NCBI GenBank assembly: GCA_009780415.1
Contig: WRAC01000029.1
Span: 1 to 35,353 of the forward strand
Direction of reading: 5' to 3'
DNA: 35,353 nt
From: Defluviitaleaceae bacterium
GTDB lineage: Bacteria; Bacillota; Clostridia; Lachnospirales; WRAX01
Positions 1 to 35,353 of this stretch are shown one piece after another. The notes beneath the pieces are model-generated. The model did not search any database. It was not told the origin of the DNA and saw only the letters and a list, made by a program, of their open reading frames with translations. The stretch's first letter is position 1. Each line of letters opens with the position of its first letter. Both the position numbers and the translations under genes were made by a program.

Positions 1-482
1 ATCTGGACGTGGTCTTTGCCATAATAAACATGAACGGAATGGGGATACTGCGCGGAAACCTTGAGGGTATGGAGCGCGCCATTGAGCGCTGCTTTGAAAA
101 CGGCAAGGGCGTAATGCTGATGAAGGTTCTCGCCGGGGGCAATATCCTGAAAGATTACGTGAAGGCTATGGAATACGCGAAAAACATAAGTAAGGGCAGG
201 GCGGCAATCGCACTGGGCATGGTTGCGGAGAATGAGGTTACCTCAAACGTCGATTACTTTAACGGCAAAGATATTTCCGAATATCTGTCAACCGTGGCGG
301 GGAACACAAAACACATGCTCGTTTTCGCCGCAATTTGCAAAAGCTGCCGTAAATGCGCGGAAGCATGTCATTCCGACGCGATAGATTTTGAATCGGGCCC
401 CGCCGTGATTAACGCTTCAAAATGCTTGAAATGCGGTTACTGCGTAACCGCCTGTCCGGAATTTGCGATGAGGTTTGTGTAA
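1..482 (+). CDS. Aldo/keto reductase-ferredoxin fusion, C-terminal part (5' truncated)
   Basis: The reading frame is open to the left edge of the window, so this is only the end of a longer gene; the GTG at 9 is probably internal. The first part (…FAIINMNGMGIL…, then GVMLMKVLAGG and AIALGMVAE) looks like the last strands of an aldo/keto reductase TIM barrel. It is followed by two ferredoxin-type clusters, CxxCxxCxxxC (CKSCRKCAEAC) and CxxCxxCxxxCP (CLKCGYCVTACP). This fits the clostridial aldo/keto reductases with a C-terminal 2x[4Fe-4S] domain, which are presumed to take electrons from ferredoxin rather than only NAD(P)H. The substrate is unknown. It ends in TAA, 26 nt before the next gene. 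Confidence 0.75.
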   Translation, partial: LDVVFAIINMNGMGILRGNLEGMERAIERCFENGKGVMLMKVLAGGNILKDYVKAMEYAKNISKGRAAIALGMVAENEVTSNVDYFNGKDISEYLSTVAGNTKHMLVFAAICKSCRKCAEACHSDAIDFESGPAVINASKCLKCGYCVTACPEFAMRFV

Positions 483-508
483 ACATTAAAATATAAGCAG
501 GGGGTGAT

Positions 509-3500
509 ATGGTGGCTCAAAAGAAGAAGTCAGGCTTTGAACTGGAAGGTATCGAAATCATTGAAATAGAGGACGATAAGCCGGTAAAACCGCGAAAAGA
601 GAAGAAAGTAAAAGAAAAAAAGATAAAAGAAGCCGCCCATCCCGAGCCGGCCGTATCTGAACCTGTTATACCTGAAACGGTTCTTTCCGAACCCGCCGTG
701 ACAGGGGTTGAGGCAAAACCGGAAATTGAGCCAGAACCAGAGATTGTATCAGACCCAGAAATTACGCCAGAACCGATATTTCAACCTGAGCTGGAATTCG
801 AGCTAGAGCTTGAACCGGAAATCGAAATAGAATCGGAATCGGTACTTGAATCAGAATCAGATACAGAGCCGGAACTTGAACCGGAATCGGAACCAGAGCT
901 TGAACCGGAAGTTGAAACGGAATTGGAACTTGAACCGTATTTGGAGCCAGAGCTTGAACCAGAAGTTGAGCCGGAATTGCAACTTGAACCAGAATCGGAG
1001 CCAGAGCTTGAACCAGAAGTTGAACCGGAATTGGAAATTGAACCGAATTCGGAACCAGAGCTTGAACCAGAAGTTGAGCCGGAGTTGGAACCTGAACCGA
1101 ATTTAGAGCTAGAGCTTGAACCAGAAGTTGAGCTGAAATTGCAATTTGAACCAAATTTGGAACCAGAACTTGAACCGGAATTGGAACTTGAACCGTATTT
1201 GGAGCCAGAGCTTGAATTAGAAGTTGATTTGGAATTGGAACTTGAACCGGAATTGGAACCAGAGCTTGAACCAGAAGTTGAACCGGAATCGGAACTTGAA
1301 CCAGAATCGGAGCCAAAGCTTGAACCAGAAGTTGAGCCGGAGTTAGAACCTGAACCGAATTTGGAACCAGAGCTTGAACCTGAAGTTGAGCCGGAATTGC
1401 AACTTGAACCAGAGTCGGAGCCAGAACTTGAGCCAGAAGTTGAGCTGGAATTGGAACTAGAACCGAATTTGGAACCAGAGCTTGAGCCGGAAGTTGATCT
1501 GGAATTAGGACTTGAGCCGGAAGTTGATCTGGAAATGGAACTTGAATCCGAATCGGAACCAGAACTTGAGCCGGAAGCTGAGCTGGAATTGGAACTTGAA
1601 CCGGAAGCGGAGCCAGAACCGGAAATTGAAACCGAACCAGAATTAGAGATTGAGCAAGAACCGGTGTTAGAATTGGAGCAGGAATCAGAAGTTATACCCG
1701 AAGTTGAGCCAGAACCTGAACCGGAATCCAATGAAGACGATATCCCCGAGCTTTCCATCCCGGACTCCGTTTTTGGCGATGCTTTGGAAACGGATGGCGA
1801 AGCGTCTCCCGGGGAATCGCAGGACGGGCAGGAAGAGAAACCTAAAAAAGAGAAAAAGAAGCGTAAAAAAAAGGCAAACGCCCAGCCGATGTACATCGAC
1901 ATCGACGACGAGAACGCAGCGGCGCTTATGAAGTATGGGAAGGCTAATAAAAAGCCAAACCCGCTGACAAGCACATTTGAACCGAAAAAGATACCGCTGC
2001 GCGTATATGTCGCGGCTATATGCGTACTTGCGCTGGCGGCGCTTGTCGGCGGCGCGTATTTGTTTAACAGGATCAGAAACCTTGCCAATCAAACGCAAGA
2101 ACGGGATATCAGTAAAATATACCTCGACAACACAGCCGCTGCGCCAAACGCGTTCAATTTTCTTTACAAGGATATTGAATTCAATGTCGGCGCGGGAAGC
2201 ATGGCAATCCGCCGCTTCAGCTTCGACGGCGACGCGTCGGTTATTTATTTTGACAGGAATTTCGATTTTACGCGCTATGATATTTGGCTTGTGGATAACT
2301 ACGGACGGAACTGCCCGCTTGACACGGCTTATATTGATTACGACGGCAGAACGTTTTTCCCCGACCGTTCCGTACGTTTTGGCCCGCTAACTACAGGAGC
2401 GCTGGGCTTCACGCTGGGTTTCAGGGAGATTGATACCGGTCACGAGCTGACGCTGGACTTTTTGTTTGAGGCGGTTCACGGAATGATGGCGGATAAGCGG
2501 TTCGAGCGGCTGATGTCCATTAGGGGAAGCGATGGTAATTTACTCGGCTTCATACAGGGCGCGACGTTCACGTCAACCCGCAGCAGAATATTCTTCACCC
2601 TTGACGGACAATTAGAAAACGAGGGTAAAAATATAACAGGCAAACTGCGTTATGACGAGGATTTGTGCGGCTCATCCATAATGCTCCGGGAACGCGGAAG
2701 GGACATTGCCCCTCTGACAGGCGTCACGCTGCATGAAACGAACGGTTTGTTTCTATGCCGCGCCGATTTCAGGCCCCTCAACCATCTTAACGGCATGGTT
2801 GACCTCACTTTCTCGCGTCTGTTTTCGGAGCATTCCATAAATCAAACAGTATCACCCGGGCCGCTTTTCAGGAATTTGGACGCGCTTAACTTTATTAAAT
2901 TCGAGACCGGCGGTTACCGTGTTGTGCTTGAACGCTTGCTGCCGCATCTGGACTCGTCCTATCAGCTTGTTTTCCATTCCGTGGACATGAGCGCTGAGGT
3001 TTCCGGCCCGAATGACCGGACCAACCGGCGGGAGGTACTGCTGGACTGCCAGCTCGTATTTACAATGTCCGACGGAGAAAAGGTTGCTTTCAACGCAACG
3101 GACGGGCGTTCACGCGATGTCGGCTCCAACGTATTCTTCAGGTTCGCGGAATCACCTTACGCGGATCAAATCGCCGCCGGGCAGTTCAGGAGCATGGAAC
3201 TTGTGGTAAACGAAGCACTGATAAGAATCGGCGATGCTACGTTAAGGCTTGATTTAGACCAGATGCGCGGCGATGAGGGCAGCTTGGAAAGGAATATGAA
3301 CGCTTATCTAAATAGGATAAATGCAGATAAAAACCGGTATTCGGCCTCTGTTCTGGCGTTCGAGAGATTAGGCGAAAACCACCGGGCCGTTGTGCGGGAG
3401 CTATGGTACGACGATGACGGCGTATGCCATATCGTCACAAGCGAGATCTTTGGGTTTATTGACCCGTACGTGGCAAGACTGACAGAAAACAATATCATAC

Positions 3501-3523
3501 ACAGAAGTCAGGGATTGTATTGA
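509..3523 (+). CDS. Large membrane protein with acidic Glu-Pro repeat domain
   Basis: I do not recognise a family. The 1004-residue protein has four parts. (1) A short N-terminus with a Lys-rich patch (residues about 25-45). (2) A very long, highly acidic Glu/Pro/Leu repeat (about 72-415). (3) A basic Lys-rich linker (about 440-460). (4) One hydrophobic segment (about 497-519, [17 protein letters not shown]) followed by a roughly 480-residue region with no cysteine cluster or catalytic motif I can see. With no signal peptide and basic residues before the single membrane segment, the simplest topology is repeat in the cytoplasm and C-terminal domain outside. The start is the ATG after GGGGGTG; a GTG one codon later is equally possible. 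Its stop overlaps the TTG start of rdgB, so the two are probably co-translated. Function unknown. Confidence 0.8.
725..1726 (+). repeat. Degenerate Glu-Pro-Leu coding repeat
   Basis: About 1 kb of tandem, imperfect units encode alternating motifs such as [20 protein letters not shown] and [11 protein letters not shown]. Larger blocks of about 36-40 residues (…[19 protein letters not shown]…) recur with small changes, which suggests expansion by slippage or unequal crossing over with selection for charge. At DNA level GAACCAGAA/GTTGAGCCGGAA words recur. The repeat opens long false reading frames on the opposite strand. Confidence 0.9.
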
Positions 3524-4116
3524 CAGAGATAATATTCGCCACGCAAAACGCTAATAAAATGAGGGAAGTCCGGGAAATCATGAGCGGTTCCGGCTTCATA
3601 GTTAAATCTATGCTGGAAGCCGGGTTTGATTTTGACATACCCGAAAACGGCGATACCTTCGCAGAAAACGCGCTGATTAAAGCGCGTGCCGTTGCGGAGG
3701 CTTCCGGCGTGTTGGCGCTGGCGGACGACTCGGGAATTGAGATTGATTTTTTAGGCGGCGAACCGGGTGTGTACTCCGCGCGGTATATGGGATACGATAC
3801 CCCGTACGGTGTAAAGAACCGCCGTATTGTTGAGCTTATGAAAGACGTGCCGGAAGAACGGCGCGGGGCGCGTTTTGTGTGCGCCATTGCCGCCGTATTC
3901 CCGGACGGGCGCTCTATTGTTGAGGAAGCCTCAGTCGAAGGTATAATAGCAAACGAACCGCGCGGCGGCAGCGGTTTTGGCTATGACCCCATTTTTTATG
4001 TCACCGAATACGGTTGCACCACCGCCGAGATGACAACACTACAAAAAAACGCCATAAGCCACAGGGGAAAGGCCTTAAAGCAAATGCGCCGCAGGCTGGC
4101 TCATGTCCTTGATTAA
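3520..4116 (+). CDS. rdgB: XTP/dITP diphosphatase (RdgB/HAM1 family)
   Basis: Hydrolyses non-canonical purine triphosphates (XTP, dITP, ITP) to the monophosphates in the cytoplasm, keeping them out of DNA and RNA. The N-terminal [18 protein letters not shown] is the family's substrate-loop signature. [22 protein letters not shown] holds the metal-binding Asp residues, and [10 protein letters not shown] with SHRGKAL completes the active site. At 198 residues it has the normal family length. The start is TTG, overlapping the TGA of the preceding repeat protein (TTGA), so translation is likely coupled. The distance to the chemoreceptor gene downstream is 85 nt and includes a new SD, so that gene may be separately expressed. 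Confidence 0.95.
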
Positions 4117-4201
4117 AAAACGGCTCGATTACTTATTAACAATGGACCAGATATATCTTTGATTGAATGATTTCCATTAATATTTCAGGAGGATTGCCTT
4201 T

Positions 4202-6727
4202 ATGAAGTTAAAGTCGAAAATCATGGTACCCGTGCTGGCGTTTCTGCTTATATCAACCGCGTCGATAACCATTCTCAACTATAATATCGGGAAAAACTCA
4301 GTTACCGCCATGATGGAGAATATCGTGGACTCAAGCTTGCAAACGCTGATCAATCAAGGGAATATTACGGTAAGGGCCGAGGCGGTCGTTATCGGCGAGA
4401 TAAACAGGAAAAACTTCTCCCTTGCAAACGCCCTTGCCGAAATTGTCCGGCTGAACAACGTTTCCGGCGTTGACTGGGACGACGCGGCATTGTTCCAGGA
4501 TATCGCGGATTTATTAGGGATTGCGGAGATAAACGTTACGGATGCCTTGGGCAGCATCATTGGCAGTAATCACGCCGATAACTACGGGTTCAACTACGGT
4601 ACCGCCGATTCGACGCGCAGATATATGCAGCTCCTTGACAACCCCGCTTTTCAAGTGCTTGAGGAGCCTCGCGCCAGCGCGGTTTCGGGTGATATGTACC
4701 AATACACCGGAGTGGCGCGCCTGGATGAAAAGGGTTTTGTTCAGATAGGCGTGGAAGCCAACGCGGTAAGGGAATACCGGGATACGCTGGATATTAAATA
4801 TAAGGCCGAGACTATGCGCGTCGGCTCTACGGGCCGCGCCTCTATCCTGCGCGACGGCGTGATCGTGTACAGCCAAAGTCAGGAGCGGATCGGGCAGGAC
4901 GCCAGCGGCGAGCAGTGGTTCCGGCAGGTATCCTCCGGGCGCGGCAGGGCGTGGATTAACGTTTACGGCGACATGATGTACGCCGGTTACGCCAATATTG
5001 ACGGCGCAACGATGCTTGTCCTATTCCCGGAAACCGAATACCTTGAATATCTGGCGCCTGTACGTAACATGGGTTTAATCGGCTCGGCGGCAAGCTTTAT
5101 TATCATGCTCGCGCTTGTATACGCGGTAATGAGCCGGGTAACCAAACCCATCACGGAGCTTTCGGATAAAATCCGCGCGGTTGCCGCGGGGGATTTGAAC
5201 GTTTCCCTCGCATCGAACGCGAAGGACGAAGTGGGCGGTCTGTCACGCGATATAATGAGGGTTGTGGACAATTTCAAGAGCATCGAATCCGACCTTTCGC
5301 GGTTCGCAACGGAAATCAATGAAAACGGCGACATCGACTACCGCATGGACACCTCCGCGTATAACGGCGCGTACAGAGGGATGGCGGAGAGTATCAACGG
5401 CTTTGCCGCCGTATTAATAGACGATGTATTAAACCTTCTTGACGCGCTTACGGAAATAAGCAACGGCAACTTCAATATAACCACTCGTCAAATGCCGGGT
5501 AAAAAGGCTGTCCTCACCAACCGCATAGAGTCCCTTACGGCCAACCTGAACAGCATTCAAAACGAAATCGGAACCCTCGCAAACAGCGCATCCAACGGCA
5601 TTTTAAACGCAAGGGCCGACGCGGGCAAATATTCCGGCGGATGGTCGCATATGCTCACCGCGCTTAACTCTTTGGTCAGCGCTGTGGCGGCGCCCATTTC
5701 TGAAATTGAACACGAGCTTATCGAAATGTCTAAAGGTAATTTTCAGGGCAACATCACGGGCCAGTACAAGGGCGAGTTTGACAAAGCCTGCCAGGCCGCC
5801 AAGTCCACGCAGAAAATCACCCTGTCATATATCAAGGAAATCTCCGAAATCCTTGAATCCATTGCCGCGGGCGATTTGACCGGCTCAATAAAACGCGATT
5901 ATCTGGGTGATTACGCGCCCATTAAAGGAGCGTTGGAAACAATTCTTTCTTCGCTTAATAAATCTATGTCCGAAATTGAAATAGCGGCACATCAGGTAAT
6001 GGACGGAGCCGGTCAAATATCCAACAGCGCGATGAGCCTTGCCGAGGGTTCCACAAGGCAAGCCAGCTCCATCGAAGAGCTGACCGCCTCCATCGAATTA
6101 ATCAACGCGAAGATCCAGCAAAACTCGCAAAACGCCAACAACGCCAACGAGATATCCCAAAAATCCGCCCAAAACGCGCATATCGGCACAGAAGCCATGC
6201 AGGCCATGGAAACCTCCATGAACGGCATAAAACAATCGTCCGACACCATCTCCCACGTCATAAAAGCCATAGAAAGCATAGCCTTCCAAACCAACCTGCT
6301 GGCCCTGAACGCCTCCGTGGAAGCGGCCCACGCGGGTGAGCAAGGCAAAGGCTTCGCCGTTGTAGCCGACGAGGTACGCAACCTGGCCGCGAAGAGCCAG
6401 CAGTCAGCCAGGGAGACAGCCGAAATGATCGGCAACTCAAACAACAGGGTAAACGAAGGTATCGCGGCGGCCCAGCGCACCGCCGAGTCCCACGGAACCA
6501 TCGTCGGTGATGTGCGCCATGTCTCCGAGCTTATCTCCCAGATCGCGCAAATGTCCGCCGAACAAGCCGAGTCCATCGACCAGATAACCGTCGGCATAAC
6601 CGAAATTTCCAACGTCGTCCAATCCAACTCCGCCACGTCGCAGGAATGCGCGTCCACTTCCCAGGAGTTGAATTCGCAGGCAACCATGCTTATGCAGCTT
6701 GTTTCTTACTTTAAGCTGAAGAAATAA
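4202..6727 (+). CDS. Methyl-accepting chemotaxis protein
   Basis: Transmembrane chemoreceptor of 841 residues. TM1 is at about 7-28, an extracytoplasmic Cache-like sensor at about 30-288 and TM2 at about 290-311. A HAMP domain (VTKPITELSDKIRAVAAGD, about 312-365) follows, then a long middle region with further HAMP-like repeats (GNFNITTRQMPG and GDLTGSIKRDYLGDY units). The signalling domain has the conserved hairpin tip AFQTNLLALNASVEAAHAGE at about 693-712. No C-terminal CheR pentapeptide is visible. The AGGAGG at 4188-4193 is well placed for the ATG. The ligand cannot be told. It stands alone: no other chemotaxis genes are in the window. The presence of multiple HAMP-like modules between HAMP and the signalling domain makes it longer than a typical receptor of about 550-670 residues. 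Confidence 0.93.
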   Translation: MKLKSKIMVPVLAFLLISTASITILNYNIGKNSVTAMMENIVDSSLQTLINQGNITVRAEAVVIGEINRKNFSLANALAEIVRLNNVSGVDWDDAALFQDIADLLGIAEINVTDALGSIIGSNHADNYGFNYGTADSTRRYMQLLDNPAFQVLEEPRASAVSGDMYQYTGVARLDEKGFVQIGVEANAVREYRDTLDIKYKAETMRVGSTGRASILRDGVIVYSQSQERIGQDASGEQWFRQVSSGRGRAWINVYGDMMYAGYANIDGATMLVLFPETEYLEYLAPVRNMGLIGSAASFIIMLALVYAVMSRVTKPITELSDKIRAVAAGDLNVSLASNAKDEVGGLSRDIMRVVDNFKSIESDLSRFATEINENGDIDYRMDTSAYNGAYRGMAESINGFAAVLIDDVLNLLDALTEISNGNFNITTRQMPGKKAVLTNRIESLTANLNSIQNEIGTLANSASNGILNARADAGKYSGGWSHMLTALNSLVSAVAAPISEIEHELIEMSKGNFQGNITGQYKGEFDKACQAAKSTQKITLSYIKEISEILESIAAGDLTGSIKRDYLGDYAPIKGALETILSSLNKSMSEIEIAAHQVMDGAGQISNSAMSLAEGSTRQASSIEELTASIELINAKIQQNSQNANNANEISQKSAQNAHIGTEAMQAMETSMNGIKQSSDTISHVIKAIESIAFQTNLLALNASVEAAHAGEQGKGFAVVADEVRNLAAKSQQSARETAEMIGNSNNRVNEGIAAAQRTAESHGTIVGDVRHVSELISQIAQMSAEQAESIDQITVGITEISNVVQSNSATSQECASTSQELNSQATMLMQLVSYFKLKK

Positions 6728-7246
6728 TCAGAGTATTATATCACACAGGGATTTAATTTGGAATATGGTGAAATAGGCGTTTTCCATGGGCATCCATTCG
6801 TTGATGAAGCGGCCGTACAGGTCTTTGTTTCTCAGAAGAAGGCGGTCTTTCCTTGTTTGCTCGTCTATTTCGAGGAAGATTTTTAGGTCATAGGCTTTCA
6901 TCAGGCGGGGGTGCATACTGTAGACGCCTTCGACTATGTTCAGGCGATGCGGTTTTATATGGATTTCGTCCGCCAATTCCTGTCCGGAGCAATCATAGGG
7001 GCGGTAGGTGAATGGATTTCCTAATAAAAGCGGTTTTATGATTTCTTCATAAAACCGCTCATAGTCCACGTTGCCGCCCGGTTCGGACAGTCTTTCCGCC
7101 GTCCTTTGAAACGGGCGCAAAAAAAACTCGTCCATCGGGAATACATTGCATCCATACGCCTTTTTAATTTTAGCTGCCAGCGTCGTTTTCCCCGACGCGC
7201 AGCCGCCTTCAATGGCGCAGATAACACGTTCCCTGGTTTCTAACAA
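6728..7246 (-). CDS. Uridine kinase-like P-loop kinase
   Basis: The 172-residue protein has a Walker A motif GGCASGKTT (residues 14-22), a MDEFF segment typical of the acceptor/Walker-B-like region of uridine kinase/phosphoribulokinase relatives, and YRPYDC plus NIVEGVYSMHP as in uridine kinases. LIFLEID-like KIFLEIDEQTRKDRLLLR is the lid region with the arginine pair. It would phosphorylate a nucleoside or related small hydroxylated substrate; which one is not shown. The start is a TTG, five bases downstream of the nrdG stop, so it sits at the end of the nrdD-nrdG run. It is convergent with the chemoreceptor gene and the two stop codons directly abut with no terminator between them. Confidence 0.75.
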   Translation of the reverse strand: MLETRERVICAIEGGCASGKTTLAAKIKKAYGCNVFPMDEFFLRPFQRTAERLSEPGGNVDYERFYEEIIKPLLLGNPFTYRPYDCSGQELADEIHIKPHRLNIVEGVYSMHPRLMKAYDLKIFLEIDEQTRKDRLLLRNKDLYGRFINEWMPMENAYFTIFQIKSLCDIIL

Positions 7247-7251
7247 TTCAT

Positions 7252-7779
7252 CTAAACGCTGGAAAAGTAGTATAAAACCACACTCCCCTGCCCCAGTGTT
7301 TTTTTTACGTCTATAAACCGCTGGTTCTTTGAGCCCGTATACATCAGTTCAAGGGATTTCCGGCCCTGCTCAAACCGCCCGTCCACAATGAAATCCGAGG
7401 CGTCTAAAAGCTCCTTAGCGCCGGGCAGCTCTTGCAGCTCCTCCCATGTGTACCCCGTGTAAGTAATCACCGTTAAACGGGGTGACAGCGCCTTAACGCG
7501 CCGGGCGGTTTCGGCAAAAGCGGCGGCCTGCATAAAGGGTTCGCCGCCGCTGAACGTAACGCCTGAAAGCAACGGATTACCGGCTGCCGTTTCCACAATT
7601 TCATCAATAGTACAGTCATACCCGCCGCCGGGGTCATGGGTTTCGGGATTATGGCACCCCGGACAGGAAAGCGCGCATCCTTGCGCAAAAATGACCAATC
7701 TTAACCCCGGCCCATCCGTAATGGAATCATTTACAATACCCGACAGACGCAGGGATTTACCCATGCTTAACCCTGTCAT
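7252..7779 (-). CDS. nrdG: Anaerobic ribonucleotide reductase activating enzyme
   Basis: Radical SAM enzyme that installs the glycyl radical on NrdD. It has the CxxxCxxC cluster motif (CALSCPGC, Cys35, 39 and 42), GVTFSGGEPF for SAM binding, and TYTGYTWEEL. At 175 residues it has the family length. Two starts are possible: ATG at 7779 (used here) or ATG at 7764 (MGKSLRL), which has an AGGG upstream. Either overlaps the end of nrdD, as expected for co-translated partners. The stop is UAG (7252-7254), and a second in-frame UAG follows three codons later. In a Pyl-decoding cell this is worth noting, although the extension looks non-coding. Confidence 0.96.
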   Translation of the reverse strand: MTGLSMGKSLRLSGIVNDSITDGPGLRLVIFAQGCALSCPGCHNPETHDPGGGYDCTIDEIVETAAGNPLLSGVTFSGGEPFMQAAAFAETARRVKALSPRLTVITYTGYTWEELQELPGAKELLDASDFIVDGRFEQGRKSLELMYTGSKNQRFIDVKKTLGQGSVVLYYFSSV

Positions 7780-10162
7780 TTACCTCTTTAAGCTTAGCGT
7801 TATTGAACCGCTCAAGCGAACCGCCAAGGTAGCCGGTTACACGGCGGATACGTTCGACGGGGCTTTCTTCGTCGTGGGCGCTGCGCCCGCATGAAGGGCA
7901 GTTGTCGCCGATTACGCCGATGTACCCGCAGCAGGGGTCGCGGTCAACGGGATGGTTGATGCTGCCGTATCCAATACCGCATTCCTTCATGTGCCGGATG
8001 ATCCGCATGAACGCTTCGGGATTTTTAACGGCGTCTCCGTCCAGCTCAACGAAGGTGATGTGCCCTGCGTTGGTCAGGGCGTGGTACGGGGCCTCCAAGC
8101 GGATTTTATCGGCTATAGATATGTGATGGTAAACGGGGATATGGAAACTGTTGGTGTAATAGTCGCGGTCGGTGATCCCCGGGATTTCGCCGAAAAGCCT
8201 GCGGTCAAGGACGACGAAGCGCCCGGCAAGGCCCTCGGCGGGCGTGGCGATAAGGGTATAGTTGAGTTTTTTAACCTGGGCCTCACGGTCAAGGCGTTCG
8301 CGCATGAAGGTTATGATTTCGATGCCGAGGCTCTGGGCTTCCGCAGTTTCGCCGTGATGGTGGCCGGTAAGGGATTTCAGGCATTCGGCAAGGCCGATGA
8401 AGCCGACGGTTAAGGTGCCGTGGCGCAGTACCTCGCTGATTTTATCTTCTGCGGAGAGGTTGTCGGAATCCAGCCAAACGCCCTGCCCCATCAGGAACGG
8501 GAAGTTTTTCACTTTTTTGGTGGCTTGCATTTTAAAGCGTTCGTCAAGCTGGTCGATACAGATTTTCATTTTTTTATCCAGCTCGCGATAGAACCATTTC
8601 AAGTCGCCCTTTGATTTTATGGCGATACGCGGGAGGTTTATGGAGGTGAAGCTCAGGTTGCCGCGGCCTGACGTAATTTCCTGATTAGGGTCGTTTACAT
8701 TGGCGATAACGCGGGTGCGGCAGCCCATATAGGCGATTTCCGTTTCGGGACGGCCTTCCTTGTAATATTTGAGGTTGTAGGGCGCGTCCTGGAACGAGAA
8801 ATTCGGGAACAGGCGTTTTGCGCTGACGAGGCAGGCAAGCTTGAACAGGTCGTAGCTGATGTCCGTTTCGTTGTAGTTAACGCCTTCCTTTACGCGGAAA
8901 ACATGTATGGGGAATATAGGCGTTTCGCCCTTGCCAAGCCCGTCTTGCAATGCAAGCAGGACGTTTTTGGTAACCATTCTGCCTTCGGGCGAAATGTCCA
9001 TGCCGTAATTGATGGAAGAAAACGGCGTTTGCGCGCCCGCGCGGGAATGCATGGTGTTCAGGTTGTGGACAAGGGCTTCCATTGCCTGGAATGTGACGCG
9101 CTCCGTTTCCTTAACGGCGTTATGTTCCGCCAGGGTGAGCGCCTTGTTTATGTGCGCGGCTACAAAGCCCGATTCCGCCAGGAATTTACGGATCAGATCG
9201 GCGCTTTTGGCGCGGCGTTCGTTTCTTTCGCCGGAAGGGTCAGCCATTATGGGCTGCAAGCCCGCGTTTTCGAGTTTCCCGGCAATTTCATCCAATATAC
9301 GGTCAACGTTTTCCCAGTCGGATTCCTCAAAATCCTCCAGCGCCTCCAGCGCCCTCCTTAAATTCAGCCAATACAGCCTTACGTATGATTTACGAACGCC
9401 GTCCGCCAGCGCGTAGTCAAAATTCGGTATACTCTGCCCGCCGTGCTGGTCGTTCTGGTTTGACTGTATCACGATACAGGCCAGGGCCGAATAGCTGGCT
9501 ATATCCTTAGGCTCGCGCAGAAACCCGTGGCCCGTGCAGAATCCGCCGTCCAGCATTTTTTTCAAATCTATCTGGCAGCATGTGGTGGTCATGCCGTAAA
9601 ATTCCATGTCATGAATGTGGATATCGCCTTCTTGATGGGCCTTGGCGTGCTCCTGGTTCAGTACGCAGTTCAGGAAGTACTGCTTCGCGCCCTCGGAACC
9701 GTATTTCAACATCGTGCCCATTGCGGTGTCGCCGTTTACGTTGGCGTTCTCCCGCTTGCGGTCGCTGTCCTTACTTTCGCTGAACGTAATCTCCTCGTAA
9801 ATCTTCATCAGCTTGTTGTCCATTTCGCGCACCCTTGTACGCTCGGCCCTATACAGTATAAAGGCCTTTGCAACCCTTGCGTGGCCCTTCTTTATCAGGA
9901 TTTCTTCAACGACGTCCTGTATCTGCTCAACGTTTGGCGCCTCGTCGTGCCTGAAATAGACCTCGTTCGTAACCTCTTCGGCCAGCTCCCCACAGTAACT
10001 GTCCTCCTTGAAATCCGAAACGGCGATAAAAGCCTTCTTTATCGCCTGTACGATCTTATCCTTGTGATAGGGCACACGCCGCCCGTCACGTTTCACAATC
10101 TCCTGTATGCCGAAATGCAGGGAATCGAATTCCTGCGTGTTTTCCTGAGAGTATGCCAGCAT
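7757..10162 (-). CDS. nrdD: Anaerobic ribonucleoside-triphosphate reductase (class III)
   Basis: Reduces ribonucleoside triphosphates to deoxyribonucleotides without oxygen, using a glycyl radical. The N-terminus carries an ATP-cone (IVKRDGRRVPYHKDKIVQAI), the allosteric domain. The C-terminus has the zinc site CCGYIGVIGDNCPSCG and the glycyl radical loop RRVTGYLG. The body includes the GHGFLREPKDIASYSALACI segment typical of class III enzymes. The ATG at 10162 is preceded by AAGGTGG at ideal spacing. A GTG at 10171 in the same frame would lie inside that SD, so the ATG is preferred (801 residues). It overlaps nrdG, and the promoter region has two NrdR boxes. Confidence 0.97.
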   Translation of the reverse strand: MLAYSQENTQEFDSLHFGIQEIVKRDGRRVPYHKDKIVQAIKKAFIAVSDFKEDSYCGELAEEVTNEVYFRHDEAPNVEQIQDVVEEILIKKGHARVAKAFILYRAERTRVREMDNKLMKIYEEITFSESKDSDRKRENANVNGDTAMGTMLKYGSEGAKQYFLNCVLNQEHAKAHQEGDIHIHDMEFYGMTTTCCQIDLKKMLDGGFCTGHGFLREPKDIASYSALACIVIQSNQNDQHGGQSIPNFDYALADGVRKSYVRLYWLNLRRALEALEDFEESDWENVDRILDEIAGKLENAGLQPIMADPSGERNERRAKSADLIRKFLAESGFVAAHINKALTLAEHNAVKETERVTFQAMEALVHNLNTMHSRAGAQTPFSSINYGMDISPEGRMVTKNVLLALQDGLGKGETPIFPIHVFRVKEGVNYNETDISYDLFKLACLVSAKRLFPNFSFQDAPYNLKYYKEGRPETEIAYMGCRTRVIANVNDPNQEITSGRGNLSFTSINLPRIAIKSKGDLKWFYRELDKKMKICIDQLDERFKMQATKKVKNFPFLMGQGVWLDSDNLSAEDKISEVLRHGTLTVGFIGLAECLKSLTGHHHGETAEAQSLGIEIITFMRERLDREAQVKKLNYTLIATPAEGLAGRFVVLDRRLFGEIPGITDRDYYTNSFHIPVYHHISIADKIRLEAPYHALTNAGHITFVELDGDAVKNPEAFMRIIRHMKECGIGYGSINHPVDRDPCCGYIGVIGDNCPSCGRSAHDEESPVERIRRVTGYLGGSLERFNNAKLKEVNDRVKHG

Positions 10163-10187
10163 GTTATCCACCTTCTTTAGATAATAA

Positions 10188-10203
10188 ATACTATATATAG
10201 TAT
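10188..10203. promoter_or_regulatory. NrdR box (proximal to nrdD)
   Basis: A perfect 16-bp palindrome, ATACTATATATAGTAT, 26 bp upstream of the nrdD ATG. It resembles the NrdR consensus (ACACWATATATWGTGT-like). NrdR is the zinc/ATP-cone repressor of ribonucleotide reductase genes and binds such boxes in pairs. Confidence 0.88.
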
Positions 10204-10215
10204 TCGCGGACTTTC

Positions 10216-10245
10216 ATTATACTATATATAGTATAAGTTTGTCCA
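10216..10245 (-). promoter_or_regulatory. Predicted sigma-A promoter for nrdD-nrdG
   Basis: Reading the minus strand, TGGACA (10245-10240) is followed after 18 bp by TATAAT (10221-10216). The distal NrdR box lies inside it. The transcript would start about 40-50 nt upstream of the nrdD start codon. Confidence 0.6.
10219..10234. promoter_or_regulatory. NrdR box (distal, overlapping nrdD promoter)
   Basis: Identical in all 16 bases to the proximal box, with starts 31 bp apart (three helical turns), the standard spacing for a cooperatively bound NrdR pair. It covers the spacer and the edge of the -10 hexamer of the predicted nrdD promoter, which would explain repression. Confidence 0.88.
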
Positions 10246-10258
10246 TAGTTCTTTTCAC

Positions 10259-10287
10259 TTTACAGAAACTTTTTTTTCATATATACT
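10259..10287 (+). promoter_or_regulatory. Predicted sigma-A promoter for pcrA
   Basis: TTTACA (10259-10264), a 17-bp spacer rich in T, then TATACT (10282-10287); each hexamer differs from consensus by one base. It is placed about 60 nt before the pcrA ATG and is divergent from nrdD. Confidence 0.6.
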
Positions 10288-10347
10288 TTTTGTGAGGGCG
10301 AACTGTGTTCACCCGTATGAATAGACTACATTTGGGAGAATATACAT

Positions 10348-12561
10348 ATGGATATATTTACCAGCCTTAACCCGGCTCAACGCGAAGCGGTTATGGCTAC
10401 GGAGGGGCCGCTGCTGCTTTTGGCGGGGGCGGGCAGCGGAAAAACACGGGTTTTGGTTAACAGGATTGCTTACATGGTATACAACGGTGTGCGCCCGTTC
10501 AATATTCTGGCTATAACCTTTACGAACAAGGCCGCGCGGGAGATGAAAGAGCGTATCGGCAAGCTTCTTGGCGAGGGCGGCGATGTGTGGGCCAGCACCT
10601 TCCATTCCATGTGCGTGCGGATTTTGCGGCGGGATATAGAGAAAATCGGGTACGACGGAAAATTTACGATTTATGATACGGAAGATGTTGCGAAGCTGAT
10701 GAAGCAGATTTTGAAGGAACGGAATGTTAATGATAAGCTTCTGCCGGCGCAGACCGTTCTGGGGGTTATCGGGCGTAAGAAGGATATGCTGATTACACCG
10801 CAGATGTATATAAACGACGCGGGGAGCGATTTCCGGGAACAGCAGCTTGCGGAGCTGTACGATGCCTACCAGAAGCGGCTGCGGGCGAACAACGCGTTGG
10901 ATTTTGACGATCTGATTTTCCAGACGGTAGAGCTTTTCCGAAAGAAGCCGGAAGTGCTGGACAGGTATCAGAACCGGTTTTTGTATATCAGCGTGGATGA
11001 ATATCAAGACACAAACTACTGCCAGTATCAGCTTGTAAAGCTGTTATCCGCCAAGCACGGGAATATTTGCGTGGTTGGCGACGACGATCAGAGCATTTAC
11101 GGCTGGCGGGGAGCGGATATACGCAATATACTGGATTTTGAGAAGGATTTCCCGGGGGCGCGGACTATACGGCTGGAACAGAACTACCGTTCCACAAGCA
11201 CGATTCTGGACGCGGCGAACGCGGTTATCAAGAACAACCGGCGCAGGAAGGGTAAAACCCTTTGGACGGAGAATCTGGCCGGCACGCCTATTATGTACCA
11301 CACCGCGCGTACAGACATTGAAGAAGCGGCATTTGTGGTGGGGGAGATAAAGGAAAAGAAAGCCGAAGGCGCGGCATACAGGGATTTTTCCGTGCTTTAC
11401 AGGATGAACGCCCAGTCCCGTTTGATTGAGGACCATTTGGTGCGCGAGAGTGTGCCGTACAGGGTCGTGGGCGGCGTACGGTTTTACGAGCGGCGTGAGG
11501 TCAAGGATGTGCTGGCTTATTTGAAGGCAATAAACAACCCGCTGGACGATATATCGCTGCGCCGTATATTAAATGTGCCAAGGCGCGGCATCGGTGAAGA
11601 AACCGAGAACCGCATAAGCGCCTACGCGATGGAGATGGAAGTGCCGTTTTACGACGCGATGGAGAGCTGCGGGGAGATTGGCGGCTTGCCATATAACGGA
11701 AAGCGCGTCAAGGAGTTTGCCAATTTGATGGAGGGTTTGACCGCCTACGCGGCTGAAAAACCCGTCGCGGAAGTAATTCAGGAGGTTTTAAAGCAGACGG
11801 ATTATGTGAACGAATTGCATTCTACAGAACACGATAAGGACGTAGCGAAAGACCGCGCAGGCAACGTTCTTGAGCTATTGGCGAAGGCAGAGGAGTTTGA
11901 AAAACAGGCGGAAAAGGAAAATACAAGCGCGAGCCTGGCGGCTTTTTTGGAAGAAGTGGCGCTGGTCGCGGATATTGACAACTATGCCGAGGGGCATGAC
12001 GCCGTGGTGCTGATGACCGTACACAGCGCCAAGGGGCTGGAGTTCAACACGGTTTTCCTTGCCGGGTTCGAGGAACATGTGTTCCCCACCAGCCGTTCCA
12101 TATTTGACACATCTGAAACCGGATTGGAGGAGGAGCGCAGGCTTTGTTACGTAGCCATAACCCGGGCAAGGGAACGGCTGTTTATCACAAACGCCAGGAG
12201 CAGGCGGCTGTTCCATGAAACGGCGTATAACCAGCCGTCACGGTTTTTGAAGGAGATACCCGTAAATCTGGTTGAAACCGTAGGTACGGAAACGAGAAAC
12301 TCTGAATTTCCGCGTTTCAGCCCTTTGGCAGGGAATATGCGGCTGCTCCAGAAAGCACACACCATGCCCGCGCCAAAAACCGGCCCTCCGGCCTATGTTG
12401 AGGGTGATTCCGTTTTACAGAAAAAATACGGCAAGGGCAAGGTTTTGGCAATTAAGCCGGCGGGGGCGGACTACGAGGTTACGGTTGAATTCCCTGGAAT
12501 CGGGCAGAAAAAGTTTATGGCGCATTTATCGAATTTGGAAAAAACAAACGGTGATGATTGA
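10348..12561 (+). CDS. pcrA: ATP-dependent DNA helicase PcrA/UvrD
   Basis: A 3'-5' superfamily 1 helicase for nucleotide-excision repair and displacement of stalled complexes. All helicase motifs are visible: Q-motif LNPAQREAV near the N-terminus, Walker A GAGSGKTRVLV (motif I), TFTNKAAREMKERI (Ia), SVDEYQDTN (II), VVGDDDQSIYGWRGA (III), EQNYRST (IV), VVLMTVHSAKGLEF (V) and LCYVAITRARERL (VI). The C-terminal 60 residues form the Tudor-like domain (GDSVLQKKYGKGKVLAI) that binds RNA polymerase in Gram-positive PcrA. Its 737 residues are the usual length. GGGAG lies about 10 nt before the ATG. telA follows after 36 nt on the same strand. Confidence 0.97.
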   Translation: MDIFTSLNPAQREAVMATEGPLLLLAGAGSGKTRVLVNRIAYMVYNGVRPFNILAITFTNKAAREMKERIGKLLGEGGDVWASTFHSMCVRILRRDIEKIGYDGKFTIYDTEDVAKLMKQILKERNVNDKLLPAQTVLGVIGRKKDMLITPQMYINDAGSDFREQQLAELYDAYQKRLRANNALDFDDLIFQTVELFRKKPEVLDRYQNRFLYISVDEYQDTNYCQYQLVKLLSAKHGNICVVGDDDQSIYGWRGADIRNILDFEKDFPGARTIRLEQNYRSTSTILDAANAVIKNNRRRKGKTLWTENLAGTPIMYHTARTDIEEAAFVVGEIKEKKAEGAAYRDFSVLYRMNAQSRLIEDHLVRESVPYRVVGGVRFYERREVKDVLAYLKAINNPLDDISLRRILNVPRRGIGEETENRISAYAMEMEVPFYDAMESCGEIGGLPYNGKRVKEFANLMEGLTAYAAEKPVAEVIQEVLKQTDYVNELHSTEHDKDVAKDRAGNVLELLAKAEEFEKQAEKENTSASLAAFLEEVALVADIDNYAEGHDAVVLMTVHSAKGLEFNTVFLAGFEEHVFPTSRSIFDTSETGLEEERRLCYVAITRARERLFITNARSRRLFHETAYNQPSRFLKEIPVNLVETVGTETRNSEFPRFSPLAGNMRLLQKAHTMPAPKTGPPAYVEGDSVLQKKYGKGKVLAIKPAGADYEVTVEFPGIGQKKFMAHLSNLEKTNGDD

Positions 12562-12597
12562 CGTATAGTTATTAAAATAAAAGAAGGGTTGGTAAAC

Positions 12598-13773
12598 ATG
12601 GCTGATTTACCGGAATTGGTATTGGGGAACGAACTGGATGTTGAAGTAGCGAAGATAATTGTCGAGGACTCGGGGCAGCCGCATGTTGTGCCGGAACCGC
12701 AGGGGAACAATGCGCTGGCGATGAGCAGCCTTGCGCCCGAAGAACAGGCGCTGGTGCGCGATTTCGCGGCGAAGATCAACGTGACGGATCAAGCCATGGT
12801 TATGCAATACGGGGCGGCGGCGCAGAACAAGGTGGCGAAGTTCTCGGATCACGTGCTGCAGAATGTCAGATCCAAGGATTTAGGCCCGGCCGGAAAGATT
12901 TTGAGTGATCTTGTTGTTGAGATAAAAAGCGTGGATTCAAGCGGCGAGGGACGGGGAAAAAGAGGCGGCCTCGCCGGATTGTTCCAGGGGGGCGGCAATG
13001 TTAAAAAGAGCCTGGCGCGGATGAAGGCGGGATATGACAGGGCGCAGGTTAATATCGACAATATCGTTTCGGCGTTGGAAGGTCATAAACGGACGCTGTT
13101 GAAAGATATCGCGGTTATGAACGATATGTACGAGAACAATTACACCTATTATAAAGAAATAACAATGTATATTCTGGCGGGCGAGGAGAAACTGAAGGAA
13201 TTTAGGGAGAATGATATTCCACAGCAAAGGAATATTGCCGCGCGGGATATGAGCGATATGGCGACGCAGAAACTGAACGACATGGTTGCGGCGGCGGACC
13301 GCTTTGAGAAGAAGCTGCACGATTTGAAGCTTACGCGTATGATAAGCATTCAAATGGCGCCGCAAATACGCATGATACAGAATAACGACGCGCTTTTGAC
13401 GGAAAAGATTCAATCGAGTATAAATAATTCCATTCCGCTGTGGAAGAATCAGATGGTTATCGCGATGGGGCTTGCGAACAGCGCAAGTGCCTTAGCCGCG
13501 CAGAAGAAGGTCAGCGATATGACAAACGAGCTTTTGCTGAAGAACAGCGAGATGCTTAAAACTTCCACGCTCGAGGTTGCCAAGGCTTCGGAGGAAAGCA
13601 TCGTGTCTATCGACACCGTGCGTAAAACCAACGAGAATCTGATATCCACCATTAATGAGGTTTTGGACATCCAGAAAAAAGGCCAGGAAAACCGCGCCGC
13701 CGCCGAGACAGAGCTGGCTAAGCTTGAGCAAGGGCTTAAAACGGCGCTTTTCGAAGCAAGCACCAGAAACTAA
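12598..13773 (+). CDS. TelA-family (toxic anion resistance) protein
   Basis: The 391-residue, largely helical protein matches the TelA/KlaA family in order and length: LAPEEQALVRDFAAKI, SDHVLQNVRSKDLGPAGKILSDLV, MNDMYENNYTYYKEI, QMAPQIRMIQNNDALLTEKIQSS and SIPLWKNQMVIAMGL are family-typical blocks. TelA was named for tellurite resistance, and relatives in Firmicutes are linked to envelope stress, lantibiotic and other toxic-compound tolerance; the biochemical role is not settled. No membrane segment or signal peptide is seen, so it is probably cytoplasmic or peripheral. The start chosen is the ATG at 12598 with GAAGGG 9 nt before it; an in-frame TTG at 12589 overlaps that SD. Confidence 0.88.
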   Translation: MADLPELVLGNELDVEVAKIIVEDSGQPHVVPEPQGNNALAMSSLAPEEQALVRDFAAKINVTDQAMVMQYGAAAQNKVAKFSDHVLQNVRSKDLGPAGKILSDLVVEIKSVDSSGEGRGKRGGLAGLFQGGGNVKKSLARMKAGYDRAQVNIDNIVSALEGHKRTLLKDIAVMNDMYENNYTYYKEITMYILAGEEKLKEFRENDIPQQRNIAARDMSDMATQKLNDMVAAADRFEKKLHDLKLTRMISIQMAPQIRMIQNNDALLTEKIQSSINNSIPLWKNQMVIAMGLANSASALAAQKKVSDMTNELLLKNSEMLKTSTLEVAKASEESIVSIDTVRKTNENLISTINEVLDIQKKGQENRAAAETELAKLEQGLKTALFEASTRN

Positions 13774-13774
13774 A

Positions 13775-13797
13775 GCAAAAATCAACGGGCTTTTTGC
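13775..13797. terminator. Weak bidirectional hairpin between convergent genes
   Basis: GCAAAAA and TTTTTGC form a 7-bp A/T-rich stem with a 9-nt loop between the ends of telA (+) and the small minus-strand gene. The A and T tracts could serve either strand as a terminator. The low GC of the stem makes it doubtful. Confidence 0.35.
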
Positions 13798-14075
13798 ATA
13801 CCCTTAACCATGTTTAAAACACTTTGAAAACGCGCGCGGTCGGGATCCGGCAGGGAAACAAGAAAAGCCTCTGTCATCATGTCCTGCTCCCCGCGCGTTA
13901 GCTCTTCGCCTTTGGGCATTCTCTTCATAAATTCGGTGATGACGCCCACGCTCTCCATGCCGCTTTTGCCCCGGAGTTTTTCTGAAAGACTCAGAAGCAT
14001 TTCTTTCCGCTCCATTGATAGCGCGTCAAATTGCGGTTTTTTTAATATTTCTTCAAGATGATAATTTTCGGTCAT
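13782..14075 (-). CDS. Hypothetical small helical protein
   Basis: Ninety-seven residues, highly charged and helical, no signal peptide or membrane segment. I do not recognise it. Its C-terminal segment (LPDPDRARFQSVLNMVKG) resembles two segments in the protein encoded just upstream (PHLEPRNRRLISVIIKLIE and PHLSPASRAQFQTIVSLLE), which suggests a repeated helical module of the form P-x-L-x-P-x-x-R-x-x-x-x-x-(V/I)-x-x-(L/M). Its ATG overlaps the stop of that upstream gene (ATGA), so the pair is probably translated together and the proteins may interact. Confidence 0.7.
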   Translation of the reverse strand: MTENYHLEEILKKPQFDALSMERKEMLLSLSEKLRGKSGMESVGVITEFMKRMPKGEELTRGEQDMMTEAFLVSLPDPDRARFQSVLNMVKGMQKAR

Positions 14076-14491
14076 ATTTTAGCCTCCTGTAATGTTCCCA
14101 TCATTTCAAGCAAGCTTACGATTGTCTGGAATTGCGCGCGGCTGGCCGGCGAAAGATGGGGCATGATAAGCTCCAGCATAGCTATCCGCCAACTGTTTTC
14201 GTCGCCGCCTGAGCCGGCGTTTATGCGGTTTATTGCGGCGGCGGTTTCCTTTAAATAATCTAGCAGCCGCTGGATTTCTATCAGCTTGATTATAACGCTG
14301 ATCAGCCTCCGGTTCCTCGGCTCCAGATGGGGTATGGCGGATTTTATCATCGCAAGCTCCGGTGTATTAATCCGCTTATCAAGGGCGGACGCGCAGGAAG
14401 AAACATCCGGCGAAGGATTCCCCGCGGCTTGCTGGTACTTGTTTATAAATTCAGCCATTTTAAGGACTCTTTCAAAATTATTGTCAGGCAT
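14072..14491 (-). CDS. Hypothetical protein with internal repeat
   Basis: 139 residues with no recognised family. It holds two copies of a helical module, PHLEPRNRRLISVIIKLIE (residues about 50-68) and PHLSPASRAQFQTIVSLLE (about 110-128), and the next gene has a third. Translation begins at the ATG seven bases downstream of a strong hairpin whose 3' arm supplies the only G-rich (SD-like) sequence, so initiation may depend on that hairpin. It ends with ATGA overlap into the 97-residue gene. Confidence 0.7.
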   Translation of the reverse strand: MPDNNFERVLKMAEFINKYQQAAGNPSPDVSSCASALDKRINTPELAMIKSAIPHLEPRNRRLISVIIKLIEIQRLLDYLKETAAAINRINAGSGGDENSWRIAMLELIMPHLSPASRAQFQTIVSLLEMMGTLQEAKI

Positions 14492-14497
14492 AAAAAT

Positions 14498-14523
14498 CCC
14501 CCCACACTAATTTATGTGGGGGG
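14498..14523 (-). promoter_or_regulatory. Hairpin that includes the SD of the 139-residue gene
   Basis: CCCCCCACA (14498-14506) pairs with TGTGGGGGG (14515-14523) around an 8-nt loop. On the minus strand the hairpin is followed by ATTTTT and at once by the ATG at 14491. It therefore looks like an intrinsic terminator of the small upstream gene, and it also buries the G-run that would act as SD. Both roles are possible: partial termination, or a translational switch. Confidence 0.55.
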
Positions 14524-14538
14524 GCTTAGCAAAATGAC

Positions 14539-14670
14539 TTACACTAACATTATTCGCATACCGGTGCTCGCGGCCTCCTCCGGAGCAAGCACAATCCCCG
14601 CCTTCCCAAATGCCTGCAATGTCTTTTCCACGGCTTGGCCGCGCTGTTCCTTTGTCATTATACCTTTCAT
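14539..14670 (-). CDS. Possible 43-residue small protein
   Basis: Reading frame on the minus strand: ATG at 14670 (MKGIMTKEQRG…) or ATG at 14658 (MTKEQRG…), ending with TAA at 14539-14541. The second ATG has GAAAGG five bases upstream. Composition is balanced (…AVEKTLQAFGKAGIVLAPEEA…) and looks coding. It sits between a consensus promoter and the hairpin ahead of the 139-residue gene, so it may be the first gene of a three-gene operon or a leader peptide. No family recognised. Confidence 0.55.
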   Translation of the reverse strand: MKGIMTKEQRGQAVEKTLQAFGKAGIVLAPEEAASTGMRIMLV

Positions 14671-14692
14671 TCCTTTAACATAAGTTTATCGC

Positions 14693-14720
14693 ATTATAGC
14701 ACATTAATTAGTATTGACAA
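14693..14720 (-). promoter_or_regulatory. Predicted sigma-A promoter for the small-protein operon
   Basis: On the minus strand TTGTCA (14720-14715), a 16-bp spacer and TATAAT (14698-14693). It is divergent from the tRNA promoter, and the two -35 hexamers overlap by five bases. Confidence 0.65.
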
Positions 14721-14742
14721 AATTTAATACTGACGTTATAAT
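14714..14742 (+). promoter_or_regulatory. Perfect consensus sigma-A promoter for tRNA-Val/tRNA-Ala
   Basis: TTGACA (14714-14719), exactly 17 bp, then TATAAT (14737-14742). Both hexamers match consensus at every position. The tRNA-Val 5' end lies 16 nt after the -10, close to where transcription would begin with a short leader. Confidence 0.9.
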
Positions 14743-14758
14743 AATGCAGTAGCATCCG

Positions 14759-14831
14759 GGAGGCATAGCTCAGTTGGGAGAGCGCTCGCCTCACACGCGA
14801 GAGGTCACTGGTTCAAGTCCAGTTGTCTCCA
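14759..14831 (+). tRNA. tRNA-Val (anticodon CAC)
   Basis: Full cloverleaf of 73 nt. The 7-bp acceptor is GGAGGCA with TGTCTCC (one G-T pair), the D stem GCTC/GAGC, the anticodon stem CTCGC/GCGAG around CTCACAC (anticodon CAC, reading GUG), and the T arm ACTGG-TTCAAGT-CCAGT. Discriminator A; the CCA tail is not encoded. Confidence 0.95.
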
Positions 14832-14838
14832 TTCAAGA

Positions 14839-14869
14839 GGCAAGAAAAGTTCCGTAGGTTTTTCTTGCC
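14839..14869 (+). other. Spacer hairpin between the two tRNAs
   Basis: GGCAAGAAAA (14839-14848) pairs perfectly with TTTTCTTGCC (14860-14869) around an 11-nt loop. There is no T-run after it, so it looks like a processing or stability hairpin in a tRNA-Val/tRNA-Ala precursor rather than a terminator. Confidence 0.5.
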
Positions 14870-14877
14870 CCTTGCTC

Positions 14878-14950
14878 GGGGTCGTAGCACAGTTGGGAGT
14901 GCGCTCGGTTCGCATCCGAGAGGTCGAGAGTTCGAGTCTCTTCGACTCCA
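14878..14950 (+). tRNA. tRNA-Ala (anticodon CGC)
   Basis: Cloverleaf of 73 nt. The acceptor is GGGGTCG/CGACTCC with the G3:U70 wobble pair that marks tRNA-Ala. The D stem is GCAC/GTGC, the anticodon arm CTCGG-TTCGCAT-CCGAG (anticodon CGC, reading GCG), and the T arm GAGAG-TTCGAGT-CTCTT. Discriminator A; CCA not encoded. Confidence 0.94.
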
Positions 14951-14959
14951 CTTAGAATT

Positions 14960-14984
14960 AAAGCCTGCCATGTGCAGGCTTTTT
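14960..14984 (+). terminator. Intrinsic terminator after the tRNA operon
   Basis: A 9-bp stem (AAAGCCTGC/GCAGGCTTT) with loop CATGT runs directly into TTTTT. It ends the tRNA-Val/tRNA-Ala unit 10 nt after tRNA-Ala. Confidence 0.85.
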
Positions 14985-15038
14985 ATTCATCTTTATAATA
15001 CAACGGAAAACGAGGGGATAAATCTGCGTTGGGAATAT

Positions 15039-15557
15039 ATGACAACTTATACGAACGTACACTTTACGCCGCTTAACCCAAAAGTTGAGGATGTGCGCAT
15101 TGCCGATATTGCCCATGCCCTTTCCTTAATGACGCGCGCAAACGGTCATGTTAAGCGTTTTTATTCAGTGGCTCAGCACTCGGTTAACTGCGCCCATGAA
15201 GCGCGGGACAGGGGCTTCAGCAATAAAATACAGCTTGCCTGCCTGCTGCATGACGCAAGCGAAGCGTATATCGCCGATATGATACGTCCAGTAAAGCAAG
15301 AGTTCCCGGCATACCGTGAAATCGAAAATAAATTACAGGATGTAATAAATCAGGCCTTCGGGATAGACTTGACTTTAGAAGAGCAAGCCTTAGTAAAAGA
15401 CATCGACGATGCCCTCCTGTGGCATGAATTTGCAGAATTAATGAACGGACACGCCAACGTGCCGGAGCCTGTGTTACATAGCAATCCCGACTTATCCGAA
15501 CGCGGGTTTATCAGTGTTGAGCAGGAATTTCTCAGGTTATTTGAATCTTTAATTTAG
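15039..15557 (+). CDS. HD-domain nucleotidase/phosphohydrolase (YfbR-like)
   Basis: 172 residues with the HD signature in order: SVAQHSVNCA (first His), CLLHDASEAY (the HD pair), and DIDDALLWHEF (final Asp). This layout matches the 5'-deoxynucleotidase YfbR-like branch of HD hydrolases; the exact substrate is not shown. The frame stays open upstream through the tRNA genes, but those codons overlap functional RNAs, so the ATG at 15039 (MTTYTNVHFTPL) is chosen; its SD is poor. The stop is UAG (15555-15557), and that UAG is part of the AGGAGG SD of the next gene, which is in the same frame 9 bases later. Confidence 0.85.
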   Translation: MTTYTNVHFTPLNPKVEDVRIADIAHALSLMTRANGHVKRFYSVAQHSVNCAHEARDRGFSNKIQLACLLHDASEAYIADMIRPVKQEFPAYREIENKLQDVINQAFGIDLTLEEQALVKDIDDALLWHEFAELMNGHANVPEPVLHSNPDLSERGFISVEQEFLRLFESLI

Positions 15558-15566
15558 GAGGAAAAA

Positions 15567-18197
15567 ATGAAACGGTTTTTAGGAGAGTGGACGTCGATCT
15601 GCGCCGAGCTAAAGACAGACCCTCTGACAGGACTGTCGATTGAGCGGGTTGATGAACTGCACAGGACGCATGGCTATAACAGATTTGACGAGCCTAAGCC
15701 TGTCAGCAATTTTAAACGGGCATTGAAGCATTTCCGGGATGTACAGACGATTATACTGACGATTGCCGCCATACTTTCAACATCGTTTATCTTTCTGACG
15801 GGCTACCCCCCGTGGACGGCGATTACTATTTGGAGTTTGATCGCGGCGGGGCTTGTTATCGTAATTAAAGTGGAGAAGAGCGCTGAGCGCGACTTGTCCG
15901 CGCTGAAAAAGATGTCGTCACCCAAAGCCATTGTAGTACGGCACGGTTTACAGCAGCAGGTTGACGCCGATCAACTGGTGCCCGGTGATATCATCGTTTT
16001 GGAGAACGGCGGTTCCATCCCTGCGGATGCCCGGCTGATAGAGTCCGCTGATTTGTTGGTTGACGAATCCTCTCTGACCGGCGAGAGCCTTCCCGTAGAG
16101 AAAAACAAGGACGCCATAGTAGACGCGGACGCGCAGGTCGGAGACAGGCTGAACATGGTATTTTCCGGCTGCTATGTCATTAACGGTCATGCCAAGGCCG
16201 CTGTGACGGCGACGGGGATGCGGACAGAGATGGGTATCGTCGCCGGATGGCTTAACCAGACCGTCAAGCTCAAGACACGGATGCAGGCGCGTATGGAGGA
16301 ATTCGGGAAAAAGATCGCGCTTATCGCAATCGTCGCCGGCGCTTTTCTGGCGCTGCTCTTGTATTTCCAGGGCGAGTCAATACACGAAATACTGATTAAC
16401 GCCATGTCCCTGGCGGTTGCCGTTATCCCGGAAGCCTTGCCTATTGTTACGATTGCCACATTTGCCTTCGGCGTTAAGACAATGGCCAGGAAAATGGCTG
16501 TCGTAAGGACTGTGCCCGCGGTTGAGGTGCTGGGCGGGGCCACGGTTATTTGCAGTGATAAGACCGGAACATTAACAATGAACAAAATGGCAGTGCAGAA
16601 GGTGTGGGCGATTGGGCAGGACATCCATGACGCGGGGGGACACTTGGACAAGAAGGAAATGCACCTTCTGGAGATGGCGGGATTGAACTGCACGGCAAGC
16701 ATCGGCGTGGATAACGGCAGGTATTACGAAACAGGCGATCCCACCGAGCTGTCGATAGTACGGCTTTTGAGGGATAAAGGCATTGACCGCACCAGCCTTT
16801 TAAACATTTTTCCCGTTGTTCACATGATACCTTTTGACAGCAAGCGGAAGAGGATGACCACGCTGCATCAGATGGAAGACGGTTCTTATATGGTCATTAC
16901 CAAGGGTGCCGTCGATTTTATTCCATACGAAAGGGAATATAACCTTGACGACGAAATAAATAAAATCCTTGCGGAATACGGCGGCGCGGCATTAAGGACA
17001 ATCGCCGTAGCGACGAGGCGTTTGCCCGATATGCCGGATGCGCTGACCGCCGATGAGCTTGAAAAAGGTCTTAAATTCGAGGGGCTTTTAGGCATAATGG
17101 ATCCGCCAAGGCCGGAGAGTAAGGACGCAGTACGAATTGCAAGGGAAGCCGGCATCGGCACGGTTATGATTACGGGCGATCACAAGAACACCGCGATATC
17201 CATTGCCCGCGAAATCGGAATTTACCAGGAGGGCAACATTGCCATAACCGGCTTGGAGCTGGACCAAATGACGCAAGAGGAGCTTGAGGCCGTAGTTGAA
17301 AAAACCACCGTCTACGCCCGTGTCTCACCCGAGCATAAAATCAGAATTGTACAGGCGTTCCAAAAACACGGGCATATCGTCGCTATGACGGGCGACGGGG
17401 TGAATGACGCCCCCGCGCTGAAGGCGGCGGACGTCGGCATCGCAATGGGCATCGCCGGTACCGACGTATCGAAAAACGCCAGCGATATTGTATTGCAGGA
17501 CGACAATTTCGCCACCATAGTAAACGGGATCGGCGAAGGACGCAGAATTGACCATAATATCAGGAAGGTTCTGTTCTCGCTGTTTAGCTGTAATATATCC
17601 GAGTTGATTATAATTATATTCGCGGTAGCGTTCCAGTGGGGCTTGCCGGTTGTCGCGCTTCAATTACTGTTAATTAACGTGTTCGCGGACGGTGTGCCGG
17701 ATCTTATGATGTGCAAGGAGCCCCTTGAATCAGACGCCATGAAAAAACCGCCAAGAAACCCGAAAGCCGGAATTTTCGCGGGCGGGTTATTCAAGCGCAT
17801 TGCGATTATGTCGGGCATTTTTGCGTTGATTGGCTTGCTTGCGTTCTTTGCGGGCGAAAGGCTACCGGTATCGCAATCAACCGGGCCTTCCTTTGAGGTG
17901 GCTAGAACCATGGCGTTCCTGGTTATCGGCCTGTCCTCCATTGTCAACATATTTAACGCGCGCAGCTTTACGGAATCCATCTTCAAAATCGGTATCGCGT
18001 CGAACCCCTCCATGCTGATTGCCTGTGTTTTTTCGTGCGCGCTGCTGATAGGCGTCGCGATTATTCCGGGCTTGCAAACAGTCTTTTCATGTGTGCCGAT
18101 TTCTGGCGAGCACTGGGTAATAGTGGTTTTACTGTCGCTTGTACCGTTGTTCTATACGGAAATAGCGAAGAAATTGACGGCGGGTTCTTTATTGTAG
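15567..18197 (+). CDS. P-type cation-transporting ATPase (P2/Ca2+-ATPase type)
   Basis: The 876-residue membrane pump has all P-type hallmarks. The actuator motif is LTGESLPVEK; membrane helix 4 carries VIPEALPIVTI, the cation-binding PE(A/G)LP motif of P2-type pumps. The phosphorylation site is CSDKTGTLTMNK, nucleotide binding is at GAVDFIP and DPPRPE, and the hinge is MTGDGVNDAPALK. Four C-terminal hydrophobic helices follow. The N-terminal domain has the 'LS…GLS…RR…GYN' style leader typical of this class (GYNRFDEP). PEALP and overall order fit Ca2+/Mn2+ pumps, but the ion is an inference. AGGAGG SD, perfectly placed. The stop is UAG (18195-18197); readthrough would add nine residues. It ends over the last codons of the convergent pylSn. 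Confidence 0.93.
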   Translation: MKRFLGEWTSICAELKTDPLTGLSIERVDELHRTHGYNRFDEPKPVSNFKRALKHFRDVQTIILTIAAILSTSFIFLTGYPPWTAITIWSLIAAGLVIVIKVEKSAERDLSALKKMSSPKAIVVRHGLQQQVDADQLVPGDIIVLENGGSIPADARLIESADLLVDESSLTGESLPVEKNKDAIVDADAQVGDRLNMVFSGCYVINGHAKAAVTATGMRTEMGIVAGWLNQTVKLKTRMQARMEEFGKKIALIAIVAGAFLALLLYFQGESIHEILINAMSLAVAVIPEALPIVTIATFAFGVKTMARKMAVVRTVPAVEVLGGATVICSDKTGTLTMNKMAVQKVWAIGQDIHDAGGHLDKKEMHLLEMAGLNCTASIGVDNGRYYETGDPTELSIVRLLRDKGIDRTSLLNIFPVVHMIPFDSKRKRMTTLHQMEDGSYMVITKGAVDFIPYEREYNLDDEINKILAEYGGAALRTIAVATRRLPDMPDALTADELEKGLKFEGLLGIMDPPRPESKDAVRIAREAGIGTVMITGDHKNTAISIAREIGIYQEGNIAITGLELDQMTQEELEAVVEKTTVYARVSPEHKIRIVQAFQKHGHIVAMTGDGVNDAPALKAADVGIAMGIAGTDVSKNASDIVLQDDNFATIVNGIGEGRRIDHNIRKVLFSLFSCNISELIIIIFAVAFQWGLPVVALQLLLINVFADGVPDLMMCKEPLESDAMKKPPRNPKAGIFAGGLFKRIAIMSGIFALIGLLAFFAGERLPVSQSTGPSFEVARTMAFLVIGLSSIVNIFNARSFTESIFKIGIASNPSMLIACVFSCALLIGVAIIPGLQTVFSCVPISGEHWVIVVLLSLVPLFYTEIAKKLTAGSLL

Positions 18198-18533
18198 GAT
18201 ATCACGCTTTTCGCGTGTTGCCGTTAAATCGGAACCGTATGAGGACGAAAACACCGTTTGGTTATATTTTTTAAGCTTCCATTCAGGTGTTTTACATATG
18301 GGGCAGGGTTTTTTTGCCCATTTATTCCTAAGCCACCGCGCGGCGCGTGAATTGCGTGAATCACGCGCGATAAAAACCTCGCCGCAGTGGGTGGTTATTT
18401 TAGCAAAATCCCCGCGCACCTCCATTTCGCGGACGCCGTGCAGGGCGCCGCTTTTAGAGGGCCAGAGCTTCATTTTCGTGACAAGGTCGAAAAGGAAAAC
18501 GTTTTTACGATAGTATGTCTTTTTCGCTTCCAT
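18189..18533 (-). CDS. pylSn: Pyrrolysyl-tRNA synthetase N-terminal (tRNA-binding) subunit PylSn
   Basis: 114-residue homologue of the N-terminal domain of archaeal PylRS. In bacteria this domain is a separate protein that binds tRNA-Pyl tightly and aids charging by PylSc. Visible family blocks: LWPSKSGALHGV (23-34), THCGEVF (48-54), RDSRNSRAARWLRNKW (57-72) and CPIC (77-80). His49/Cys50 with Cys77/Cys80 match the zinc site known in the archaeal domain. The ATG is only one nucleotide beyond the discriminator base of tRNA-Pyl, so there is no room for a normal SD outside the tRNA. It is the last gene of pylSc-pylT-pylSn and converges on the P-type ATPase. Confidence 0.93.
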   Translation of the reverse strand: MEAKKTYYRKNVFLFDLVTKMKLWPSKSGALHGVREMEVRGDFAKITTHCGEVFIARDSRNSRAARWLRNKWAKKPCPICKTPEWKLKKYNQTVFSSSYGSDLTATREKRDILQ

Positions 18534-18534
18534 A

Positions 18535-18603
18535 CGAGGAGTACGAGAGTTGCACTCGCCTACACGGATTTAGAGTCCGCGCGATCCATCCGATCTACCC
18601 CTC
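18535..18603 (-). tRNA. pylT: tRNA-Pyl, amber suppressor (anticodon CUA)
   Basis: The 69-nt minus-strand RNA folds as a typical tRNA-Pyl. It has a 7-bp acceptor (GAGGGGT/ACTCCTC, one G-T pair), a single base between acceptor and D stem, D stem GATC/GATC with a 5-nt D-loop lacking the GG pair, and a 6-bp anticodon stem CGCGGA/TCCGTG around CTCTAAA (CUA). A 3-nt variable loop (TAG) and a T arm GCGAG-TGCAACT-CTCGT without the usual TTC motif complete it. Discriminator G, as in known tRNA-Pyl. CCA not encoded. The GGACTCTAAATCCG core is shared with Methanosarcina tRNA-Pyl. These odd traits exclude an ordinary amber suppressor. Confidence 0.97.
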
Positions 18604-18613
18604 AAGATGCCCG

Positions 18614-18725
18614 CCTCTATCGAAACCCGGGGGCTGGGGCGGGCCGCCGCATTCGCGGCGTGTGCGCCGCAGGCGCACAGCGCGGGAACCGCGCGCCCGC
18701 CCCAGCCCCCGGGTTTCGATAGAGG
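18614..18725. repeat. 112-nt perfectly paired four-way-junction (cloverleaf) element
   Basis: Perfect inverted repeat of 31 bp (18614-18644 with 18695-18725) enclosing 50 nt that are fully taken up by three abutting hairpins. These are 18645-18660 (6-bp stem, 4-nt loop), 18661-18679 (8-bp stem, 3-nt loop) and 18680-18694 (6-bp stem, 3-nt loop). No base is left unpaired at the junction. It is far richer in G+C than its surroundings. It fills the gap between the pylSc stop (one base away) and the tRNA-Pyl 5' end (10 nt away), so it must be in their shared transcript. I do not recognise it: a small mobile palindromic element, or an RNA processing, attenuation or stability device, are both possible. 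Confidence 0.9.
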
Positions 18726-18726
18726 C

Positions 18727-19566
18727 TCAATTAATCCTAGCCCCATTTAAATAAGCCGTGCTTCTTCCAAGCCGCCCTACCCCGGAATGCCCGGACACCG
18801 CCATAGCCACACGCTCAATGCCTATCCCAAGCCCAACCCATGTCTCAAAGACACCCCACGCGGCGTCAAGCGCGTGCGGGCCGGTTGCACCGGACGCAAG
18901 CTCCGTGCCTTGGCGTATAATATCAAGTGTTTCGCCGTAAACATCGGATGTTTCGGCGATTATTTCTGTCCCTTCAACGCCAGCGGCAGACATCGCCAAG
19001 GATGCCAGCTCACGGAGGCGGTTTTGCTGCTCGCCCTGTTTAACCGACGCGTATTCCACAAGGTTTAGCATTATAAACTCGTTCAAATGCCCCGCACCGC
19101 GCTGTTCTTTACGGAAGCACGTTCCGATTTCGTAAATCCTCACGGGTTTGTTCAGCGCTTTATGTAAATCGCGCATCAGCGTATATAAGCCTGGCGCAAG
19201 CATGGGGCGCAGACAGCGCCCGCCATCCAGCCAAAAAACCTGCTTCCGAAGCGGATGGCTTTCCGTTATAGACATCTTATCCAGACATTGCGCTGTAATT
19301 ATATGAGGCGTGGACACCTCCGCGAAACCCATTTCACCAAGCCATGATTCAAGGCGTTCCGCAACCAGCGCAACGGTTGATTTTTCGCCATGATAAAGCG
19401 CTTTGGCAAGTAACTCGCGGTTTTTTTTAACCAATTCCGCAGAAAGCCTGCGATATGCCGCATCACGGGCTTCGGGCGTTTCAAAACCACTCTCCGGCTC
19501 AGTCCCGGCGTAATTTAATTCAACTAGGCGTTGTTTTTGCGCTGAGGTAAAGTAAACACTATGCAT
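18727..19566 (-). CDS. pylSc: Pyrrolysyl-tRNA synthetase catalytic subunit PylSc
   Basis: Charges tRNA-Pyl with pyrrolysine. The 279-residue protein is a class II synthetase core. Motif 2 is FRKEQRGAGHLNEFIMLN (151-168), where Asn168 matches the Pyl-binding Asn346 of Methanosarcina PylRS. Tyr210 in SDVYGETLDI matches the active-site Tyr384. Motif 3 is GLGIGIERVAM (246-256). HPLRKQVFWLDGGRCLRPMLAP is also family-typical. The start chosen is the ATG at 19566 (MHSVYFTSAQ) with GGAG at good spacing; the frame opens 57 nt further upstream but that would cross the promoter. It is split from the N-terminal domain, as in Desulfitobacterium-type bacteria, and is divergent from the mtb-pylDBC run. Confidence 0.97.
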   Translation of the reverse strand: MHSVYFTSAQKQRLVELNYAGTEPESGFETPEARDAAYRRLSAELVKKNRELLAKALYHGEKSTVALVAERLESWLGEMGFAEVSTPHIITAQCLDKMSITESHPLRKQVFWLDGGRCLRPMLAPGLYTLMRDLHKALNKPVRIYEIGTCFRKEQRGAGHLNEFIMLNLVEYASVKQGEQQNRLRELASLAMSAAGVEGTEIIAETSDVYGETLDIIRQGTELASGATGPHALDAAWGVFETWVGLGIGIERVAMAVSGHSGVGRLGRSTAYLNGARIN

Positions 19567-19590
19567 CAATCTCACTCCGTATATTATTGT

Positions 19591-19619
19591 ATTATAGGGC
19601 AATACGAGAAATAAAACAA
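19591..19619 (-). promoter_or_regulatory. Predicted sigma-A promoter for pylSc-pylT-pylSn
   Basis: On the minus strand TTGTTT (19619-19614), a 17-bp spacer, and consensus TATAAT (19596-19591), 24 nt before the pylSc ATG. Confidence 0.65.
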
Positions 19620-19623
19620 CCAC

Positions 19624-19652
19624 TTGCTTTGTTTTTGGTGAAATAGTATAAT
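19624..19652 (+). promoter_or_regulatory. Predicted sigma-A promoter for the mtb-pylDBC run
   Basis: TTGCTT (19624-19629), a 17-bp spacer and TATAAT (19647-19652), 37 nt before the ATG of the MtbA-like gene. The -35 is only half consensus, so an activator is plausible. It is back to back with the pylSc promoter: the two -35 elements are four bases apart, so shared regulation is easy to imagine. No operator palindrome is obvious. Confidence 0.55.
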
Positions 19653-19689
19653 ATTAACTGGAAACTAATCTATCCAAACGGGTGATCAA

Positions 19690-21051
19690 ATGACAGGAAA
19701 AGAGCTTATATTCGCTGCTATGCGCCACGAAAAAACGCCGGCTGTGCCGTGGGTGCCGTTTGCGGGCGTACACGCGGGCGCATTGAAGGGATATAACGGT
19801 ATAGAGGTATTAAAAGACGCGGATAAGCTATACGAATCGCTGATGGAGGTACATAAGCTATATCAACCCCATGGCATGCCGATCACCTTTGATTTGCAAA
19901 TAGAAGCCGAAATACTGGGCTGCGATTTGCTGTGGCAGGAATACGCGCCGCCCTCTGTAAAATCCCATCCCTATTCGGAAGGCCAAAAGCTGCCCTGTCC
20001 CTGTGCCATACCCAATGAAAACGCCGGCAGGCTGCCCGTGGTGCTGGAGGCTATGCGCCGCGTCAAGGCAAGCGTCGGCGAAACAACGGCACTTTACGGC
20101 TTGATTTGCGGGCCCTTTACGCTGGCCTCACATCTGCGCGGCAGTAATATTTTCCTGGACATGATCAAAGATCCTGAATATGTAAAAAGACTGGTTGAGT
20201 TCTGCGCTCAGGTCTGCATAAAAATCTCGGGCATGTACATTGACGCGGGCATGGATGTTATCGCGGCGGTTGACCCGCTGGTAAGTCAGGTCTCCCCGGC
20301 GCACATAGAAGAAATGCTGCACGATGGGTTCAAAGCCATTTTCGACTACATACGCAGTAAAAAAGTGTTCTCCTCGTTCTTCGTTTGCGGCAACGCGACG
20401 AATCAGATTGAAGTCATGTGCCGCACAAACCCGGACTCCATATCCGTTGACGAAAATGTAAACATGCCCAAGGCAAAGCAGATTACCGACAAATACAACA
20501 TCACCATCGGCGGCAATATCCCGCTTACAACAACAATGCTCTTAGGTACGCAACAGGACAACATGAAGACCGTCATAGACCTGCTGGACTCCCTTGACCA
20601 CCACAACCTCATAATCAGCCCCGGCTGCGACATGCCCTACGACACGCCCATCGAAAACACCGTGGCCGCCGCGCAGGCCGTCTTAAACACGGATGCCTGC
20701 CGCAAAATCATCGAAAACTACGAAGCCCCCAAATCCGACATAAAAATCGAGCTGCCCGACTATAAAAGCAACAAAAAAGTCCTTATTGAGCTGTTCACCC
20801 TCGACTCCGATGTCTGCGCCGCCTGCACGTACATGTTAAGGAACGTTCAGGACGTTTATGAGGAAATCAAGGACATTGCCGAATACGTGGAATACAAGTA
20901 CATCAACCGCGAAAACATCGCCCGCACAGGCGCAATGGGCATCTCAAACCTGCCCACCATGTGCCTGGACGGCGAAATTAAATGGGTTTCCATCATCCCT
21001 GACAGGGAAACATTCATATCCGAAATCAAAAAATACGCCGCAAAAAAATAA
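19690..21051 (+). CDS. MtbA/MtaA-like corrinoid methyltransferase with thioredoxin-like C-terminal domain
   Basis: Residues 1-345 form a UroD-fold methyltransferase of the MtaA/MtbA/CmuA type (GKELIFAAMRHEKTPAVPWVPF; YGLICGPFTLASHL), expected to move the methyl group from the methylated corrinoid protein to the final acceptor. In Methanosarcina that acceptor is coenzyme M; in an acetogen-like bacterium it is more likely tetrahydrofolate, which is an inference. The family zinc motif HxC…C is altered: Cys233 (FFVCGN) and Cys313 (SPGCDMP) remain but the His is Phe231. Residues about 360-453 add a thioredoxin-like domain with CAAC (376-379) and a cis-Pro-like NLPTMC, giving 453 residues against about 340 for the usual enzyme. 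SD GGTGATC. First gene of the run, before mtbC. Confidence 0.85.
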   Translation: MTGKELIFAAMRHEKTPAVPWVPFAGVHAGALKGYNGIEVLKDADKLYESLMEVHKLYQPHGMPITFDLQIEAEILGCDLLWQEYAPPSVKSHPYSEGQKLPCPCAIPNENAGRLPVVLEAMRRVKASVGETTALYGLICGPFTLASHLRGSNIFLDMIKDPEYVKRLVEFCAQVCIKISGMYIDAGMDVIAAVDPLVSQVSPAHIEEMLHDGFKAIFDYIRSKKVFSSFFVCGNATNQIEVMCRTNPDSISVDENVNMPKAKQITDKYNITIGGNIPLTTTMLLGTQQDNMKTVIDLLDSLDHHNLIISPGCDMPYDTPIENTVAAAQAVLNTDACRKIIENYEAPKSDIKIELPDYKSNKKVLIELFTLDSDVCAACTYMLRNVQDVYEEIKDIAEYVEYKYINRENIARTGAMGISNLPTMCLDGEIKWVSIIPDRETFISEIKKYAAKK

Positions 21052-21083
21052 TAAAACAACGCAAACTACTGAGGGGTGAACAA

Positions 21084-21731
21084 ATGGACAAACAAACCAT
21101 CTATAAATCCGCCGCCGACTCCATTCTGACCGCAAATGAGGAACTAGCCGTAAAAGTCTTCAGCGACGCCAAATCCGCCGGTTTCGACCTCCTTGATCTC
21201 CTCGGCAGCGGCTACGGCGCGGGGATACAGGAACTGGGCGAGCTGTTCGGCAAAGGGCGCGTGTTCCTGCCCGAAGTCATGATGGCAGCCGAAACCATGC
21301 GCAAAGCCAGCGAACTGATCGAAGCTGAGCTGCCTCCCGGAACAGCGGCTAAAAAGGCAACAATAGTAATCGGAACCGTTGCCGGGGACGTACACGACAT
21401 AGGCAAGGGCATCATCTGCGCCCTTTTAAAATCAAACGGCTACATGGTGCACGACATAGGACGCGAAGTGCCCGCCCAAGTATTCATAGACAAAGCCGAG
21501 GAAGTTAACGCAGACTACATCGGCTCAAGCGCACTCCTTACCACCACTATGCCCGAACAGAAAAAAATCGAGGAACTTCTTACAAAACAGGGTTTGCGTT
21601 CTAAATACAAAACCTTGGTAGGCGGCGCCCCCGTCACCAAACGCTGGGCGCAAAAAATCGGCGCGGACGCATATTGCGAAAACGCTTCCGAATTATTGGC
21701 ACAGCTTAATGAGTGGCAGGAGGTTAGATAA
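21084..21731 (+). CDS. mtbC: Dimethylamine corrinoid protein MtbC-like
   Basis: 215-residue B12-binding methyl carrier. The N-terminal helical cap domain (residues 1-88, with GIQELGELFGKGRVFLPEVMMAAETM) is followed by a Rossmann-like cobalamin domain. This holds the lower-ligand motif DxHxxG as GDVHDIGKG (Asp102, His104, Gly107), GSSALLTTTM and VGGAPVTKRWAQKIGADAY. It takes a methyl group from MtbB onto Co(I) and gives it to the MtbA-like protein. The assignment to dimethylamine rather than other methylamines rests on mtbB being the next gene. SD GAGGGGTG. It ends in TAA at 21731, one base before the mtbB TTG start, so the two are tightly coupled. Confidence 0.93.
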   Translation: MDKQTIYKSAADSILTANEELAVKVFSDAKSAGFDLLDLLGSGYGAGIQELGELFGKGRVFLPEVMMAAETMRKASELIEAELPPGTAAKKATIVIGTVAGDVHDIGKGIICALLKSNGYMVHDIGREVPAQVFIDKAEEVNADYIGSSALLTTTMPEQKKIEELLTKQGLRSKYKTLVGGAPVTKRWAQKIGADAYCENASELLAQLNEWQEVR

Positions 21732-21732
21732 T

Positions 21733-23124
21733 TTGGATAAAATCCTAACCCGCATGGGCGACGGTTCCCTCATCGAAATGACCTTTGGCGAGGTAATGGA
21801 CGACATACGCGCCGGTGCCCGTGACGCGGCTGAACGCGCCGATGTCCCGTTTTTATCCGAAGCCGAGATGAAGCATATCTTTGAAATCGTAACAACGCCG
21901 GGCAACGCTGTGGGCGTTAGGCTGGGCGACGAAATCGTCTCGACAAGCGATTCCGGCTCCGAGAAACTCAGCGCTTATTGCATGATACCCATTGAAAAAA
22001 GCGTACAGGCTCTGATACACGAGAGGGTACTTGGCGGCGATTCCGTGGACATCGGTTTTGCCGACTACAACTATAAAACCGTAAAAGGCGTAGCGGAGCG
22101 CGAAGCCAACGTTCTGCGCAACGCCGTGGAACGCGCCGTAATGCCCATCTTTTACGGGGCAATGACAAACTTAGGGTTCTACACCTATCCCGACGGCCCC
22201 GTGCCGAACTGGGCGGAGCTTCTGCCCCAGGGCAAAATCGCCGAGGCGTTGAAAGCGCAGGAGGACGCGGCCCGGCACGCCGTCAGGGATATCGTCTACG
22301 TCGCCGAACGCATGTACGAAGCCGGGGCGGACGGTTTTAACCTGGACACCTCCGGCGCGGCGGGAGACGCGGACTTTTTGGCGGCGCTCCGCGCCTGTGA
22401 GGAGATCACAAAGCGTTTCCCCGGTATGGGCGTGGAAGTCGGCATGGCTGGCGAATTCGTGCTGGGTATGCACGGCAAAGTCGAGTATAACGGCACAAGG
22501 CTGGCGGGCTTATACCCCCACGAGCAGGTCAAATTGGTTGAGCAGGCCGGAGCGTCTATTTTCGGCGCTGTGGTAAATACCAACTGCAACGAGAGCTTCG
22601 CGTGGAACATCGCCCGGGTCTGCACGTTTATCAAGCCCTGCGTTGATGCGGCAACTATCCCCGTACACGCAAACGTTGGCATGGGAGTGGGCGGCATACC
22701 CATGTGTCAGACCTTGCCCCATGACGTGGTGTGCAAGGCCGATAAAATCCTGGTTGAAATTTGCAAAATAGACGGTTACTAGCTGGGTGTAGGGGATCCT
22801 TTCGGGATGGAAGCGGCTCACGCCTTGGCCGCGGGAATGGGCGGCATACGGACTGCCGGAGATCTGGTTTTACGTATGCAGCTTCTTCGCAAGATGAAGC
22901 TTGATGACGCCAAAAAATTCGTCGCGGAGAAACTGGGCGTTACCTTACAGGAGCTGGCCGACATCGTAACCATGACAGACGTGCGCGCCAATCTCGGCAT
23001 AGGCGTGCAGCAGCCGTTTAACGGCGAAACCGCCGGTATGGCGGCAAAAATGAAGATATCGGAGTTGCTGGGCATTAAAATAAACTCTGTTGAACGATTC
23101 AAGGAACGGGCAGGGATAATTTGA
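21733..23124 (+). CDS. mtbB: Dimethylamine:corrinoid methyltransferase MtbB, with in-frame UAG (pyrrolysine 350)
   Basis: Transfers a methyl group from dimethylamine to MtbC. The reading frame runs through one TAG at 22780-22782 and ends in TGA at 23122-23124; read as pyrrolysine it gives 463 residues, the family length (Methanosarcina MtbB is about 467 with Pyl356). Conserved blocks lie on both sides of the amber codon: RMGDG and MTFGEVMDDIRAGA at the start, FYGAMTNLGFYTYPDGP, GMAGEFVLGMHGK, ANVGMGVGGIPM, then IDGY-Pyl-LGVGDPFGM, AAGMGGIRTAGDLVLRMQ and LLGIKINSVERF. The TTG start is preferred because AGGAGG (21718-21723) precedes it by 9 nt; the ATG at 21709 lies upstream of that SD and inside mtbC. 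cobW starts within its stop (TTGA). Confidence 0.97.
22780..22782 (+). other. Recoded amber codon: pyrrolysine insertion site
   Basis: UAG within the active-site motif DGY-O-LGVGDP. Protein conservation continues in the same frame for a further 114 codons. The complete decoding set (pylT, pylSc, pylSn) and biosynthesis set (pylB, pylC, pylD) are in the same window. A downstream ATG at 22807 could falsely be annotated as a separate gene start. Confidence 0.96.
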
Positions 23125-24038
23125 ACATTCAAACAGTATTAATCACGGGCTTCCTGGGTGCGGGCAAGACCACCTTACTGGAGCGGATTCTGGAAGCTTA
23201 CAAAAACGAGAAAATCGGCATAATCGTCAATGATTTCGGTTCTGTAAACATCGACACAATGCTGGTTGAGGATAAAGCTCAGGGGGTGCCGCTGGTTCCC
23301 CTTAGCGGCGGCTCCGTTTTTTGCGCTTGCATCAAGGAGGATTTCGTAAAGGCGTTAATTTCCATGTCCCGCGAACCCATCGGCTATTTGTTCATAGAAG
23401 CCACGGGGCTTGCAGATCCCGGCGGTATGCCGGGTATTCTGGAATCCGTCGCGTCACGGGGCGGGGATACGCTAACATACCGGGGAGCCGTATGCGTCAC
23501 CGACTGCACGGTTTTCGCGGAGTTAAGCGATTTGCTTCCCGTTTTGAAAAGCCAGGTCAAATACAGCGGCGCCGCGATAATCAATAAAATTGATTTGGCC
23601 GGCGGCGGTGACGTAACTAAAATTAAGGAAATCCTGTCGGAAATCAACCCCGGTATTACAATACACATAACATCCTTTTGCAACGTTGATATAAAGGAAA
23701 TTGTTAACGGGCTTCAGCCCGGCGCGGACGGGGTTTCGTCAAACACCCAGGCGTCAAGGCCGGTCACTATTAGCCTTTCGGGGACAAAACCCATGGAACC
23801 CTCTGGTTTGCGCGGTTTTCTCGATGCGGTTGAACCCTGCGCGTACAGGATAAAGGGGTTTGCCCTGACCACGGAGGGCGGCGTGAAGGTTAGCCTATCC
23901 GGTAATTTAATAGAAATTGAGCCTTGGCCCGATGTGCGTGATACGCGGTTGTTTCTCGTCTCAAAAACAGGCCTCGGCCTTTACAGCGCCGTTTCCGCCG
24001 CCGCGGACGAGCATTGCCGCGGCTGCCTGTCCGTATGA
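23121..24038 (+). CDS. CobW/G3E-family GTPase (metallochaperone-like)
   Basis: 305 residues. P-loop GFLGAGKTT (10-18), a Gly-rich cysteine loop SGGSVFCACIKED in the place of the CxCC metal site of G3E GTPases, EATGLADP (switch II/Walker B) and NKIDL (guanine specificity). The tail has DEHCRGCLSV, a possible extra metal or cofactor site. G3E GTPases insert or guide metals and cobalamin-type cofactors (CobW, HypB, UreG, MeaB relatives). Lying between mtbB and the corrinoid activators, it may load or protect the corrinoid of MtbC; this is inferred from context. Start TTG overlaps the mtbB stop, and its own stop overlaps the next ATG (ATGA). Confidence 0.85.
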   Translation: MNIQTVLITGFLGAGKTTLLERILEAYKNEKIGIIVNDFGSVNIDTMLVEDKAQGVPLVPLSGGSVFCACIKEDFVKALISMSREPIGYLFIEATGLADPGGMPGILESVASRGGDTLTYRGAVCVTDCTVFAELSDLLPVLKSQVKYSGAAIINKIDLAGGGDVTKIKEILSEINPGITIHITSFCNVDIKEIVNGLQPGADGVSSNTQASRPVTISLSGTKPMEPSGLRGFLDAVEPCAYRIKGFALTTEGGVKVSLSGNLIEIEPWPDVRDTRLFLVSKTGLGLYSAVSAAADEHCRGCLSV

Positions 24039-24727
24039 AAGGGCATATGATTATTAATCTGGATATTAATTTAATGCATGAAACGGCTGAGAAACTGTTT
24101 TGCCATGTCACAGGTTTCTCCGACTCAAACAGGATGCTGGCCTTGAGAGAAGCCGGCTTTGCCGTACGCGACGCATTAATGGTTAAAATCCAACCCCGCG
24201 CGGTATTGGGCATTCATAAGGAGTTCAAGCTGGGTAAGGGCGTTCTTGAAATTGCCGGGAAACGCGCTGTTTGCCGTGAATTTGAGGTAATAAAACAGGA
24301 AAGTGTTCAAGGCGTGTTCAGTTACGTCCTGACTATCGGCGATATTAATATACCCGGTGATTTAATGGACGAGCTTTACGCTGATTATTGGGGAACAGCC
24401 TACGCCGAAGCCGCGCTGGATGCTTTACATAGCAAATTGACAGAATTCACGGCATCGGAGTTCGGCTGCGCGTTTGTTTCAGAGTCTTTCGGCCCCGGGC
24501 TGCGCAGAATGGGGCTTCCCGCCGTCGAAACTGTCTTTACTCTGGCTGACGGCGGCAGGATTGGCGTGGAGTACGGAAGCAGCTTTATGATGACGCCGCG
24601 CAAATCCTTATGCGGATTTATTTTCGCGCTGGATCATGAACCGGGCGGTGGGGACAGCTGCATGGAATGCACAGCGTCAAAAACCGGGTGCAACTTATGC
24701 CATGTCCGGCGTAAAAAGGATATATAA
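24035..24727 (+). CDS. MetH activation-domain-like protein with C-terminal cysteine cluster
   Basis: 230 residues related to the reactivation domain of B12-dependent methionine synthase: AVLGIHKEFKLGKG, YVLTIGDINIPGD, LYADYWGTAYAEAALDALHS, SESFGPGLRRMGL and VEYGSSFMMTPRKSLCGF follow that domain's order. The end is different: CMECTASKTGCNLC, two CxxC pairs that could bind an Fe-S cluster or zinc. In MetH this domain supports reductive methylation of Co(II) with SAM. A free-standing copy beside a RACE protein suggests a second reactivation route, or a docking partner for MtbC. The start ATG (24035) overlaps the cobW stop; MIINLD at 24047 is an alternative. Confidence 0.75.
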   Translation: MKGHMIINLDINLMHETAEKLFCHVTGFSDSNRMLALREAGFAVRDALMVKIQPRAVLGIHKEFKLGKGVLEIAGKRAVCREFEVIKQESVQGVFSYVLTIGDINIPGDLMDELYADYWGTAYAEAALDALHSKLTEFTASEFGCAFVSESFGPGLRRMGLPAVETVFTLADGGRIGVEYGSSFMMTPRKSLCGFIFALDHEPGGGDSCMECTASKTGCNLCHVRRKKDI

Positions 24728-24730
24728 ATT

Positions 24731-26209
24731 ATGCGTATTATCTTTCAACCCAGCGGCGTAATAGCGGAAAGCTCCGGAAACGAAAACCTTCTGGACATTA
24801 TCCGCGGATGCGGGCTGGCGCTGCCCGGCGCGGTTTGTGGCGGGCGCGGGGTTTGCGGGAAATGCGGGGTAAGCGTCAACGGCAATTTTAAGCTTGCCTG
24901 CCATTTTATCCCAACCGGAGACATAACCGTCCGCCTGCCTGAAGAACATGCCGATACATTAGGTTTTCAGCTTCCACCGGATTTTATATACGATAAATTT
25001 GAAAGTGACGGTTTCGGTTGTTCCTTCGATATCGGGACGACCACCATAGCGGGAGCGTTTATTAAGCTGCGGACAGGGTATCTGCTTGGCGTAAAATCCG
25101 TACCAAACCCGCAGAGCGCTTACGGTGCGGATGTTATAACCAGAATCGGCTACGCGGCGTGTGAAGGCGGTTTAAGCCGTTTGCTTGAATCGGCGGTTTC
25201 CGCCATGAACGGTATTATAAACGATTTTTTACGCGAGCACGGCCTTTTACACAAAGATATAAAAGCCGTTACAGCCGCCGGAAACACGGCAATGAGCCAT
25301 ATCCTGATGAACGTAGATCCGTCTGGCCTTGCCGTTTCACCCTTCCATCCCGTTTTTTTAGACGCGCCGGTAAAGACGGCAAATGATTTAGGGCTTTTGG
25401 CGGATCCCGAAGCCCCGTTTACGCTTTTACCCAACATCGCCGGGCATGTGGGCGGCGATATCTCCGCCGGTTTGCTTGCCACATCCTTGCCTAAAAAAGC
25501 TGGAATAACACTTCTGATTGACATCGGCACAAACGGCGAAATCGTCTTAAACGCAAACGGGCGCATGGCCGCCTGCTCCACAGCCGCCGGGCCGGCTTTT
25601 GAGGGCGCTTGCATAAAAAACGGCATGAGCGCCGGAAAAGGCGCGATTCGCGCGGTCTCTATATCAGAAAACAAAGTTACTGTAGATATTATCGGCGGGG
25701 GCGAACCCGCCGGTATTTGCGGCAGCGGGCTTGTAGACGCGGTATCGGAAATGCTCCGTACCGGCGTTCTTGAAGGCAGCGGCAGGCTTGCAAGGGACGA
25801 AAGCTTTGTCCTGTGCGGCGGCGATAAAAAAATTGTGGTAACACAGCACGATATCCGGCAGGTTCAACTCGCGAAAGCCGCTATATCCGCCGGGGTACAG
25901 GTTTTGACCGCGTTCCTGGGCGTGCGCATACAGGATATTGACGAGATCCTCCTCGCCGGGGCTTTCGGCAATTATATAAACATTCAAAGCGCGATAAACA
26001 TCGGACTTTTGCCGGGCGTAAACCCAAGCCGCGTAAAGCGCGTGGGTAACGCCGCCGGAATCGGCGCGGCAATGGCGCTTTTATCGGAATCCGCTGCGAA
26101 AAAAGCCGCGGGCTGGGCGCGTACGGTGGAGCATGTGGAGTTGTCCGCACAGCCCGGCTTCATGGACGCGTATATAAACGGGATGAGTTTTAATGACGAG
26201 ATTGAATGA
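24731..26209 (+). CDS. ATP-dependent reductive activator of corrinoid proteins (RACE/RamA-like)
   Basis: 492 residues. The N-terminal [2Fe-2S] ferredoxin domain has Cys36, Cys42, Cys45 and Cys57 (CGGRGVCGKC…C). A linker (about 75-95) is followed by an ASKHA-type ATPase with phosphate loops FDIGTTTIAGAF and LLIDIGTNGEIVL, and later PAGICGSGLVDAVSEM and ILLAGAFGNYINIQSAI. This is the bacterial RACE layout (with N-terminal 2Fe-2S) rather than methanogen RamA, which has C-terminal 4Fe-4S clusters. It would reduce accidentally formed Co(II) in MtbC back to Co(I) using ATP. It begins 3 nt after the preceding gene and overlaps pylD by 17 nt. Confidence 0.93.
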   Translation: MRIIFQPSGVIAESSGNENLLDIIRGCGLALPGAVCGGRGVCGKCGVSVNGNFKLACHFIPTGDITVRLPEEHADTLGFQLPPDFIYDKFESDGFGCSFDIGTTTIAGAFIKLRTGYLLGVKSVPNPQSAYGADVITRIGYAACEGGLSRLLESAVSAMNGIINDFLREHGLLHKDIKAVTAAGNTAMSHILMNVDPSGLAVSPFHPVFLDAPVKTANDLGLLADPEAPFTLLPNIAGHVGGDISAGLLATSLPKKAGITLLIDIGTNGEIVLNANGRMAACSTAAGPAFEGACIKNGMSAGKGAIRAVSISENKVTVDIIGGGEPAGICGSGLVDAVSEMLRTGVLEGSGRLARDESFVLCGGDKKIVVTQHDIRQVQLAKAAISAGVQVLTAFLGVRIQDIDEILLAGAFGNYINIQSAINIGLLPGVNPSRVKRVGNAAGIGAAMALLSESAAKKAAGWARTVEHVELSAQPGFMDAYINGMSFNDEIE

Positions 26210-26969
26210 TGATTTCTTAGACGGCACCGGCAGAGGATTAGTTTCTTACGAACGCGAATTCCGGGCCTTTTCGGGCTTGGGGTTTTTTGAGCTGGGCTGT
26301 AAGGCCTGCGGATTAAGCTCTAAGCGCGGCAAGGAGATTTTATCGCGCCGGATTGGTGTTGTACCCATAACGAGCGGGGATGGGATCATCGGCACATTCG
26401 CCGGGGCGGTTACCGATATCTTAGAATATACGGGATTCACCGTTTTCGTAACAGATAACCGGGATGTCAACGGTTTTGCGGAAGCGCATACGGAGGGCGC
26501 GGACGCTGTGTTTATGGCTGATGACGAGCGGTTTATTGCCGTAAACCTGAACAGCCGCCGCATTTCGGACAATAACCGGGCCACGGCACTAGGCTTTATT
26601 ACCGCCCTCGAGGGCGCGGCGGACGGGCTTGCGGGCAAGGATGTCCTCATTTTGGGATATGGCGTTGTTGGGAGTTGCGCGGCATATATTCTGCGTCAAA
26701 AAGGCGCAAACCCGGTGATTTTTGACACCGACCCGCTAAAACAAGACATCTGTTCATCCGAAATCGCGGATTACAAATATATTTTTGACGCGACGCCCGA
26801 GGGCGGTTGGCTTACCGCGGATATGCTTCACAAGGACGCGCTGGCCGTCTATGCCGGGGTGCCGCTGTCGCTTGACAGTGAGGCCCGCGCGCGTTTTAAG
26901 GGGCGTTTTGTCCACGATAATCTGTCCACCGGGGTAATCGTTATGGCTTTTGACGCGCTTGGAGTTTGA
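26193..26969 (+). CDS. pylD: Pyrrolysine biosynthesis dehydrogenase PylD
   Basis: Last enzyme of Pyl synthesis: oxidises L-lysine-Nε-(3R)-methyl-D-ornithine with NAD+, after which the ring closes spontaneously to pyrrolysine. The 258-residue protein has the PylD N-terminal domain (PITSGDGIIGTFAGAVTDIL; NLNSRRISDNNRATALGF) and a Rossmann NAD site VLILGYGVVGS (151-161). The end carries the PylD-typical DNLSTGVIVMAF. It starts inside the end of the RACE gene, with GGGATGAG as a possible SD, and its stop is one base before the pylB ATG. Gene order D-B-C differs from the B-C-D order in Methanosarcina. Confidence 0.95.
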   Translation: MTRLNDDFLDGTGRGLVSYEREFRAFSGLGFFELGCKACGLSSKRGKEILSRRIGVVPITSGDGIIGTFAGAVTDILEYTGFTVFVTDNRDVNGFAEAHTEGADAVFMADDERFIAVNLNSRRISDNNRATALGFITALEGAADGLAGKDVLILGYGVVGSCAAYILRQKGANPVIFDTDPLKQDICSSEIADYKYIFDATPEGGWLTADMLHKDALAVYAGVPLSLDSEARARFKGRFVHDNLSTGVIVMAFDALGV

Positions 26970-26970
26970 T

Positions 26971-27996
26971 ATGCACGATATCATCAAAGATTTAGTTGAT
27001 AGACGCACTAAAGAAGCCATTGATGCCGCAATGTCTTTAGATACCGCGCTGCTTGCCGAAGCGGCAAGAAAAACCCGCGCCGCGTGTTCCCGGGATCGGG
27101 TTTTTTTATATGGTTTTATTTATTTTTCAACGTTTTGTATAAATAATTGCAATTTCTGTTATTTTCGCAAAGAGAACGATATAAAACGTTATCGTAAAAC
27201 AGAGGATGAAATTCTGGCGGTTGCCGATGATTTGGGGGCTTCCGGCGTAAATTTGGTGGATTTAACGATGGGCGAGGATTCTTACTATAAAGAAAACAGT
27301 TTCGCCAGGTTTATCCGGCTTGCGTCAGAAGTGATGAAACGGACGGGGCTTCCGGTTATGGCGTCGCCGGGTGTTATGCCAAACTCCGCGCTGGAAAATC
27401 TGGCAAAGCAAAATGTGCTGTGGTATGCGCTTTATCAGGAAACCTTTAACCGGGAGCTGTTCGGGCGTCTCCGCGCGGAACAGGATTTTGACGGGCGTAT
27501 GAACGCAAAACAGCACGCAAAAAGGCTTGGCATGAGCATTGAGGAAGGTATTCTGACGGGCGTTACGGAAACCCCTGAGCAGCTTGCGGAGTCCGTCGCG
27601 CAGATAGGAAACGGAGGCGCAAAACAACTCCGCGTTATGACCTTTGAACCGCATAAATCCGTACCGCTGGGGCAAAACACCCGGCAGGACATCACCATCG
27701 AATTGAAGATAATATCTATTCTCCGGCTGCTACACCCCTCCGCCCTTATTCCCGCGTCCCTAGATGTGGGCGGGCTGGACGGTCTGACGGCGCGTTTAAA
27801 CTCCGGGGCAAATGTGGTGACATCAATCATTCCCCCGTCATCCGGGCTTTCCGGCGTCGCCCAGCGGGACAGGGACGTAGCCTCAAGCGGGCGTACAGCG
27901 GATGCGGTACGCGCCATATTGATAAAACTTGGATTGAAACAGGGGTCAAACACGGAATATTTACGGTTTATACGCGGGGAGCTTGTAGATGGTTAG
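26971..27996 (+). CDS. pylB: 3-methylornithine synthase PylB (radical SAM)
   Basis: Converts L-lysine to (3R)-3-methyl-D-ornithine by a radical carbon-skeleton rearrangement. The cluster motif CxxxCxxC is CINNCNFC (Cys56, 60 and 63). VDLTMGEDSYY, EEGILTGVTETPEQLAESV and SLDVGGLDGLTARLNSGANVVTSIIPP are PylB blocks. The ATG at 26971 (GGAG six bases upstream) gives 341 residues; an in-frame TTG 21 nt upstream lies inside pylD and is less likely. Its own stop is UAG (27994-27996). Readthrough would add 22 residues to a second UAG, so PylB could in principle carry a Pyl-dependent tail. It overlaps pylC by 8 nt. Confidence 0.96.
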   Translation: MHDIIKDLVDRRTKEAIDAAMSLDTALLAEAARKTRAACSRDRVFLYGFIYFSTFCINNCNFCYFRKENDIKRYRKTEDEILAVADDLGASGVNLVDLTMGEDSYYKENSFARFIRLASEVMKRTGLPVMASPGVMPNSALENLAKQNVLWYALYQETFNRELFGRLRAEQDFDGRMNAKQHAKRLGMSIEEGILTGVTETPEQLAESVAQIGNGGAKQLRVMTFEPHKSVPLGQNTRQDITIELKIISILRLLHPSALIPASLDVGGLDGLTARLNSGANVVTSIIPPSSGLSGVAQRDRDVASSGRTADAVRAILIKLGLKQGSNTEYLRFIRGELVDG

Positions 27997-29092
27997 AATA
28001 GCGGTTATCGGGGGCAGGCTGCAAGGCCTGGAGGCTCTTTTCCTTGCCAAGGAAGCGGGTTATAGAACTTTATTGATTGACAGGAAACAGAATCCTTTAG
28101 CGCGTAATCTTGCGGATGATTTCCTGTGCCGGGATGTTAGCGACCTTTGCGATGATACAATAGAAGCGTTAAAAAAATTTGATTTGATTATTCCGGCGTT
28201 TGAGGATTATGAGGTTTTAGCCAAATTAGACAATACCGCGGGACAGTGCGGTTTGCCTCTTATGGCGGATATGCGGGCATACGCGGTTTCATCGTCCAAA
28301 AAAGCTTCGGATGTTTTTTTCCGGAACCACTCTTTACCCATTCCTGAACGATATCCCGGCGGTTGTTTTCCTTATATCGGTAAAATCCCTGTTTCAAGCG
28401 GAAGCAGAGGCATTTGTTATATAGCGGATAAACACATGCTTGATAAGTATATAAATGAGGTTGATGGCATTGTTCAGGAGTTTATTGAGGGCAGGCAATT
28501 CTCCGCCGAAGTTATCGGCACGCCTGGGAACTATACGGTTTACGAGATTACGGAATTGTTTGTGGATGACGGATTTGACTGTAAAGCCGTCGAATGCCCA
28601 GCAAACCTGCCGGACGTAAAGAAAGCGGAAATCAGCGGTATCGCGCTAAAAACAGCGGAAAAATTAGGTTTAAGCGGCATAATGGATATCGAGTTTATAC
28701 TGTCGCCAAAGGGCTTCGTTATATTGGAGATTGACGCGCGTTTTCCCAGTCAAACGCCAGTTTGCGTTTACCATGCCACAGGGGTAAACTATGTTACGGA
28801 GCTGTTGAACCTTTGGAAAGGCGTAAAACCGGAACACCGTAAACCTATAAAACACTCCAGATTGGAGCATTATAAGATAGAAAACGGCGTTATTCACGCG
28901 CTGGGTGAACATATAGTCGCGGAATGTGAACAAATTAATGTTTACAAAAATTGCATGGGCGTTGATTTTTGCTTTACCGATTATAAAGAAGATAAACGGA
29001 GTTGGGCCGTGACATTGGTTTATGGCGCGGAATCCGCGGCGGCCCTAGCGTGCAAGCATCGCCGCGCCCAGCTCGGCTTTTTCATCCCCTAA
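27989..29092 (+). CDS. pylC: 3-methylornithine-L-lysine ligase PylC (ATP-grasp)
   Basis: Joins (3R)-3-methyl-D-ornithine to the epsilon-amino group of L-lysine with ATP. The 367-residue ATP-grasp protein has the N-terminal nucleotide-like fold (IAVIGGRLQGLEALFLAKEAGY), DFLCRDVSD and FDLIIPAFEDYEVL, then grasp-domain SSSKKASDVFF, IVQEFIEGRQFSAEVIG, SGIMDIEFILSPKGFVILEIDARFPSQTP (metal-binding Glu/Asp) and HATGVNYVTELL. ATG with GGGGAG eight bases before it. It is the last gene of the nine-gene run and overlaps the convergent BadF-type kinase by 48 nt, with no terminator hairpin visible between them. Confidence 0.95.
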   Translation: MVRIAVIGGRLQGLEALFLAKEAGYRTLLIDRKQNPLARNLADDFLCRDVSDLCDDTIEALKKFDLIIPAFEDYEVLAKLDNTAGQCGLPLMADMRAYAVSSSKKASDVFFRNHSLPIPERYPGGCFPYIGKIPVSSGSRGICYIADKHMLDKYINEVDGIVQEFIEGRQFSAEVIGTPGNYTVYEITELFVDDGFDCKAVECPANLPDVKKAEISGIALKTAEKLGLSGIMDIEFILSPKGFVILEIDARFPSQTPVCVYHATGVNYVTELLNLWKGVKPEHRKPIKHSRLEHYKIENGVIHALGEHIVAECEQINVYKNCMGVDFCFTDYKEDKRSWAVTLVYGAESAAALACKHRRAQLGFFIP

Positions 29093-29947
29093 AAGAATAT
29101 GTATGTCCGGGAACAGGGTTCGGAGGTTGGCATTTAGCTGCGTTGCTATGCTTTCATTAAGCAGTAGCACCGGCCCGCCTATAACCATATGCGTCCCCTC
29201 GCCGTCCGTCCGCGCTTTTATAATCATACCCGCTCCAAAAGCCGCCAGATCACGCGCCGCCTGTGTTTCAATCTCAAGAGCCGCGCCGTCTCCGTCACGC
29301 GCCGCTTTTTCCACAACCCCGGCAAGATTGCACACATTATTAGCCTTAAAGTCATCCCCGTTTATAACATTCAGAATCTCCGCCGGCTCTCTGACCCCAA
29401 GCTCCCGCGCCGCCATAACGGCCATGCTTGTATCGGAACCCCTTCCGTCCAGAAACATCACAATGCGACGCAAGGCGTTCGCGCCGATGGAATACGCCGA
29501 CCCGCCCATTTCTATCAGTTTCCCGTAGCCGCCCGTAAAAGTCTCTTTCCCGCCGCGCCAGATATACCCGTACACATCGTCGCCGGAAAGCAGCAGCACT
29601 CCGGGAACATCGCCAATCTTCGCCGCAAGCGACGCGCGCTCCATACCTATAACTTTAACGGCGCAAACAAACCCTATATTTTTGAACATTTTAACCAATG
29701 ACGCTTCATGCTCGTCAATCTCAGAGGAAGGCGCGGCAAAGCAAAGACCCGCGCAGCCTTTAACGGTGGTATTCGTAAGCCTGTGCAGCTCTTTCACCAG
29801 CAACGTAATATTATGCGCAACCGAAGCCGCCGGCTGCAGCCGTAAATCCGTCGGCACTCCGCTGTGCCGCCCTATAATCTTGTTATTTTCATCCAGCATC
29901 AAAAGCTTCGTGTACTTGCCGCAGCCGTCTATGCCCAGGTAATACAT
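29045..29947 (-). CDS. BadF/BadG/BcrA-type sugar kinase (N-acetylglucosamine kinase-like)
   Basis: 300 residues of the ASKHA fold. The first phosphate loop is YLGIDGCGKYTKLLML (2-17) and the second SGDDVYGYIWRGG. GKLIEMGGSAYSIGANALR resembles the GWGHLLGDEGSAYWIG stretch of GlcNAc kinase-type members, and GTHMVIGGPVLL is the adenosine loop. Substrate unproven; an amino-sugar kinase is likeliest. The start is the ATG at 29947, overlapping the preceding stop as TAATG, so it is coupled to the phosphodiesterase gene. The stop is UAG (29045-29047); downstream the frame stays open another 125 codons opposite pylC, but that stretch does not look coding. Confidence 0.75.
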   Translation of the reverse strand: MYYLGIDGCGKYTKLLMLDENNKIIGRHSGVPTDLRLQPAASVAHNITLLVKELHRLTNTTVKGCAGLCFAAPSSEIDEHEASLVKMFKNIGFVCAVKVIGMERASLAAKIGDVPGVLLLSGDDVYGYIWRGGKETFTGGYGKLIEMGGSAYSIGANALRRIVMFLDGRGSDTSMAVMAARELGVREPAEILNVINGDDFKANNVCNLAGVVEKAARDGDGAALEIETQAARDLAAFGAGMIIKARTDGEGTHMVIGGPVLLLNESIATQLNANLRTLFPDIHILLGDEKAELGAAMLAR

Positions 29948-30453
29948 TATTGATACAACTCCACACCCAAAATCTTGCAAACTATATCATTTTCAAATAT
30001 CTCTATATATCCGAAGGTAGGATAGGGGCTTCTGTTTTTATCAAAGGCCGCACTGCCCGGGTTCATAACTGTTATTCCCCGCTCCCGCGATATCAGCGGC
30101 ACATGCGTATGCCCGAAAAGCACTATTTCCGCGCCTCCCCGCGACGCATGCGACACCATTTCGCTTCCCCCAGCCGACAAATACATCTTTGTGTCAAGCT
30201 CAAACTGATAACCGTGCGTAAGATAAATAATTTTCCCCGCAACATTTACATACTTCTCCCGCCCATAATCCTTATACGCATCACAATTGCCGTGGACGGC
30301 GTGAATCTCAACATCCGGGTACATTATCCCTATATTATCAATATCACCGCCATAATCACCCAAATGCATAACCACATCGGGCTTATCCTTACCCAGCACT
30401 AATTCCATTGCCCTAAGGTCTCCATGCGTATCCGAAAACACATAAATCCTCAT
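29947..30453 (-). CDS. YfcE/MJ0936-type metallophosphodiesterase
   Basis: 168 residues of the calcineurin-like phosphoesterase fold. The two-metal site is visible in order: SDTHGD (Asp7, His9), HLGDYGGD (GD), GNCDAY (GNCD motif), YLTHGYQ (GH-type) and FGHTHVP (GHTH), followed by NPGSAAFDKNRSPYPTFG. Family members hydrolyse phosphodiesters with Mn2+ and have few known physiological substrates. The start is the ATG at 30453 (MRIYVFSDTHGDL) with GGGAG upstream; the longer reading frame reaches into a palindromic repeat and is rejected. Confidence 0.9.
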   Translation of the reverse strand: MRIYVFSDTHGDLRAMELVLGKDKPDVVMHLGDYGGDIDNIGIMYPDVEIHAVHGNCDAYKDYGREKYVNVAGKIIYLTHGYQFELDTKMYLSAGGSEMVSHASRGGAEIVLFGHTHVPLISRERGITVMNPGSAAFDKNRSPYPTFGYIEIFENDIVCKILGVELYQ

Positions 30454-30473
30454 TGTCACATCTCCCAAATCAA

Positions 30474-30546
30474 GCAAGGGACATTCTGCCCTTGACCCTA
30501 TCATATCAAATTCCAATGAAAGGGTCAAGGGATGAATGTCCCTTGC
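30474..30546. repeat. Long imperfect palindrome upstream of the phosphodiesterase gene
   Basis: Arms 30474-30499 and 30521-30546 match at 24 of 26 positions, the two mismatches being adjacent in the middle, with a 21-nt spacer. Each arm can also fold alone, as CAAGGG-8 nt-CCCTTG, so a one-hairpin and a two-hairpin form compete. It lies in the 178-nt gap between floA and the phosphodiesterase, 20 nt before the latter's ATG. It may be a REP-type repeat, or a terminator/stability element; no T-run follows. Confidence 0.85.
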
Positions 30547-30631
30547 AGGGGTTAGGGGATGGAGCGATACAGTATACCGCAGATAAAATATCTACACACT
30601 CACATGACTGGGGGTAGCCGTTATTTCACAC

Positions 30632-31621
30632 TTAATTCCTAGACTTGACAGCAACCTCAAGATTCGAGCCTGCGAAGCCTTCGCGCATCTTTGTGTCGGC
30701 CTTCACGTTTTCCAGCTTGAAATGGTCGAGCACGCCAAGGTTACCGCTGCGCAGGGCTTCGGCGATAGCAAGGGGCACGGCGGCTTCGGCTTCGACGACT
30801 TTCGCGCGCATTTCCTGTACGTGGGCCTTCATTTCCTGTTCGTGGGCGATAGCGATGGCGCGGCGTTCTTCTGCCTTGGCCTGGGCGATTTGCTTGTCGG
30901 CTTCGGCTTGGTCGATTTGGAGGGACGCGCCGATGTTGCGGCCTACGTCTACGTCGGCAATGTCGATGGAAAGGATTTCGTAGGCTGTGCCGGCGTCAAG
31001 GCCTTTCGCGAGAACCGTGCGGGAAATGACATCCGGGTTTTCAAGGATATCTTTGTGCGTGCGCGATGAACCGACTGTAGAGACGATGCCTTCGCCTATA
31101 CGGGCTATAACGGTCTCTTCGCCCGCGCCGCCGACAAGACGGCCCAGATTCGTGCGGACTGTAACACGCGCCATAACCTTTACTTCGATACCGTTCATTG
31201 CAACGCCGGATATCCAAGGGGTTTCGATTACTTTTGGTTTAACGCTCATGCGTACGGCTTCGAATACGTCGCGGCCCGCAAGGTCTATGGCGGCGGCACG
31301 CTCGAAGGTCAGCTCCAGATTGGCCCTGTGAGCGGCGATTACCGCGTCCACAACATTGTCAACACGCCCACCGGCCAGCAAATGGGCTTCAAGCTGGTTT
31401 ATGGAAATATCCAGCCCGGCTTTGCGTACCTTTATAAGGGGTTTAACGACCCTGTCCGGTTTGACGCGCCTTAACCGCATACCAATCAGCGTGAAAATCC
31501 TGACGCGTACCCCGGCGGCTATCGCGGAAATCCACAGCCCAACAGGTACAAAACTGAAAAACAGTGATAGGAACAATACCGCTACCGCGAAAATAATAAG
31601 TCCAAAAATTAATCCGTCCAT
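30632..31621 (-). CDS. floA: Flotillin-like protein FloA
   Basis: 329-residue membrane scaffold of lipid-ordered domains in Firmicutes (B. subtilis YqfA/FloA type). The N-terminus is a hydrophobic hairpin (residues about 3-37), followed by an SPFH/PHB-like domain ([63 protein letters not shown]). A coiled-coil tail rich in Ala, Glu and Lys ([22 protein letters not shown]) ends it. AAGGAGGG lies before the ATG. It directly follows nfeD (28 nt gap), the usual gene pair; NfeD and FloA act together in the membrane. Confidence 0.95.
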
Positions 31622-31649
31622 CTTTTTCCCTCCTTATAATATGTTAATT

Positions 31650-32150
31650 TTAGTTGCGGCTCGGTTGGCCCGGCGCGCCGTTGTCAGCCATCAACCTGAC
31701 GAAAAGCTTGTTTTCCTGCGATCCTGTGACAATAACGCGGTCACCCGAATTGATATACGCGCCGGTTGAATACGCTTCGACGGACACACCGCCAAAATCC
31801 ACCGTTCCGATTGGGCGCATGGGGGTTACGGCAACGCCCGTCTTCCCCTCGTACTTTGACAAATCAACCATTCCGCCGGAATCTTCGCTTAAAGCTTCAT
31901 CCATAATCAATTTTTTTAATATCCCCCGTTTCGACGCCAGCTTGACAAACGTGAATATACCGCCGGCCACAAGCACTAATTCCAGCAGCGCGAAATATAT
32001 CCCGTACGGCACGAAAATAATCAAGAGGACAGCCGCCGCTACTAACGCAACGATACCCAGTATGCCAAAGACACCAAACCCGGGAAAGAACGTCTCAACT
32101 ATAAGTAAAATTATGCCGGCAACAAGCAACGCCACAACCAGTTGCATCAT
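31650..32150 (-). CDS. NfeD-like membrane protein (partner of FloA)
   Basis: 166 residues. Four hydrophobic segments fill the first about 85 residues (LVVALLVAGIILLIVETFFPGFGVFGILGIVALVAAAVLLIIF and YFALLELVLVAGGIFTFV), followed by a soluble OB-fold (GKTGVAVTPMRPIGTVDFGGVSVEAYSTGAYINSGDRVIVTGSQENKLFVRLM), the hallmark of NfeD. It is the short form without the ClpP-like protease domain. GAGAGGGG precedes the ATG. It is the first gene of nfeD-floA. Confidence 0.9.
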   Translation of the reverse strand: MMQLVVALLVAGIILLIVETFFPGFGVFGILGIVALVAAAVLLIIFVPYGIYFALLELVLVAGGIFTFVKLASKRGILKKLIMDEALSEDSGGMVDLSKYEGKTGVAVTPMRPIGTVDFGGVSVEAYSTGAYINSGDRVIVTGSQENKLFVRLMADNGAPGQPSRN

Positions 32151-32195
32151 GATTATACACCCCTCTCTATATAAATGTAACTTTAACTTACCATA

Positions 32196-32224
32196 ATTAT
32201 AACATAAGGCAAAAAGAAATGCAA
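32196..32224 (-). promoter_or_regulatory. Predicted sigma-A promoter for nfeD-floA
   Basis: On the minus strand TTGCAT (32224-32219), a 17-bp spacer and TATAAT (32201-32196), 45 nt before the nfeD ATG. The -10 is perfect and the -35 weak. Confidence 0.55.
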
Positions 32225-32258
32225 TAGTAAATTTTAATTACTTTTTAGTTGTTTACAT

Positions 32259-33644
32259 TTATGTGTGCCTTGTGACCTTAAAACGCTCGATATTATATAG
32301 TTCACCGCTTATGCCCGCTTTTTTCAACGCAATCTCCAATTGCTGGCTTACGGTGTCGATGCCTTCGAGATCAGGTAACAGTACCCCGCGCTTCGATCCG
32401 TGCGTAACGATTACGCCGTAGGTTTTGGGATCGAGTTTTTCCTGTAAACGCGTGTAATCCACGGGTTCCGGCTCGGAAAGCACATCTACGCCGTATGTCA
32501 GAAACGGCAGCTCGCCCGGTTCCACGGGATCAAAGCGGAAGTCACGCGAACAGGCGGAAACGGCATTTTGGCGCACTTCGTCGGCTATTGAAGCGGTTGT
32601 CGGCTCCAATGTGCCGATGCAACCACGCAGAGTTCCATGTTTTTTTATTGTAACAAACACACCGGCGCGCGTCTGCCGGTATTCCTGATCCAGTGCGGTT
32701 TTCACGGGCAGCCTTTTGGTTTGCACATACGCCTCCACTACGTTCCGCGCAAGGCGCGGCAATCCGCTTTCGCTGTCCTTAGCCGCCGCCATTGCCTCGC
32801 GCATCCGCTCCTTATACAACGCCAAATAATCATCGCCGCCCGTTTCGGATAAAATATGATACGCGCATTGTGCATAACCGACGCCGAATGTGCCTTCGTA
32901 GGATAAAAATTCCGGTTTTATCAACATTCCGCTCAGTATCCCGGCAAGAATCATAAACGCGCCGGAGCCGCAGTCCGCTGCGCCGTACCGTTCGTCCTCG
33001 CCCATCATGAGCAGTTCCTCAAACCGCGCATCACGCATGATCCCTGTTATTTTCGCGTCAAAAGCGCGGCATTCCTCTCCTTTGTTACCCCGCTCCTTTA
33101 GTTTATGCGACAAATCACCCGACGCGACAATTACGGTTTTCCTTCCCAATTTACCAATGGCGGACTTAATGCACATACCCAGCTTGTAATGCTCTTCCGG
33201 GGGCAAGCCGGACGTTGATACGCGCACAACGGCATAATCCGTATATTTATTCACAAACCACAGCGGCACCATCACCCCGTGGTCAAGAGCGGAGTTTTCC
33301 GGCGTTTCGCCCAGCAGTCCAGCCGATATTCCCTCCCTGTCCGCAATACCTGAAATAGCCGTGCTAAGTTCATTATCGTAATTTACAGTTACCTTCACAC
33401 CCGGTTCACCAAAAACTCCAAAATCCCCCGCCGCCGCCTTACCCGGCGAAATATGAAAATAATCCGCGTAAGTTGGCGCATGGGGCGAGATAACGACGAT
33501 CGTTTCGGGCTTCATCTCCGAAATGCGCCGCCCAATTTCATGATACGCTGACATCGTTTCGGGTATGCCCCTTTCGCTGCCTTTACCCACGGCTTCAACC
33601 GCAAGGGGCGGATGCGGCATGATATATCCGGCTAGAATGTTCAT
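32259..33644 (-). CDS. AmmeMemoRadiSam proteins B and A fused (Memo-AMMECR1)
   Basis: 461 residues. Residues 1 to about 270 form a Memo/LigB-like extradiol-dioxygenase fold, with GYIMPHPPL, VVISPHAPTYADYFHIS, SALDHGVMVPLWF, VASGDLSHKL (metal-binding His set) and GTFGVGYAQCAYHI. Residues about 285-461 form an AMMECR1 domain, with LARNVVEAYVQT, GVFVTIKKHGTLRGCIGTLEP, DVLSEPEPV and YGVIVTHGSKRGVLLPDLEGIDT. The two are normally partners of a radical SAM protein in the AmmeMemoRadiSam system, whose reaction is not known to me; that third gene is not in this window. AAAGGAGG lies before the ATG. The gene is isolated from nfeD by that gene's own promoter. Confidence 0.92.
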   Translation of the reverse strand: MNILAGYIMPHPPLAVEAVGKGSERGIPETMSAYHEIGRRISEMKPETIVVISPHAPTYADYFHISPGKAAAGDFGVFGEPGVKVTVNYDNELSTAISGIADREGISAGLLGETPENSALDHGVMVPLWFVNKYTDYAVVRVSTSGLPPEEHYKLGMCIKSAIGKLGRKTVIVASGDLSHKLKERGNKGEECRAFDAKITGIMRDARFEELLMMGEDERYGAADCGSGAFMILAGILSGMLIKPEFLSYEGTFGVGYAQCAYHILSETGGDDYLALYKERMREAMAAAKDSESGLPRLARNVVEAYVQTKRLPVKTALDQEYRQTRAGVFVTIKKHGTLRGCIGTLEPTTASIADEVRQNAVSACSRDFRFDPVEPGELPFLTYGVDVLSEPEPVDYTRLQEKLDPKTYGVIVTHGSKRGVLLPDLEGIDTVSQQLEIALKKAGISGELYNIERFKVTRHT

Positions 33645-33658
33645 TTTATACCTCCTTT

Positions 33659-33675
33659 GCGGGCGGGACGCCCGC
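33659..33675. repeat. GC-rich hairpin, REP-like
   Basis: GCGGGCG (33659-33665) and CGCCCGC (33669-33675) form a 7-bp stem around GGA. It sits between the permease stop and the SD of the Memo-AMMECR1 gene and has no T-run. The word (read on the minus strand as encoding ERGRPARKG) is, from memory, common in dispersed bacterial palindromic repeats, so it may be a repeat rather than a terminator. Confidence 0.6.
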
Positions 33676-33687
33676 GCTCCCAGTTTT

Positions 33688-35353
33688 CTACTCTGCCCGG
33701 AGCGCCGCTACCGGGTCTTTCCTGGCCGCGATTTTGGATGGTAAGAACCCCGCGATAAGTGTTAGGACCATACTTCCGCCAATCAGCAGAAGCGCATGCA
33801 AAACGCTTAGGGTTGCTATATTGCGCAGGCCGACCTCGGCGTGGACAACCGCGTTTATTGGGAAACACAGCACCCACGCGAAGAACACGCCTATCGCCCC
33901 GGCGGTAAAGCCCACAATCAGCGTCTCGGCGTTAAACACATGGGAAATGTCTTTTTTCCGCGCCCCGACGCTGCGCAGTATGCCGATTTCTTTTGTGCGC
34001 TCAAGGACGGATACGTAGGTGATTATTCCAATCATTATAGACGAAACAACCAGCGATATCGCCGCGAAGAAGATAAGCGCGGTTGCCACGGCATCGAGAA
34101 GCGTCGTCGTCATATCCGAAATTAGCTCCGCCATATCCACGAATATAACGCGCTCACCGGGCTTACCCTCGGCAACTTTACGGTTATTGTACGCTTCCAG
34201 ATAATCTTTAATCGCTTCCTTGGAAGAAAAATCCCGGGGGAAAATGTTTATGCTTGTGGGGGTGGGATCCGCGCCAAGCATCATCAGCTGTCGGTTACGC
34301 TGCGCTTCGCTTGAAAACAGCGTTCCCGTCAGGGCATTACGGTTCGAGTTCAGTTGCTCCTGTGCTATCTTTGAAGCCGCCGCGGTTGCTACCACATAAT
34401 CTTTCAGCGCGCTGGTATAAACGATGCCCTGTGACAAATAGCCGCCGCTAAGCCCGGGTTTCATTCTAAGGATACCTACAACGGTAAGTTCCATCCCGGC
34501 GTCGCCGTTCCATAAATCCGTAAACTGCGCTTCGGTACTGGCGGCGGAGTAACGCGTCGCACCCGCGTAGTAAAAATCATCGTTTGGAATAACCTTTAAC
34601 AGCGTTTTTCCCAGAAAATCGCCAATCCTATAATTTTCCCGCTCGGGTATGCCCAGCTTGTTAAGGAACGCCGCGTCCAAGCGGTTCCATGTATCCACCA
34701 CAATGGCGATTTCATTGGCGACTCCGGGTAAACGGCTGCCCCTGCCTCCGATCAGGTCGTATTGCGACAGCACAAAATCAGAATTATCCGGCAGCTCCAT
34801 CCAATACAGATTAGGCCCGCCAAGAGCCGCCATCCCCGCAATGCCCGCCATTTCCATCATGCCGCCCGCAAAACCCTGCTGGCTGGTTTCGTATCTTACA
34901 ACAGTCTCGCCGCCTTTGGCAAGCACGTTCATCACCGCCCCGCGCTGGTACGAGATTGTGGAGACAGATCCGGGCATGGCGGTGTTAATGCTTTCAACAT
35001 AAGCCAGATATTCGGGATTAAACACATTAATATGGGAAACACGGCTTTCCCTTGGAACGCGGCGGTGGATGATGTCGCCGTCCGGGTGCTGCCCGGGCCT
35101 GCGCTGGCCCCCGCTGCCTCCTCCGCCGATGTTTTGGTTCGGCGCGTCGCGCATGTCGTCCAGTACCTGGTCGCCCGCCGTGATAGAGATGGGGAACCCC
35201 GACAGCACCTCCGTTTGCAGCGTGCCTATGTACCGCGACAATCCCGTAGACAGCGCCAGCACCAGGCCGATCCCGATAATGCCGATACTCCCGGCAAAGG
35301 CCGTAATTACCGTACGCCCGCGCTTTGTAAGCAAGTTGTTAAGCGACAGCGAC
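33688..35353 (-). CDS. FtsX/MacB-type ABC transporter permease (5' truncated by the window)
   Basis: The frame is open to the right edge (…SLSLNNLLTKRGRT…), so the true start lies outside. The TTG at 35334 is internal. The visible part has TM1 (AFAGSIGIIGIGLVLALSTG), a large extracytoplasmic MacB-like domain (about 400 residues), then three C-terminal membrane helices. The first is followed by the FtsX signature VLERTKEIGILRSVGARKKDI, and the end is FLPSKIAARKDPVAALRAE. Many clostridial proteins of this type are fused to, or preceded by, an ABC ATPase, which would be just beyond the window. Role: peptide or lipid export, or cell-envelope stress; not decidable. The stop is UAG (33688-33690). 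Confidence 0.9.
   Translation of the reverse strand, partial: SLSLNNLLTKRGRTVITAFAGSIGIIGIGLVLALSTGLSRYIGTLQTEVLSGFPISITAGDQVLDDMRDAPNQNIGGGGSGGQRRPGQHPDGDIIHRRVPRESRVSHINVFNPEYLAYVESINTAMPGSVSTISYQRGAVMNVLAKGGETVVRYETSQQGFAGGMMEMAGIAGMAALGGPNLYWMELPDNSDFVLSQYDLIGGRGSRLPGVANEIAIVVDTWNRLDAAFLNKLGIPERENYRIGDFLGKTLLKVIPNDDFYYAGATRYSAASTEAQFTDLWNGDAGMELTVVGILRMKPGLSGGYLSQGIVYTSALKDYVVATAAASKIAQEQLNSNRNALTGTLFSSEAQRNRQLMMLGADPTPTSINIFPRDFSSKEAIKDYLEAYNNRKVAEGKPGERVIFVDMAELISDMTTTLLDAVATALIFFAAISLVVSSIMIGIITYVSVLERTKEIGILRSVGARKKDISHVFNAETLIVGFTAGAIGVFFAWVLCFPINAVVHAEVGLRNIATLSVLHALLLIGGSMVLTLIAGFLPSKIAARKDPVAALRAE

Follow-up and report, generated by a model that had tools for sequence, protein, structure and literature searches.

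A dispersed DNA palindrome with private, mirrored outer arms in the genome of a Defluviitaleaceae bacterium

The gap between pylSc and pylT in the window (the whole 35,353-nt stretch of DNA analysed here, from a Defluviitaleaceae bacterium) is occupied by a dispersed DNA palindrome that is present in four copies at unrelated loci of the genome. New here is that the outer ends of the palindrome are private to each copy and yet exactly mirrored, a pattern suggesting that the hairpin takes up copies of adjacent DNA into its stem. The preferred reading, with a probability of about 0.6, is that of a non-coding dispersed palindrome, rather than a device of pyl regulation, whose outer stem was copied from one target flank by fold-back template switching.

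Architecture of the element and its place in the pyl locus

The element spans positions 18613-18726 (114 nt, 77% G+C, no strand assigned) and consists of a perfect 32-bp stem with three hairpins at its tip. The left arm of the stem (18613-18644) comprises an outer part, GCCTCTA (18613-18619), that is unlike those of the other three copies, and an inner part, TCGAAACCCGGGGGCTGGGGCGGGC (18620-18644). The right arm (18695-18726) contains the reverse complement of the inner part (18695-18719), followed by TAGAGGC (18720-18726), which complements the outer left arm perfectly and is likewise private to this copy. Hairpin 1 (18645-18660) has 6 bp and an ATTC loop, hairpin 2 (18661-18679) has 8 bp and a GCA loop, and hairpin 3 (18680-18694) has 6 bp and a GAA loop. 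The fold far exceeds chance, both as RNA (-115.7 kcal/mol, z = -13.5, equalled by none of 200 shuffles) and as DNA (-75.1 kcal/mol, z = -14.8).

The calculated fold confirms the main points of the initial annotation, namely perfect pairing, hairpins of 6, 8 and 6 bp, the absence of unpaired junction bases and only 10 free loop bases. The stem had been given as 31 bp within an element of 112 nt, which misses the outermost pair. The gap between the two pyl genes is indeed filled, but the spacings first reported, one base to the pylSc stop and 10 nt to the tRNA, do not hold; since the stem is one base pair longer, the element adjoins the pylSc stop codon (18727-18729) directly and lies 8 nt from tRNA-Pyl.

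Both neighbouring genes are on the minus strand. The pylSc gene (18727-19623), which encodes the catalytic domain of pyrrolysyl-tRNA synthetase, is intact to its natural C-terminus, and pylT (18534-18604) encodes tRNA-Pyl with anticodon CUA. No pylSc was found in 294 relatives. The extreme stability of the fold, and the way it fills the space between neighbouring pyl genes of the same direction, would suit a functional RNA of the operon, such as an attenuator, an insulator or a processing signal. This explanation is nevertheless very improbable. The other copies have ftsY, a MatE gene and a methyltransferase gene as neighbours; the G-U intermediates that selection at the RNA level would allow are absent; no U-tract, the mark of a terminator or attenuator, follows the stem on either strand; and an Rfam search of the window left the element unmatched, finding only two tRNAs and PYLIS_2. 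The earlier suggestions that the element insulates tRNA maturation, or that it sets the ratio of synthetase to tRNA by attenuation, are not supported, since the other copies are unconnected with pyl and the U-tract is missing. A pyl-specific role is therefore unlikely. The PYLIS_2 match (22780-22879) lies in an mtbB-like frame (21709-23124) that contains an in-frame TAG at codon 358 (22780-22782).

A simple consensus scan showed no sigma-70-like promoter between pylSc and pylT, and on that basis pylT is probably transcribed through the element. At this locus the element probably acts as a passive transcribed stem, which is perhaps cut by RNase III and may incidentally affect how pylT is expressed or processed.

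Four copies with a constant core and private outer arms

In addition to the window copy (contig C29), the genome carries three further copies with identities of 99%, 95% and 88%. One (C45:4501-4619) separates a gene with both acetyltransferase and sigma-70-like domains from a MatE gene and falls within the apparent frame of the MatE gene. A second, in reversed orientation (C35:25438-25560), starts within the stop codon of ftsY, and a third (C1:99178-99299) has a Big_5-domain gene on one side and a putative methyltransferase gene on the other. A structural-model search of the genome found no copy beyond these four at E <= 10, and no stray half-arms were present within 3 mismatches. In 1.03 Mb of the genome, perfect inverted repeats with arms of at least 24 bp and a gap of at most 130 nt numbered four, and all are copies of the element; 41% of the genome was scanned as stretches, with the remainder covered by search tools only. 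The family is known from four copies in one draft genome. Of the explanations offered initially, insertion of a small mobile palindrome into the operon is supported by these unrelated locations. The initial annotation had also held that many near-identical copies elsewhere would remove a pyl-specific role; just three were found, yet they suffice to make such a role unlikely.

The C45 copy lies in frame at the 5' end of the MatE transporter gene (L002:1480-2979) and, judged from the reading frame, appears to be translated, adding about 38 Arg/Pro/Gly-rich residues to the predicted N-terminus. The MatE orthologue of a relative (G004) has neither these residues nor the element; its region is too diverged and rearranged for comparison at the nucleotide level, and no pre-insertion (empty) site was found. 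Palindromes assemble poorly and the genome is a draft of 85 contigs, so that an artefact of assembly or amplification has to be considered. Such an artefact is barely credible, as each of the four copies lies in a different contig and has outer arms of its own, and as gene order runs on without a break on either side and the adjacent genes are intact.

The core of the element, made up of the three hairpins and the adjoining 25 bp of stem, is nearly constant among the four copies. The inner stem is identical in three copies and carries four paired changes in the fourth, and the three hairpin stems are invariant in all. Two other copies have GTAA and GTAC, respectively, as the loop of hairpin 3. 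In hairpin 2, three copies have the spacer GCA and the C1 copy has its reverse complement, TGC, a single case with a chance probability of about 1 in 64. Wherever stem pairs vary, both sides have changed (10 of 10 pairs, with no one-sided or G-U pair), a result as high as which was reached in none of 500 shuffles.

The outer arms (GCCTCTA, GGACCCCGC, GCTGACCCCCT and GCTGTCCCATA; 7, 9, 11 and 11 bp) differ in each copy, and each is mirrored perfectly on the opposite side. This private pairing totals 38 bp, with a chance probability of about 4^-38. Because three of the inner stems are identical, ordinary divergence over an equal time is an unlikely source of such different outer arms, and the simplest reading of the sequences is that the outer arms were gained separately in each copy, at or after insertion. 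The outer arms are partly alike (21 of 42 pairwise identities, versus 10.5 expected; P = 0.0026), which suggests a preference for C-rich targets or some shared ancestry; a reading in which the arms are copied needs one or the other. In the C35 copy, the natural stop codon of ftsY lies inside the left outer arm, and the alignment of FtsY to solved structures extends to residue 306 of 308. The simplest reading of this locus is therefore that the left arm came first and that the right arm was copied from it.

Possible origin of the outer stem

The perfect arms, the always double-sided changes and the inverted spacer of hairpin 2 together point to template switching at the DNA level. Template switching is reported to produce perfect stems in a single event and double-sided changes (PMC8794818), to homogenise the arms of inverted repeats and to invert spacers (PMC8604942). 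Perfect arms with double-sided changes are present in the element, and spacer inversion is represented by the one 3-nt case. In the proposed mechanism, the nascent strand, having copied the element, would fold back on itself during or after insertion, and its paired 3' end would act as a primer for copying one flank of the target. The copied flank would thereby turn into the outer stem, so that a short piece of the target is duplicated in inverted orientation. Template switching of this same kind would transfer each new mutation to the opposite arm, so that the arms stay identical, and would also invert the hairpin spacers. For the first move of the core, a transposase acting in trans and replication-based copying of a single-stranded hairpin are candidates.

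Loss of SbcCD would favour the survival of such a palindrome. In E. coli, SbcCD, of which SbcD is a part, cuts DNA hairpins. The complex and a palindrome are reportedly the subject of one published study (PMC3315005). SbcD is absent from this genome, in which SbcC has only a weak, short match, and is present in 153 of 192 good-quality genomes of the order; its absence may allow the palindrome to persist. SbcD loss was, however, rejected as a requirement for abundant palindromes: a relative (G103) has SbcD yet many more palindromes, so the loss is not needed for persistence.

The outer arms could also be older than the insertions. If the core had entered existing short palindromes, such as terminator hairpins, the halves of each target would now form the outer stem, which would account for private, perfectly mirrored arms without any copying. 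Palindromic repeats are indeed insertion targets of some other elements, and the C35 site minus the core would be a hairpin closed by TTCG. This route is improbable, however, since it needs perfect targets of 18, 22, 26 and 26 bp, which would have to be loopless because no target loop bases remain, and the 1.03 Mb scanned holds only 11, 1 and 1 such palindromes of at least 18, 22 and 26 bp, respectively. Moreover, one insertion site is within the 5' end of a coding sequence, and a U-tract follows the stem in none of the four copies.

An ordinary miniature element of the MITE type, moved by a transposase in trans and with the stem as its terminal inverted repeat, would likewise be small, non-coding, fully palindromic and dispersed, and the same genome contains a MITE-like family of 164 bp whose terminal repeats covary. 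It is also unlikely that this describes the element. Its ends are the most variable part and its interior is constant, whereas an end-reading transposase would need the opposite; the flanks of the four copies show no direct repeat that would indicate a target-site duplication; and the genome has no Y1/RAYT gene, in a search that covered Y1 transposases only. Fold-back copying from one flank is preferred for the outer stem. Beyond it, a more tentative and rather doubtful proposal is that the element represents a class of mobile DNA hairpins inserting by self-primed fold-back synthesis, with an inverted copy of the flank in place of the direct target-site duplication. If so, every insertion would have a private, perfectly paired outer stem, and no end-recognising transposase would be needed.

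Comparison with known elements and significance

REP and REPIN sequences are small, non-coding bacterial palindromes with hairpin or clover folds, which resemble the element in being dispersed in the chromosome, mostly at gene boundaries (PMC3733652, PMC3116915). The element differs from them in its single, much longer perfect stem, its constant interior with variable ends and its number of only four copies. The GTAG or CGTC tag that marks the base of REP palindromes is absent from all four copies, and a search of the genome for RAYT (Y1_Tnp, PF01797) gave no match, while the control search was positive in five known genomes.

Bacterial MITEs, including the Rickettsia palindromic elements, are of similar size (about 110-150 bp) and palindromic (PMC10969869). 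The element shares with MITEs a short, non-coding, dispersed, inverted-repeat structure; conserved terminal inverted repeats are lacking, as the outer 7-11 bp differ in all copies, and a longer sequence related to the core was not found in the genome. The C45 copy, in frame within a coding sequence, recalls the Rickettsia palindromic elements (PMC10969869), whereas the other three copies overlap coding sequence either not at all or only at a stop codon. The mitochondrial double-hairpin elements of Allomyces, for which no flanking duplication is reported, and the hairpin elements (RHEs) of sponges are also mobile and without coding capacity; they are organellar, and copy-specific mirrored outer stems are not known from their descriptions (PMC2800124, PMC7218506). 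The coding palindromes of Nematomorpha mitochondrial DNA have nearly always perfect arms, with template switching proposed both to make and to keep them, but they arise in place and form no dispersed family with a common core (PMC6649704).

Other palindromes were observed in this genome and its relatives. G103, of the same order, contains about 119 perfect palindromes per Mb (57 in 480 kb; loci L027-L032, L095, L096 and L120-L135), and two of its contigs begin at one. Their arms are 24-53 bp, the loops mostly at most 4 nt, and nearly all differ in sequence. The sampled part of the present genome has 3.9 per Mb, every one a copy of the element. At L028:1750-1910 of G103, three perfect hairpins in tandem, abutting or overlapping by a few bases, recall the three hairpins of the element. 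Two Y1 transposase matches with equal scores occur in G103 (C15:41073-41429 and C26:17538-17894), each with one in-frame TAG. The second dispersed family of this genome, the MITE-like sequences of about 164 bp, has a conserved centre (L021:11950-12113, L023:339-502, L051:18541-18729, L047:2548-2677, L017:7891-8012 and L069:14202-14346), and two members carry different extra hairpins at one shared internal spot. An inverted repeat in G191 (L036:4867-5033) has ends similar to this family.

No copy of the element was found in a DNA search of 96 genomes of relatives, in the phages and plasmids searched, in the viral contigs searched, or with two exact patterns against a species-level collection of 84,980 genomes. 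A search with a structural model, the kind of check proposed in the initial annotation, covered 392 genomes from the order and 391 from the class and yielded no relatives. The matches that did arise were rejected: that in G024 (L007) is unremarkable sequence with no inverted repeat, those of the structural model in G103 and G191 are unrelated palindromes, and that in a viral contig (L016) arose by chance and lacks the structure of the element.

Compensatory double changes in a stem are commonly regarded as proof of a functional RNA. The element displays the same covariation in a dispersed DNA palindrome, probably through the copying of one arm from the other, which advises caution in inferring RNA function from covariation. 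Inverted copying of the target into the outer stems, if it occurs, would leave an insertion footprint that differs from the direct duplications made by transposases.
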